This document shows, piece by piece, positions 1-42,318 of a DNA stretch of 42,318 nt (position 1 is its first letter; each line of letters starts with the position of its first letter). Source of the DNA: Nitrospirota bacterium (GTDB taxonomy: Bacteria > Nitrospirota > Thermodesulfovibrionia > Thermodesulfovibrionales > JdFR-85); assembly GCA_015492515.1 (NCBI GenBank), contig WGEZ01000055.1, positions 1-42,318 of the forward strand, given 5' to 3'. A model generated the notes under the pieces. It ran no database searches and had not been told where the DNA came from. It saw nothing but the letters and a program-made list of their open reading frames with translations. The position numbers were made by a program, and so were the translations under genes.

Positions 1-89
1 CCGCAGGAGAGGGTCTGCTCCACGGGCAGACCCGAAGGCCGTCCCCTGGGTTTCATCGCAATCAGCACCTCGACCCCTTGAATCCTCAT
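1..89 (-). CDS. N-terminal fragment of an unidentified protein running off the left edge
   Basis: On the minus strand an ATG at 89 opens a frame without stops to the window edge. It encodes about 29 residues beginning MRIQGVEVLIAMKPRGRP. A purine-rich GGAGAG lies about 4 bases upstream of the ATG, which supports a real start. A second in-frame ATG (residue 12) is possible. The visible part is too short for me to recognise a family. The gene would be divergent from the YecA-like gene to its right. Confidence 0.4.
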   Translation of the reverse strand, partial: MRIQGVEVLIAMKPRGRPSGLPVEQTLSC

Positions 90-305
90 AAATCTCTCCG
101 CTCCCGATGCAAGGAGCAACGGTCAAACCTTCCGTTCAGGGAAGGAGCCCCTTCTTCTTAGCTTTAGACTTTATTATTCAATATATCCATAAACAAATTC
201 AATGCCCGCTCATCCAGACACGGAAACCCCCTCCTGAGATCGGTACCCCCTCCGGGGAGGGGCCGAAACCGGGCAACCCTTCTTCCACAACAGGCCTTAC
301 GGTTG

Positions 306-334
306 TTGACATAACGGCCGGAGGGATATAAAAT
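306..334 (+). promoter_or_regulatory. Sigma70-type promoter for the YecA-like gene
   Basis: TTGACA at 306-311 and TAAAAT at 329-334 are separated by exactly 17 bases. This is a near-consensus housekeeping promoter, predicted to start around 341, about 20 nt before the small upstream ORF and 70 nt before the YecA-like gene. Confidence 0.65.
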
Positions 335-360
335 TATCCATGGGAGGGTACAGGGAGACG

Positions 361-414
361 ATGGCGATAGGTGTGCACCACCGGTCCGGCAGCAGCCGGG
401 AGGTCGAAGGATGA
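361..414 (+). CDS. 17-codon upstream ORF overlapping the start of the YecA-like gene
   Basis: ATG at 361 follows AGGGAG closely and encodes MAIGVHHRSGSSREVEG. Its stop TGA (412-414) overlaps the ATG (411-413) of the next gene in the ATGA arrangement typical of translational coupling. It lies just downstream of a strong predicted promoter. It could be a coupling or regulatory leader peptide. It could also be chance, since the next gene has its own GGGAGG ribosome binding site inside this ORF. Confidence 0.35.
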   Translation: MAIGVHHRSGSSREVEG

Positions 415-1076
415 GCTTCATCCCCGAGAGGTACTGCGGCGACGGGATGATGGAGGAGCACCTCAGGAGGGCGGGGGCGAAGATCCCCATCCCGGCGGTA
501 TACGGGCTGATGTACGGAGTCCATGCAGCACCCCAGATGACCACGCCTTCGGAATGCTTCGCCGTGATCTTCGGTGACGAACGCCCGTTCTTCGACTCGA
601 AGGAGACGGCGAGGGAGGTGATGGGCAACCTCCTCCACCTCTGGATAACCCTTGCAGGGGTCGACTCCGGTGACGGCGTCGTCCGCCTGCCCCGGATGGA
701 GTATCCCGAGACCCTGGAGGGTCTGAAGAGGCACATCGACGACAACCTCCTGCTCGCTGAACAGTTCATCAAGGGCCTCGCCCTCGGCGAGACGGAGAAG
801 AGGCACTTCTCAAAGGATGGAGCGAGGGCCATGGAATCCATCACCAGGATCTCAGACCACCTCCGTGCCTTCAGGAGAGGGATCGAGAGGGAGGGTGTGG
901 TCATCGAAGAGGCCTCCGCCCTGATGGTCAAGGTGCGGGAGGCGCTGGCGGAAGAGATCGCAGCCGCGATCTCGGGGTTGAAGAGGGCGCGGAGGCGGGG
1001 TATGGAGGAGATCAGGAGGCTCGTGGACGAACAGCTCCGGCTCTGGCAGAGAGAAGGTATAGCGGTAGGGGGCTGA
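411..1076 (+). CDS. YecA/YgfB-like (UPF0149-type) helical protein, function unknown
   Basis: This 221-residue protein is soluble and mostly helical. Residues about 28-85 resemble the N-terminal helical bundle of the YecA/YgfB family: a Y/G-x-M-x-G-x-x-A-A-P element, then a P-S-E-C-x-x-x-x-F-G element, then an acidic helix pair. I see no SEC-C zinc motif at the C-terminus. Instead the last 60 residues are a charged, Arg/Glu-rich helical region likely to form coiled coil. GGGAGG about 8 bases before the ATG sets the start. The family assignment rests on pattern resemblance only, and the role is unknown. It is followed 62 bp later by a nitroreductase gene, possibly on the same transcript. Confidence 0.6.
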   Translation: MSFIPERYCGDGMMEEHLRRAGAKIPIPAVYGLMYGVHAAPQMTTPSECFAVIFGDERPFFDSKETAREVMGNLLHLWITLAGVDSGDGVVRLPRMEYPETLEGLKRHIDDNLLLAEQFIKGLALGETEKRHFSKDGARAMESITRISDHLRAFRRGIEREGVVIEEASALMVKVREALAEEIAAAISGLKRARRRGMEEIRRLVDEQLRLWQREGIAVGG

Positions 1077-1138
1077 TCCTGCCTCCTCCCCTCGGAGGAG
1101 AGAGGCCCTTCCCGGGGTATCGAAAGGGGGTAACAACC

Positions 1139-1660
1139 ATGGACGTCTTCGAGGCGGTCAAGGGCAGGAGGAGCGTCAGGAGGTTTCAGGACAGGGAGAT
1201 CCCCGAGGAGATGACGGAGAGGCTGATCCAGGCGCTCATCTGGGCGCCCAGCGCCGGAAATCTCCAGTCCAGGAAGTTCTACTTCGTCACCGACAGGGAC
1301 GTGAAGGAAGCCATCGTCAGGGCCGCGCTGAACCAGTCCTTCATCGCGAGGGCGCCGCTTGTGATCGTCGGCTGTACGGACAGCAGGATCACCACAAGGT
1401 ACGGCTTGAGGGGGTTGGAGCTCTACTGCATTCAGGACGTGGCCTGCAGCATCATGTGCATGATGCTCGTCGCCCATGAGATGGGGCTCGGCTCCGTCTG
1501 GGTCGGTGCATTCCATGAAGATGCCGTCTCAGAGGTCCTGGACCTCCCGGGAAACCTGAGGCCGGTGGCCATAGTCCCCGTGGGGTGGCCCGCGAAGATC
1601 CCTTCTCCGCCCTACAGGGTGAGCCCTGAGGAGGCCGTCCAGTGGGTCAGAAGTAGCTGA
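1139..1660 (+). CDS. Nitroreductase-family flavoprotein
   Basis: This is a 173-residue FMN-dependent nitroreductase-fold protein. The N-terminus has the family signature with R-R-S-V-R-R-F at about residues 10-16, used in FMN phosphate binding. It continues with W-A-P-S-A-G-N-L-Q (about 35-43), the flavin-contacting loop. A central D-V-A-C-S-I-M segment and G-L-G-S-V-W-V-G (about 118-125) complete the fold. Family members reduce nitro compounds, quinones or flavins with NAD(P)H, usually as cytosolic homodimers, and the natural substrate cannot be read from the sequence. GGGGGT precedes the ATG. The last 14 bases overlap the convergent CPBP protease gene. Confidence 0.9.
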   Translation: MDVFEAVKGRRSVRRFQDREIPEEMTERLIQALIWAPSAGNLQSRKFYFVTDRDVKEAIVRAALNQSFIARAPLVIVGCTDSRITTRYGLRGLELYCIQDVACSIMCMMLVAHEMGLGSVWVGAFHEDAVSEVLDLPGNLRPVAIVPVGWPAKIPSPPYRVSPEEAVQWVRSS

Positions 1661-2209
1661 TGAAGAGGATGTTCATGAGGTAGTGCAGGACGACGGGATG
1701 GAGGAGGTTCCCCTTCCTCATGTAGAGCCAGCCCAGCAGAAGGGAGGGGAAGAATGTGAGAAGCGCCGAGGGATCACCGCTGGAGAGGAACCTCGGCAGG
1801 TGCATGAAGGCGAAGAGGAGGCTGACGATCACCACGCCGGTGTAGTTGTTGCCCGCCACCTCCTGGAGGTATCCCCTGAAGTAGACCTCCTCAGGCAGGG
1901 AGACGGCAAGGAGGTGGATGAGGAGGAGCCTGCCGGCAGGTATCTCCGGCCCCCCCTTCAGGAGGAGAAGGACCGCAAGGAGCGGCGCTATGATCACTGC
2001 AGCAGCACCCACACTCCCGACGAGGCCCTCGGGAGCGAGGGAGAACCGGATGCGCCACCCCCTGGCCAGGGGGAAGAGGATGAGCAGAAACGGTATGAGA
2101 TAGCGGATGGAGTGGAGCCGGGCGACCTCATGGAGGAAGAGCAGCAGGAGTATGAGGCCGTAGCTCAGAAGGGCGGGAGTGATCTCTTTTTTTTTACCGA
2201 TCCCCTCAT
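1647..2209 (-). CDS. CPBP-family intramembrane metalloprotease, interrupted by a one-base homopolymer shift
   Basis: The intact frame contains the three CAAX-protease/CPBP motifs: E-E-V-Y-F-R, F-A-F-M-H-L, and H-P-V-V-L-H-Y-L-M-N. Several hydrophobic membrane segments surround them. In this frame the only late start is a GTG at 2012, which would delete the first membrane helices (an L-rich helix followed by another near 2070-2165). An ATG at 2209, just past hisD, is in the wrong frame by one base, and the switch happens in a run of nine A (plus-strand T at 2187-2195). One extra A would give a 187-residue protein starting MRGSVKKKEITPALLSYG. The end converges on the nitroreductase gene with a 14-bp overlap. 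CPBP proteases in bacteria process small peptides or act in bacteriocin immunity, and the substrate here is unknown. Confidence 0.75.
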
Positions 2210-2213
2210 TTAA

Positions 2214-3494
2214 TCATGCAGCCCCCCTCCTGATCCTCACCGTATTGCCGTGGGCCTGGAGCCCCTCGATCTCCGACAGGGTCTCCACCACACCGGAGAG
2301 TCTTCGGAAGGCCTGCCTGCTGAACCTCAGGATGCTTGTCCTCTTGACGAAGTCATAAACACCGAGGGGTGAGAAGAAGCGCGCCGTCCCCCCTGTGGGC
2401 AGCGTATGGTTCGGCCCGGCCGCATAATCACCGAGCGGCTCAGGGGTCCACTTGCCGAGGAAGACGGCCCCTGCATTCCTGACCAGGGGTAGAAGCCTCT
2501 CCGGCCTCTCCGTCATTATCTCGAGGTGCTCGGGAGCGATGGCGTTCGCCACCTCGACGGCCCTCTTCAGGGTCTTCGTTATGATTACGGCACCGTAGTT
2601 GCTCAGGGAAGAGAGGGCCCGATCCCTCCGGCTCAGCCCCTTCAGCTGCCTCTTCAGCTCCGCCCTCACCGCCGAGGCGAGGCGGAACGATGTGGTGACC
2701 AGCACAGAGGAGGCGAGCTCGTCGTGCTCGGCCTGACTCAGCAGATCCGAGGCCACGAACTCCACCGGGGCCTTCCTGTCGGCGATGACGAGCACCTCGC
2801 TCGGCCCGGCTATCATGTCTATATCCACCTCTCCGAAGACCATCCTCTTGGCGACGGCCACGTAGATGTTGCCCGGCCCGACGATCTTGTCCACCCTCTT
2901 GATGCTCTCCGTTCCATAGGCCATCGCCGCGATCGCCTGTGCACCGCCGATCCTGTAGACCTCCCTCACACCGAGGAGGTCCACGGCGGCCATCACGTAG
3001 GGGTTCACCTCCCCATCAGGGGTGGGCACACAGAGGGCTATCTCCTGCACACCCGCCACCTGAGCGGGGATCACGTTCATCAGCACCGTGGAGGGGTAGG
3101 CTGCGGTGCCTCCCGGTACGTACACCCCCACACGCTCCAGGGGGCGGACGAGCTGCCCCAGCAGCACCCCGGCCTCCCTGTACATCAGGGGGTCCTCCCG
3201 CTGCCTCTGATGGAACCGCCTGATCCTGTCGGAAGCCTTCTTCAGGGCCTTGAGCACCCCGGGCTCAACGGCCCCGGCATGCCGCCTTATCTCCTCTGCA
3301 GGGATCGCGAACCTCCCGGGCCTGAAACCGTCGTACCTTTGGGTATACTCCCTCACCGCCTCGTCGCCGCGGGCCCTCACGTCCGAGAGGATGCCGGAGA
3401 CGACCTCCACGACCTCCCCGGCTGCGCCGCCTCCACGCTCTCTCAGGAGGGCCAGGAATCGTTGAAGCTCCCTGTCGGTCCTGATTGTCCTCAT
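2214..3494 (-). CDS. hisD: Histidinol dehydrogenase
   Basis: HisD oxidises L-histidinol to L-histidine with two NAD+ in the last two steps of histidine synthesis, as a cytosolic Zn2+ enzyme. The protein is about 426 residues, the usual length. It shows V-P-G-G-T-A-A-Y-P, the long signature Y-R-I-G-G-A-Q-A-I-A-A-M-A-Y-G-T, and I-V-G-P-G-N-x-Y-V. Zinc-ligand motifs are Q-A-E-H-D, the D of G-D-Y-A-A-G-P-N-H, and the H of G-L-Q-A-H-G-N-T-V. The ATG at 3494 overlaps the TGA of the upstream ACT gene as TGATG, and a GTG one codon earlier is an alternative. The two genes are therefore translationally coupled. No other his genes are in the window. Confidence 0.97.
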   Translation of the reverse strand: MRTIRTDRELQRFLALLRERGGGAAGEVVEVVSGILSDVRARGDEAVREYTQRYDGFRPGRFAIPAEEIRRHAGAVEPGVLKALKKASDRIRRFHQRQREDPLMYREAGVLLGQLVRPLERVGVYVPGGTAAYPSTVLMNVIPAQVAGVQEIALCVPTPDGEVNPYVMAAVDLLGVREVYRIGGAQAIAAMAYGTESIKRVDKIVGPGNIYVAVAKRMVFGEVDIDMIAGPSEVLVIADRKAPVEFVASDLLSQAEHDELASSVLVTTSFRLASAVRAELKRQLKGLSRRDRALSSLSNYGAVIITKTLKRAVEVANAIAPEHLEIMTERPERLLPLVRNAGAVFLGKWTPEPLGDYAAGPNHTLPTGGTARFFSPLGVYDFVKRTSILRFSRQAFRRLSGVVETLSEIEGLQAHGNTVRIRRGAA

Positions 3495-3892
3495 CACTTG
3501 TTGATCACCCTGATCGCCTTCCTGTCATCGGAGGTCTTGAAGAGGCAGGTCGATCTCCCGCCCGTCCCCGTGGTGCCGTACATGTAGTAGACGTTTATGC
3601 CTGCAGCAGCGATCCTCTCCGCCACCTTCCGGAGCTCTCCCACCCTGTTCGGCATCTCCACAGCCACGACGTCCTCTGACTCGATCTCCGCGCCGAGTGC
3701 GGAGATCGCCCTCCTGGCCTTTGCGGCACTGTCCGTGGTGAGCATGAAACAGGCGCTGTTATCCATCTCGAAGGCGCATATGGAGGTGATGTTCACCTTT
3801 GCAGACGAGAGCGCTGCGGTGACCTCTGAAAGAAGCCCCTGCCTGTTGGGCATAACGAAGCTGAGCTCCTTGACTCTCCTTGCCTTTGCCAT
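3494..3892 (-). CDS. Tandem ACT-domain protein
   Basis: This 132-residue protein is made of two consecutive ACT domains (about residues 6-65 and 70-130) and nothing else. Each has the beta-alpha-beta start with the N-R-x-G-x-L/V-x-E/R-V pattern (M-P-N-R-Q-G-L-L-S-E-V and M-P-N-R-V-G-E-L-R-K-V). ACT domains bind amino acids at dimer interfaces and regulate metabolic enzymes, so this may be an amino-acid sensor. The ATG at 3892 is chosen because GGGAGG sits 8 bases before it. A GTG at 3901 would abut that site. It is co-transcribed with hisD through a one-base stop/start overlap. The ligand is unknown, and regulation by histidine or related amino acids is only a guess from position. Confidence 0.85.
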   Translation of the reverse strand: MAKARRVKELSFVMPNRQGLLSEVTAALSSAKVNITSICAFEMDNSACFMLTTDSAAKARRAISALGAEIESEDVVAVEMPNRVGELRKVAERIAAAGINVYYMYGTTGTGGRSTCLFKTSDDRKAIRVINK

Positions 3893-3920
3893 CCCCTGCA
3901 CCTCCCTCGGTTTTTCCGAT

Positions 3921-3950
3921 ATATTCCACGATGCACCTTTGAAAAGTCAA
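3921..3950 (-). promoter_or_regulatory. Possible promoter for the ACT-hisD operon
   Basis: On the minus strand TTGACT (3950-3945) is followed after 18 bases by GAATAT (3926-3921). The -35 is good and the -10 is weak (3 of 6). It lies in the only gap upstream of the ACT gene. Confidence 0.35.
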
Positions 3951-3978
3951 CAACTCGGCTGCTCAGAGCCCCTCCCGG

Positions 3979-4008
3979 TGTACAGGTCTGTCTGCCGATG
4001 GTTATAAT
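3979..4008 (+). promoter_or_regulatory. Promoter for the PAS histidine kinase gene
   Basis: TGTACA (3979-3984), an 18-base spacer and a perfect TATAAT (4003-4008) precede the ATG at 4015 by only 6 bases. Transcription would start at or next to the ATG, so the mRNA is probably leaderless. No good Shine-Dalgarno sequence is present. Confidence 0.5.
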
Positions 4009-4014
4009 GGAATT

Positions 4015-5130
4015 ATGAGAGGGGAGTCGAGAGCAAGACCGGCGGATGCGGAGGGGGCGCTCCGGCTGTCGGAGGAGATGTTCACCAAGGTGTTCCGTTT
4101 CAGTCCGGACTGGATAGTGATATCCACCCTCGAGGACGGACGGTTCATCGACGTCAACGACGCCTTCCTCAGGATCACCGGGTACGCGAGGGAAGAGGTG
4201 ATAGGCAGGACGGCGATCGAGCTGGGGATCTGGGTGGACCCCGGTGAGAGGGCGGCAATGGTGGAGGTGCTCCGCAGGGAGGGGGTGATCCGTGACCATG
4301 AGGCGAGATTCAGGATGAAATCCGGAGAGATCCGGGTCATGCTCCGGTCCGCGGAGGTGATCCACCTCGGAGAGGAGAGGTGCATCATCAGCGTCACCCG
4401 CGACATAACGGAGCGTAAGGAGGCCGAGGAGAAGCTGAGGACCCTTGCGGAAGAGCTCGAGAGGAGGAACCGGGAGCTGGAGCAGTTCGCCTATGTCGTC
4501 TCCCACGACCTGAGGGCCCCGCTGGTCACGGTGGCAAGCTACCTGAGGCTCCTGATGCGCCGGATCAGGGGGAGGCTCGATCCCGAGGCCGAGCGCTTCA
4601 TCGCCGACGCCCTTGACGTGACGTCGAGGATGGGGTCACTGATCGGCAACCTCCTGGAGTATGCCCTCGTGGACAGGGAGCTGCACCTCGAACCGACGGA
4701 GAGCGGAGAGGTCCTGAAGCAGACGCTCGCCAACCTGAGGGCCCTCGTCGAGGAGAGCGGCGCCGTGGTCACCCACGACACCCTGCCCCTTGTGACGGCG
4801 GACCGCACCCAGCTGACGCAGCTGCTGCAGAACCTGATCGGGAACGCGATCAAGTTCCGCGGCGAAGAAAGCCCCAGGGTGCACATCTCGGCCGTGCGCA
4901 GAGGGAGGGGCTGGCTCTTCTCGGTGAGGGACAACGGTGTAGGCATCCCTCCCGGAGATGAGGGACGGATCTTCGATATCTTCCAGCGTGTGCATGACGA
5001 AAGGAACCCCGGCTCGGGGATCGGCCTGGCGATCTGCCGGAAGATAGTGGAGCGCCACGGAGGACGTATCTGGGCGGAGTCGGAACAGGGCAGGGGGACC
5101 ACCTTCTTCTTCACCTTACCCGCCGCATAG
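4015..5130 (+). CDS. PAS-domain sensor histidine kinase (phytochrome-like HisKA type)
   Basis: This 371-residue protein has no membrane segment, so it is a cytosolic kinase. A single PAS domain covers about residues 20-140 and ends in the PAC-type D-I-T-E-R-K-E-A-E-E-K. A short coiled coil (about 140-160) leads to the HisKA dimerisation helix with the phospho-acceptor His in S-H-D-L-R-A-P-L. The HATPase domain has the N box N-L-I-G-N-A-I-K-F, G1 box D-N-G-V-G-I and G2 box G-S-G-I-G-L-A-I. The HisKA and ATPase pattern is that of kinases related to bacteriophytochromes and KaiC-input kinases. No response regulator is adjacent, so the partner is elsewhere. The signal sensed by the PAS domain cannot be inferred. 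Confidence 0.92.
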   Translation: MRGESRARPADAEGALRLSEEMFTKVFRFSPDWIVISTLEDGRFIDVNDAFLRITGYAREEVIGRTAIELGIWVDPGERAAMVEVLRREGVIRDHEARFRMKSGEIRVMLRSAEVIHLGEERCIISVTRDITERKEAEEKLRTLAEELERRNRELEQFAYVVSHDLRAPLVTVASYLRLLMRRIRGRLDPEAERFIADALDVTSRMGSLIGNLLEYALVDRELHLEPTESGEVLKQTLANLRALVEESGAVVTHDTLPLVTADRTQLTQLLQNLIGNAIKFRGEESPRVHISAVRRGRGWLFSVRDNGVGIPPGDEGRIFDIFQRVHDERNPGSGIGLAICRKIVERHGGRIWAESEQGRGTTFFFTLPAA

Positions 5131-5192
5131 GCTGATCCTGCCGCCGCTGCTGTCAAAGGAGAGGGAGGCAGAGCGGTCACATCGGCGATGCA

Positions 5193-5939
5193 TCAGAACA
5201 GCACCTGACAGGGGATCCCTTCTTTCTGGAAGGCCCTCTTCAACCTCTCAGCCGTCCCGCGGAAGAAGGCGTCACCCATCGCCCACTCCAGAGCGTGCCT
5301 CCTGTAGACACGGTCTGCATAGTGGTAGTTCATCCTGTCGATGAGCACATATTCCACCCTCCCCTTCAGCCTCTGCACCAGGTCCCCCGCGCCGGGCAGG
5401 AGGGGTGCGATCATGACGAAGGTCTCCACCCCTTCGGAGCGGAGCCTGCTCAGGGCCCGGAGCCTCTCCTCCACGGCAGGGGCACCGGGTTCGAAGATCT
5501 CCCTTATCCGTTCGTCGGCGGTGGTGATGGTGAAGCCGACCTCGACCGTCTCTGACCCCTTCAGGAGGTCCAGGTCACGGAGCACAAGGGGGGACTTGGT
5601 CTGGACCGTCACGGGCCAGCCGTTTCCCAGGAGGATCTCGAGGCATCTCCTCGTCAGCCCGTAGGTCTCCTCAACGGGCTGATAGGGATCGCAGACACCG
5701 CTCATCCACACCCTCCCGACCTTCTTTCTCCTTATCTCCGCGGCCAGCAGCTCAGGGGCGTTGATCTTCACGTCCACGAACCCGCCCCACCCCTCCCTGT
5801 GGCCGGTGAACCGCTTCATGAACCTGGCATAGCAGTAGACGCACCCGTGCTCGCAACCCACATAGGGGTTGAGGGTGTACTCATAGACCTTCGACCTCGA
5901 CAGGATGCTCTTCGCCCGTATCTGCCTGATGCGTACCAT
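5193..5939 (-). CDS. Radical SAM protein of the spore-photolyase-like (SPL) family
   Basis: This 248-residue protein has the radical SAM cluster motif C-E-H-G-C-V-Y-C-Y-A (Cx3Cx2C) at about residues 29-38, which binds the [4Fe-4S] cluster used to cleave S-adenosylmethionine. The segment N-P-Y-x-G-C before it and the S-G-V-C-D-P-Y-Q-P-x-E segment after it are typical of the COG1533 SPL-like group. These proteins are widespread in non-sporulating bacteria and archaea. Most have no proven DNA-repair activity, so spore photoproduct lyase function should not be assumed. The gene is convergent with the histidine kinase and lies 18 bp downstream of the MscS gene on the same strand. Confidence 0.88.
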   Translation of the reverse strand: MVRIRQIRAKSILSRSKVYEYTLNPYVGCEHGCVYCYARFMKRFTGHREGWGGFVDVKINAPELLAAEIRRKKVGRVWMSGVCDPYQPVEETYGLTRRCLEILLGNGWPVTVQTKSPLVLRDLDLLKGSETVEVGFTITTADERIREIFEPGAPAVEERLRALSRLRSEGVETFVMIAPLLPGAGDLVQRLKGRVEYVLIDRMNYHYADRVYRRHALEWAMGDAFFRGTAERLKRAFQKEGIPCQVLF

Positions 5940-5957
5940 ATCATCAGCGGCGGGGGT

Positions 5958-7010
5958 TCAGCCCTCTTCCCCGGTGATGAAGAGCGTCTGTGTGGGATAG
6001 GCGAACTGGATGCCCTCCTTCTCGAACCTCCTGAATATCTCGAGGTTGATCGCCTGGTGGATATCCATGTAGGTGTTGTAGTCAGGCACCTTCACCCAGT
6101 AGACGGTCTCGAAGTTGAGGGAGAAGTCGCCGTACTCCTTGAAATGGGACCTGTCGAAACGTGTCAGCTCCTGAGACTCCACGATCTCGCGGATGATCCC
6201 GGGGATGGCGGCGAGCTTCTCGGCAGGAGTCTGGTAGACGACCCCGAGGGAGAAGACCACCCTCCGTTCGTACATCCTCTTGAAGTTCCTGATCCTGCTC
6301 TGGAGCAGGTCGTTGTTGGAGAAGACGAGCTGCTCGCCCGAGAGGCTCCTGATACGCGTCGTCTTCAGGCCGATATGCTCCACGGTGCCGAGGTACTCGT
6401 CCACGATTATGAAGTCGCCCATAACGAAGGGCTTGTCGATCACGATGGACAGGGATGCGAAGAGGTCGCCGAGGATGTTCTGGACCGCGAGGGCGACGGC
6501 CACGCCCCCCACACCGAGACCGGCGACGAGGGTCGTGATGTTCACACCGAGGTTGTCGAGGGCGAGCAGGAGGATGATCGTCCAGAGCACCAGCCTGAGG
6601 ATGAAGCCCAGGGCAGAGAAGGTGGTCGCCGTGGCTGCATCCTCCTCCTTGAGCTTCTGCTCCTTGTAACGGTTGATCCAGAAGGATATGACCCCCGTGC
6701 CCCACAGGGCTCCCTGCAGCAGCAGGGCCACGATCATCAGGCTCCTGATGACCCCCGCCACGTCATCGGGCAGGGTGAGGAAGAGGGACCCTGCATAGAG
6801 CGCCACGGCGAGGAGGAAGAAGGGCTTCACCCTGTGGAGGAGATCGGAGAAGAAGTCGTCCAGGCGGGTGGAGGTCTTCTCCGCAAAGGCCCTCAGCCTG
6901 CTGGAGACCACCCCCTTGATGATCCTCAGGCCGACCATCACCACAGCAGCCACCAGCAGCGCGATCAGCCATTGCTCCAGCGTGTTACCGTAAAAGGTCT
7001 TCTCCAGCAT
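5958..7010 (-). CDS. MscS-family small-conductance mechanosensitive channel
   Basis: This is a 350-residue inner-membrane channel. Four or five hydrophobic segments occupy about residues 10-170. The pore-lining helix region is rich in Gly and Ala (L-V-A-G-L-G-V-G-G-V-A-V-A-L-A), followed by the conserved Q-N-I-L-G-D-L-F-A-S-L. The beta domain (D-K-P-F-V-M-G-D-F-I) and alpha/beta cytoplasmic cage make up the rest. Such channels release solutes on hypo-osmotic shock. The frame is open further upstream, but the ATG at 7010 is preceded by GGGGGAT at the right distance and begins the first helix. It lies 64 bp downstream of murJ and may be co-transcribed or use its own promoter. Confidence 0.93.
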   Translation of the reverse strand: MLEKTFYGNTLEQWLIALLVAAVVMVGLRIIKGVVSSRLRAFAEKTSTRLDDFFSDLLHRVKPFFLLAVALYAGSLFLTLPDDVAGVIRSLMIVALLLQGALWGTGVISFWINRYKEQKLKEEDAATATTFSALGFILRLVLWTIILLLALDNLGVNITTLVAGLGVGGVAVALAVQNILGDLFASLSIVIDKPFVMGDFIIVDEYLGTVEHIGLKTTRIRSLSGEQLVFSNNDLLQSRIRNFKRMYERRVVFSLGVVYQTPAEKLAAIPGIIREIVESQELTRFDRSHFKEYGDFSLNFETVYWVKVPDYNTYMDIHQAINLEIFRRFEKEGIQFAYPTQTLFITGEEG

Positions 7011-7017
7011 GGTCGAT

Positions 7018-7046
7018 CCCCCGGGTATTATACAAAAAACCGGGGG
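7018..7046 (-). promoter_or_regulatory. Hairpin with a -10 element in its loop, between murJ and the MscS gene
   Basis: Inverted arms CCCCCGG and CCGGGGG (7018-7024, 7040-7046) enclose a 15-base AT-rich loop. On the minus strand the loop contains TATAAT (7032-7027), 16 bases before the MscS ATG. The structure could terminate or pause murJ transcription, and the loop could act as a -10 for the channel gene. I see no good -35. Confidence 0.35.
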
Positions 7047-7074
7047 CATTCCGACAGCTTCCCCGGGGATGCAC

Positions 7075-8640
7075 TCATCGCCCCCTCCGGCCCCTTCTGA
7101 AGAAGCCGAGCACGGTCCTGAGCTCGTCGCTCCCGAGCACCGCGGCCGCCGCGAGGTAAACCCCTGCCGAGAGGAGCATGGTCCCGCCGAGGTAGAGGGC
7201 CTTCCTGAGGGACTCACCGCTCGTCTCCCAGAGACCGCCGTGGAGCACCGACCACGCCGCCACCCCCATTACGACGGAGGCGGCGAGGGTCTTCAGGAAG
7301 GAGACGAGTATCCGCCTCCCCTCCAGTGTACCGAGCCTCCTTCGGAGGAGGTAGAAGAGGATGGAGAAGTTGACGCCCGATGATACCGAGTTGGCGAGGG
7401 CGAGCCCGCCGTGACCGAGCGGGCCCATCAACAGGAGGCTGAAGGCTATGTTGGTCACCAGCGCCAGGAGGGCGACCTTCACAGGGGTGCGCGTATCCTG
7501 CATCGAGTAGAAGGCCGCCACCACGACCCTCACGCCGACTATCGACCAGATACCAAGGGCGTAGAAGGCGAGGGCGAAGGCGGTACCCTCAGTGGCTGCC
7601 AGGTCGAACTCCCCCCTCTGGAAGAGGAGGTTGACGATCGGAAACCTTAGGGCGATGAGCCCCACCATCGAGGGGAGGGCCATGAAGAAGAGTAGCCTCA
7701 GGGAGAAGGAGAAGTCCTTCCTCAGGGACTCCATGTCACCCCTTGCGGCATGCTCAGCGAGTGCGGGGAGGGCCGCCGTGCCCATGGCCACGCCGAAGAC
7801 GCCGACGGGAAACTGGATGAGCCTCATCGCATAGTACAGGTAGGTGATACTCCCGTGGGAGAGGAAGGAGGCGAGTATGGTGCTCACGAATATATTGACC
7901 TGCGCCACTGCGAGGCCGAGTGTGGTGGGAAGGACCAGCCTGCCCATCCTCCTCAACCCCTCGTGTCCGAACCCGGTATCGAACCCGAAGCGGTACCCCT
8001 TCCTCAGGAAGGACGGCACCTGGGTGGCGAACTGGATGCCCCCCCCGAGGGTGACGCCGACGGCGAGGGCGAGGACCGGACGGTCCAGGAGGGGGTACAG
8101 CAGCACCGTGGCGGCGATGATCGCCACATTGAACCATGCAGATGCAAGGGCGGGGACGAAGAAGACCCTCTTTACGTTCAACGCACCCATGACCAGGGCC
8201 GAGAGGCTGGCAAACAACAGGAAGGGGAACATCACCCTCGTCAGCAGAACGGTGGTCGAGAGCTGCTCGGGGTCTTTAAAGCCCGGTGCGATCACCCTGA
8301 CGATGAGCGGTGCAAAGACGATCCCGAAGAAGCAGAGGGCCCCCACCGTCAGGAGTATGAAGGTGAAGGTTATCCTCACCAGCCTCCCTGCCTCCCCCTC
8401 GCCCATCACCGTCTTCGTCTGGGTGAGGACGGGGATGAAGGCGGAGGACATCGAGCCCTCGGCGAGGAGCTCCCTCAGGAGGTTCGGTATGCGGAAGGCG
8501 ACGAAGAAGGTGTCCGTGAGTCCCGTCGCACCGAAGAACCTGGCGATCACCATATCCCTGACGAAACCGAGGATGCGGCTGAGCACGGTGGCCGTCGATA
8601 TGAGGGATGCAGACCTCGCGATCCTCCCCTTCTCACGCAT
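7075..8640 (-). CDS. murJ: Lipid II flippase MurJ
   Basis: This 521-residue polytopic protein has about 14 predicted membrane helices, the MurJ/MviN size. The N-terminus carries the family pattern T-V-L-S-R-I-L-G-F-V-R-D-M-V-I-A-R-F-F-G with its conserved arginines. It continues with D-T-F-F-V-A-F-R-I-P-N-L-L-R-E-L-L-A-E-G and a downstream S-S-A-F-I-P-V. MurJ flips lipid-linked peptidoglycan precursor across the inner membrane and belongs to the MOP exporter superfamily. The ATG at 8640 is 7 bases after an extended -10 element and has no clear Shine-Dalgarno sequence. The MscS gene follows on the same strand. Confidence 0.96.
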   Translation of the reverse strand: MREKGRIARSASLISTATVLSRILGFVRDMVIARFFGATGLTDTFFVAFRIPNLLRELLAEGSMSSAFIPVLTQTKTVMGEGEAGRLVRITFTFILLTVGALCFFGIVFAPLIVRVIAPGFKDPEQLSTTVLLTRVMFPFLLFASLSALVMGALNVKRVFFVPALASAWFNVAIIAATVLLYPLLDRPVLALAVGVTLGGGIQFATQVPSFLRKGYRFGFDTGFGHEGLRRMGRLVLPTTLGLAVAQVNIFVSTILASFLSHGSITYLYYAMRLIQFPVGVFGVAMGTAALPALAEHAARGDMESLRKDFSFSLRLLFFMALPSMVGLIALRFPIVNLLFQRGEFDLAATEGTAFALAFYALGIWSIVGVRVVVAAFYSMQDTRTPVKVALLALVTNIAFSLLLMGPLGHGGLALANSVSSGVNFSILFYLLRRRLGTLEGRRILVSFLKTLAASVVMGVAAWSVLHGGLWETSGESLRKALYLGGTMLLSAGVYLAAAAVLGSDELRTVLGFFRRGRRGR

Positions 8641-8647
8641 AGGTGAG

Positions 8648-8656
8648 ATTATATCA
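8648..8656 (-). promoter_or_regulatory. Extended -10 promoter of murJ, probably giving a leaderless mRNA
   Basis: The minus strand reads TGATATAAT, a perfect TGN extended -10, ending 7 bases before the murJ ATG. No -35 consensus is visible. Transcription is expected to begin at or one base before the ATG. Confidence 0.5.
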
Positions 8657-8711
8657 GGTCGAGAGGACTGAAGGAAAATCCGGCTTGAGGATGCACTCCC
8701 TCGGTCAGCCG

Positions 8712-8720
8712 TGGTATACT
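8712..8720 (+). promoter_or_regulatory. Extended -10 promoter for the small basic protein and trpC
   Basis: TGGTATACT at 8712-8720 fits TGN plus a TATAAT-like hexamer. It lies 26 bases before the TTG start at 8747, leaving room for the strong AAAGGAGG ribosome binding site. It is divergent from the murJ promoter. Confidence 0.45.
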
Positions 8721-8746
8721 AAGACGTTTGAAGAAAGGAGGCGGTC

Positions 8747-8944
8747 TTGGGAAAGAATGCAAGGGCCTACAAGAGCCAGAAGAGGAAGAAGGAGTTGATG
8801 CGTCAGAAGAAGCAGGAGAGGAAGAGGCAGAGACGGTTCGGAAAAGCCGGCGACCAGGAGGGCGGGGTGACGGAGGGGACCGGCACACCAAACCCGGATG
8901 GGCATACTCGAGGAGATACTCAGACGGAAAAGGGCGAGGGTTGA
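8747..8944 (+). CDS. Small Lys/Arg-rich protein upstream of and overlapping trpC
   Basis: A TTG start with AAAGGAGG five bases upstream opens a 65-residue protein. Its first 35 residues are strongly basic and helical (MGKNARAYKSQKRKKELMRQ, then more Lys/Arg/Gln). The last 30 residues are Gly/Thr/acid-rich, look unstructured, and run 47 bp into trpC in another frame. The basic N-terminal part resembles small uncharacterised proteins that I recall from anaerobic proteobacteria and relatives, and it could bind nucleic acid or ribosomes. The strong ribosome binding site and own promoter favour a real gene. The overlap may couple its translation to trpC. Function unknown. Confidence 0.65.
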   Translation: MGKNARAYKSQKRKKELMRQKKQERKRQRRFGKAGDQEGGVTEGTGTPNPDGHTRGDTQTEKGEG

Positions 8945-9680
8945 GGAGCGGAGGGCGAAGAGCCCCCTCCCGGAGGTGAGGTCGAGGGCACGCAACGCCC
9001 CTCCGCCGCGGGACTTCCCCTCAGCCCTCAGGCGGGCTGAAGGCGAAGGGGTGAGGCTCATCGCCGAGCTGAAGAAGACCTCGCCGTCGAAGGGCCTCAT
9101 CAGGGAGGAGTTCGATCCCCGGGGCATAGCCGCGGTATACGAGAGGGCCGGTGCCTCGGCCATATCGGTCCTCACAGAGGAGGACTTCTTCGCCGGGAGG
9201 CTCGATTACCTCCCGGCGGTCAAGGAGGTCACCTCCCTCCCCCTGCTCAGGAAAGACTTCATATTCGAGGAGTACCAGGTGTACGAGGCAAGGGCCTGGG
9301 GCGCGGACGCGATCCTGCTGATCGCCGCAGCACTCTCCAGGCCGCAGGCCGGAGAGCTCTACCACCTCGCCGGTGAGATCGGCCTTGCCGTCCTGTTCGA
9401 GGTCCACCACTGGAGGGAACTCGATACGGCCCTGCTCATCGATGTACCGATCATCGGGATAAACAACCGCGATCTGAAGACCCTCACCGTCGATCTCCGA
9501 ACCACCGTTGAACTCCTGAAGGATATACCGGCGGGGAAGACGGTGGTGAGCGAGAGCGGCATCGAGACCAGGAGCGACGTGGAGCTCCTCGAGAGGGCGG
9601 GGGTGGATGCGGTCCTTGTCGGTACGGTCCTGATGGAGGCTGACGATATCGAGGCGAAGATCAGGGAACTCTTCGGCTGA
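8898..9680 (+). CDS. trpC: Indole-3-glycerol phosphate synthase
   Basis: TrpC converts 1-(2-carboxyphenylamino)-1-deoxyribulose 5-phosphate to indole-3-glycerol phosphate in tryptophan synthesis. The 260-residue protein is a complete TIM barrel. It shows I-A-E-L-K-K-T-S-P-S-K-G (catalytic Lys) near residue 55, L-L-R-K-D-F-I near 115 with the second catalytic Lys, I-G-I-N-N-R-D-L near 180, and the phosphate-binding S-E-S-G-I plus V-L-V-G-T at the end. The ATG lacks a good Shine-Dalgarno sequence, so its translation may depend on the overlapping small gene upstream. No other trp genes are in the window. It converges on the glutamate synthase operon, whose last stop begins directly after the trpC stop. 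Confidence 0.95.
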   Translation: MGILEEILRRKRARVEERRAKSPLPEVRSRARNAPPPRDFPSALRRAEGEGVRLIAELKKTSPSKGLIREEFDPRGIAAVYERAGASAISVLTEEDFFAGRLDYLPAVKEVTSLPLLRKDFIFEEYQVYEARAWGADAILLIAAALSRPQAGELYHLAGEIGLAVLFEVHHWRELDTALLIDVPIIGINNRDLKTLTVDLRTTVELLKDIPAGKTVVSESGIETRSDVELLERAGVDAVLVGTVLMEADDIEAKIRELFG

Positions 9681-12014
9681 TCAGACGTTCTCCACCATCT
9701 CCCAGACGCCGCAGGGGCAGATGCCCGCACAGAACCCGCATCCTATGCAGAGGTCGTCATCCACCACATAGGCGTAGCTGCCGTCCTGGTAGGCCTCCCT
9801 CCTGATCGCGCCGTAGTAGCAGGTAGCCTCACACATGCGGCAGTCCCTGCAGACCGCACAGGACATACACCGTGAAGCCTCGTTCTGGGGTGAGAAGGGC
9901 TCTCCGCGGCAGACGTCGTAGTAGGCGGTCTTTATCCTCTCCAGCGGAACGACCGGCCTCGGGGCCGGCCTGTGGTATGACCTTCCGGTGAGCATGGCGT
10001 GGATCGCCTCCGCAGCCCTCCTGCCGTGGCCTATGGCATGGGTGACGAGGCCCAGGCCCGTGGCGTCGCCGACGGCGAAGACCTTCGGGTCCGAGGTGTG
10101 ACCCGCCTCGTCCGCCTCGATCCAGCCGTCGCGGGTGGTGTGGACCGCAGGTGGCAGGAAGTCCGTCACCGGTGAATCACCTATGGATACGACGACGAGG
10201 TCGGCCTCCAGGGAGGTGCCGTCCTTGAAGTATATGCGGCCCTCCTCCTTTGCGTACCTCTCGGTGAACCTGGGCCAGACGATCTTCGTCCCCAGCGACT
10301 CGGCGATCCTCAACTCCGTGCCGAACGCCGCCGGCTTCTGGATATCGACGGCGGTCACCTCCTCTGCTCCGGCGTGGAACGCCTGGGCAGCGACGTCCAT
10401 CCCCACGTTGCCGGCCCCTATGATCACCACCTTCTTGCCCTTCAGCTCCGGTGGCCTGCCGAGGTTGATCGCCTTCAGGAAGTCATAGGCGGTCACCATA
10501 TCCTCAGCACCTGGCAGATCGAGCCTCCTCGGCCTGTGGGCGCCGCAGGCGACCACCACCGCGTCGTGGCTCCTGTATATCTCGTCGAACCGTGCCCTGT
10601 CCACCCTCACGCCGAGGTGTATATTCACACCCATCGCCTCGAACCTCTTCAGCTCCGCCTGGAGCACCTCGTGGGGGAGCCTCTCCCTGGGGATGAAGTA
10701 CTCCACCTTTCCGCCGAGCCTCTCCTCGGCCTCGTAGAGGTCCACCTCGTGACCCTTGAGCACGAGCTGCCATGCAGCGGAGAGCCCGCCCGGGCCGCCG
10801 CCGATCACGGCCACCTTCCTCCCGGTCTTCTCTGCAGGCCGGGGTGGCCTTGCATCGAGGCTCGCCCTGCCGAGGCCCTTGATGTCGAGGGGTTCATCCA
10901 CCATCGATCTGGTGCAGGCCGCCATGCAGGGGTTGGGACAGATCTCGCCGCAGACCGTTGCAGGCAGCGGGCTGTAGAGCATGATCAGGTCGAGGGCCTC
11001 CCTGAGCCTCCCCTCCCTTATAAGCTGGGCACGCCTCTGGGTCGGTATGCCCGAGGGACAGTTGTACTCGCAGGGCGGTGCATACTTGTCGTTGTTCCAG
11101 ACAGGCCTGTACCTCCTGTCGGCACCGGTGGTGACGTAGGGGAGGACCGTCTGGGGGTGGGTGATGTACTCGGCGAATATACCGCCCCTGCCCACACCCG
11201 GCTCCCAGTGGGACTCCCTGAACTCCTGGATCGACATCTTGAAGGGCTTCCTCTTCGCCCGCTCCTGGGCCGTGTAGGGTATGAGCTTCTTCCACTCACC
11301 CGGAGAGGCTGTGAGCTCCTCGTAGTACGGGGACCTCTCGATCGCCTCGAGGAAGGGCCTCATGTTCCTCTTCAGCCACTCCCAGTCCTGATCGGTGAGG
11401 TCCAGGAGCTTCACGTCCGACTCGCTGTAGCCCTCGATGGGGCCCCGGAAGTAGATCACCCCTCCGACCATGCCCACGCAGGGCCTGTAGCCGAGTACGT
11501 TCTTCGGGTTCCTCGGCTCCACCCCGCAGACCACCGCGATCCCGCCCGCCTTGAACTCGGCGAAGGTGTCGCCCACGTCCCTGAAGTACCATGACTGGGG
11601 CGGGTCGAACCTCGGGTTGTGCTTGGTCATCGTATCACACCGGGCGCCTCCGCCTCCCTGGACGTAGAGGACGCCCTGGGCGGCGGCGTTGTGGGCGCCG
11701 TTGGTGACGTCGCCGAGGACCGTTATCCTCGCACCGCAGTTGAGCCAGCCCACGTCATCGGAGCCGCTCCCCTTCAGGAGGATCTCGGTGCCGAACATCC
11801 CCATGCTCCCGAGACGCTGACCCACCGGGCCCTCGACGATTATCCGCACCGTCTCGCCCCTGGGCCAGATACGGCCGCCGATGCCGTGTTGACCGTCCGC
11901 TACCACATGGAGCTCCCTCGCCCCCCGGCGCACGGCCTCCTGTATCTCCTCCTCAAGTACCCTTGAGGGGATCCTCCTGCCGTCGACGTTTCCTCTGATC
12001 GTGACCTTCTTCAT
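9681..12014 (-). CDS. Fused glutamate synthase GXGXG domain, GltD-like oxidoreductase and ferredoxin
   Basis: This 777-residue protein joins three modules. Residues about 1-270 are the GXGXG beta-helix domain of glutamate synthase (the archaeal-type GltB3 piece), seen in repeated Gly-rich turns such as V-L-Y-V-Q-G-G-G-G-A. Residues about 310-700 are a GltD/NfnA-like flavoprotein: a Cys-rich Fe-S helical part (C-E-Y-N-C-P-S-G and C-G-E-I-C-P-N-P-C-M-A-A-C), an FAD motif V-I-G-G-G-P-G-G-L-S-A-A, and an NAD(P)H motif V-I-I-G-A-G-N-V-G-M-D. The last 50 residues are a ferredoxin-like region with C-I-G-C-G-F-C-A-G-I-C-P. It would pass electrons to the synthase subunit encoded upstream. It is the last gene of the operon, 84 bp after the synthase, with no strong ribosome binding site visible. 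Confidence 0.88.
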   Translation of the reverse strand: MKKVTIRGNVDGRRIPSRVLEEEIQEAVRRGARELHVVADGQHGIGGRIWPRGETVRIIVEGPVGQRLGSMGMFGTEILLKGSGSDDVGWLNCGARITVLGDVTNGAHNAAAQGVLYVQGGGGARCDTMTKHNPRFDPPQSWYFRDVGDTFAEFKAGGIAVVCGVEPRNPKNVLGYRPCVGMVGGVIYFRGPIEGYSESDVKLLDLTDQDWEWLKRNMRPFLEAIERSPYYEELTASPGEWKKLIPYTAQERAKRKPFKMSIQEFRESHWEPGVGRGGIFAEYITHPQTVLPYVTTGADRRYRPVWNNDKYAPPCEYNCPSGIPTQRRAQLIREGRLREALDLIMLYSPLPATVCGEICPNPCMAACTRSMVDEPLDIKGLGRASLDARPPRPAEKTGRKVAVIGGGPGGLSAAWQLVLKGHEVDLYEAEERLGGKVEYFIPRERLPHEVLQAELKRFEAMGVNIHLGVRVDRARFDEIYRSHDAVVVACGAHRPRRLDLPGAEDMVTAYDFLKAINLGRPPELKGKKVVIIGAGNVGMDVAAQAFHAGAEEVTAVDIQKPAAFGTELRIAESLGTKIVWPRFTERYAKEEGRIYFKDGTSLEADLVVVSIGDSPVTDFLPPAVHTTRDGWIEADEAGHTSDPKVFAVGDATGLGLVTHAIGHGRRAAEAIHAMLTGRSYHRPAPRPVVPLERIKTAYYDVCRGEPFSPQNEASRCMSCAVCRDCRMCEATCYYGAIRREAYQDGSYAYVVDDDLCIGCGFCAGICPCGVWEMVENV

Positions 12015-12098
12015 ACCGAATTCGTTGAACCGTGACGGTTACGCCGCCCGCATCCTGAGGCGTCCAGCGTCGAAGGCGGGCTTCGTCACGCCTCTATT

Positions 12099-13760
12099 TC
12101 AACAGGCATAGCTTATCTCCAGCCGTTCGGCGATGGCCGGGTCGTCCGCGCTGATCCCGTCGGACATCCCGATGGGGAGCTCCGTGCTCCTCCCCATGGG
12201 TGCAAAGATCTTCCTCAACTCCACATCCACCGCCTTGAAGACCTCCACCACCCGCTCCGCGACCCTGTCGGGATCGAGCCTCCGGTAGAGTTTCGGGTCC
12301 TGTGTGGTGATGCCCCTCGGGCACCTACCGATGTTGCAGATATTGCAACGGTTGTATTCGTCGCCGAAGCAGCCCGCCGCCGCCTGCATGATGTACTTCC
12401 CTACGGCGACGGCCGAGGCGCCGAGCATGAAGAGGGCGGCTGCATTCGCAGCGAGGTTGCCCTTCTTCCCCACCCCGCCTGCAGCGATCAGGGGCAGTTC
12501 GTTCTGTTTGCCCTGCCGCACGAGGTCGAGGTAGCACTCCCTGATGTTCGATGCAATGGGATGGCCCATCTTGTCCATCGAGACGTTGTAGGCGGCCCCT
12601 GTACCGCCGTCCTCACCGTCTATGGAGAGTGCCGCAGCATAGGGGTTCCTCACCAGGTTGTTCAGGACCGCCCTCGCCGTCCTGGAGCCCGAGATCTTCG
12701 GGAAGACGGGTACCCTGAAGCCCCAGGCCATGTACATGGACTGGATCATCTTGGCCACCGACTCCTCGATGGAGTACTTCGTCTGGTGCGTGGGCGGTGA
12801 GGGCAGATCAACACCCATCGGGACCCCCCTTATCTCGGCGATCAGCTTCAGCACCTTGTGGGCCATCAGGAGTCCGCCGTCACCGGGCTTCGCACCCTGG
12901 CCGTATTTGATCTCGATCGCACAGGGGTCCTCCACCATCTGGGGGATCGCCCTCACGATCTCGTCCCAGCCGAAATACCCGGAGGCTATCTGGAGGATGA
13001 AGTACTTTATGAACCTCGACTTCAGCAGCCTCGGAGGCATCCCGCCCTCACCGGAGCACATCACCACAGGCATGCCCTCGACCTCGTTCAGGTAGGTGAT
13101 ACCCATCGCAAGCCCCTCCCACATGGTGGGCGAGAGCGCTCCGATCGACATGCTCCCTATCATCACTGGGTAGATCTCCCTCACTGGAGGGATGAACTTG
13201 CCCGAGGCCTTGTCCACCTCGAGCCTGCCGTCCACCACCCTGAGGGGCAGCTCGTCGGGCGGGAGGATCCTGCCCAGGTAGGTCCGTATCCTGAACTCGT
13301 GCCTCCCTGCATCGAGGGCGGGGTCTGTAAGCATGGATATCCTGGTGAACTTCAGCCTGTCCAGCGTGCCCGGCCGGGGGTCGTTCCGCCTGCCGCCGCG
13401 CCTGAAGGGATGCCCCCCCCTGTTCTTGTGGAAGAGGAACTTGTGCCGTGGATTGTACTCGGGCTCGATCGCCTCGTTGGGACAGACGAGCGCACACGTT
13501 GCACAGCCCGTGCAGTAGCGGCTGATGTCCGTTGACTGTTTGATCACCGTCACCACGCGCCTCACCGCCTTCGGCTCCGGCGTCGGGCCCTCGGACTGGA
13601 CGACCCTCTGGACGATCACCGATGGTTCTATGGAGAGCATGGGACAGACGGCGGTGCACCTGCCGCAGCGTTTGCACCTGTCATCCCTCCACTGGACTAT
13701 GTAGGGGAAGTCCTTCAGTGTCAGCTCATGATTGTGGTCCAGCCGCGCAGCTGGTTCCAT
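12099..13760 (-). CDS. Glutamate synthase, central FMN domain with N-terminal ferredoxin (archaeal-type GltB2)
   Basis: This 553-residue subunit makes glutamate from 2-oxoglutarate and ammonia. An N-terminal ferredoxin domain has two [4Fe-4S] motifs: C-K-R-C-G-R-C-T-A-V-C-P at 29-40 and C-T-G-C-A-T-C-A-L-V-C-P near 85-96. The rest is the FMN-binding alpha/beta barrel, including S-G-E-G-G-M, I-E-I-K-Y-G-Q-G-A-K-P-G, S-I-D-G-E-D-G-G-T-G-A-A and the 3Fe-4S-binding C-N-I-C-N-I-G-R-C-P-R-G. The frame is open far upstream, but the ATG at 13760 has a textbook AGGAGGTGA before it and begins the conserved part. The start lies 40 bp inside the amidotransferase gene, so the two are translationally coupled. 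The ferredoxin domain suggests ferredoxin or the fused oxidoreductase as donor. Confidence 0.92.
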   Translation of the reverse strand: MEPAARLDHNHELTLKDFPYIVQWRDDRCKRCGRCTAVCPMLSIEPSVIVQRVVQSEGPTPEPKAVRRVVTVIKQSTDISRYCTGCATCALVCPNEAIEPEYNPRHKFLFHKNRGGHPFRRGGRRNDPRPGTLDRLKFTRISMLTDPALDAGRHEFRIRTYLGRILPPDELPLRVVDGRLEVDKASGKFIPPVREIYPVMIGSMSIGALSPTMWEGLAMGITYLNEVEGMPVVMCSGEGGMPPRLLKSRFIKYFILQIASGYFGWDEIVRAIPQMVEDPCAIEIKYGQGAKPGDGGLLMAHKVLKLIAEIRGVPMGVDLPSPPTHQTKYSIEESVAKMIQSMYMAWGFRVPVFPKISGSRTARAVLNNLVRNPYAAALSIDGEDGGTGAAYNVSMDKMGHPIASNIRECYLDLVRQGKQNELPLIAAGGVGKKGNLAANAAALFMLGASAVAVGKYIMQAAAGCFGDEYNRCNICNIGRCPRGITTQDPKLYRRLDPDRVAERVVEVFKAVDVELRKIFAPMGRSTELPIGMSDGISADDPAIAERLEISYAC

Positions 13761-14848
13761 ACCTTCACCTCCTCTCCACGGGGTGACACGATCACCATGT
13801 CGTACTTCATCGGGAATACATCCCTCGAGCGGTCCCTGTCGGGCACCGCCCTGTCGAGGCCGCACTCCTCGGAAACGAGGGCGACCTTCCCCTTCACGCC
13901 GCCGACCACACCCGGTCTGAGCTTCTTCGAGTCCTGGACCATGAAGCACGTGCCCTCGGGCGTGAAACCTATCACACAGTTCGGCCCGTCGATACAGAGC
14001 GGCCTGAGGGAGACCTTCAGGAACCTGACCGCCTCGCTGTCCGGCCTCCTCTCTATCTCCGACTCCTTCAGGGGTGTGATGACGTCCTTGTAGTAGATCA
14101 GCGGGAGGCCGAGCCGCTTGCATACATAGTGGAGTATGTGGGTAAAGACCTCGCTGTCGCTGTTGTAGCCCACGTAGCCGTGGAACCCCCTGCTTGTGAG
14201 GAACTCCCTTATGGGGACGAAGGCGGTGTTCTCACCGTTCGTCATGGAGCCGTAACCCTGTATGAAGAAGGGGTGGCAGGCGTAGAGGTTGATGGCGTAG
14301 TTCGTGTTCTGCCTCCCCTGGGCGAAGATCACCCTCGCCTTCAGGGGTGCCTCGTCGAGGCCGAAGAACTCACCGAGCTGAAGGGGGTCGCCGACCTCCT
14401 TGATGGTTATCACGTCGGGGTAGAAGGAGAAGACGATGATCGACTCGTCCTCCTCGCCCATCCTCCTCAGGGCCACCCTCGTCCTGAGCAGGAGGTCCTC
14501 CTTCTCCTCGAAGGGCCTATCCCTGTAGTGATCGGGATATTCATAGACCCTTGCAAAATAGTAGTCACGCCTGGTGATGCCGGGAAGGGGCCTGATCCTC
14601 GGGGTCCATGTGTATTTGAGCTGGAAGCCGAGTCCGTCCATGTACTCATCGAGGACCTGGATGCCTGCCCTGGAACATATGCCGGAGAGGATGGGATAGT
14701 CCTTCAACTCCTCGAATTCTCCGCCGAGGTCCTTGAGGATGAGCCCCATGCCGGAGCCGTCATGACCCTCCTTCATGGTTTCCAGGGCGTGGAGGTTCTC
14801 CATCGGGGAGATGTACTCTGTGGATGTAATAGCTATCAGCCGACACAT
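13721..14848 (-). CDS. Glutamate synthase amidotransferase subunit (GltB1, class II GATase)
   Basis: This 375-residue Ntn-type glutamine amidotransferase releases ammonia from glutamine for the synthase encoded next. The start is placed at the ATG at 14848 because it gives M-C-R-L-I, making Cys2 the N-terminal nucleophile after Met removal. The upstream in-frame ATG would bury that Cys. Other class II features are H-D-G-S-G near residue 30 and the T-N-G-E-N substrate loop near 220. It is a stand-alone amidotransferase, as in archaeal-type split glutamate synthases. It is first in a three-gene minus-strand operon with a 40-bp overlap into the FMN subunit. A strong promoter lies about 190 bp upstream, behind a structured leader. 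Confidence 0.92.
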   Translation of the reverse strand: MCRLIAITSTEYISPMENLHALETMKEGHDGSGMGLILKDLGGEFEELKDYPILSGICSRAGIQVLDEYMDGLGFQLKYTWTPRIRPLPGITRRDYYFARVYEYPDHYRDRPFEEKEDLLLRTRVALRRMGEEDESIIVFSFYPDVITIKEVGDPLQLGEFFGLDEAPLKARVIFAQGRQNTNYAINLYACHPFFIQGYGSMTNGENTAFVPIREFLTSRGFHGYVGYNSDSEVFTHILHYVCKRLGLPLIYYKDVITPLKESEIERRPDSEAVRFLKVSLRPLCIDGPNCVIGFTPEGTCFMVQDSKKLRPGVVGGVKGKVALVSEECGLDRAVPDRDRSRDVFPMKYDMVIVSPRGEEVKVWNQLRGWTTIMS

Positions 14849-14943
14849 ATTCCCGGATTCCCTCTGTAACGAGGCTGAACCCCTTTCCACCCACCGAGGC
14901 CGAGGCCCTTCTCAGGGGAAAGACCGGCCGTTCGGGAGGTGGG

Positions 14944-14971
14944 CATCTTCCCCTTTCCTGAACGGAAGATG
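14944..14971 (-). promoter_or_regulatory. Stem-loop in the glutamate synthase leader
   Basis: CATCTTCC (14944-14951) and GGAAGATG (14964-14971) form a perfect 8-bp stem with a 12-base loop. It lies between the predicted promoter and the amidotransferase start, so it would fold in the leader mRNA. No riboswitch class was recognised. Confidence 0.4.
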
Positions 14972-14990
14972 TATCCTCGTTTTTTGGAAT

Positions 14991-15011
14991 AAAAAAAGGG
15001 GGTTACCCTTT
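14991..15011 (-). terminator. Terminator-like hairpin with U-tract in the glutamate synthase leader
   Basis: On the minus strand AAAGGG and CCCTTT pair around a 5-base loop, and the run of seven T continues after the stem. The stem is short (three G-C pairs). It sits about 30 nt downstream of the predicted start site, so it could attenuate the operon or end read-through from the upstream nuclease gene. Confidence 0.4.
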
Positions 15012-15041
15012 CTGTGGAATGGTAGATTTCCGTCGTCCTCA

Positions 15042-15071
15042 ATATTAAAACTTATCCGTCCCTTTTGTCAA
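15042..15071 (-). promoter_or_regulatory. Promoter of the glutamate synthase operon
   Basis: On the minus strand a perfect TTGACA (15071-15066) is followed after 18 bases by TAATAT (15047-15042). It starts 15 bases beyond the nuclease stop and would give a leader of about 180 nt. Confidence 0.55.
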
Positions 15072-15085
15072 ATATATCAGACGGT

Positions 15086-17782
15086 TCACCGGCAGAGGTC
15101 GATATAGGGGCAGTGGCGGCAGTTCTTCTCCTTCGCGGTCCGATCGAACCCCGTGCCCCTGTCCCTCAGCTCCGCCAGGAGCTCCTCGATGTGCAGTCTG
15201 AACTCCCTGTCGGAGAGGTCCTCGAAGACCCTCACCAGCCGGAAGCGGCGCTTGAGGTCGTAGTATGCGAGGCCCTCCACATCGATCCCCTCGACGGTCT
15301 CCTTCAGCATGAGACGGTACAGGGGAAGCTGCAGCTCTGTAAACTCTCCGTCGAGCACCGTCCTCTCCCTGACCTCCACGTCCGAGACCTTGTAGTCGAT
15401 GATCACCGCCCTGGCAGGGTCCGACCCTTCGGAGAGCAGGTCCACCCTGTCGATCCTCCCCCTGAACCTTGCACCCTTCAGCACCATGCCCACAGGGAGC
15501 TCAAGATGAGCGGGGCGCCATCCAGCCTCGAAGAGCTCCCTCTCGGAACCGATGAACTCCTTCAGCTTCTCCAGGAAGGTCTCGAGTTCGAGCCTGGCGT
15601 GGCTGCTCCTGCTGAATACGTCGTACCCCCCGGCCTCCCTCAGGACCTCCTTCCGGAGCCTCTCGGCCAGAAGGTCCCATGACGGGGGCTGGAAGACGCC
15701 GCTGCCGTCGATGCAGCTCCGGTAGAGCCTCCTCACTGCACTGTGGAAGATCCTGCCGATATCGACGCGCCTCAACCGGGTGGTCAGCTCCTCCCTCTCC
15801 CCCAGCCTCTTTATATATCTCAGGTAGAACCTGAACCTGCACTCCTTGTACGTCCTGAGGGATGTGGGTGTGAACTCCATGGCATTGATCAGTTCGAGGG
15901 TGCGGCTGTCCTTAACCGGTGTGGAGGACTTCAGGGGGTTCAGCGGTGGAGGCCCTTCTCCGGCCCCGGGCCTCGCCCTCTCCGTGATCCGGCAACCCGC
16001 CATCGCCATCTCCTCGATGAACCTGCTCCTCGGCCTCCTGCCCTCGGTGGCGGCGTAGCCGAGGAAGACGACGTCGGCCCTCTTTATCAGGCCGTTGAAG
16101 TAGGTCCTGCTGAGGGCCTCCCTGTCGAGGTAGGTCGGCAGTCCCACCCGCCGTCTTATCTCCGTGTTGAGGAACATCTCCTTCTCGCTCGATGGGGGCA
16201 TGAACTCCTCGTTCATATCGGGTATGATCACCGCCTTGAAGCCGAGGGCCCGTGTCTCGAGCATCCCCATCACGGTGACCGGACCTCCCCAGGTATGGGG
16301 ATAGGTGAGCCCCTTCAGGAGGTCGTTCAGGTAGGCGAGGTGTCCGAGGGGCCTACCTCCGGCCATGATCCCGTGGTAGGGGAGGGCTGCGAGCTGGGAG
16401 AGCCTCTCGAAGAAGGCCTTCCGTGCACCGATGAACTCGGGGCTCTCGCCGAGCCTCTCCACAAGCCCTGGATTCAGCTCCATCACCCATCTCGTGAACT
16501 CCTGGAGCCCCTCAAGGAGCTCCCTGAAGGATACCTCGCCGCTGAAGAGGCGGTCTATCCTCTTGAAGACCTCCTTCAGCTCCGGTGTCAGGAGGAGTTC
16601 ATCCCACCTGAAGAGGAGCCTCTGGTTGCCCTTGACGTATCTGACGAACCCCTCATAGGCCCTCCCTGCCGTCGCCCTGATGAAGGGGTGTCCGAGGAAG
16701 CGGAGGACCGCTTCGGCATGGAAGCGGCCGTCGTCGGACCGGGCCGAGAGCATCTCCTCCATGGACTTCAGCAGGGAGTAGAAGACCGAGTCCTTCAGGT
16801 CGAGCCCCATTGCAAAATTGAGAACCCCCTCCCTGTCAGAGGCGTAGAGGGGCTTCTTGAGTCCCTCGTCAGGCAGGACGACGACCACCTCCTCGGCCCT
16901 CACACCCATCTCCATCACCTTCAGGAGGGACTCCATCACGAAAGAGACCTGCTCCTCGGCAAGGTCGAACCCCTCGACATGGACCGAGGCCGGATAGGGT
17001 GCCGGAGGGAGCTCGGGAGGCGTGTCAGCGCCGAGGAGGGAGCAGAGCCCCTTGATCTCCTCCTCGGGCGGGCCTTCGTACTGAACGAAGACCCTCAGCT
17101 CCGTCACCTCCGAGAGCGCCTGGAGGAGTTTCAGCTCGAACCTGCTGAGTCTCCCGGAGAGGAGGAAATAGACCTTTCTGAACCTGGCGGGGAAGGAAGG
17201 GTCGAGCACCGCGGGGCTTCCTTCGAGGAAACGCCCCTTCAGGAAGACGACGTCCGTGAGACCGTCGCTGGCAAGGCCCTCGCTGTAAAGCGACGCTATC
17301 TCCTGGAGCACGGCCACGTCCTTTTCATAATCCGTGTACAGGGCGTTCATCCTGAGGTCTTCGAACCTCACCCCCTCGGTGAACAGCTCGTCATAGAACC
17401 TCAGCAGCCTCCTGCCCACGGAGAGGAACCTGAGGAAGTCCGAGCAGTACCTCTCGTGCCCTGGACCGAAGAGCCTCAGCAGCCTCCTGCCCTCGAGCCC
17501 CCTCACCGCCTTCTGCAGGTAGGGCAGCCTCAGCTCATCGGGGACGATCCTGTAGCCGCCCGGAGCGAGGCACCTGAGGCAGAACTCGTTCATCTCGAAC
17601 AGGTAGGGGAGGCAGACGGGTCCTGGAGCTGATCCGCCCATGGCGCGGACGAGGTGCCTGATCCCCCTTGCAGTGGGCATCACGACGGCGATCTCGAAGG
17701 GGCTGTCCCCTCCGTCCTTCAGAGCCCCCAGGAGGCGGCCTATGGCAGGCTCCCTCAGCGGGAGGCACTCTATCTCAACCAT
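15086..17782 (-). CDS. AddB/RecB-like PD-(D/E)XK exonuclease with Fe-S cluster
   Basis: This 898-residue protein has the layout of AddB-type subunits. The N-terminal half is helicase-like but lacks a Walker A (the first strand reads V-V-M-P-T-A-R-G), so it is probably not an ATPase. The C-terminal PD-(D/E)XK domain has G-R-I-D-R-V-D and, about 20 residues later, V-I-I-D-Y-K-V, giving the catalytic Asp and Asp-x-Lys. Four cysteines for a structural [4Fe-4S] cluster are split as in AddB: one before the nuclease domain (Y-K-E-C-R-F-R) and three at the very end (C-R-H-C-P-Y-I-D-L-C). AddAB resects double-strand breaks for RecA loading. No AddA helicase is adjacent. Its first 8 bp overlap the deacetylase gene. 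Confidence 0.85.
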   Translation of the reverse strand: MVEIECLPLREPAIGRLLGALKDGGDSPFEIAVVMPTARGIRHLVRAMGGSAPGPVCLPYLFEMNEFCLRCLAPGGYRIVPDELRLPYLQKAVRGLEGRRLLRLFGPGHERYCSDFLRFLSVGRRLLRFYDELFTEGVRFEDLRMNALYTDYEKDVAVLQEIASLYSEGLASDGLTDVVFLKGRFLEGSPAVLDPSFPARFRKVYFLLSGRLSRFELKLLQALSEVTELRVFVQYEGPPEEEIKGLCSLLGADTPPELPPAPYPASVHVEGFDLAEEQVSFVMESLLKVMEMGVRAEEVVVVLPDEGLKKPLYASDREGVLNFAMGLDLKDSVFYSLLKSMEEMLSARSDDGRFHAEAVLRFLGHPFIRATAGRAYEGFVRYVKGNQRLLFRWDELLLTPELKEVFKRIDRLFSGEVSFRELLEGLQEFTRWVMELNPGLVERLGESPEFIGARKAFFERLSQLAALPYHGIMAGGRPLGHLAYLNDLLKGLTYPHTWGGPVTVMGMLETRALGFKAVIIPDMNEEFMPPSSEKEMFLNTEIRRRVGLPTYLDREALSRTYFNGLIKRADVVFLGYAATEGRRPRSRFIEEMAMAGCRITERARPGAGEGPPPLNPLKSSTPVKDSRTLELINAMEFTPTSLRTYKECRFRFYLRYIKRLGEREELTTRLRRVDIGRIFHSAVRRLYRSCIDGSGVFQPPSWDLLAERLRKEVLREAGGYDVFSRSSHARLELETFLEKLKEFIGSERELFEAGWRPAHLELPVGMVLKGARFRGRIDRVDLLSEGSDPARAVIIDYKVSDVEVRERTVLDGEFTELQLPLYRLMLKETVEGIDVEGLAYYDLKRRFRLVRVFEDLSDREFRLHIEELLAELRDRGTGFDRTAKEKNCRHCPYIDLCR

Positions 17783-18560
17783 CCCCTCTTCCGAAGACCC
17801 TGAGGTACAGACCGCTCAACCAGGGCCTTGAGTTTATGTACAGCTTCTTCCTGAAGCCGAGGGGGCCGATGTTGCCGATCACCACCCGCTTCAGCGCAGA
17901 GAGGTCTCCGGCCCCGGAGTTACATCCCTTCCTGGTGGTGAAGAGGAGCCTGAACCCTGCATCCATCGCCGCCTCCCTCTGGACGGGGCTGTCCATGCCC
18001 CAGGGCCAGCAGAGCCCTATGCAGGGCTTCTCAAGCCTCTCCTCGATCATCTCCTTCGACCTCGACAGCTCATCCCGGAGGGCACCGTACCCTCCGTCCC
18101 ATCTCCGGTGGCCGTGGGTGTGGGACTGGACGTCGATCAGGCCGGAGTCCTCCATCTCCTTCAGTTCCTGCCATGAGAGGAGGAGGTCCTCCCCCCTGCC
18201 GCTGCCCAGGAGCCTCATGCACTCCCTGTGTCCTGGAAGGGGCTGCACCTCCCTCCTCGGAGGCCGGTCGCATATCCAGGAGGTGACCACGAAGAGGACG
18301 GCCTTCAACCCGTACTTCTTCAGGATGGGGAAGGCATACAGCCAGTTGTCGAGCCATCCGTCGTCGAAGGTTATCATCACCGTCTTCGGCGGCACGGCCT
18401 CCCCGCAGGAGAGGATCTCCAGGAGCTCCCCGGTCTGTACGGTCCTGTAGCCCCACCGGCTCAGGCACCTCATCTGCGCCTCGAACCTCCCGGGGGTGAC
18501 GTTGACGAGGTTCCCCGTGGGGTTGACGTGATGATACATGAGTATCGGCACACCCCGCAT
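17775..18560 (-). CDS. Polysaccharide deacetylase (NodB-homology domain)
   Basis: This is a 261-residue carbohydrate esterase family 4 type protein. It begins V-P-I-L-M-Y-H-H-V, typical of deacetylases in polysaccharide export or peptidoglycan/glycan modification. The metal-binding motifs are T-F-D-D-G-W near residue 65 and S-H-T-H-G-H near 150, with an insertion between them. A later C-W-P-W-G element takes the place of the usual P-x-G motif 3. No signal peptide is visible, so it is cytosolic or exported by an unseen route. The ATG directly follows the stop of the DUF167 gene, and the end overlaps the nuclease gene by 8 bp, so these are one transcription unit. The substrate is unknown. Confidence 0.9.
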   Translation of the reverse strand: MRGVPILMYHHVNPTGNLVNVTPGRFEAQMRCLSRWGYRTVQTGELLEILSCGEAVPPKTVMITFDDGWLDNWLYAFPILKKYGLKAVLFVVTSWICDRPPRREVQPLPGHRECMRLLGSGRGEDLLLSWQELKEMEDSGLIDVQSHTHGHRRWDGGYGALRDELSRSKEMIEERLEKPCIGLCWPWGMDSPVQREAAMDAGFRLLFTTRKGCNSGAGDLSALKRVVIGNIGPLGFRKKLYINSRPWLSGLYLRVFGRGDG

Positions 18561-18806
18561 CTAAAGACCCTCTATCTCCACGACCTTGTTCCTGGAGGCC
18601 CCTCCCCTGACGATACGGACGGCGCTCTTTTTGACGCCGAAATACTCAGAGAGGACCTCTATGAGCTGCTTGTTGGCCGCTCCTCCCACGGGAGGGGCCG
18701 TCAGCTTCACCTTGAGGAGACCGTCCGGGGCAGCGGTCACCTCGGTCCTCGATGAACGGGGCTCGACACGGACGTTCAGGAGAGCACCCCTCTTACCCTT
18801 CACCAT
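18561..18806 (-). CDS. DUF167/YggU-family protein
   Basis: This small alpha/beta protein of about 81 residues shows V-R-V-E-P-R-S-S-R-T near the start, then L-K-V-K-L-T-A-P-P-V-G-G-A-A-N-K (the family core), and ends with the V-R-I-V-R-G-G-A-S-R-N-K strand. The family (UPF0235) is widespread and of unknown role. It often sits near cell-division or YggT-type genes, which are absent here. A GTG two codons upstream (18812) is an alternative start, and neither has a strong ribosome binding site. It lies between gspF and the deacetylase with almost no gaps. Confidence 0.9.
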   Translation of the reverse strand: MVKGKRGALLNVRVEPRSSRTEVTAAPDGLLKVKLTAPPVGGAANKQLIEVLSEYFGVKKSAVRIVRGGASRNKVVEIEGL

Positions 18807-18822
18807 TGCCACACCACGGGGC

Positions 18823-19986
18823 TCAGATCAGCTGGTTCAGCTGGAAGATCGGAAGCAGGATCCCGAAGACGATGAACCCCACCACCAGGCCCATGAAGAG
18901 TATCAGCACAGGCTCAAGGAGTGAGGCGGCCTGTTCCGCCCACCTGACGAACCCCTCTTTGTATGAATCCGCAGCCCTTATCAGCAGCTCGGGGAGCCGG
19001 CCGCTCCGCTCCCCCGTGCTGATCAACTGTCTCAGGACCGGAGAGACACCCTCTATCGAGGATGCGATGCTGGCGCCCTCTGAGACCCGATCCATCGCCC
19101 GGAGCACCTTCTCCTGGAGGAGGGTGTTGCCCGAGGCCTTTGCAGAGAGCTCCAGGGCCTTCAGCACCGGTATGCCGCCCTTGAGCAGGAAACCGAGCGT
19201 ACCCGTGAACCTCGAGTAGTAGAGGGCGCGCATGAAGGGCACCCTGAGCAGCAGTCCGTGGAGGTGCCTCGGTTGGCGCCGGTGGAGCCTCCGGATGGAG
19301 TACACCGTCGGTATCAGCAGCAGACCGATCAGCCACCAGTAGTCCTGGAAGATACGGCTCACCTTCAGAAGCAGCACCGTCACCAGGGGGAGGGCGGCAT
19401 CGGACTGCTCGAAGATCCTCACTATCTTCGGCACCACGAAGGTGAAGACGAAGGAGAGGACGAAGGCGGAGACGCCGACCATGAACGCCGGATACAGGAG
19501 TGCTGTCCTCGCCTTGTTCCTGAGGGCCAGGTCCGTCTCCAGAAAGTCGGCGAGTGTTTCGAGCACCTCCGGCATGTTTCCGCCCGCCTCAGAGGCTGAG
19601 ACCATGCTGACGTAGAACTCCGGGAAGAGGTCGGGATGGTCCCCCACGGCCCGTGAGAGGGAGGCCCCCTCCTGGACCCTCTCCGAGAGGCTCGCTACAA
19701 GACCGTGCCAGTAGCCCCTGTACTCGCCGGCTAAGGACTCCAGCGCCTCCGAGAGGGGGACCCCTGAGGCAAGGAGGGTGGCGAGCTGTCTCGTGAACTG
19801 GGGCAGGAGGTTCGGTCTCCACCGGAAGGGGTTCCGTTTCTTCCACTGTACATACTCGGTCAGCTCACTCGGGTAGACCCCGGAGTCCCTGAGCCTCAAC
19901 ACCGCCTCGCCCCTCGCACCGGCCCTGAGGCTCCCCTTCACCCTCCTGCCAGCCGAGTCATAGCCGATGTACCTGTAGAGAGGCAT
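18823..19986 (-). CDS. Type II secretion / type IV pilus inner-membrane platform protein (GspF/PilC family)
   Basis: This 387-residue protein has the two tandem T2SF domains of GspF/PilC (about residues 60-185 and 265-385). The hydrophobic helices expected are seen near 160-190, 215-240 and 355-380. The family signature L-L-A-S-G-V-P-L-S-E-A-L appears in domain 1 and L-L-K-G-G-I-P-V-L-K-A-L in domain 2. It forms the membrane platform that couples the assembly ATPase to pilin or pseudopilin extrusion. No GspE, pilin or secretin gene lies in the window, so the gene is separated from the usual cluster. GAGGGG eight bases before the ATG sets the start, 12 bp after the activator gene. Confidence 0.93.
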   Translation of the reverse strand: MPLYRYIGYDSAGRRVKGSLRAGARGEAVLRLRDSGVYPSELTEYVQWKKRNPFRWRPNLLPQFTRQLATLLASGVPLSEALESLAGEYRGYWHGLVASLSERVQEGASLSRAVGDHPDLFPEFYVSMVSASEAGGNMPEVLETLADFLETDLALRNKARTALLYPAFMVGVSAFVLSFVFTFVVPKIVRIFEQSDAALPLVTVLLLKVSRIFQDYWWLIGLLLIPTVYSIRRLHRRQPRHLHGLLLRVPFMRALYYSRFTGTLGFLLKGGIPVLKALELSAKASGNTLLQEKVLRAMDRVSEGASIASSIEGVSPVLRQLISTGERSGRLPELLIRAADSYKEGFVRWAEQAASLLEPVLILFMGLVVGFIVFGILLPIFQLNQLI

Positions 19987-19998
19987 GAGCGCGCCCCC

Positions 19999-21879
19999 TC
20001 ATCCCCTGACGGCGGGCAGGAGTGACTTCACGGTGGGGAACTGCTCGATATCCGTATGGGGGAGGAACATCGCGGACATGAACTCATCCATGAAGCTCCC
20101 CTTCACGGAGAGCTCCACGTAGGTCATCTTCGACGCCACCTCCTCGGCCTCCCTGCGCATCTCTCCGGAGAGGAGGCAGAGGTAGGCCCCTGCCACCGAG
20201 GTGTTCCCCATGAAGTGGAACCGCTCCTTCGGGATGTCTGGCAGCATGCCGAGGATCACCGCCTTCTCGACGTCGAGGTAGTTGCCGAACCCCCCGGCGA
20301 TGTACACCTTCTCTATCATCTCGAGGGTGAAGCCGATCTCCTTCAGCAGCAGCGACACACCTGCATAGATGGCGGCCTTCGCCCTGATGATGTTCTCTAC
20401 ATCCACCTCTGTGAGTACGATCTCCCTCCCCGCTCCGTCCCGGTAGAGGACGAACTCCGCACCGTCCTCCCCGTCCCTTATCCTCTTCGAGCCTGAATCC
20501 TTCACAAACTTGCCCCTTTGATCGAGTATCCCCGAGAGGAACATCTCCGGTATGGCGTCGATCATCCCTGAACCGCATATGCCGAGCGGCCCCGCGTCAC
20601 CGATCGTCTTCAACTCCGGCTCGAGCGTTTCACGGTCGATCCTTATCGCCTCGATGGCCCCTTCGGTGGCCCTCATGCCGTGCTTTATCCCGCTGCCCTC
20701 GAAACAGGGCCCGGCGGAGCAGGCAGCGGTCATCAGCCATTCGCTGTTGCCGATGACTATCTCGCCGTTGGTGCCGATGTCCATGAAGAGCGAGATCTCG
20801 GGGTTTCTGTGCATCCCCGTGACGAGCACACCGGAGACTATGTCACCGCCCACATAACTCGCCACACAGGGCAGGGTGTACACGGGGGCGTCTCTGTTTA
20901 TCCTGACCCCTGTCTCAGAGGCGCTCCAGAGGGGGAAGGAGTTCACCGTGGGGATGTAGGGCTCCTCCCGGATATAGGCGGGGTTGAACCCCCAGAAGAG
21001 GTGGGTCATCGTCGTGTTGCCGGAGACGACCGCTGATTCCACCTCGGCGGCCCCGATGGAATGTCTCTTCAGCAGGGGGCCGAGGAGGTCGTTTATGTCG
21101 GAGACGACCGCTTTTCTGAGCTCATTGAGCCCTCCGCCCTCGGTGGCGTGGACTATCCTTGTGATCACGTCGTCACCGTAGCGCATCTGCGAGTTGTAGG
21201 TGGAGCCCACATCCACGACCCGGCCGTCCGATGTATCCACGAGATAGAGGACCACCGTGGTGGTCCCGATGTCCACGGCGATTCCGTACCTGGCGGCATC
21301 CGCATCAGGCGGCTCGAGGAAGAGGGCCTTTCCGGAGTCAGGCTGGTAGCAGAGCCCGACCCTCCAGTGGTGCTCCCTCAACTCATCGGCCATCCTCGAC
21401 ACAAACCGCCTTGGGTAGCGGAGCTCGATGCCCCCTGAGAGGAGTTCCCTCTTCAGCCTCTCCAGATCGCTTATGTTGTCGTCGATCGTCGGCGGGGGGA
21501 GCTCGACGAGGCGCCTTGCGACGAGGGGTGATATCCCCTTGCCGTAGGCCATGAGGAGCTCGAAGAGGTCCCTCGATCTGGAGACAGCGATCCTGTCACC
21601 GACGGTGAGCCTCGACTCCACGGGTATCTCGACGACGAGATCGCCGGCGGCGACGGTCTGACAGGCGAGGACGATGCCGGAGTCCCTCTCCCCGGCGGTG
21701 AGCTTCCCGAAGGAGATGCACCGGTGGTCCCCCTCGATCACCCTGACCCTGCACTTTCCACAGGTGCCCTTTCCGCCGCAGGAGGCGGTGATGTAGACCT
21801 CCTGCCGCTTGAAGGCCTCGTACAGGGTCTCGCTCTCCAGGACCTCTATCTCGTTACCGTCTGTGAAGGTGATCTTCAT
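19999..21879 (-). CDS. RACo-like ASKHA-domain activator with N-terminal 2Fe-2S ferredoxin (DUF4445 family)
   Basis: This is a 626-residue protein. A plant-type 2Fe-2S domain at residues 1-85 has Cys34, Cys40, Cys43 and Cys73. The C-terminal half is an ASKHA ATPase-like domain with phosphate-1 motif V-D-I-G-T-T-T-V-V, the S-G-N-T-T-M-T-H element, phosphate-2 D-I-G-T-N-G-E-I-V and A-G-G-F-G-N-Y-L. Family members (RACo, RamA-like) use ATP to drive one-electron reduction of the inactive Co(II) corrinoid in methyltransferases or CoFeSP. The start at 21879 fits the ferredoxin domain and has GAGGTGA upstream. The open frame further upstream is an artefact of leader DNA. No corrinoid protein or methyltransferase is encoded nearby. 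A promoter and a 24-bp palindrome precede it. Confidence 0.88.
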   Translation of the reverse strand: MKITFTDGNEIEVLESETLYEAFKRQEVYITASCGGKGTCGKCRVRVIEGDHRCISFGKLTAGERDSGIVLACQTVAAGDLVVEIPVESRLTVGDRIAVSRSRDLFELLMAYGKGISPLVARRLVELPPPTIDDNISDLERLKRELLSGGIELRYPRRFVSRMADELREHHWRVGLCYQPDSGKALFLEPPDADAARYGIAVDIGTTTVVLYLVDTSDGRVVDVGSTYNSQMRYGDDVITRIVHATEGGGLNELRKAVVSDINDLLGPLLKRHSIGAAEVESAVVSGNTTMTHLFWGFNPAYIREEPYIPTVNSFPLWSASETGVRINRDAPVYTLPCVASYVGGDIVSGVLVTGMHRNPEISLFMDIGTNGEIVIGNSEWLMTAACSAGPCFEGSGIKHGMRATEGAIEAIRIDRETLEPELKTIGDAGPLGICGSGMIDAIPEMFLSGILDQRGKFVKDSGSKRIRDGEDGAEFVLYRDGAGREIVLTEVDVENIIRAKAAIYAGVSLLLKEIGFTLEMIEKVYIAGGFGNYLDVEKAVILGMLPDIPKERFHFMGNTSVAGAYLCLLSGEMRREAEEVASKMTYVELSVKGSFMDEFMSAMFLPHTDIEQFPTVKSLLPAVRG

Positions 21880-21988
21880 TCCCTCACCTCGGGGGAAGAC
21901 CGAAAACCTGAAGGAGGAACCTCGAGCATAGCTCTGCGGGCCGACAGCCGCCTCTGCACAGGCTCCCGGTCCACCCCCTGCCACATCC

Positions 21989-22012
21989 GAAGGGCCCTGC
22001 GCAGGGCCCTTC
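21989..22012 (-). repeat. Perfect 24-bp palindrome at the 5' end of the RACo-like transcript
   Basis: Positions 21989-22012 equal their own reverse complement over 24 bp, with an all-GC core between GAA and TTC ends. The predicted transcription start is about 2 bp upstream, so the mRNA would begin with an 11-bp stem and a tiny loop. Alternatively the DNA dyad may be an operator just downstream of the promoter. Confidence 0.7.
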
Positions 22013-22020
22013 ACCGATAT

Positions 22021-22049
22021 TTTATATTGGAAGAGGGGGTAAAAATCAA
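22021..22049 (-). promoter_or_regulatory. Promoter of the RACo-like gene
   Basis: On the minus strand TTGATT (22049-22044), a 17-base spacer and TATAAA (22026-22021). It leaves a leader of about 135 nt containing the palindrome. Confidence 0.55.
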
Positions 22050-22111
22050 TTTCAGCGGCCTCCAGACGGCCTTGTCTTTTCGTTTTTGGTCGTTTTATCC
22101 TAAAGGAGACG

Positions 22112-23158
22112 ATGGAGATCGAGGGGTTCATCGAACAGGTAAAGCTGAACTGCAATATCTCTGATGCCAGGTACTGGGGCCTCTACTCCCTCTGCGGCAT
22201 GCTCATGAGGATGAGGGAGCTCTACAGGGCTGAACACTCACTCGAGCCCTGGGACCCCGTACCGAAAGAGGCGATCGGAGAATGGATAGAGGCGCGGGAG
22301 ACGCTCTGGGAGTCCCTGGAGAACGAGGAGCTGAGGCCCCTGGAGCTCAGCGGCAGGTGCTATGACCCGTTCCAGGCCTCGGGGCTGAACAGACTCCTCC
22401 GGAGAGAGGGGCTCGTCTACAGCGGCGGATACGGCAGGTACGGAAAGCCCACCTTCTTCCTCGCCGTACTGGAGAGGGAGAGGGAGCTCCAGGGCCATCA
22501 CGTCTACTATGCCGGCAGGGAGCTCTGCCGCGACCTCTCGGCATCTGCAGCCATGCTTCAGCAGGGGTGCATATTCATCAGGATCGAGCCGTTGAGGCAC
22601 CACCTCTGGCAGAGGCTCCAGGAGCTCCGCGGCGGGAGGACCTCCGGCGCGCTGAAGGAGGCCCTCTCCATCTGCGGGATCTCCTCCGGCACCGTGGTGC
22701 CGGAGGAGAGGGTCCATGCCAGGGTCGAGGAGGCGGCCGCAGAGGTGACGGAACTCCTTCTGCTCCACGAGCTGGGAGAGGCCTTCGAGGACGAGGAGGA
22801 CTGGCCCTCCCTGCTGAGCAACTGCACCGCTGCAAAGGCCGAGCCCTACGTGAGGGGGGTGAAGGACCTCCTGGCGGATACGTCCGAGGCAGGCCCCCTC
22901 AGATCCATCGTCATGAAGAGGGACCGGAGCCTGCTCGGCCTCTATATGATCCTCCTGGACGGTGTGAGGAAGGAGCTCTTTCCCGAGATCATGACCGCCT
23001 TCGAGCAGCTCGTCAACCACGACGACTGGTCAGCGGTCGAGGAGGCGAGGGTGACGGGCTACAGGAGGGCCTCCCGCCTCAGGCAGGAGCTCCTCAGGAT
23101 CTGGAAGGAGAGGGGGGAGATAGAAGACGCAGGTGCCCTCGTAAGGGCCGGGAGTTGA
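22112..23158 (+). CDS. Conserved hypothetical protein (resembles the Sfum_1244-named family)
   Basis: This 348-residue soluble protein is rich in Leu, Glu and Arg and mostly helical. The N-terminus (residues 8-40, with N-C-N-I-S-D-A-R-Y-W-G and L-C-G-M-L-M-R-M-R-E-L-Y-R) and a central H-H-L-W-Q-R-L element look conserved. From memory it matches uncharacterised proteins of anaerobic deltaproteobacteria named after Sfum_1244. No catalytic motif, membrane segment or signal peptide is visible. AAGGAG lies three bases before the ATG, a rather short spacing. It is divergent from the RACo-like gene and convergent with resB. Function unknown. Confidence 0.75.
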   Translation: MEIEGFIEQVKLNCNISDARYWGLYSLCGMLMRMRELYRAEHSLEPWDPVPKEAIGEWIEARETLWESLENEELRPLELSGRCYDPFQASGLNRLLRREGLVYSGGYGRYGKPTFFLAVLERERELQGHHVYYAGRELCRDLSASAAMLQQGCIFIRIEPLRHHLWQRLQELRGGRTSGALKEALSICGISSGTVVPEERVHARVEEAAAEVTELLLLHELGEAFEDEEDWPSLLSNCTAAKAEPYVRGVKDLLADTSEAGPLRSIVMKRDRSLLGLYMILLDGVRKELFPEIMTAFEQLVNHDDWSAVEEARVTGYRRASRLRQELLRIWKERGEIEDAGALVRAGS

Positions 23159-23176
23159 GCCCGGGGACTCCGGCGA

Positions 23177-24562
23177 CTATGCCGAGAGCCTCCTCGTCAC
23201 CTTCTCCCTCCTTGCCAGCAGCCCCCTTGTGCTCACCGTCATATACAGCCTCCCCTCCCTTTCGGCTATCCTCACCCTGTACCAGTAGCCGTAGGACCTC
23301 AGGAGGAGACCGAGGAAGACGAGTAGCGTGGAGAGACCGATCAGGGGGACACCGGGGTCGACCCTGTAGCTGAGCACGCTCGCCTCGACCACAGGCCCCT
23401 TGAACAGGAGCTCCTTGCCCTTGGCCCTGATGGGCCTGTCCAGATGGACCGTGCCGATTCTCTCCTCCCCCCTCCCGTCGGGGGCGAGGTAGAAGAGCTC
23501 GAACCTCGGTTCGATCTCCACGATGGTGCCGTCTTTCCTTATCATCCTTCCCAGCTTGACCGTCTTCGCCAGGAACCTCCCCTCGACCCCGGTGACCCGG
23601 AAGGGCCTGTATACAGTCACCTCCATGTCCTCTCCGTCCACGGCGAGGGTCATCCTCTGTTCGTATCCCATCTGATAGAGGGTGAGGCCCCTGTAGCGGA
23701 AGGGATGGTTCACCCGGGCCTCTCCCCTTATCTGCTCACCCTCAGGGGTGCCGAGGGTGAAGGTGGTCTTCCACATCTTCGGTGAGAGGCCTGACTCGTG
23801 TGCCGGCTCTATCCGCCTCCAACCCAGGCCGATGGCGAGCCTCGAGAGGGCGTCCTCAGGGTAGTCGAAGCTCAAGGACTGGTAATACTCCGTGCTGAAC
23901 CCGTCGAGGGTGATGGTGAACTCCCTCTCCGGTCTCCTCTCCGGCACATCGAGGCCGAGACGCCTGAGGTGACGGTTCAGCCTCGTCCCGGAGCTGTAGA
24001 GACTGATCTTCTCCGTCTTTCCTGGCCAGAGGCTCACCGTATCCTCATGGGCGGCGAAGGCGGTGATCAGAAACCCTCCGATCGCCGCGATCATGCCCAG
24101 GTGGTACGTCCAGGAGAGCCACCAGTAGGGGAGGCCCTTGCCGAAGAGGTACTGGCCTTGCCCCGCATCGATGAGCTTGAACCCCCACCTCGTCAGCCTC
24201 TCCTCCACCGCGGGGAAGACCTCCTTCCCGCCGATCTCCAGGAGGTTGGGGCTCCTGAAGAAGGCCTCACGGGATATCAGCTCCCTCCGCTTCCGCATCC
24301 TCCGGAACCGCTCCAGTATGCAGACGAGGAGGTTCAGACAGAGCAGGCCCGATAGGGCCAGAAAGAGCGGTGAGGTGAAGAGATCGAGGAGCCCGAGGGC
24401 CCTGACCAGGAAGAGGTACCTCCCTCCGGCCTCCGCGTACTCCTGAAGCTCCGCGCCCTGGGGGAAGATCGTCCCCAGGACGTAGAGGACCGTCATCCCC
24501 GAAAGGACCCATATGGAGGTCTTCAGCGACGACAGCAGACTCTGGATCCTGCTAAACAGCAT
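23177..24562 (-). CDS. resB: Cytochrome c biogenesis protein ResB (system II)
   Basis: ResB (Ccs1) works with CcsA to carry and attach heme to apocytochrome c on the outer face of the membrane. This 461-residue protein has the expected topology: three membrane helices near residues 18-35 (ending G-T-I-F-P-Q-G), 62-85 and 150-180 (with H-L-G-M), a large extracytoplasmic domain, and a final helix near 415-435. The ATG at 24562 is preferred over an upstream ATG because it begins just before the first helix and overlaps the ccsA stop by 11 bp, the usual coupling. It is the last gene of the methyltransferase-ccsA-resB operon. Confidence 0.92.
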   Translation of the reverse strand: MLFSRIQSLLSSLKTSIWVLSGMTVLYVLGTIFPQGAELQEYAEAGGRYLFLVRALGLLDLFTSPLFLALSGLLCLNLLVCILERFRRMRKRRELISREAFFRSPNLLEIGGKEVFPAVEERLTRWGFKLIDAGQGQYLFGKGLPYWWLSWTYHLGMIAAIGGFLITAFAAHEDTVSLWPGKTEKISLYSSGTRLNRHLRRLGLDVPERRPEREFTITLDGFSTEYYQSLSFDYPEDALSRLAIGLGWRRIEPAHESGLSPKMWKTTFTLGTPEGEQIRGEARVNHPFRYRGLTLYQMGYEQRMTLAVDGEDMEVTVYRPFRVTGVEGRFLAKTVKLGRMIRKDGTIVEIEPRFELFYLAPDGRGEERIGTVHLDRPIRAKGKELLFKGPVVEASVLSYRVDPGVPLIGLSTLLVFLGLLLRSYGYWYRVRIAEREGRLYMTVSTRGLLARREKVTRRLSA

Positions 24563-25424
24563 AGGTGTGCATGCTCGGTATGTTGAGGAGCTTTGCAAGC
24601 CAGTTCACCCCGAGGAAGGTCATCACCATGCAGAGGAAGCCGACCATGTTCAGCATGGAGGCGACCCTCCCCCTCCACCTCGGCACCGCCCTCGCGTGGA
24701 GGTACATGGCGTAGACGGTCCAGGTGATGAGGGACCACGTCTCCTTGGGGTCCCAGGACCAGTACCTCCCCCATGCATCGTTCGCCCATGCAGCACCCGA
24801 GAATATGGCGAAGGTGAGGAGGGGGAACCCGAGGAGTACGAGCCTGTGGGTGTAGCGGTGGAAGTCTCCGTGAGGGAGGCCGAAGAGCCCCGCCCTCAGT
24901 GAATCAGGCCGTTCGAGGGCGAGGTGCACCACCTCCACGGAGAAGCTCACCACAAACACCGCATAGGCGGCGAAGGCGACCACGACATGCCACTCGTACC
25001 ATGGGCTCTGGAGCGCAGGGGGTATGGGGACGATGCCGGGGTTCCGCGTCAGCAGCGCGTAGAGGCAGGCGCCCGCCGAGATCGCAGCCACGATGACCCC
25101 GGGCAGATGGATATCCCTCCACCTGCTCTGAACGAAGAGATAGGTTATGGTGGCTGACCATGCAAACCATGAAAGCGTCTCGTAGAGGGTCTGGAAGGGC
25201 GGGCGCTGTCCCTCGACGGTACGGAGGATGATCAGCAGGGTGTGGACGACGGAGGTCGCCCAGAGGACGGCCGTCAGGGCCCTGCCGGCAGCCGTCCTCC
25301 CTGTCAGCAGGTACGAGAGCCCTACGATGAAGGCCGCCAGATAGAGTATGGCCACCACCCAGTAGAGCCTTATCTCGATGGTGAGCAGGAAGGCCTCCCT
25401 CTGGAGGACCTCTTCAAGAGCCAT
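24552..25424 (-). CDS. ccsA: Cytochrome c assembly protein CcsA (system II heme handling)
   Basis: This 290-residue polytopic protein has about eight membrane helices. The heme-binding WWD signature is intact as A-W-G-R-Y-W-S-W-D-P-K-E-T-W near residues 215-230. Conserved external histidines include H61 in V-V-H-T-L-L and those before and after the WWD loop. With ResB it forms the system II cytochrome c synthase. The start overlaps the methyltransferase gene by 11 bp and the stop lies inside resB, so the three genes are tightly coupled. This points to c-type cytochromes elsewhere in the genome. Confidence 0.95.
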   Translation of the reverse strand: MALEEVLQREAFLLTIEIRLYWVVAILYLAAFIVGLSYLLTGRTAAGRALTAVLWATSVVHTLLIILRTVEGQRPPFQTLYETLSWFAWSATITYLFVQSRWRDIHLPGVIVAAISAGACLYALLTRNPGIVPIPPALQSPWYEWHVVVAFAAYAVFVVSFSVEVVHLALERPDSLRAGLFGLPHGDFHRYTHRLVLLGFPLLTFAIFSGAAWANDAWGRYWSWDPKETWSLITWTVYAMYLHARAVPRWRGRVASMLNMVGFLCMVMTFLGVNWLAKLLNIPSMHTYAV

Positions 25425-25956
25425 CCCTCTCCTTTCTCATCCTGAGGAACCTCGTGAACAGACCGTCCCTCCTGGCCTCGGTCCTGAAGCCGAGCCCCTC
25501 GAAGATCCCCCGCGTCCTCTCCATCGCCTTCTTCGTCACCTCGATCGTGGGCTCGTAGATGGCGAGTATCCCTCCGGGCCTGACCGCCCTGGCGATGTTC
25601 GCAGCCCCTTCGGCCTTCCTGTCGATCTCGTGGAAGGAGTAGTAGAGGAAGGCCACATCGGCGAACCCCTCGGGATACCCGAGCTCTGCTATGTCGCCCA
25701 GGAGTATCTCGACCCTGTCCGAATACCCGGCGATACGCCTTGCGAGCTGATCCACCATCGCATCCTGGAGCTCCACGGCGTAGACCTTGCCGGCCACCCT
25801 GGCGAGCACCTCGGTGAAGAAACCGTTGCCTGCACCGACCTCGAGGACGACGCTCCCCTCCGTCACGCCCGACTCCGCCAGGACGCCCTCCCTGTCGGTG
25901 AGGAGCTTCCTCAAGGGGTTGTAGAGTATGAATGAAAGCCACGCCGGGCAGACCAT
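25414..25956 (-). CDS. Class I SAM-dependent methyltransferase
   Basis: This 180-residue protein has a Rossmann methyltransferase core. Motif I is V-L-E-V-G-A-G-N-G-F-F (about 38-48), followed by the acidic motif Y-A-V-E-L, L-L-G-D-I-A-E for adenine contact, and the A-V-R-P-G-G post-motif. It resembles UbiE-like small-molecule methyltransferases, but the substrate cannot be told. The ribosome binding site is weak (GGGAACC). It heads the operon with ccsA and resB, overlapping ccsA by 11 bp. A role in quinone or heme-related metabolism is possible but is inferred only from position. Confidence 0.85.
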   Translation of the reverse strand: MVCPAWLSFILYNPLRKLLTDREGVLAESGVTEGSVVLEVGAGNGFFTEVLARVAGKVYAVELQDAMVDQLARRIAGYSDRVEILLGDIAELGYPEGFADVAFLYYSFHEIDRKAEGAANIARAVRPGGILAIYEPTIEVTKKAMERTRGIFEGLGFRTEARRDGLFTRFLRMRKERDGS

Positions 25957-25996
25957 CAGGGGTTCCCGCCCCCGGGGAAGCCGTCCTTCCGTAAGA

Positions 25997-26026
25997 TTGG
26001 CTTATTGAGCACCAAGATATTATAAT
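25997..26026 (+). promoter_or_regulatory. Promoter of the M23 peptidase gene with a symmetrical, possibly bidirectional -10
   Basis: TTGGCT (25997-26002), an 18-base spacer and TATAAT (26021-26026) point rightward. The palindrome ATTATAAT (26019-26026) also places TATAAT on the minus strand at 26024-26019. That could start the methyltransferase-ccsA-resB operon about 55 nt upstream of its ATG. Confidence 0.55.
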
Positions 26027-26084
26027 TAAAGGCCTGTTCTTAATAAAACCCCGGGACCCCGACGGCGGTGGAGAAGGAGGCGTC

Positions 26085-27413
26085 TTGAACGGCCTTGGAT
26101 ACGAAAAGAAGAGAAGCGGAAAGGTGAAGAAGATCGCCCTCGTACTCCTTCTCCCCTTTCTGCTGCTGGTGCTCTCTTACACCGCTTACAAGCTCTTCTT
26201 CATCCCCGCGCCTGTCATCGAAGGGATCGAGGGCTTCGAGCTCCTGCCCCTGGAGAAGACCGTGAAGATCCGATGCAGCAACCTCAGGTCCATCGAGATA
26301 TCGATCCTGCAGGGTCTGAAGTCAGTGGAGCTGCTGAGGGACGCTCCGGAGACCATGGAGAGGGAATACACCCTCGAGGTCAAGCCTAAGGAACTGGGCC
26401 TTGCCGACGGGCCTGCAAAGGTCGTCGTGAAGGCGAAGTCCGGCATCCTGAAGAAGGTGAAGCACCAGGTGGACTCACTGATCGATACAGTGCCCCCCAC
26501 CCTGAGGGTGGTGGATGCACCCTCGATCGTCAGCTACGGGATGGCCGGCCTCGCAGTGCTGAGGGCGGAGGGTGCCGATTCGGTATACATGAGGCTCGAC
26601 GGCCGGAGGTTCCCCGCCTACAGGGCCGCTGAGACGGGTCTGAAGGGTGCGGTCTCCGGGGAGAACCTCTACCTCGTCTTCTTTCCCGTCCCCTTCGGCT
26701 CATCGGAGGATGCGGTATTCTATACCATCGCCGAGGACAGGGCGGGCAACGTGGCTGTGAAGGCCCTCCCCACCAGGATCAGGAAGAAGACCTTCCGGTC
26801 CTCATCGATCGATATCGGTGACGACTTCATAAACCGCATCGTCTATCCCCTGCTGAACGGGCCGGAGAGGCCTGACCCCGTAAAGGCCTTCCTCACCGTG
26901 AACGAAGAGTGGAGGCGGAGGGACAAAGAGCGGCTTCTGGAGATAGGACGGCGATCCTCACCGAAGGTCCTCTGGAAGGGACACTTCCTCCAGTTGAAGA
27001 ACAGCAAGGTGATGGCCCGGTACGGAGATAGGAGGGTCTACCTCTACAGGGGGAAGCCGATAAGCAGGAGCGTACACCTCGGTTACGACCTCGCCTCGGT
27101 CCGGAACGCGGATGTGGAGGCGGCCAACTCGGGCGTCGTGAGGTTTGCCGGAGACCTCGGCATATACGGAAACGCCGTCGTCATAGACCACGGCCTCGGC
27201 CTGATGAGCCTCTACGGCCACCTCTCGGAGGTCTCCGTCAGGGAGGGGACGGCGGTCCGGAAGGGCGAGGTGATCGGCAGGACAGGCTCCTCCGGGTTTG
27301 CAGGCGGAGACCACCTCCACTTCGGGGTCCTGATCCACGGTGTGGAGGTCTCGCCCATCTACTGGTGGGACCCCCGCTGGGTGAAGACGCAGATCACCGC
27401 CCTGCTTCGGTGA
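26085..27413 (+). CDS. Membrane-anchored M23 (LytM/NlpD-type) metallopeptidase
   Basis: This 442-residue protein starts at TTG with GAAGGAGG just upstream. One hydrophobic segment (about residues 16-38) after a Lys-rich start anchors it in the inner membrane, with the rest in the periplasm. The middle is of unknown fold. The M23 domain occupies about 320-425 with the zinc ligands H-L-G-Y-D and H-L-H-F-G plus the catalytic G-H-L, so it should be an active peptidoglycan endopeptidase. Its last stop lies 17 bp from the convergent hypothetical gene. Confidence 0.9.
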   Translation: MNGLGYEKKRSGKVKKIALVLLLPFLLLVLSYTAYKLFFIPAPVIEGIEGFELLPLEKTVKIRCSNLRSIEISILQGLKSVELLRDAPETMEREYTLEVKPKELGLADGPAKVVVKAKSGILKKVKHQVDSLIDTVPPTLRVVDAPSIVSYGMAGLAVLRAEGADSVYMRLDGRRFPAYRAAETGLKGAVSGENLYLVFFPVPFGSSEDAVFYTIAEDRAGNVAVKALPTRIRKKTFRSSSIDIGDDFINRIVYPLLNGPERPDPVKAFLTVNEEWRRRDKERLLEIGRRSSPKVLWKGHFLQLKNSKVMARYGDRRVYLYRGKPISRSVHLGYDLASVRNADVEAANSGVVRFAGDLGIYGNAVVIDHGLGLMSLYGHLSEVSVREGTAVRKGEVIGRTGSSGFAGGDHLHFGVLIHGVEVSPIYWWDPRWVKTQITALLR

Positions 27414-27430
27414 GGACCGCGTTCAAGCCC

Positions 27431-27847
27431 CTACAACTTATCACAGGAGGCCTTCATCAGCGCCCTGAACCAGTCGTAGAGCTCCATCAGTGCTCTTTCG
27501 TTGAACTCCTTCAGCGGCCGGAGCTCCCTCAGGGTCCTGATGCCGCCGTCGTCATAAAGGCCGATGTAGCCGCAGAGCACCCCCTCCTCGAGCACGGAGT
27601 AGAGGCAGTACCTCCTCTCGGGCAACAGGGGGTTGTCACGGATCACGACAAAACCCACCCTCCCGATCTCCTCCCTTCCTCCGTCGATCTCCTCAGGTGG
27701 CGCCACGGAGTAGTTGAGTCCGAAGCCGAAGCTCCTGTTGAACCGTTCCACCTCGGCCGGCACCCTGGCGAGGAAACGGAGGAAACCGCTCTCCTCCTCC
27801 CAGGTGCTCCTCCGAACCGTTCCTCTCTGAGCCGTATGGGTCTTCAT
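27431..27847 (-). CDS. Hypothetical protein
   Basis: This 138-residue soluble alpha/beta protein has no motif I recognise. It opens with a charged helical stretch (R-V-P-A-E-V-E-R-F-N-R). A beta-rich middle includes V-G-F-V-V-I-R-D-N-P and R-Y-C-L-Y-S-V-L, and it ends in a helical region with a Cys near the C-terminus. AAAGGAG eight bases before the ATG supports it as a real gene. It has its own likely promoter. Confidence 0.7.
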   Translation of the reverse strand: MKTHTAQRGTVRRSTWEEESGFLRFLARVPAEVERFNRSFGFGLNYSVAPPEEIDGGREEIGRVGFVVIRDNPLLPERRYCLYSVLEEGVLCGYIGLYDDGGIRTLRELRPLKEFNERALMELYDWFRALMKASCDKL

Positions 27848-27879
27848 GGCCTGCTCCTTTTAAAAAACAAAGTGAATGC

Positions 27880-27909
27880 TATATAAATCATAATACATCC
27901 TCCCCTCAA
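27880..27909 (-). promoter_or_regulatory. Candidate promoter of the hypothetical gene at 27431-27847
   Basis: On the minus strand TTGAGG (27909-27904), an 18-base spacer and TATATA (27885-27880). Both boxes match 4 of 6. It lies between the HD-GYP stop and this gene. Confidence 0.35.
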
Positions 27910-27921
27910 GGGGCAAGGGGG

Positions 27922-29241
27922 CTAAAGGTAGCTGAAGTAATCAGAGAACTTCTCCTGCTTCAGCGCCGCCTTGAAGGCGGCCACCACGGCCGGGTCGAAC
28001 TGAGTGCCCGCGTTCCTCTCTATCTCCTCCACCGCCTCCTTCAGCGGGAGCCTCTCCCGGTATGTCTTCTCACTGGTGAGGACGTCGAAGGCGTCGGCCA
28101 CCGCTATGATCCTTGATCCCAGGGGGATCTCTTCCCCCTTCCTGCCCGAGGGGTAACCCTTCCCGTCGTACCGTTCGTGGTGGTGGAGGATGACCGGAGC
28201 GATCTCCTTCCAGGCCGATATGGGCGTCACCATCTCGTAACCGATCCTCGGGTGCTGCCTGAACTTCTCCTCCTCCCAGTGCTCCAGGTACTCGAACCTC
28301 AGCAACCCTATATCGTGCAGCACCGCTGCAAAGTACAGCCTCCTCAGCCGCTCTTCACCGAGGTCCATCTGTTTGCCTATCGCTGTGGCATACATGGCGA
28401 CCCTCCTGGGGTGCCCCTCCTTCATAGGGGTATGGGTGTCCATGGCGTTGATCAGTATCTCCGTCATCTGTATCATGTCCTCGTGCTGGTTCTCGCGCGC
28501 CCTGCTCTGCATGATCGAGACCGCGGCCTGGTCAGCCAGGCTGAAGAGGAGTCTTTCGTCGTTGACGGTGAAACCGCCCGAGCGCTTGTTCAGCACCTCC
28601 AGGACCCCTATGGTCCTGCCCTGGTAGATCATGGGCACGCAGAGGACGGAGGTGGTCTTGAACCCGGTCACGGAGTCCAGCCCCGGGTTGAACCTCTCGT
28701 CCTTCGCCACGTCGTTGACGATCGCCGAGTTGCCCGTCTGAAGGACCCAGCCCGTTATCCCCTCTCCGGGCCTTATGGACCTGTCCTTCACCTTCTCCCC
28801 CATCTCGCCGAGGGCCACCTTGAACCTCAACAACCCCTCTTCGTCGGCGAGGAGGAGCGAGCCCGTTTCAGCGGCGAGGAGCTCTGTCGCCGATTTCACG
28901 ATCCTCTCCAACAGTAGATCGACAAAGAAGGTGTCGCGGAAGTGCTTTGTGATCTCCAGCAGGCTGTCGAGCTTGGTGTACGCATCCTGGATCGATGCAA
29001 GGGCCCGGTTTGTGGCCTTGACGCTCATCATGAAGCCCAGAAGGGAAAGGGCGACGGTGAGCAGGAGGACCACCCAGATGGAGGGGAGGGCCTCCCCTTC
29101 GGGTCCCTTCATCAAGGGGTATATGTATCGAAGGGAGAGGTAGGTGAGGACCGAGAGGGGGATCAAGGAGGCCACGAAGTAGGAGGTCTTGATGGTCCGC
29201 CGGATGTTCTCGAAGAATCTATGTTCCGAGTCCTTAAGCAT
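27922..29241 (-). CDS. Membrane GAF-HD-GYP protein, probable c-di-GMP phosphodiesterase
   Basis: This is a 439-residue protein. Two membrane helices (about 20-42 and 55-78) are followed by a short linker helix, a GAF domain (about 105-250) and an HD-GYP domain (about 265-425). The HD-GYP signatures are complete: L-H-D-I-G-L-L, H-H-H-E-R-Y-D-G-K-G-Y-P and I-A-V-A-D-A-F-D-V-L-T-S. The usual Lys after H-D-I-G is replaced by Leu, as in some members. It should hydrolyse c-di-GMP under control of a GAF ligand. The ATG at 29241 is preferred over 29310 because the latter would overlap the lipoprotein gene and add unrelated residues. It follows the Slp gene by 17 bp. Confidence 0.9.
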   Translation of the reverse strand: MLKDSEHRFFENIRRTIKTSYFVASLIPLSVLTYLSLRYIYPLMKGPEGEALPSIWVVLLLTVALSLLGFMMSVKATNRALASIQDAYTKLDSLLEITKHFRDTFFVDLLLERIVKSATELLAAETGSLLLADEEGLLRFKVALGEMGEKVKDRSIRPGEGITGWVLQTGNSAIVNDVAKDERFNPGLDSVTGFKTTSVLCVPMIYQGRTIGVLEVLNKRSGGFTVNDERLLFSLADQAAVSIMQSRARENQHEDMIQMTEILINAMDTHTPMKEGHPRRVAMYATAIGKQMDLGEERLRRLYFAAVLHDIGLLRFEYLEHWEEEKFRQHPRIGYEMVTPISAWKEIAPVILHHHERYDGKGYPSGRKGEEIPLGSRIIAVADAFDVLTSEKTYRERLPLKEAVEEIERNAGTQFDPAVVAAFKAALKQEKFSDYFSYL

Positions 29242-29258
29242 ACACCGCTCTGTCGGCC

Positions 29259-29855
29259 CTAAGGGTAAGGTGGCGGCGGTGGATAGTAGTGCCTCCACCT
29301 CGGGTCCCACCAGTAAGGGGGGTACGGGTAGTACCAGTACGGATAGGGGGGCGGGATATAGTAGGGCTCGCGCTCCTCCCAGAGGTACAGCTCCTTTATC
29401 TCGAAGAGGGGGTAGGAGTACTGCATCTCGTCTATCCTCCCCTCCTCGGTCCCGATCAGGACGCCGGCGACGGTAATCTCCCTGCCCCGTCGGTAGATGA
29501 CCGGGTCGAGGAGCCCGTACTCTTTCGGGTACAGCGCCAGAAACCTGCCGCCGGAGAGCTCGACACCCCTCAGGTAACCGAGGGAGTTCACAGGGACGTA
29601 GACCGCCTCGATCAGGGAGCCGCGGTCGGTCAGCTTCGTACCGACGATTATCCCGCCGAGGACGAAGAGCCTCCCCCTGTAGAGGTCAGGGTTCCTGGTG
29701 AGTTCAGCGAAGGGGACATCAAGGGAGGCCTCCTCCATGAGCTCCTGCCGCAGGACAGGGGCGCAGGAGACGAGCAGGAGCGTCAGCGGCAACAGCCCCT
29801 TCACGACCAACCCTCCGATCCTGGACCGGCTCCTGCTCTGTCTGGACGGCTGCAT
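29259..29855 (-). CDS. slp: Slp-family outer-membrane lipoprotein
   Basis: This is a 198-residue protein. A basic N-terminus, a hydrophobic helix and the lipobox L-L-V-S-C (Cys31) mark it for lipidation. The body matches the Slp family, with F-A-E-L-T-R-N-P-D-L-Y-R-G-R and the G-G-x-I-V beta strand. The C-terminal 40 residues are an unusual Pro/Tyr/Trp-rich tail, likely extended at the cell surface or in the envelope. Slp proteins are stationary-phase or acid-stress lipoproteins of unclear function. A TAAAAT six bases before the ATG suggests a promoter giving an almost leaderless mRNA. The gene sits between the GGDEF and HD-GYP genes. Confidence 0.85.
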   Translation of the reverse strand: MQPSRQSRSRSRIGGLVVKGLLPLTLLLVSCAPVLRQELMEEASLDVPFAELTRNPDLYRGRLFVLGGIIVGTKLTDRGSLIEAVYVPVNSLGYLRGVELSGGRFLALYPKEYGLLDPVIYRRGREITVAGVLIGTEEGRIDEMQYSYPLFEIKELYLWEEREPYYIPPPYPYWYYPYPPYWWDPRWRHYYPPPPPYP

Positions 29856-29896
29856 ACCTGTATTTTACACCATGGGTCCCGGGTTGTCCACCGCGG

Positions 29897-31474
29897 TCAA
29901 TCGAGATTCACGCAGACCCTGTTCCTGCCCTGATTCTTGGCGCTGTACAGGGCGCGGTCGGCCATCTTCAGGAGCTCGTCGGGATCGACGTCCTTCTCGG
30001 CCTTCACGACCCCTATACTGACCGTACAGGAGACCTCCGCACCGCTGAAACGGATCCTTTCACCCTCCACCCTGACACGGATCTTCTCGGCGGTGGTTAC
30101 GGCACCCTCGAGGGTCCCCGCATTCAGGATGAGGACGAACTCCTCCCCCCCGATCCGGAAGCAGAAATCGCTCTTCCGCGTCGTCTTCTTCAGTATCTCC
30201 GCAAAGGCGATCAGTACCGCGTCACCGCAGGCGTGCCCGTAGGTGTCGTTGATCCGTTTGAAGTTGTCGATGTCCATGAGGAGGATATGCATCATGGTGC
30301 CTTTCCGCCTGTTGAGGCTGAGCAGTTTCGGGAGGATCTCGTTGAAGTAGCGGCGGTTGTACAGGCCGGTGAGGTGGTCTGTTATCGCCTGCTGGAGCAG
30401 GAGCCTGTTGGCCTCCTCGATCTTCTGCCGGTCCTTCTTCAGGCTTTCCACCATGGAGTAGAAACCGCTGGTCAGGTAATCCATCTCGTCATGGATGGGC
30501 ACCTCGTGCACCTGGGGCAGGTTCCCGCTGGAAACACTCTGGGTGAGGTTGACCAGCTTCCAGATGGGTCTCACGATCCTCCGGATCAGGTATATACCGA
30601 AGACGAGGGTCGCCGCACCTCCGATCAGGGTTATGATCACCGAGGTGAGGAGGAACCTGTCCAGAAAGTCGAAGAGCCTCTGCTGGTTCACGCCGAGCCA
30701 GAGTTCGGGCACCCCTCCGCCGGCCTTCCCCTTCAGGTCGATGCGCCTGACCCGGTACGGGACGTCCTTCACCCTGAGGAGGTCGTCCTCGAGGCCGAAG
30801 GCCGAGATCTCGCCCTCGTGCCCTACCGTGCAGTGCAGGACCTTTCCGTCCAGCACGAGGAAGAGGTCACCGCCGCTCCGGTGTTTCAGCAGCTCGAGGA
30901 ACCTCTCATCCAGGGGGCGCCCGATCAGCACCAGGCCCGTGGGTCTGTCCTGGTAGAACATCCCGGCATATGCCAGGATCTCCAGCCTCCCCCTGGTGTA
31001 GATGTAGGTGATCTCCGATCGCGGGGGAGGCTCGGCAGGCAGTCTCCTCCTTGCGAAGTCGACGAGGTCCCGGTGTTCACCGCCCACAACGACGCCGCCG
31101 TTGCCGGTGATCACAACCGCCCTCTCGTCCTGAAGAGGGCCCACCTGTTCGGTGAATATCCGACGGAAGGACTCGGGCTCTCCCTCCAGCTCCGCGACGA
31201 TGAACATGTACTGCTGGATAACCGCGTTGGAGTTTATCATGGATACACGCTGCTCCAGCTCGCGCTCCAGGGTGCTGAGGTGATCGGTGATCAGGGCTGC
31301 TATGTTGTTCAGATGGAGTTCCGACTCGGACAGCAGCAGGGACTTCTGGTTCAAGTAGAAGACGGTCATGGCTGTGGTGAAGAGCAACACCAGTCCCAGG
31401 ACGAAGGTTATCATCCTGTGATAATAGACCTTCGGGGGCCTGCCTCTCTTTATTCCACTGTCTTGCAGGGGCAT
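29897..31474 (-). CDS. Membrane diguanylate cyclase with periplasmic sensor, HAMP and GGDEF domains
   Basis: This is a 525-residue protein. Helix 1 (about 22-45) and helix 2 (about 270-295) bracket a periplasmic sensor of about 220 residues, probably a Cache-like fold. A HAMP domain follows, then a coiled-coil linker and a GGDEF domain from about 355. The active site is G-G-E-E-F, so it should make c-di-GMP. An inhibitory I-site R-K-S-D sits five residues before it, so product feedback is expected. The sensor ligand is unknown. The neighbour upstream encodes a PstS-like periplasmic binding protein, which may present a ligand to this sensor. No strong ribosome binding site is seen before the ATG. 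Confidence 0.93.
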   Translation of the reverse strand: MPLQDSGIKRGRPPKVYYHRMITFVLGLVLLFTTAMTVFYLNQKSLLLSESELHLNNIAALITDHLSTLERELEQRVSMINSNAVIQQYMFIVAELEGEPESFRRIFTEQVGPLQDERAVVITGNGGVVVGGEHRDLVDFARRRLPAEPPPRSEITYIYTRGRLEILAYAGMFYQDRPTGLVLIGRPLDERFLELLKHRSGGDLFLVLDGKVLHCTVGHEGEISAFGLEDDLLRVKDVPYRVRRIDLKGKAGGGVPELWLGVNQQRLFDFLDRFLLTSVIITLIGGAATLVFGIYLIRRIVRPIWKLVNLTQSVSSGNLPQVHEVPIHDEMDYLTSGFYSMVESLKKDRQKIEEANRLLLQQAITDHLTGLYNRRYFNEILPKLLSLNRRKGTMMHILLMDIDNFKRINDTYGHACGDAVLIAFAEILKKTTRKSDFCFRIGGEEFVLILNAGTLEGAVTTAEKIRVRVEGERIRFSGAEVSCTVSIGVVKAEKDVDPDELLKMADRALYSAKNQGRNRVCVNLD

Positions 31475-31541
31475 GGCAAACGGTCACGGAGATGATATGC
31501 AGCAGGTGCTGAAGCCGCAGCCGCTTATTCCCGGTGAAGAG

Positions 31542-31560
31542 AGCCCGGAGGCCCCGGGCT
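31542..31560 (-). terminator. GC-rich hairpin directly after the PstS-like gene
   Basis: On the minus strand AGCCCGG and CCGGGCT form a perfect 7-bp stem with a 5-base loop overlapping the stop codon. It is followed by CTCTTC rather than a run of T. It may be a weak terminator or an mRNA-stabilising element limiting read-through into the GGDEF gene. Confidence 0.4.
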
Positions 31561-32521
31561 ATTCATCCACCCTCAGCATATTGTATTTCCTCGCCACACG
31601 GTTGAACTCTTCGCTCTTCTTCATGAACTCTATGATCTTTGCAACATCCCTGGACACCGGTCCGTAGGTCACGATGGACTGCAGACGGTAGAAGGGATAG
31701 TTGCCGGCCTTGAGGTTCTCCGCAGTGGGCTCGTAGCCGTTGACCCTGATGATCTTGATCCTGTCGTCGGGCTTGATCTGCCATCCTGAACCCACATGTC
31801 CGATGGCGTTGCTGAAGTCCGATACGGTCCGCACCATCGGCTTAGCCCCCTTTACATTGATCCGGTCCTTCCTGAAGTCATCCGCCGTGGGGAGGATGGT
31901 CTTCCAGTGGCCAGGCCTCTGCTTGCAGTGCAGGCGGGTGACCACGACTATGCTCCTGTCAGGCCCCCCCACCTCGCGCCAGTTCCTGATCCTTCCGCTG
32001 AATATCGCACGGACCTGCTCCAGCGTAAGCGAGTCGATGGGGTTGGATTCGTGCACGATTATGTAGATCGGTTCCAGGGCCAGGGGGTAAACGGTCAGTC
32101 CCTCCTTCTCCGCCTCCTCGGTGGAGAGGGGGCAGCAGACGAAGCCGAAGGTCTCCATCTCCGGGGAGTTGCGTCTGGCCATCTTGATCCCGGCGTTGCA
32201 ACCCACGCCGTACATGGAGTCCTCACCGTAGAGCTTGATCGGCCGGCCGATGTGCCTCTCCAGGTCTGCCTGGAGATCCTTGAAGAGTATCCAGACGAAA
32301 TGCGCCCCCGAGCCGACCACCGGCTGCCCCTCCACCCCGACCTTGACGAGCCTCGTCTCGGGCCTCGTCTGGGAGGGATCCGAGGCCAGGGCCTGAAGCG
32401 GAAGCAGCAGCACCCCGATCCAGAGGCAGAGCACGGAGAGGACCGTCGCTGCTACGGCGGCGTACGGTCCGCAGACCGGCCCTGCGGGTAGGAAACACAC
32501 CCTTCGTCCTGAGTGCTCCAT
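31559..32521 (-). CDS. PstS-like periplasmic substrate-binding protein with unusual cysteines
   Basis: This is a 320-residue protein of the PBP-like (PstS) family. A long signal segment ends near residue 48 at L-Q-A-L-A-S. The mature protein follows PstS logic: an E/D-x-M-Y-G-V-G element in place of the phosphate-binding loop, a P-L-S-T-E-E-A strand, and I-F-S-G-R-I-R-N-W, typical of PstS-like domains. The ATG at 32521 is chosen because AGGAGGT lies about 9 bases upstream. Three cysteines (G-V-G-C-N and F-V-C-C-P) sit where the ligand pocket is expected, and the classic Ser/Gly/Asp phosphate set is not evident, so the ligand may not be phosphate. No PstCAB transporter is adjacent. The next gene is a GGDEF sensor. 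Confidence 0.8.
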   Translation of the reverse strand: MEHSGRRVCFLPAGPVCGPYAAVAATVLSVLCLWIGVLLLPLQALASDPSQTRPETRLVKVGVEGQPVVGSGAHFVWILFKDLQADLERHIGRPIKLYGEDSMYGVGCNAGIKMARRNSPEMETFGFVCCPLSTEEAEKEGLTVYPLALEPIYIIVHESNPIDSLTLEQVRAIFSGRIRNWREVGGPDRSIVVVTRLHCKQRPGHWKTILPTADDFRKDRINVKGAKPMVRTVSDFSNAIGHVGSGWQIKPDDRIKIIRVNGYEPTAENLKAGNYPFYRLQSIVTYGPVSRDVAKIIEFMKKSEEFNRVARKYNMLRVDE

Positions 32522-32672
32522 AACACACGACCTCCTGAGGGCTCTGTTGATCAAAGACCCCACACTTGTGAGCAATTTTTATGCCTTCCACCGGTACCCG
32601 GCGGACCGGCTTCCTCGCTGATCCCGTTATTTCAACGAAGACAGCGGATTGCTTCACGAAAACACGGTCTAT

Positions 32673-32702
32673 ATATTACAAACACTGTCAATAAAATGAC
32701 AA
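32673..32702 (-). promoter_or_regulatory. Promoter candidate for the PstS-like/GGDEF genes
   Basis: On the minus strand TTGTCA (32702-32697), an 18-base spacer and TAATAT (32678-32673). It lies directly beyond the miaA stop and leaves a leader of about 145 nt with a GC-rich stem region near 32595-32615. An inverted repeat TGTCA-N6-TGACA overlaps the -35. Confidence 0.45.
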
Positions 32703-32704
32703 CT

Positions 32705-33658
32705 TCAGGCCGTTGTTGCTGCAGCGCGCCGTATCTCGAGGCCTGTCTCATGGACGATCCTCCCGAAGACCTCCCCGGGGCTGAAGAGACCGGTTACATC
32801 GACCCACCGGACCCCCGCCTCCTTCCTGAACCAGGTGAACTGCCTCTTCGCGTATCTCTTTGTTGCACGTTTTACGAGCCGCTTCGTCTCATCAAGCCCC
32901 CGCTCGCCCCTGAGGTAGCCCAGGACCTCCTTGTAACCTATGGCCTGGAGGGGTGTTTCAGCGGGGTTCACCCTGAGGAGTCCTTCCACCTCCTCGAGGA
33001 GTCCGCGGTCGAACATCTCCTCCACCCGCTCCTCTATCATCCTGTAGAGCTCCCTCCTCTGCCTCGTCAGTCCGATCTTGATGAACTCATAGGGCAGCGG
33101 GGTGGTGAACCGCCTCTGAAGCTCCGACATCCGCATCCTGGTCTTGAGCACCACCTCGAGGGCGCGCACGAGACGTCTCGTATCAGAGGGGTTGACCGAT
33201 CCGGCCCTCTCCGGGTCGAGCCGGGAGAGCTCCCGATAGAGGCTTCCAGGGGCCCGCCTCTCCCTCCCGAGCAGGGAGGCCCTCAGCACGGGATCAGCCC
33301 CCGGTGCTGAGAAGAGTCCCCTCGTCAGGGCCCTGATGTAGAGGCCCGTCCCGCCGACGACGAGGGGGATCTTCCCCTCTCCGTGGAGCCTCTCTATCAC
33401 GGGGACGACGTCCCTGAGGTAGCTGCCCGCACTGTAGGTCTCCGAGGGATCGACGATGTCCATCATGTGGTGCCTCACCCTGCTTCTGGCAGCGGCGGAA
33501 GGCTTCGCGGTCCCTATCTCCATCCCCCTGTAGACCTGCATGGAGTCGGCACTTATGATCTCCGTCCCGAGTGCCTCGGCAAGGAGCAGGGATGCACCGG
33601 TCTTACCCACGCAGGTAGGGCCGAGGAGTATGAGCACTCTCTGCTCTCTCTTCCGCAT
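32705..33658 (-). CDS. miaA: tRNA dimethylallyltransferase
   Basis: MiaA adds a dimethylallyl group to A37 of tRNAs reading UNN codons. The 317-residue protein has the P-loop L-G-P-T-C-V-G-K-T-G at about residues 11-20. It continues with I-S-A-D-S-M-Q-V-Y-R-G-M-E-I-G-T-A-K-P, which contains the catalytic Asp, and a later D-T-R-R-L-V-R-A-L-E-V and Q-A-I-G-Y-K-E. The ATG at 33658 gives the canonical N-terminus. The frame extends to 33721, but those extra residues are unrelated. An extended -10 eight bases upstream and the lack of a Shine-Dalgarno sequence suggest a near-leaderless mRNA. Confidence 0.95.
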   Translation of the reverse strand: MRKREQRVLILLGPTCVGKTGASLLLAEALGTEIISADSMQVYRGMEIGTAKPSAAARSRVRHHMMDIVDPSETYSAGSYLRDVVPVIERLHGEGKIPLVVGGTGLYIRALTRGLFSAPGADPVLRASLLGRERRAPGSLYRELSRLDPERAGSVNPSDTRRLVRALEVVLKTRMRMSELQRRFTTPLPYEFIKIGLTRQRRELYRMIEERVEEMFDRGLLEEVEGLLRVNPAETPLQAIGYKEVLGYLRGERGLDETKRLVKRATKRYAKRQFTWFRKEAGVRWVDVTGLFSPGEVFGRIVHETGLEIRRAAATTA

Positions 33659-33666
33659 ACAGTATA

Positions 33667-33675
33667 ATTTTAGCA
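33667..33675 (-). promoter_or_regulatory. Extended -10 promoter of miaA
   Basis: The minus strand reads TGCTAAAAT (33675-33667), a TGN plus TATAAT-like hexamer (5 of 6), with 8 bases to the ATG. The overlapping TATACT two bases before the ATG would start inside the gene and is less likely. Confidence 0.4.
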
Positions 33676-33728
33676 GAACTGCTGCTTCCGGTGCGCAGAG
33701 GGAGGCACTTGAGGCTGACAAGGCGCTG

Positions 33729-34196
33729 TCAGAAGATCACCGCCAGCCTCTCCACGGTCTTGTTGTAACGGAGGGACATGATGCGTATGATCCCCTTCAG
33801 CAGCTTCACACCCGTCTCCGGGTACCTGCTGAAGAAGCCCTCCAGGGCATCCCGCTCGAGTACGAGGAGCTCCGAGTCCTCACGGGCCACCACGGTGGCG
33901 GTGCGGGGCTGTCTGTCGAGAAAGGAGAACTCGCCCACGATCGAGCCCCTGGTCACCACGGCGAGCACGATCTGTTTCCCCTTGAATTCGGTCTCCTTCC
34001 TCACCTCGAAGCTGCCGGATATCACAAACCCGACGGAGTCAGCCGGGTCGCCCTCGTTGAAGAAGACCGTGCCTGCCGGGAGGGAGACCTTCTCGAAATA
34101 GGGGATGAGCCTCTCGAACTCATCATCCTCGAGCAGGCCGAAGATCTTCAACTTGTCCTTCAGTTCGATGACCAGCCTCTTCGTATCCTCCTGCAA
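33729..34196 (-). CDS. Stand-alone cyclic-nucleotide-binding domain protein
   Basis: This 155-residue protein consists of a single cNMP-binding beta-roll (about residues 18-140). The phosphate-binding cassette G-E-F-S-F-L-D-R-Q-P-R-T-A-T is intact, so it may bind cAMP or cGMP. No helix-turn-helix DNA-binding domain follows. It is therefore not a CRP-type transcription factor but a small sensor or regulatory subunit. It starts at TTG with AGAGGG four to five bases upstream. It lies between miaA and, on the other strand, the OsmC gene. Confidence 0.85.
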   Translation of the reverse strand: MQEDTKRLVIELKDKLKIFGLLEDDEFERLIPYFEKVSLPAGTVFFNEGDPADSVGFVISGSFEVRKETEFKGKQIVLAVVTRGSIVGEFSFLDRQPRTATVVAREDSELLVLERDALEGFFSRYPETGVKLLKGIIRIMSLRYNKTVERLAVIF

Positions 34197-34233
34197 CAGA
34201 CCCTCTCGCTTGGAAGTTCCCGACCGGTGGATA

Positions 34234-34242
34234 AATATAACA
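34234..34242 (-). promoter_or_regulatory. Extended -10 promoter of the cNMP-binding protein gene
   Basis: The minus strand reads TGTTATATT (34242-34234), TGN plus a 5-of-6 -10. Transcription would begin about 30 nt before the TTG start. Confidence 0.4.
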
Positions 34243-34283
34243 TACCCGAGGGGGATAATTCTCCACCACCGGCTGTGAACTCC

Positions 34284-34311
34284 TTGAAATAACGGGTTGT
34301 CTTGTTATAAA
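34284..34311 (+). promoter_or_regulatory. Promoter of the OsmC-radC genes
   Basis: TTGAAA (34284-34289), a 16-base spacer and TATAAA (34306-34311), with TGT directly before the -10 as an extended element. It lies 32 bases before the OsmC ATG. Confidence 0.6.
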
Positions 34312-34343
34312 ATCCCTGCAGATTTCATCTGCCGGAGGGGAGA

Positions 34344-34817
34344 ATGGAGGAATCCGGAAAGGCCGACGCGGAGTTCGAGGAGTCACTGAAGGGATACAAG
34401 GAGAGGGTGCCGAGGATCACGAAGGGCACACTCACCTGGGAGAAGGACCTCATCTTCGTCGGGAGGACCCAGAGGGGTTACGAGATAGACTTCGATGCAA
34501 AGGTGGAGTGGGGGTGCATCCCCACGGAGAGCCTTCTGCTGAGCCTTGCAGGGTGCATCGGCATAGACGTGGTATCCTTCCTCCAGAGGATGAGGTGCAG
34601 ACTGAGGGGCTTCAGGATCGAGATCGAGGGGGAGCGGAACCCCACCCCGCCCCAGTACTTCAAGGCCGTGAGGGTGGCCATCCACCTCTCGGGGGATGGT
34701 GTCACGGAGAAGAAGGTGGAGAGGGCCGTCTCGCTTTCGCAGCGGAAGTACTGCTCCGTCTATCACTCCCTCAGGAAGGACATGAAGGTCACCGTTGATT
34801 ACAGGATTGAAGGATAG
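34344..34817 (+). CDS. OsmC/Ohr-family protein
   Basis: This 157-residue protein has the OsmC fold: a beta-sheet N-terminal half and the two conserved cysteines that form the peroxidatic site, A-G-C-I-G-I-D (about 70-76) and Q-R-K-Y-C-S-V (about 131-137). Family members reduce organic hydroperoxides or act as YhfA-type redox proteins of unknown substrate. GGAGGGGAGA directly precedes the ATG. The end overlaps the TTG start of radC by 23 bp, so the two are one transcription unit. Confidence 0.9.
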   Translation: MEESGKADAEFEESLKGYKERVPRITKGTLTWEKDLIFVGRTQRGYEIDFDAKVEWGCIPTESLLLSLAGCIGIDVVSFLQRMRCRLRGFRIEIEGERNPTPPQYFKAVRVAIHLSGDGVTEKKVERAVSLSQRKYCSVYHSLRKDMKVTVDYRIEG

Positions 34818-35490
34818 CCGGCCCCACTATCTCGGCCACAGAGGGCGCCTCAGGAGGAGGTTCATCGACCACGGCATCGACGGTCTCCAGGACCACGAGG
34901 TCCTCGAGCTCCTCCTCACCTACTGCATCGCCCGGAAGGACACGAAACCACTGGCAAAGACCCTGCTGAGGAGGTTCGGAAGCCTCTCAGGGGTGCTCGA
35001 TGCGGATGCGGAGGAGCTGAGAGAGGTCGAGGGCGTGGGAGAAGCCGCTGCGGTGCTGATCAAGCTCTCCCGTTCACTCCTGGAGATCTACATGAGGGAG
35101 GGTGCCCTCTCCGGTACAAGGCTCTCCACCCCCGGCTCGGTCGTCGACTACCTCAGGGTCTCGATGGGCGGGCTGAAGGACGAACAGTTCAGGGCCCTCT
35201 ACCTCAACTCGCAGAACGAGCTCCTGAAGGAGGTGGTGATCCAGGAGGGCACCGTGGACCAGTCCGTCGTCTATCCGAGGAAGGTCCTGGAGCACGCCCT
35301 GAGGTACAAGGCCTCGAGCGTCATCCTCATACATAACCATCCGGGCGGTCTCCTCAAGCCATCAAGGAGCGACATCGAGCTGACGGAGAGGCTCAAGAGT
35401 GCGGCTGAAGAGATGGGCATCAGGGTGCACGACCACTTCATCATCACCCGGAACGGGTATTTCAGCTTCCACGAAAACGGCCTGCTTTAG
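34795..35490 (+). CDS. radC: RadC/JAB-domain DNA repair-associated protein
   Basis: This 231-residue protein has a helix-hairpin-helix region (E-V-E-G-V-G-E-A-A-A, about 76-85). A C-terminal JAB/MPN metalloprotease-like domain has the zinc motif H-N-H-P-G-G with the downstream S-x-x-D (about 182-196). Despite its name, RadC has no established repair function. A TTG at 34795 with AAGG upstream is taken as the start, and a TTG at 34807 is an alternative. Both lie inside the OsmC gene in another frame. It converges on the thymidine phosphorylase gene, 21 bp away. Confidence 0.93.
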   Translation: MITGLKDSRPHYLGHRGRLRRRFIDHGIDGLQDHEVLELLLTYCIARKDTKPLAKTLLRRFGSLSGVLDADAEELREVEGVGEAAAVLIKLSRSLLEIYMREGALSGTRLSTPGSVVDYLRVSMGGLKDEQFRALYLNSQNELLKEVVIQEGTVDQSVVYPRKVLEHALRYKASSVILIHNHPGGLLKPSRSDIELTERLKSAAEEMGIRVHDHFIITRNGYFSFHENGLL

Positions 35491-35511
35491 AAAAGGGCCC
35501 CCGGGACCGGC

Positions 35512-36852
35512 TCAGGCAAGCACCACCTTCCTGATCAACCTCCTCCGGCCCGGAGGTTCAGGTCCTATCTCGAAGGCGCCCTCGACGAGCCGGCAGGCCT
35601 CCTCGATGTTACCCTCGTCGTTGTAGTGGAGTGTGGCGAGGGGCTCGCCCCTGGCCACCTTGGTGCCGGACTTCCTGTTCAGCATCACGCCTGCACCGTG
35701 GTCGATCCCGTCCTCCATCCTCGACCTCCCTGCACCAAGGAGCACGGAGGCGACCCCCACTTTCTCTGCATCCACCCGCCTTATATAACCCTCGGCAGGG
35801 GAGTAGACCGGCCTGATCCGGCCGGCGCCGGGCAGCAGCCCGGGTCTTGCGGCTATCTCCGGATCACCCCCCTGGGCCTCGATCATATCCAGGAACCTCT
35901 CCAGGGCCTTACCTGAGCTGAGCAGCCCCTCGAGCCTCTTCCTCTTCTCCATGAGCACCCCGTCGTCGATCGCCGGCGGTGCCCCTCTGCTCACCATCTC
36001 CTCGGCGATGTAGAGCATCCAGGCGCCGAGGGTGAGCGTCACCTCGAGGAGGTCCTCCTCGGCCCACCCCTTCAGCAGGTTTATACACTCCTTTATCTCC
36101 AGAGAGTTCCCCACCATCCTGCCCAGGGGTTCATCCATATCGGTGAGGACCGCCACGGTCCTCACACCGAGGGAGTTGCCGGTGCCGACCATGACCCTGG
36201 CCAGGGCCTCCGCCTCTTCCACGGTCTTCATGAACGCCCCTGAGCCTACCTTCACGTCGAGCACCAGACCGTCGAGCCCCTCGGAGAGCTTCTTCGACAT
36301 GATGCTCGACGCAATGAGGGGTATGCTCTCCACGGTGGCCGTGACGTCCCTGAGGGCGTAGAGCCTCCTGTCGGCAGGGGCGATCTCCTCGGTCTGGCCC
36401 ATGATGGCGACCCCTGTCGTCCAGAGGGCCTCCCTGAACTCGTCGAGGCTCATCTCGGTCCTGAACCCGGGGATGGATTCGAGCTTGTCGAGGGTGCCGC
36501 CTGTGTGACCGAGCCCCCTCCCTGATATCATCGGGACGACCACGCCTGCCGAGGCGACGAGGGGGGCGAGGACGATGCTCACCTTGTCACCCACCCCGCC
36601 TGTGGAATGCTTGTCCACCTTGGGCCTCTCCAGACCTGAAAGGTCCAGTATCAGCCCGGAGTGGAGCATCGCCTCCGTGAGCAGAGCCGTCTCCTCTTCA
36701 TCGAGCCCTCTCAGGAAGACGGCCATGAGGAAGGCGGCCATCTGGTAGTCGGGGACCTCTCCAGCGAGGTATCCCCTTATGAGGAACCGGAATTCCTCCC
36801 CGGTCATCCTACCGCCGTCCCTCTTCCTCTTTATCAGGTCGTATGCACGCAC
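35512..36852 (-). CDS. deoA: Thymidine / pyrimidine-nucleoside phosphorylase
   Basis: This enzyme splits thymidine (and often uridine) with phosphate to the base and (deoxy)ribose 1-phosphate in nucleoside salvage. The 446-residue protein has the phosphate-binding K-H-S-T-G-G-V-G-D-K and the family signature S-G-R-G-L-G-H-T-G-G-T-L-D-K-L-E. The start is the GTG at 36852 (V-R-A-Y-D-L-I-K-R-K), the usual N-terminus. It lies 7 bases after a perfect extended -10, so the transcript is probably leaderless. The frame upstream to 36909 is unrelated. Confidence 0.95.
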   Translation of the reverse strand: MRAYDLIKRKRDGGRMTGEEFRFLIRGYLAGEVPDYQMAAFLMAVFLRGLDEEETALLTEAMLHSGLILDLSGLERPKVDKHSTGGVGDKVSIVLAPLVASAGVVVPMISGRGLGHTGGTLDKLESIPGFRTEMSLDEFREALWTTGVAIMGQTEEIAPADRRLYALRDVTATVESIPLIASSIMSKKLSEGLDGLVLDVKVGSGAFMKTVEEAEALARVMVGTGNSLGVRTVAVLTDMDEPLGRMVGNSLEIKECINLLKGWAEEDLLEVTLTLGAWMLYIAEEMVSRGAPPAIDDGVLMEKRKRLEGLLSSGKALERFLDMIEAQGGDPEIAARPGLLPGAGRIRPVYSPAEGYIRRVDAEKVGVASVLLGAGRSRMEDGIDHGAGVMLNRKSGTKVARGEPLATLHYNDEGNIEEACRLVEGAFEIGPEPPGRRRLIRKVVLA

Positions 36853-36859
36853 GGGAGTA

Positions 36860-36868
36860 ATTATAGCA
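36860..36868 (-). promoter_or_regulatory. Extended -10 promoter of deoA (leaderless)
   Basis: The minus strand reads TGCTATAAT (36868-36860), a perfect TGN extended -10, 7 bases before the GTG start. No Shine-Dalgarno sequence or -35 is present. Confidence 0.5.
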
Positions 36869-36987
36869 GAAAGGCGGCGTCCGGAGGTCCGGGCGGAGGC
36901 GACGGGCACGTATATTGCTTGATTATTTCCTGGAAGGATTAAAGTTTTTTTAACGCAACGGCGATAAGATCATCAAGGACGGTTGAG

Positions 36988-37104
36988 ATGAACACCCCTC
37001 GCGCCAGAGAGATCATAGGGATACTGATGGAGAGCAGGCTCTACTTCGACCTGAGCCTGAGGGAGAGGCACCACCTGGTGAAGCAGATCCTCCTATCCCT
37101 CTGA
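36988..37104 (+). CDS. 38-residue conserved-looking small protein
   Basis: ATG at 36988 follows AAGGA with an 8-base spacer. The product is amphipathic and helical, beginning MNTPRAREIIGILMESRLYF and ending in L-V-K-Q-I-L-L-S-L. Codon use (AGG, CTG, GAG, ATC) matches the neighbours. Its stop lies 12 bp from the end of the convergent selenoprotein reading frame. It resembles short proteins with an M-E-S-x-L-Y-F core that I recall only vaguely, and no function can be proposed. Confidence 0.6.
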   Translation: MNTPRAREIIGILMESRLYFDLSLRERHHLVKQILLSL

Positions 37105-37116
37105 GGGACCACCGGG

Positions 37117-37569
37117 TCACCCACCGAACTCCCAGTCGATGGCCCTCTTTATATCCTCGCTCGACTTCCCTTCTTTATGTAACTGGGCTGCCCTAAGGGC
37201 CTCCTGCTGACAGATTATTCAACCGGCGGCGTGGTTTTCCGTGAAGCAGCTCAAGAGGCTCTTGTGGTAGAAGGGCGGCTGATCGCAACGGCAGTAGCAG
37301 TAGACCTGATCCATCACCTCCGGGTAGCTCTTGGCAGCAGCGTAGGCTGCGCGGGCCATGCCCGTGAAGTTGGCCGGATCGAGCACCGGGCGCGTCTCTC
37401 CTCCCTTGACGAGGAAGGACCTCGTCTTCTTCCCCTTCCCCTCCGAGTTGACAAGGGGGATGTTGCCGGAGATGACTGCTACGAGTACGACCAGCACGAC
37501 GGCTCCGACGAACCAGATCAGTGGGGGCTTCTTCCTCCCCGCCTTCTTCCTCTTCTGTTTCTTCGCCAT
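37117..37569 (-). CDS. Candidate selenoprotein: membrane-anchored PCYCGC-family protein with in-frame UGA
   Basis: The frame from ATG 37569 (AAAGGG seven bases upstream) encodes a Lys/Arg-rich start, one membrane helix (17-34) and an extracytoplasmic domain. The domain has Y-C-Y-C-R-C (Cys91, 93, 95) and H-K-S-L-L-S-C-F (Cys108), the marks of PCYCGC-motif proteins. At codon 117 it meets TGA (37221-37219). The same frame then runs 33 more codons to the next TGA (37119-37117), giving I-I-C-Q-Q-E-A-L-R-A-A and a K-E-G-K-S-x-E-D-I-K-R-A-I-D ending. From memory, relatives have this ending after a Cys-x-x-Cys. Reading TGA as selenocysteine gives U-I-I-C, a UxxC redox motif. A hairpin begins eight bases on. 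The full protein is 150 residues, ending 12 bp from the convergent small gene. The alternative is a truncating stop at 117. Confidence 0.8.
37188..37221 (-). promoter_or_regulatory. SECIS-like stem-loop following the in-frame UGA
   Basis: After UGA (37221-37219) the minus strand has CUGUC (37213-37209) pairing with GGCAG (37192-37188). A mismatched internal region leads to an upper AGG/CCU stem and an apical loop AGGC (37202-37199). The loop guanines lie 19-20 bases after the first base of UGA plus one, within the usual window for bacterial selenocysteine insertion elements. The folding was done by eye. Confidence 0.5.
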
Positions 37570-37678
37570 GGATAACCCTTTCTCGATATTCGCACTGCCC
37601 GGACCGCCCCGGCGGGTGCCGATCCTGCAGCGTGTGCACTGCTATACTAAACATAAAAGATGAAGAAAATGTGAAGGG

Positions 37679-39517
37679 TCAGAAGAGCCCGACCTGCCTC
37701 TGCCGCCTCTCCGGAGGGGCGTCGGGTATGAAGACCTCCCTCTTGAGGTCGTTCCGGATCGTGAGGAAGGGCGACGGTCTCCGTGAAAGGACCTTACCGA
37801 AGAGGCGCCTCCTCCTGGCATGGGTGATGAACAGCTCATCCCCGGCCCTCGTCATGGCGACGTACAGGAGCCTCCTCTCCTCTTCCACGTCGACACCCTC
37901 CCCCATGCCGAGGGGTATGATGCCCTCCTCCGCCCCTGTTATGAACACCACGGGGAACTCGAGCCCCTTGGCGCTGTGGATGGTCAGGAGGCTGACCGCC
38001 TCGGCTTCAGGGCTGTAGAGGTCTGCCCTGCTGCCGAGGAGGAGCTCCTCCTCTATACCCCTCAGGGCCTCGGCAAGGGGTCTCTTTCTGAAGCCGTAGG
38101 CGATCTCCAGGAGCCCCTCGAGCGCCTCCTTCTCCCTACCCGGGGTGAGGTCGAGACCCGTATCGGCTATTATCCTCCTCAGGATTTCATCGACGGAGAG
38201 GGTGTCCTTCGACCTCCTCAGGGAATCGAGCAGTGATGCGGGGTCCTCGAGGCCCTCTCCACCCTCGACCTCTGCCCTCAGCCCCCGGTGAAGGGGGGTG
38301 CCACGGGGCTGCTTCTGCTCGGTATTGATTGCCCCCGTCAGGGAGGCGGCCTCTCGGGGGTCCAGGACCGCCCTTGCGAAGGTCATCACCGTCCTGACCG
38401 CCCCGGCGTCACGGAGGGGCTCTCCGGTAAAGACCCTGCAGGGTATCCCTGCAGCCTTCAGCGCCCTCTCGACCTCCGGTATCAGGGCGTTTATCCTCGT
38501 CAGGACCGCGAAGTCGGAGAAGGGCCTTCCCTCGGGACGCTGATCCCCTCTCACGAGGCTGTGATGGCCGATCCCTCCGACCCTCCTCTCGATCTCCCCG
38601 GCGACGTACCTCGCCTCCGAGGCTCCGTCGGGCAGGGAGACGATGGTTACCGCCGGGCCCCTCCCCCTCCTCGGCCTGAGCTCCTTCTCCATCCTCTCCG
38701 AGTTACCCCCTATCACAGCCGAGGCCGCCTCGATGATCGTCGAGGTCGAGCGGTAGCTCTCCCTGAGCACCACCGTCTCTGCATCGGGGAAGTCCTCGGT
38801 GAAGGCGAGGAAGTTCCGCACATTCGCGCCCCTGAAGGAGTAGATGGCCTGGTCTGCGTCACCGACGGCGAAGATGTTCCTCCCCTCGTTGACGATACGC
38901 TTGATCAGTCCGTACTGGGCAGGGTTTATGTCCTGGTATTCGTCCACCAGGATGTGGTGGAACCGCGCATGGTAATCATCCCTCGTTTCAGGGTCGCTCA
39001 ACAGCCTCAGGGGCAGCAGGATCAGGTCATCGATGTCGATCAGGCCCTCGCCCTCCAGGGCCTCCTGGTAGCTCCGGCAGAGCTCCCTCAACCATCCGTC
39101 AGGCTCCAGGAGGAGGTTCTTAACGGCGGAGACCTCCCCACAGAGCCGGTCAGGGTTCTTCTCCGGCGCAACCCTCCTGAGGAGGTCGATCTGTTCATCC
39201 CTGCCGATGAGCCTCGCCTCCCCCCTCTGCCTCCTGATGATCTCCAGCCCCAGTCTGTGGAAGGTGCCGATGAAGAGCCCATCGGCGTCCTCTCCCAGGA
39301 GGGCCTGAACCCGCCGGCTCATCTCCGCCGCGGCCCTGTTCGTGAAGGTGATGGCCACAATCCCCCCGGCCGGCACCCCACTCTCCACGAGGTGGACCAC
39401 CCGCATGGCTATGGTGTGGGTCTTCCCCGTACCGGGTCCTGCGACCACAAGGAGGGGTCCGCTGCCGTGACGCACGGCCTTCTCCTGGTCGGGGTTCAGC
39501 CTGGGAAGGGGTTTCAT
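37679..39517 (-). CDS. UvrD/Rep-family SF1 DNA helicase, short form
   Basis: This 612-residue 3'-5' helicase has all SF1A motifs: Walker A G-P-G-T-G-K-T near residue 27, motif II D-E-Y-Q-D-I-N, motif III G-D-A-D-Q-A-I-Y-S-F-R-G-A, motif IV L-R-E-S-Y-R-S-T, motif V T-I-H-S-A-K-G-L-E-F and motif VI Y-V-A-M-T-R-A. It is about 100 residues shorter than PcrA/UvrD, lacking the usual C-terminal extension and having a trimmed 2B region. No nuclease domain is attached, so it is not AddA. An extended -10 ends 9 bases before the ATG. It is likely involved in repair or replication-fork maintenance. Confidence 0.9.
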   Translation of the reverse strand: MKPLPRLNPDQEKAVRHGSGPLLVVAGPGTGKTHTIAMRVVHLVESGVPAGGIVAITFTNRAAAEMSRRVQALLGEDADGLFIGTFHRLGLEIIRRQRGEARLIGRDEQIDLLRRVAPEKNPDRLCGEVSAVKNLLLEPDGWLRELCRSYQEALEGEGLIDIDDLILLPLRLLSDPETRDDYHARFHHILVDEYQDINPAQYGLIKRIVNEGRNIFAVGDADQAIYSFRGANVRNFLAFTEDFPDAETVVLRESYRSTSTIIEAASAVIGGNSERMEKELRPRRGRGPAVTIVSLPDGASEARYVAGEIERRVGGIGHHSLVRGDQRPEGRPFSDFAVLTRINALIPEVERALKAAGIPCRVFTGEPLRDAGAVRTVMTFARAVLDPREAASLTGAINTEQKQPRGTPLHRGLRAEVEGGEGLEDPASLLDSLRRSKDTLSVDEILRRIIADTGLDLTPGREKEALEGLLEIAYGFRKRPLAEALRGIEEELLLGSRADLYSPEAEAVSLLTIHSAKGLEFPVVFITGAEEGIIPLGMGEGVDVEEERRLLYVAMTRAGDELFITHARRRRLFGKVLSRRPSPFLTIRNDLKREVFIPDAPPERRQRQVGLF

Positions 39518-39526
39518 CTCCGGATA

Positions 39527-39535
39527 ATTATATCA
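39527..39535 (-). promoter_or_regulatory. Extended -10 promoter of the UvrD-like helicase gene
   Basis: The minus strand reads TGATATAAT (39535-39527), identical to the murJ element, 9 bases before the ATG. The expected leader is only 2-3 nt, and the GGAG touching the ATG is too close to serve. Confidence 0.45.
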
Positions 39536-39537
39536 CA

Positions 39538-39568
39538 TTGATCAAAGCTCCCCCCTCTCTGTTAAAAT
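39538..39568 (+). promoter_or_regulatory. Candidate promoter of the aconitase gene
   Basis: TTGATC (39538-39543), a 19-base spacer and TAAAAT (39563-39568). The spacer is long and the -35 moderate. It would give a leader of about 180 nt that includes the inverted repeat at 39621-39666. Confidence 0.35.
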
Positions 39569-39620
39569 AGAGGGCCGTTGATTAAGCCGTAAACGGACAG
39601 AGAGTCGATCGACCCGCCGG

Positions 39621-39666
39621 GACACCGGGCGTGGGAAGCACTTCATCGGACCCCTTGCCCGGTGTC
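39621..39666 (+). promoter_or_regulatory. Long stem-loop in the aconitase leader
   Basis: GACACCGGGC (39621-39630) and GCCCGGTGTC (39657-39666) are perfect 10-bp complements around a 26-base loop, about 90 bases before the GTG start. A 10-bp palindrome GTCGATCGAC lies just upstream at 39604-39613. There is no T-run, so it is not an intrinsic terminator. It may be a regulatory RNA fold or a protein-binding dyad. Confidence 0.5.
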
Positions 39667-39757
39667 TCAGGTCTCCCCTGGTACCGGAGCGGATTCCATC
39701 GCTGATACTCTGCATTACCGCGGAGCAGGGGCAGAGGGGTCTTCTACGGAGGAGAGC

Positions 39758-41701
39758 GTGGGCAGAAACATCGTCCAGAAGGTCTTTGAGGCCCATCTTG
39801 TGGAGGGCACCCTCCGGAAGGGTGAGACGGTCTCCCTCAAGGTGGATGAGGTCTATACGCAGGATGCCACGGGTACGATGGCCTGGCTGCAGTTCGAGGC
39901 GATGGGGATGGAGAAGGTGAGGGTGCCCCTCGCTGTAAGCTATGTCGACCACAACATGATCCAGTCAAACTTCCGCAACCCCGACGACCATCTCTTCCTC
40001 CAGACGGCGGCGGCCAGGTTCGGCGCCTACTTCTCCAAGCCGGGCAACGGCATCTGTCACCAGGTGAACCTGGAGCGGTTTGCAAGGCCCGGCTGGATCG
40101 GTCTCGGCACTGACAGCCACACCCCGACGAACGGCGGCATCGGCATGATAGCCATCGGTGTGGGCGGGCTTGACGCCGCCACCGTGATGGCCGGCGTGCC
40201 CTTCGAGATGAAGATGCCGGAGGTGGTCTGCGTCAGGCTCACCGGAAGGCTCCGGAGGCCCTGGGTCACCGCCATGGACGTCATCCTCGAGCTCCTGAGA
40301 CGCCTCACCGTAAAGGGCGGGGTGGGCAGGATCTTCGAGTACGCAGGCCCGGGGGTATCGGACCTGGACGTCACCGAGAGGGCGACCATCGCGAACATGG
40401 GTGCAGAGCTCGGAGCCACTACCTCCGTCTTCCCCAGCGACGACAGGACGCGCCGATTCCTCAGGGCCCAGGGGAGGGAGGAGGACTGGACGAGACTCGA
40501 GGCCGACGATGACGCAGCGTACGACGTGGTCATGGAGATCGACCTCGACGGCCTCGAGCCCCTCATCGCCCGTCCCCACAGCCCGGACAGCGTCGTCCCC
40601 GTCAGGGAGCTCTCAGGCATGAGGGTCGACCAGGTATGCATAGGCAGTTGTACGAACTCCTCCTACGGGGTGATGCGGGCCGTCGCCACCATACTGAGGG
40701 GGAGGCGGATAGCGGAGCATCTGAGCCTCCTCGTGAATCCGGGCTCGAAACAGGTGTACGAGATGATAGCCAGGGACGGCTCGCTCGCTGATATGATTGC
40801 AGCAGGCGCAAGGATGCTCGAGTCCTCCTGCGGGCCCTGCATCGGCATGGGCGGCTCACCGGGGACGGGGCAGGTCTCGGTGAGGTCCTACAACAGGAAC
40901 TTCAGGGGACGGAGCGGCAACAAGGACGCCTTCGTCTACCTCGCAAACCCACTTGCCTGCGCCGTGATGGCCGTGGCCGGAAAGATGATCGACCCGAGGG
41001 AGACGGACTACGAGGTGGAGTACCCCGGTGAGCCGGAGGCCTTCTCCGTCAACGACAACATGCTCCTCCCGCCGCCGGAGGACGGCTCCGGCATCGAGAT
41101 AATAAAGGGGCCGAACATAAAGGAGGTGCCCCTCAAGGAGCCGCTCAAGGATGAGCTGGAGGTCGAGGTCCTTATAAAGCTCGGCGACAACGTCACCACA
41201 GACGATATCATGCCCGCAGGGTCGCAGATACTCCCCTTCCGGTCGAACATACCCGCCATCTCGGAGTACGTCTTCTACAACATCGATGAAGGATTCGCCG
41301 AGAGGGCGAAGGAGGCGAAGGCCCGGGGCGGCGGCGTGATCATCGGGGGGGAGAACTACGGACAGGGCTCCTCGAGGGAGCACGCCGCCATCGCGCCGAT
41401 GTACCTCGGCATCAAGGCCGTGATAGCGAAGTCCTTCGCAAGGATCCACAGGGCCAACCTGATAAACTTCGGCATCCTCCCCCTGAGCTTCTCCAGCCCC
41501 GGAGACATGGAGGGCATAGAGAGGGGAGACATACTGAGGATCAGCGGGGTCGGCGACTCCCTCACCACCGACCAGGTCTACAGGGTGAGAAACCTCACCA
41601 GGGGCACGGAGTTCACCGTCCGGTCCGACCTGAGCAGGCGCGAGCAGGACCTCCTGCTCGCCGGAGGGTTGCTGCCCTTTCTGAAGAAGCGGCTCTCCTG
41701 A
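39758..41701 (+). CDS. Aconitate hydratase
   Basis: Aconitase interconverts citrate and isocitrate in the TCA cycle through a [4Fe-4S] cluster. The 647-residue protein is the shorter, mitochondrial/LeuC-like type common in anaerobic bacteria. It has G-T-D-S-H-T-P-T-N-G-G near residue 125 and the cluster cysteines in I-G-S-C-T-N-S and S-S-C-G-P-C-I-G-M. It continues with N-R-N-F-x-G-R-S-G and a C-terminal swivel domain with G-G-E-N-Y-G-Q-G-S-S-R-E-H. The GTG at 39758 is chosen because GGAGGAGAG lies just before it and V-G-R-N-I-V-Q-K starts the conserved fold. The frame is open 96 bp further upstream, but that part covers the leader stem. Confidence 0.95.
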   Translation: MGRNIVQKVFEAHLVEGTLRKGETVSLKVDEVYTQDATGTMAWLQFEAMGMEKVRVPLAVSYVDHNMIQSNFRNPDDHLFLQTAAARFGAYFSKPGNGICHQVNLERFARPGWIGLGTDSHTPTNGGIGMIAIGVGGLDAATVMAGVPFEMKMPEVVCVRLTGRLRRPWVTAMDVILELLRRLTVKGGVGRIFEYAGPGVSDLDVTERATIANMGAELGATTSVFPSDDRTRRFLRAQGREEDWTRLEADDDAAYDVVMEIDLDGLEPLIARPHSPDSVVPVRELSGMRVDQVCIGSCTNSSYGVMRAVATILRGRRIAEHLSLLVNPGSKQVYEMIARDGSLADMIAAGARMLESSCGPCIGMGGSPGTGQVSVRSYNRNFRGRSGNKDAFVYLANPLACAVMAVAGKMIDPRETDYEVEYPGEPEAFSVNDNMLLPPPEDGSGIEIIKGPNIKEVPLKEPLKDELEVEVLIKLGDNVTTDDIMPAGSQILPFRSNIPAISEYVFYNIDEGFAERAKEAKARGGGVIIGGENYGQGSSREHAAIAPMYLGIKAVIAKSFARIHRANLINFGILPLSFSSPGDMEGIERGDILRISGVGDSLTTDQVYRVRNLTRGTEFTVRSDLSRREQDLLLAGGLLPFLKKRLS

Positions 41702-41712
41702 AGGCCTCCAGA

Positions 41713-41742
41713 TTGACAGAAGGGCCTGATTATATGTATTTT
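41713..41742 (+). promoter_or_regulatory. Promoter of the tRNA-Lys gene
   Basis: Perfect TTGACA (41713-41718), an 18-base spacer and TATTTT (41737-41742), about 20 bases before the tRNA. The stretch up to the tRNA is AT-rich, unlike its surroundings. Confidence 0.55.
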
Positions 41743-41762
41743 ATTATGGTATTCACACTCGA

Positions 41763-41835
41763 GGGCCGCTAGCTCAGTCGGCAGAGCACCGCCCTTTTAA
41801 GGCGGGTGTGCTGGGTTCGAATCCCAGGCGGCTCA
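41763..41835 (+). tRNA. tRNA-Lys (anticodon UUU)
   Basis: A complete cloverleaf can be drawn. The acceptor GGGCCGC pairs with GCGGCTC (one G-U), with discriminator A. The D stem is GCTC/GAGC, the anticodon stem CCGCC/GGCGG with loop CTTTTAA (anticodon TTT), and the T stem CTGGG/CCCAG with loop TTCGAAT. The 3' CCA is not encoded. Confidence 0.96.
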
Positions 41836-41847
41836 TTAGGATCGAGA

Positions 41848-41872
41848 CCTCCGGAGAACCGGGGGCTTTCTT
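41848..41872 (+). terminator. Intrinsic terminator-like hairpin between the two tRNA genes
   Basis: CCTCCGG and CCGGGGG pair over 7 bp (one T-G) around an AGAA loop and are followed by CTTTCTT. It may end part of the tRNA-Lys transcripts. It lies only 10 bases before tRNA-Glu, so that gene would then need read-through. Confidence 0.45.
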
Positions 41873-41881
41873 GAACAGGTC

Positions 41882-41959
41882 GTCCCCATCGTCTAGCCAG
41901 GCCTAGGACATCGCCCTTTCAAGGCGGTAACACGGGTTCGAATCCCGTTGGGGACGCCA
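41882..41959 (+). tRNA. tRNA-Glu (anticodon UUC) with encoded CCA
   Basis: The acceptor GTCCCCA pairs with TGGGGAC, with discriminator G. The anticodon loop CTTTCAA gives anticodon TTC. The T arm is ACGGG/CCCGT around TTCGAAT. The mature end CCA (41957-41959) is encoded, unlike in the neighbouring tRNA-Lys. Confidence 0.96.
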
Positions 41960-42170
41960 AACTTCCTCTTCAAGACCCAGCGGTTAGAGAACACCTGCTC
42001 GTTACATGCCTTTTCAGAATTCTCAGATTATAGCAGTACTGTTGCTGTGCTCTCTGAGTCAGACACGGATATGGCATCTCTCAGGTTTTCCACTGACACA
42101 TCGCCTGACCATGTTCGCTCTTTTTATATACCCAAATCCAGCGATAAGAGAGTTAAACGAAGGCAGCAGG
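41960..42170. other. Lower-GC non-coding-looking stretch after tRNA-Glu
   Basis: About 210 bp with clearly lower GC than the rest of the window. Short open frames exist (for example 42006-42200, beginning M-P-F-Q-N-S-Q-I-I), but none has a ribosome binding site, a recognisable family or the local codon bias. I see no gene here. The change of composition directly after a tRNA 3' end is typical of a former integration site. Confidence 0.4.
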
Positions 42171-42299
42171 GGCAGCACGATCGGGTCTGAGGGGTTTTGA
42201 ATTTTGCGTAAGATTCACCCGAGGGGTGAATAGCAAAATTCACCTCGGAGGCGGGCCGGAGGCCCTGCCGAGAATGACCGAAGACCCCGTCGTGCTGCC
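42171..42299. repeat. Cloverleaf-like nested inverted-repeat element
   Basis: Outer 17-base arms 42171-42187 and 42283-42299 are complementary at 15 of 17 positions. Inside, TGAATTTTGC (42198-42207) pairs with GCAAAATTCA (42233-42242). That stem encloses a perfect hairpin ATTCACCC-GAG-GGGTGAAT (42213-42231). A side branch, CTCGG/CCGAG with GGGCC-GGA-GGCCC (42244-42272), completes a three-way junction. The arrangement is too regular for chance. It may be a structured RNA, a MITE/REP-like element or a transposon end. I do not recognise the class. The window ends 19 bases later at another short palindrome, GCGATTATCGC (42308-42318). Confidence 0.6.
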
Positions 42300-42318
42300 T
42301 CACAACAGCGATTATCGC

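Follow-up and report, generated by a model that had tools for sequence, protein, structure and literature searches.

The window studied here, a 42,318-nucleotide stretch of a Nitrospirota (Thermodesulfovibrionia) metagenome-assembled genome, carries a minus-strand gene that, judging from comparison with its homologs, appears to read an internal UGA codon as selenocysteine (Sec). By its sequence, the gene is a further member of a catalogued family, NF041379 / OS_HP4, and not a new family, because OS_HP4 has already been listed: Table 1 of a 2026 review (PMC13188914) enters the CYCXC family protein (hypothetical protein OS_HP4) under PF13798 with a UxxC motif and a single Sec, with reference to Zhang and Gladyshev 2007, and OS_HP4 is also listed in PMC9312934. 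An earlier, sequence-only reading of this DNA knew of no described Sec-containing member of the family; Sec in OS_HP4 has in fact been on record since 2007, in a hypothetical protein without a function. What is new and testable is the functional proposal made below, a CcmH-like role.

An in-frame UGA at codon 117

The coding sequence begins with an ATG at 37569 and runs for 150 codons to a TGA stop at 37119-37117 (Table 1). Codon 117 is itself a TGA, with 33 further codons before the stop, and the C-terminal stretch of the protein is KEGKSSEDIKRAIDWEFGG. All coordinates that the sequence-only reading had assigned to this frame hold, as does the gap of 12 bp that it had placed between the extended frame and a convergent open reading frame of 38 residues (36988-37104, plus strand). 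The latter is probably a real small gene, since it adjoins the same CYCXC gene in several relatives with 60-73% identity. Other neighbors encode a UvrD helicase, a pyrimidine-nucleoside phosphorylase, an aconitase, and RadC.

Taking the UGA as a stop shortens CYCXC genes by 34 residues, and this is where standard annotation would end the gene. Under this explanation the UGA is a true stop, the downstream helix is a leftover, and the gene is broken or contains a sequencing error. The bare extension does not speak against it, given that 33 open codons are expected by chance with p ~0.37 at 62% GC, so that the open frame by itself is no proof of readthrough. However, the PF13798 match spans the TGA, scoring 33.6 bits for the extended protein and 18.4 bits for the truncated one against a cut-off of 25, and the extended protein also lies above the cut-off of the NCBIfam model NF041379, "CYCXC family (seleno)protein." We searched 230 genomes of the host's class, obtained 83 genes above the NF041379 cut-off, and counted their TGAs by hand. 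Exactly one TGA falls inside the match in 77 of the 83 genes, two in 1, and none in 5, one of which has an ambiguous base at that codon; TAA or TAG occurs inside the match in none of the 83. In an independent scan of named genomes, 60 forms had TGA and 19 had Cys, and the column was the same in every case (for L098, the codon scored was the first of its two TGAs). The Cys forms run on through this column, and the downstream helices are conserved, with relatives continuing through them; relatives that end at the UGA would, according to the earlier reading, have counted against its proposal. Taken together, the TGA pattern among homologs and the PF13798 match across the codon exclude a chance extension and support the proposal, made from the sequence, of a PCYCGC-family protein with a U-I-I-C motif that is probably a selenoprotein. 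We reject a broken gene or sequencing error, which cannot give a pattern of 77 TGAs among 83 genes with no TAA or TAG, and a true stop at this codon is highly improbable.

Decoding of the UGA alone does not name the residue inserted, and the codon could in principle be decoded, through reassignment or readthrough, as Trp, Gly, or Cys. The window gene's own stop is TGA, and 17 of 60 relatives (the window gene counted) end in the same codon, so UGA also serves as a normal stop here. In addition, the column alternates only with Cys, a point that the sequence-only reading had suggested checking in homologs, and selA, selB, selC, and selD are all present in the genome. On these grounds a residue other than Sec is rejected and is exceedingly improbable.

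Weak short matches in four further genomes (G141, G090, G152, and G136) were discarded, as the motif was absent when they were read. CYCXC relatives were not found in viral contigs, and a sequence search of solved structures with the CYCXC protein gave no match. Two other loci resemble the family in part. At L077 (minus strand, ~1490-1636), downstream of an FKBP-type gene, there is a broken CYCXC remnant with only the C-terminal UxxC part in frame. In another phylum, a PF13798 gene (G282:C92:8134-8385) has two TGAs inside the match, the second of which may be a stop.

Table 1. Features of the CYCXC gene in the window, with the basis for each
Feature	Position	Strand	Basis
CYCXC-family selenoprotein CDS (predicted), 150 residues, Sec at 117	37117..37569	-	PF13798 33.6 bits across TGA; NF041379 120.7 bits, cut-off 90
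Predicted transmembrane anchor, residues 17-35, after basic N terminus	37465..37521	-	Kyte-Doolittle maximum 2.83 over 19 residues
C-x-C-x-C motif, residues 91-95 (CYCRC)	37285..37299	-	Three Cys invariant in 58 relatives
Cys108 of SLLSC motif	37246..37248	-	Invariant in 58 relatives
In-frame TGA, codon 117, apparently read as Sec, first residue of U-x-x-C	37219..37221	-	TGA in 77 (one) + 1 (two) of 83 class genes; Cys in others
U-I-I-C motif, residues 117-120, start of helix 118-132	37210..37221	-	Alignment; helix from predicted model
SECIS-like hairpin, nt 17-35 after U of UGA, GG-AG-GCCC-UUA-GGGC-AG-CC	37186..37204	-	Stem conserved at synonymous sites, 59 Sec genes
C-terminal helices 118-132 and 137-148, which exist only with UGA readthrough	37126..37218	-	Model pLDDT 93-99 (residues 51-150); conserved in relatives

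Sec machinery and the downstream hairpin

The genome containing the window (2.19 Mb, 148 contigs) has the complete set of genes that the sequence-only reading had named as a check. selA was found with 606 bits. selB gave 314.6 bits where contig 69 begins, and its first 40 positions are matched at the start of contig 117; a single gene has probably been divided between two contig ends. selC (71.9 bits) is called by ARAGORN as a tRNA-SeC with anticodon tca. selD (345 bits; G000:C131:33185-34096, L081) contains an in-frame TGA, and the selenophosphate synthetase is therefore probably a selenoprotein itself. Elsewhere, selA was present in all 8 tested genomes carrying only the Sec form and was not found in 6 of 19 Cys-form genomes, mostly metagenome assemblies in which absence is weak evidence. 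selC was above the cut-off in 7 of 11 tested Sec-form genomes and was missed in G111, G198, G223, and G225, where absence is likewise weak evidence because most are metagenome assemblies. Decoding by SelB and tRNA-Sec is the standard bacterial pathway. With these genes present and the codon conserved, SelB and tRNA-Sec would almost certainly decode UGA117, helped by a hairpin just downstream.

A hairpin with a stem of 8 bp and a loop of 3 nt spans nt 17-35 downstream of the U in the UGA in 59 Sec genes. This stem has a mean of 7.56 standard pairs out of 8, compared with 7.43 +/- 0.03 when codons are swapped within columns between sequences that agree in amino acid (none of 2000 shuffles reached this value) and with 5.94 +/- 0.14 for random synonymous codons, phylogeny being uncontrolled in both comparisons. 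In the same register, the named loci average 6.9 pairs for Sec genes and 4.2 for Cys genes; the hairpin of the Rokubacteria genes is shifted relative to this register. The hairpin in the window (internal loop, UUA apical loop, 22 nt from the UGA, -11.3 kcal/mol) is of unremarkable stability, 63% of synonymous versions being equally stable, and the SECIS claim thus rests on the comparison across relatives. The published model of bacterial SECIS elements (PMC13188914) describes spacing, a loop of 3-9 nt, energy, and a G in the first two loop positions. The window hairpin agrees with this model in its distance from the UGA, in the size of its loop, and in its energy, whereas the consensus G is missing from its UUA loop. 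UUA or UUC loops occur in 7 of 60 named Sec relatives.

Predicted fold and likeness to CcmH

The protein has one strong hydrophobic segment, behind a basic N terminus, in line with the membrane tether proposed from the sequence; the remainder should therefore lie outside the membrane. Invariant among 58 relatives are C91, C93, C95, H102, an SLLSC motif with C108, H113, residue 117, and C120, that is, six Cys/Sec and two His, both family motifs, C-x-C-x-C and [U/C]-x-x-C, being in their expected places. It is this invariance that speaks for the putative redox site of C-x-C-x-C plus a Sec-Cys pair suggested previously. In the AlphaFold2 model of the full protein, residues 51-150 form an all-helical domain with high confidence (pLDDT 93-99); modeled alone, the domain has a mean pLDDT of 96.3 and a pTM of 0.88. 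In the predicted order, helix 70-81 is followed by a Cys/Sec loop with short helical turns, helix 118-132, which starts at the Sec, and helix 137-148. The product would thus very probably consist of one N-terminal helix anchor and an extracytoplasmic domain that is small and all-helical.

CcmH is a three-helix bundle with a CxxC in the loop between helices 1 and 2, is thought to reduce apocytochrome c, and in Pseudomonas aeruginosa has a one-helix anchor (PMC3884852). When we searched structures with the model, both solved CcmH domains (PDB 2HL7 and 2KW0) were the top matches. With the full model, Foldseek gave them probabilities of 0.80 and 0.33; with the domain alone, 2HL7 received 0.35. The E values were weak, 0.6-3, and no match reached E <= 0.001 with either query, which is no evidence of a new fold. 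VIA-align gave CcmH Z scores of 4.7-4.9 over 66-67 residues, the next row scoring 2.6 with the full model and 3.4 with the domain alone. Z scores below 5 and Foldseek scores of this kind can be common among helical proteins. At E values of up to 1, the CcmH family model PF03918 had no match to the window protein. A profile-profile comparison (hhalign) against CcmH proteins from the host's class gave 68% probability (P 4.7e-5), and three neighboring families used as controls gave 0.3%, 0.3%, and 3%.

Like CcmH, the window protein is predicted to have a three-helix layout with a thiol loop between helices 1 and 2, a one-helix anchor like that of the P. aeruginosa protein, and a similar C-terminal helix (G-K-[ST]-x-x-E-I). 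CcmH and PCYCGC domains are also joined in one protein in two cases. The first is a 305-residue fusion of cytochrome c, CcmH, and PCYCGC in Nitrospiraceae bin398 (L061:1497-2414, minus strand), with all three domains above Pfam cut-offs. The second, from another phylum (L204:742-1842, plus strand), fuses CcmH (23.6 bits, just below the cut-off of 25) with DUF1573, which is on the list of selenoprotein families in PMC13188914, and PCYCGC. Furthermore, 11 of the 19 Cys-form loci lie near TlpA, ResB, CcsA, or CcdA type genes, and often directly adjacent to a TPR protein with a weak match to the CcmH/CycH TPR model. The neighbors of the window gene include no cytochrome c biogenesis genes.

The predicted fold, the profile-profile comparison, the two fusions, and the position of Cys forms beside ResB, CcsA, TlpA, and CcdA suggest that the CYCXC domain is similar to CcmH, which serves cytochrome c maturation System I as a three-helix thiol oxidoreductase. 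This link is new here: our literature search found no report linking CcmH with the CYCXC selenoprotein, and the co-mentions were unrelated. The window protein differs from CcmH in that the latter has a single CxxC, whereas the former has a CxCxC, an extra Cys, two His, and a UxxC. In the profile alignment, the canonical CxxC of CcmH aligns with the CxCxC and not with the UxxC, and the active-site geometry may therefore differ. The protein is not a CcmH family member by sequence and may work like CcmH without being one. We also observed, in Nitrospirota, TlpA-like thioredoxins fused to a CPCGC-type CcmH-like domain (L195 871-1746 and L196 871-1746, both plus strand).

Proposed function and family distribution

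The overall best explanation, which we hold with moderate confidence, is that the gene encodes a Sec-containing CYCXC (OS_HP4) protein acting as a CcmH-like extracytoplasmic thiol/selenol oxidoreductase. In a CcmH-type bundle, the loop between helices 1 and 2 would bear the C-x-C-x-C, the further Cys, and the U-x-x-C. The domain would probably work by thiol/selenol-disulfide chemistry, with Sec117 attacking or exchanging with a substrate disulfide, Cys120 resolving it, and the other thiols relaying electrons. Apocytochrome c as a substrate is less sure than the oxidoreductase activity; the fusions and the neighbors of Cys forms tentatively point to disulfides in extracytoplasmic proteins, for example in the CxxCH of apocytochrome c, as the likeliest substrates.

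The Cys/Sec/His cluster could instead bind a soft metal, most likely Cu(I), which the protein would shield or hand over outside the membrane without any disulfide exchange. Among 26 secreted Nitrospirota Sec forms, 16 adjoin CusCBA-type efflux genes and 13 adjoin a YtkA-like protein with a Met-rich stretch, and the six invariant Cys/Sec and two His would suit such a role. This context is absent, however, from membrane-anchored forms like the window protein, near whose gene we found neither CusCBA-type efflux genes nor a YtkA-like protein, and from Cys forms. Moreover, Sec in a UxxC usually marks redox chemistry (PMC13188914), and the fusions join PCYCGC to CcmH and cytochrome c domains. We therefore consider metal binding unlikely, while giving it some weight, and retain the CcmH-like oxidoreductase as the best reading.

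If the CcmH link holds, it would give OS_HP4 its first testable role, provide a case of Sec at work in a small extracytoplasmic thiol fold other than thioredoxin, and link the maturation of cytochromes c, or copper stress in the envelope, to the supply of selenium in Nitrospirota and Rokubacteria. More speculatively, CYCXC could be a distant branch of the CcmH-type three-helix fold in which Sec stands in for one Cys of the reactive site. The family would then add a selenoenzyme without a thioredoxin fold to extracytoplasmic cytochrome c maturation or thiol repair, and one lineage would have gone on to a two-selenium UxxU.

That lineage is represented by Nitrospiraceae bin398 (CP070737.1), in which one gene (G111:C1:1192438-1192707; L060 1613-1624, the same as L098) has TGA at both ends of the motif, giving U-N-L-U. 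Its hairpin is different, with a GGUC loop ~17 nt after the second UGA by hand pairing, and the genome has three further CYCXC copies. The review lists only a UxxC with one Sec for the CYCXC family (PMC13188914), in contrast to this putative UxxU. selC was not detected in the CP070737.1 assembly, and the site therefore needs checking.

The window protein matches NF041379 / OS_HP4 in curated score and in having the same UxxC with one Sec, and departs from it in nothing essential: a Nitrospirota host, a membrane-anchored N terminus, and a SECIS loop, UUA, without the consensus G. The PCYCGC lipoproteins of Bacillales (e.g., AOT13_14730, Parageobacillus; PMC13068155) share with it PF13798, the three Cys of the motif, further conserved Cys, and an extracytoplasmic location, but they are described with Cys only and have a lipid anchor in place of the transmembrane helix. 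The closest relatives of the window gene are in Nitrospirota, Thermodesulfovibrionia. Other Sec forms occur in Rokubacteria/NC10 and Syntrophus, and Cys forms mainly in lineages recorded as Deltaproteobacteria/Myxococcota. A tree, based on few columns and with many forks unresolved, has three changes between Sec and Cys labels and places two long-branched Cys rows within the window's clade. Finally, a family of exported proteins of ~110 residues ending in RSIY, with no match in Pfam or NCBIfam, recurs near CYCXC genes (L094 4481-4807, L096 4459-4785, L106, L107, L128, L141, and L144).
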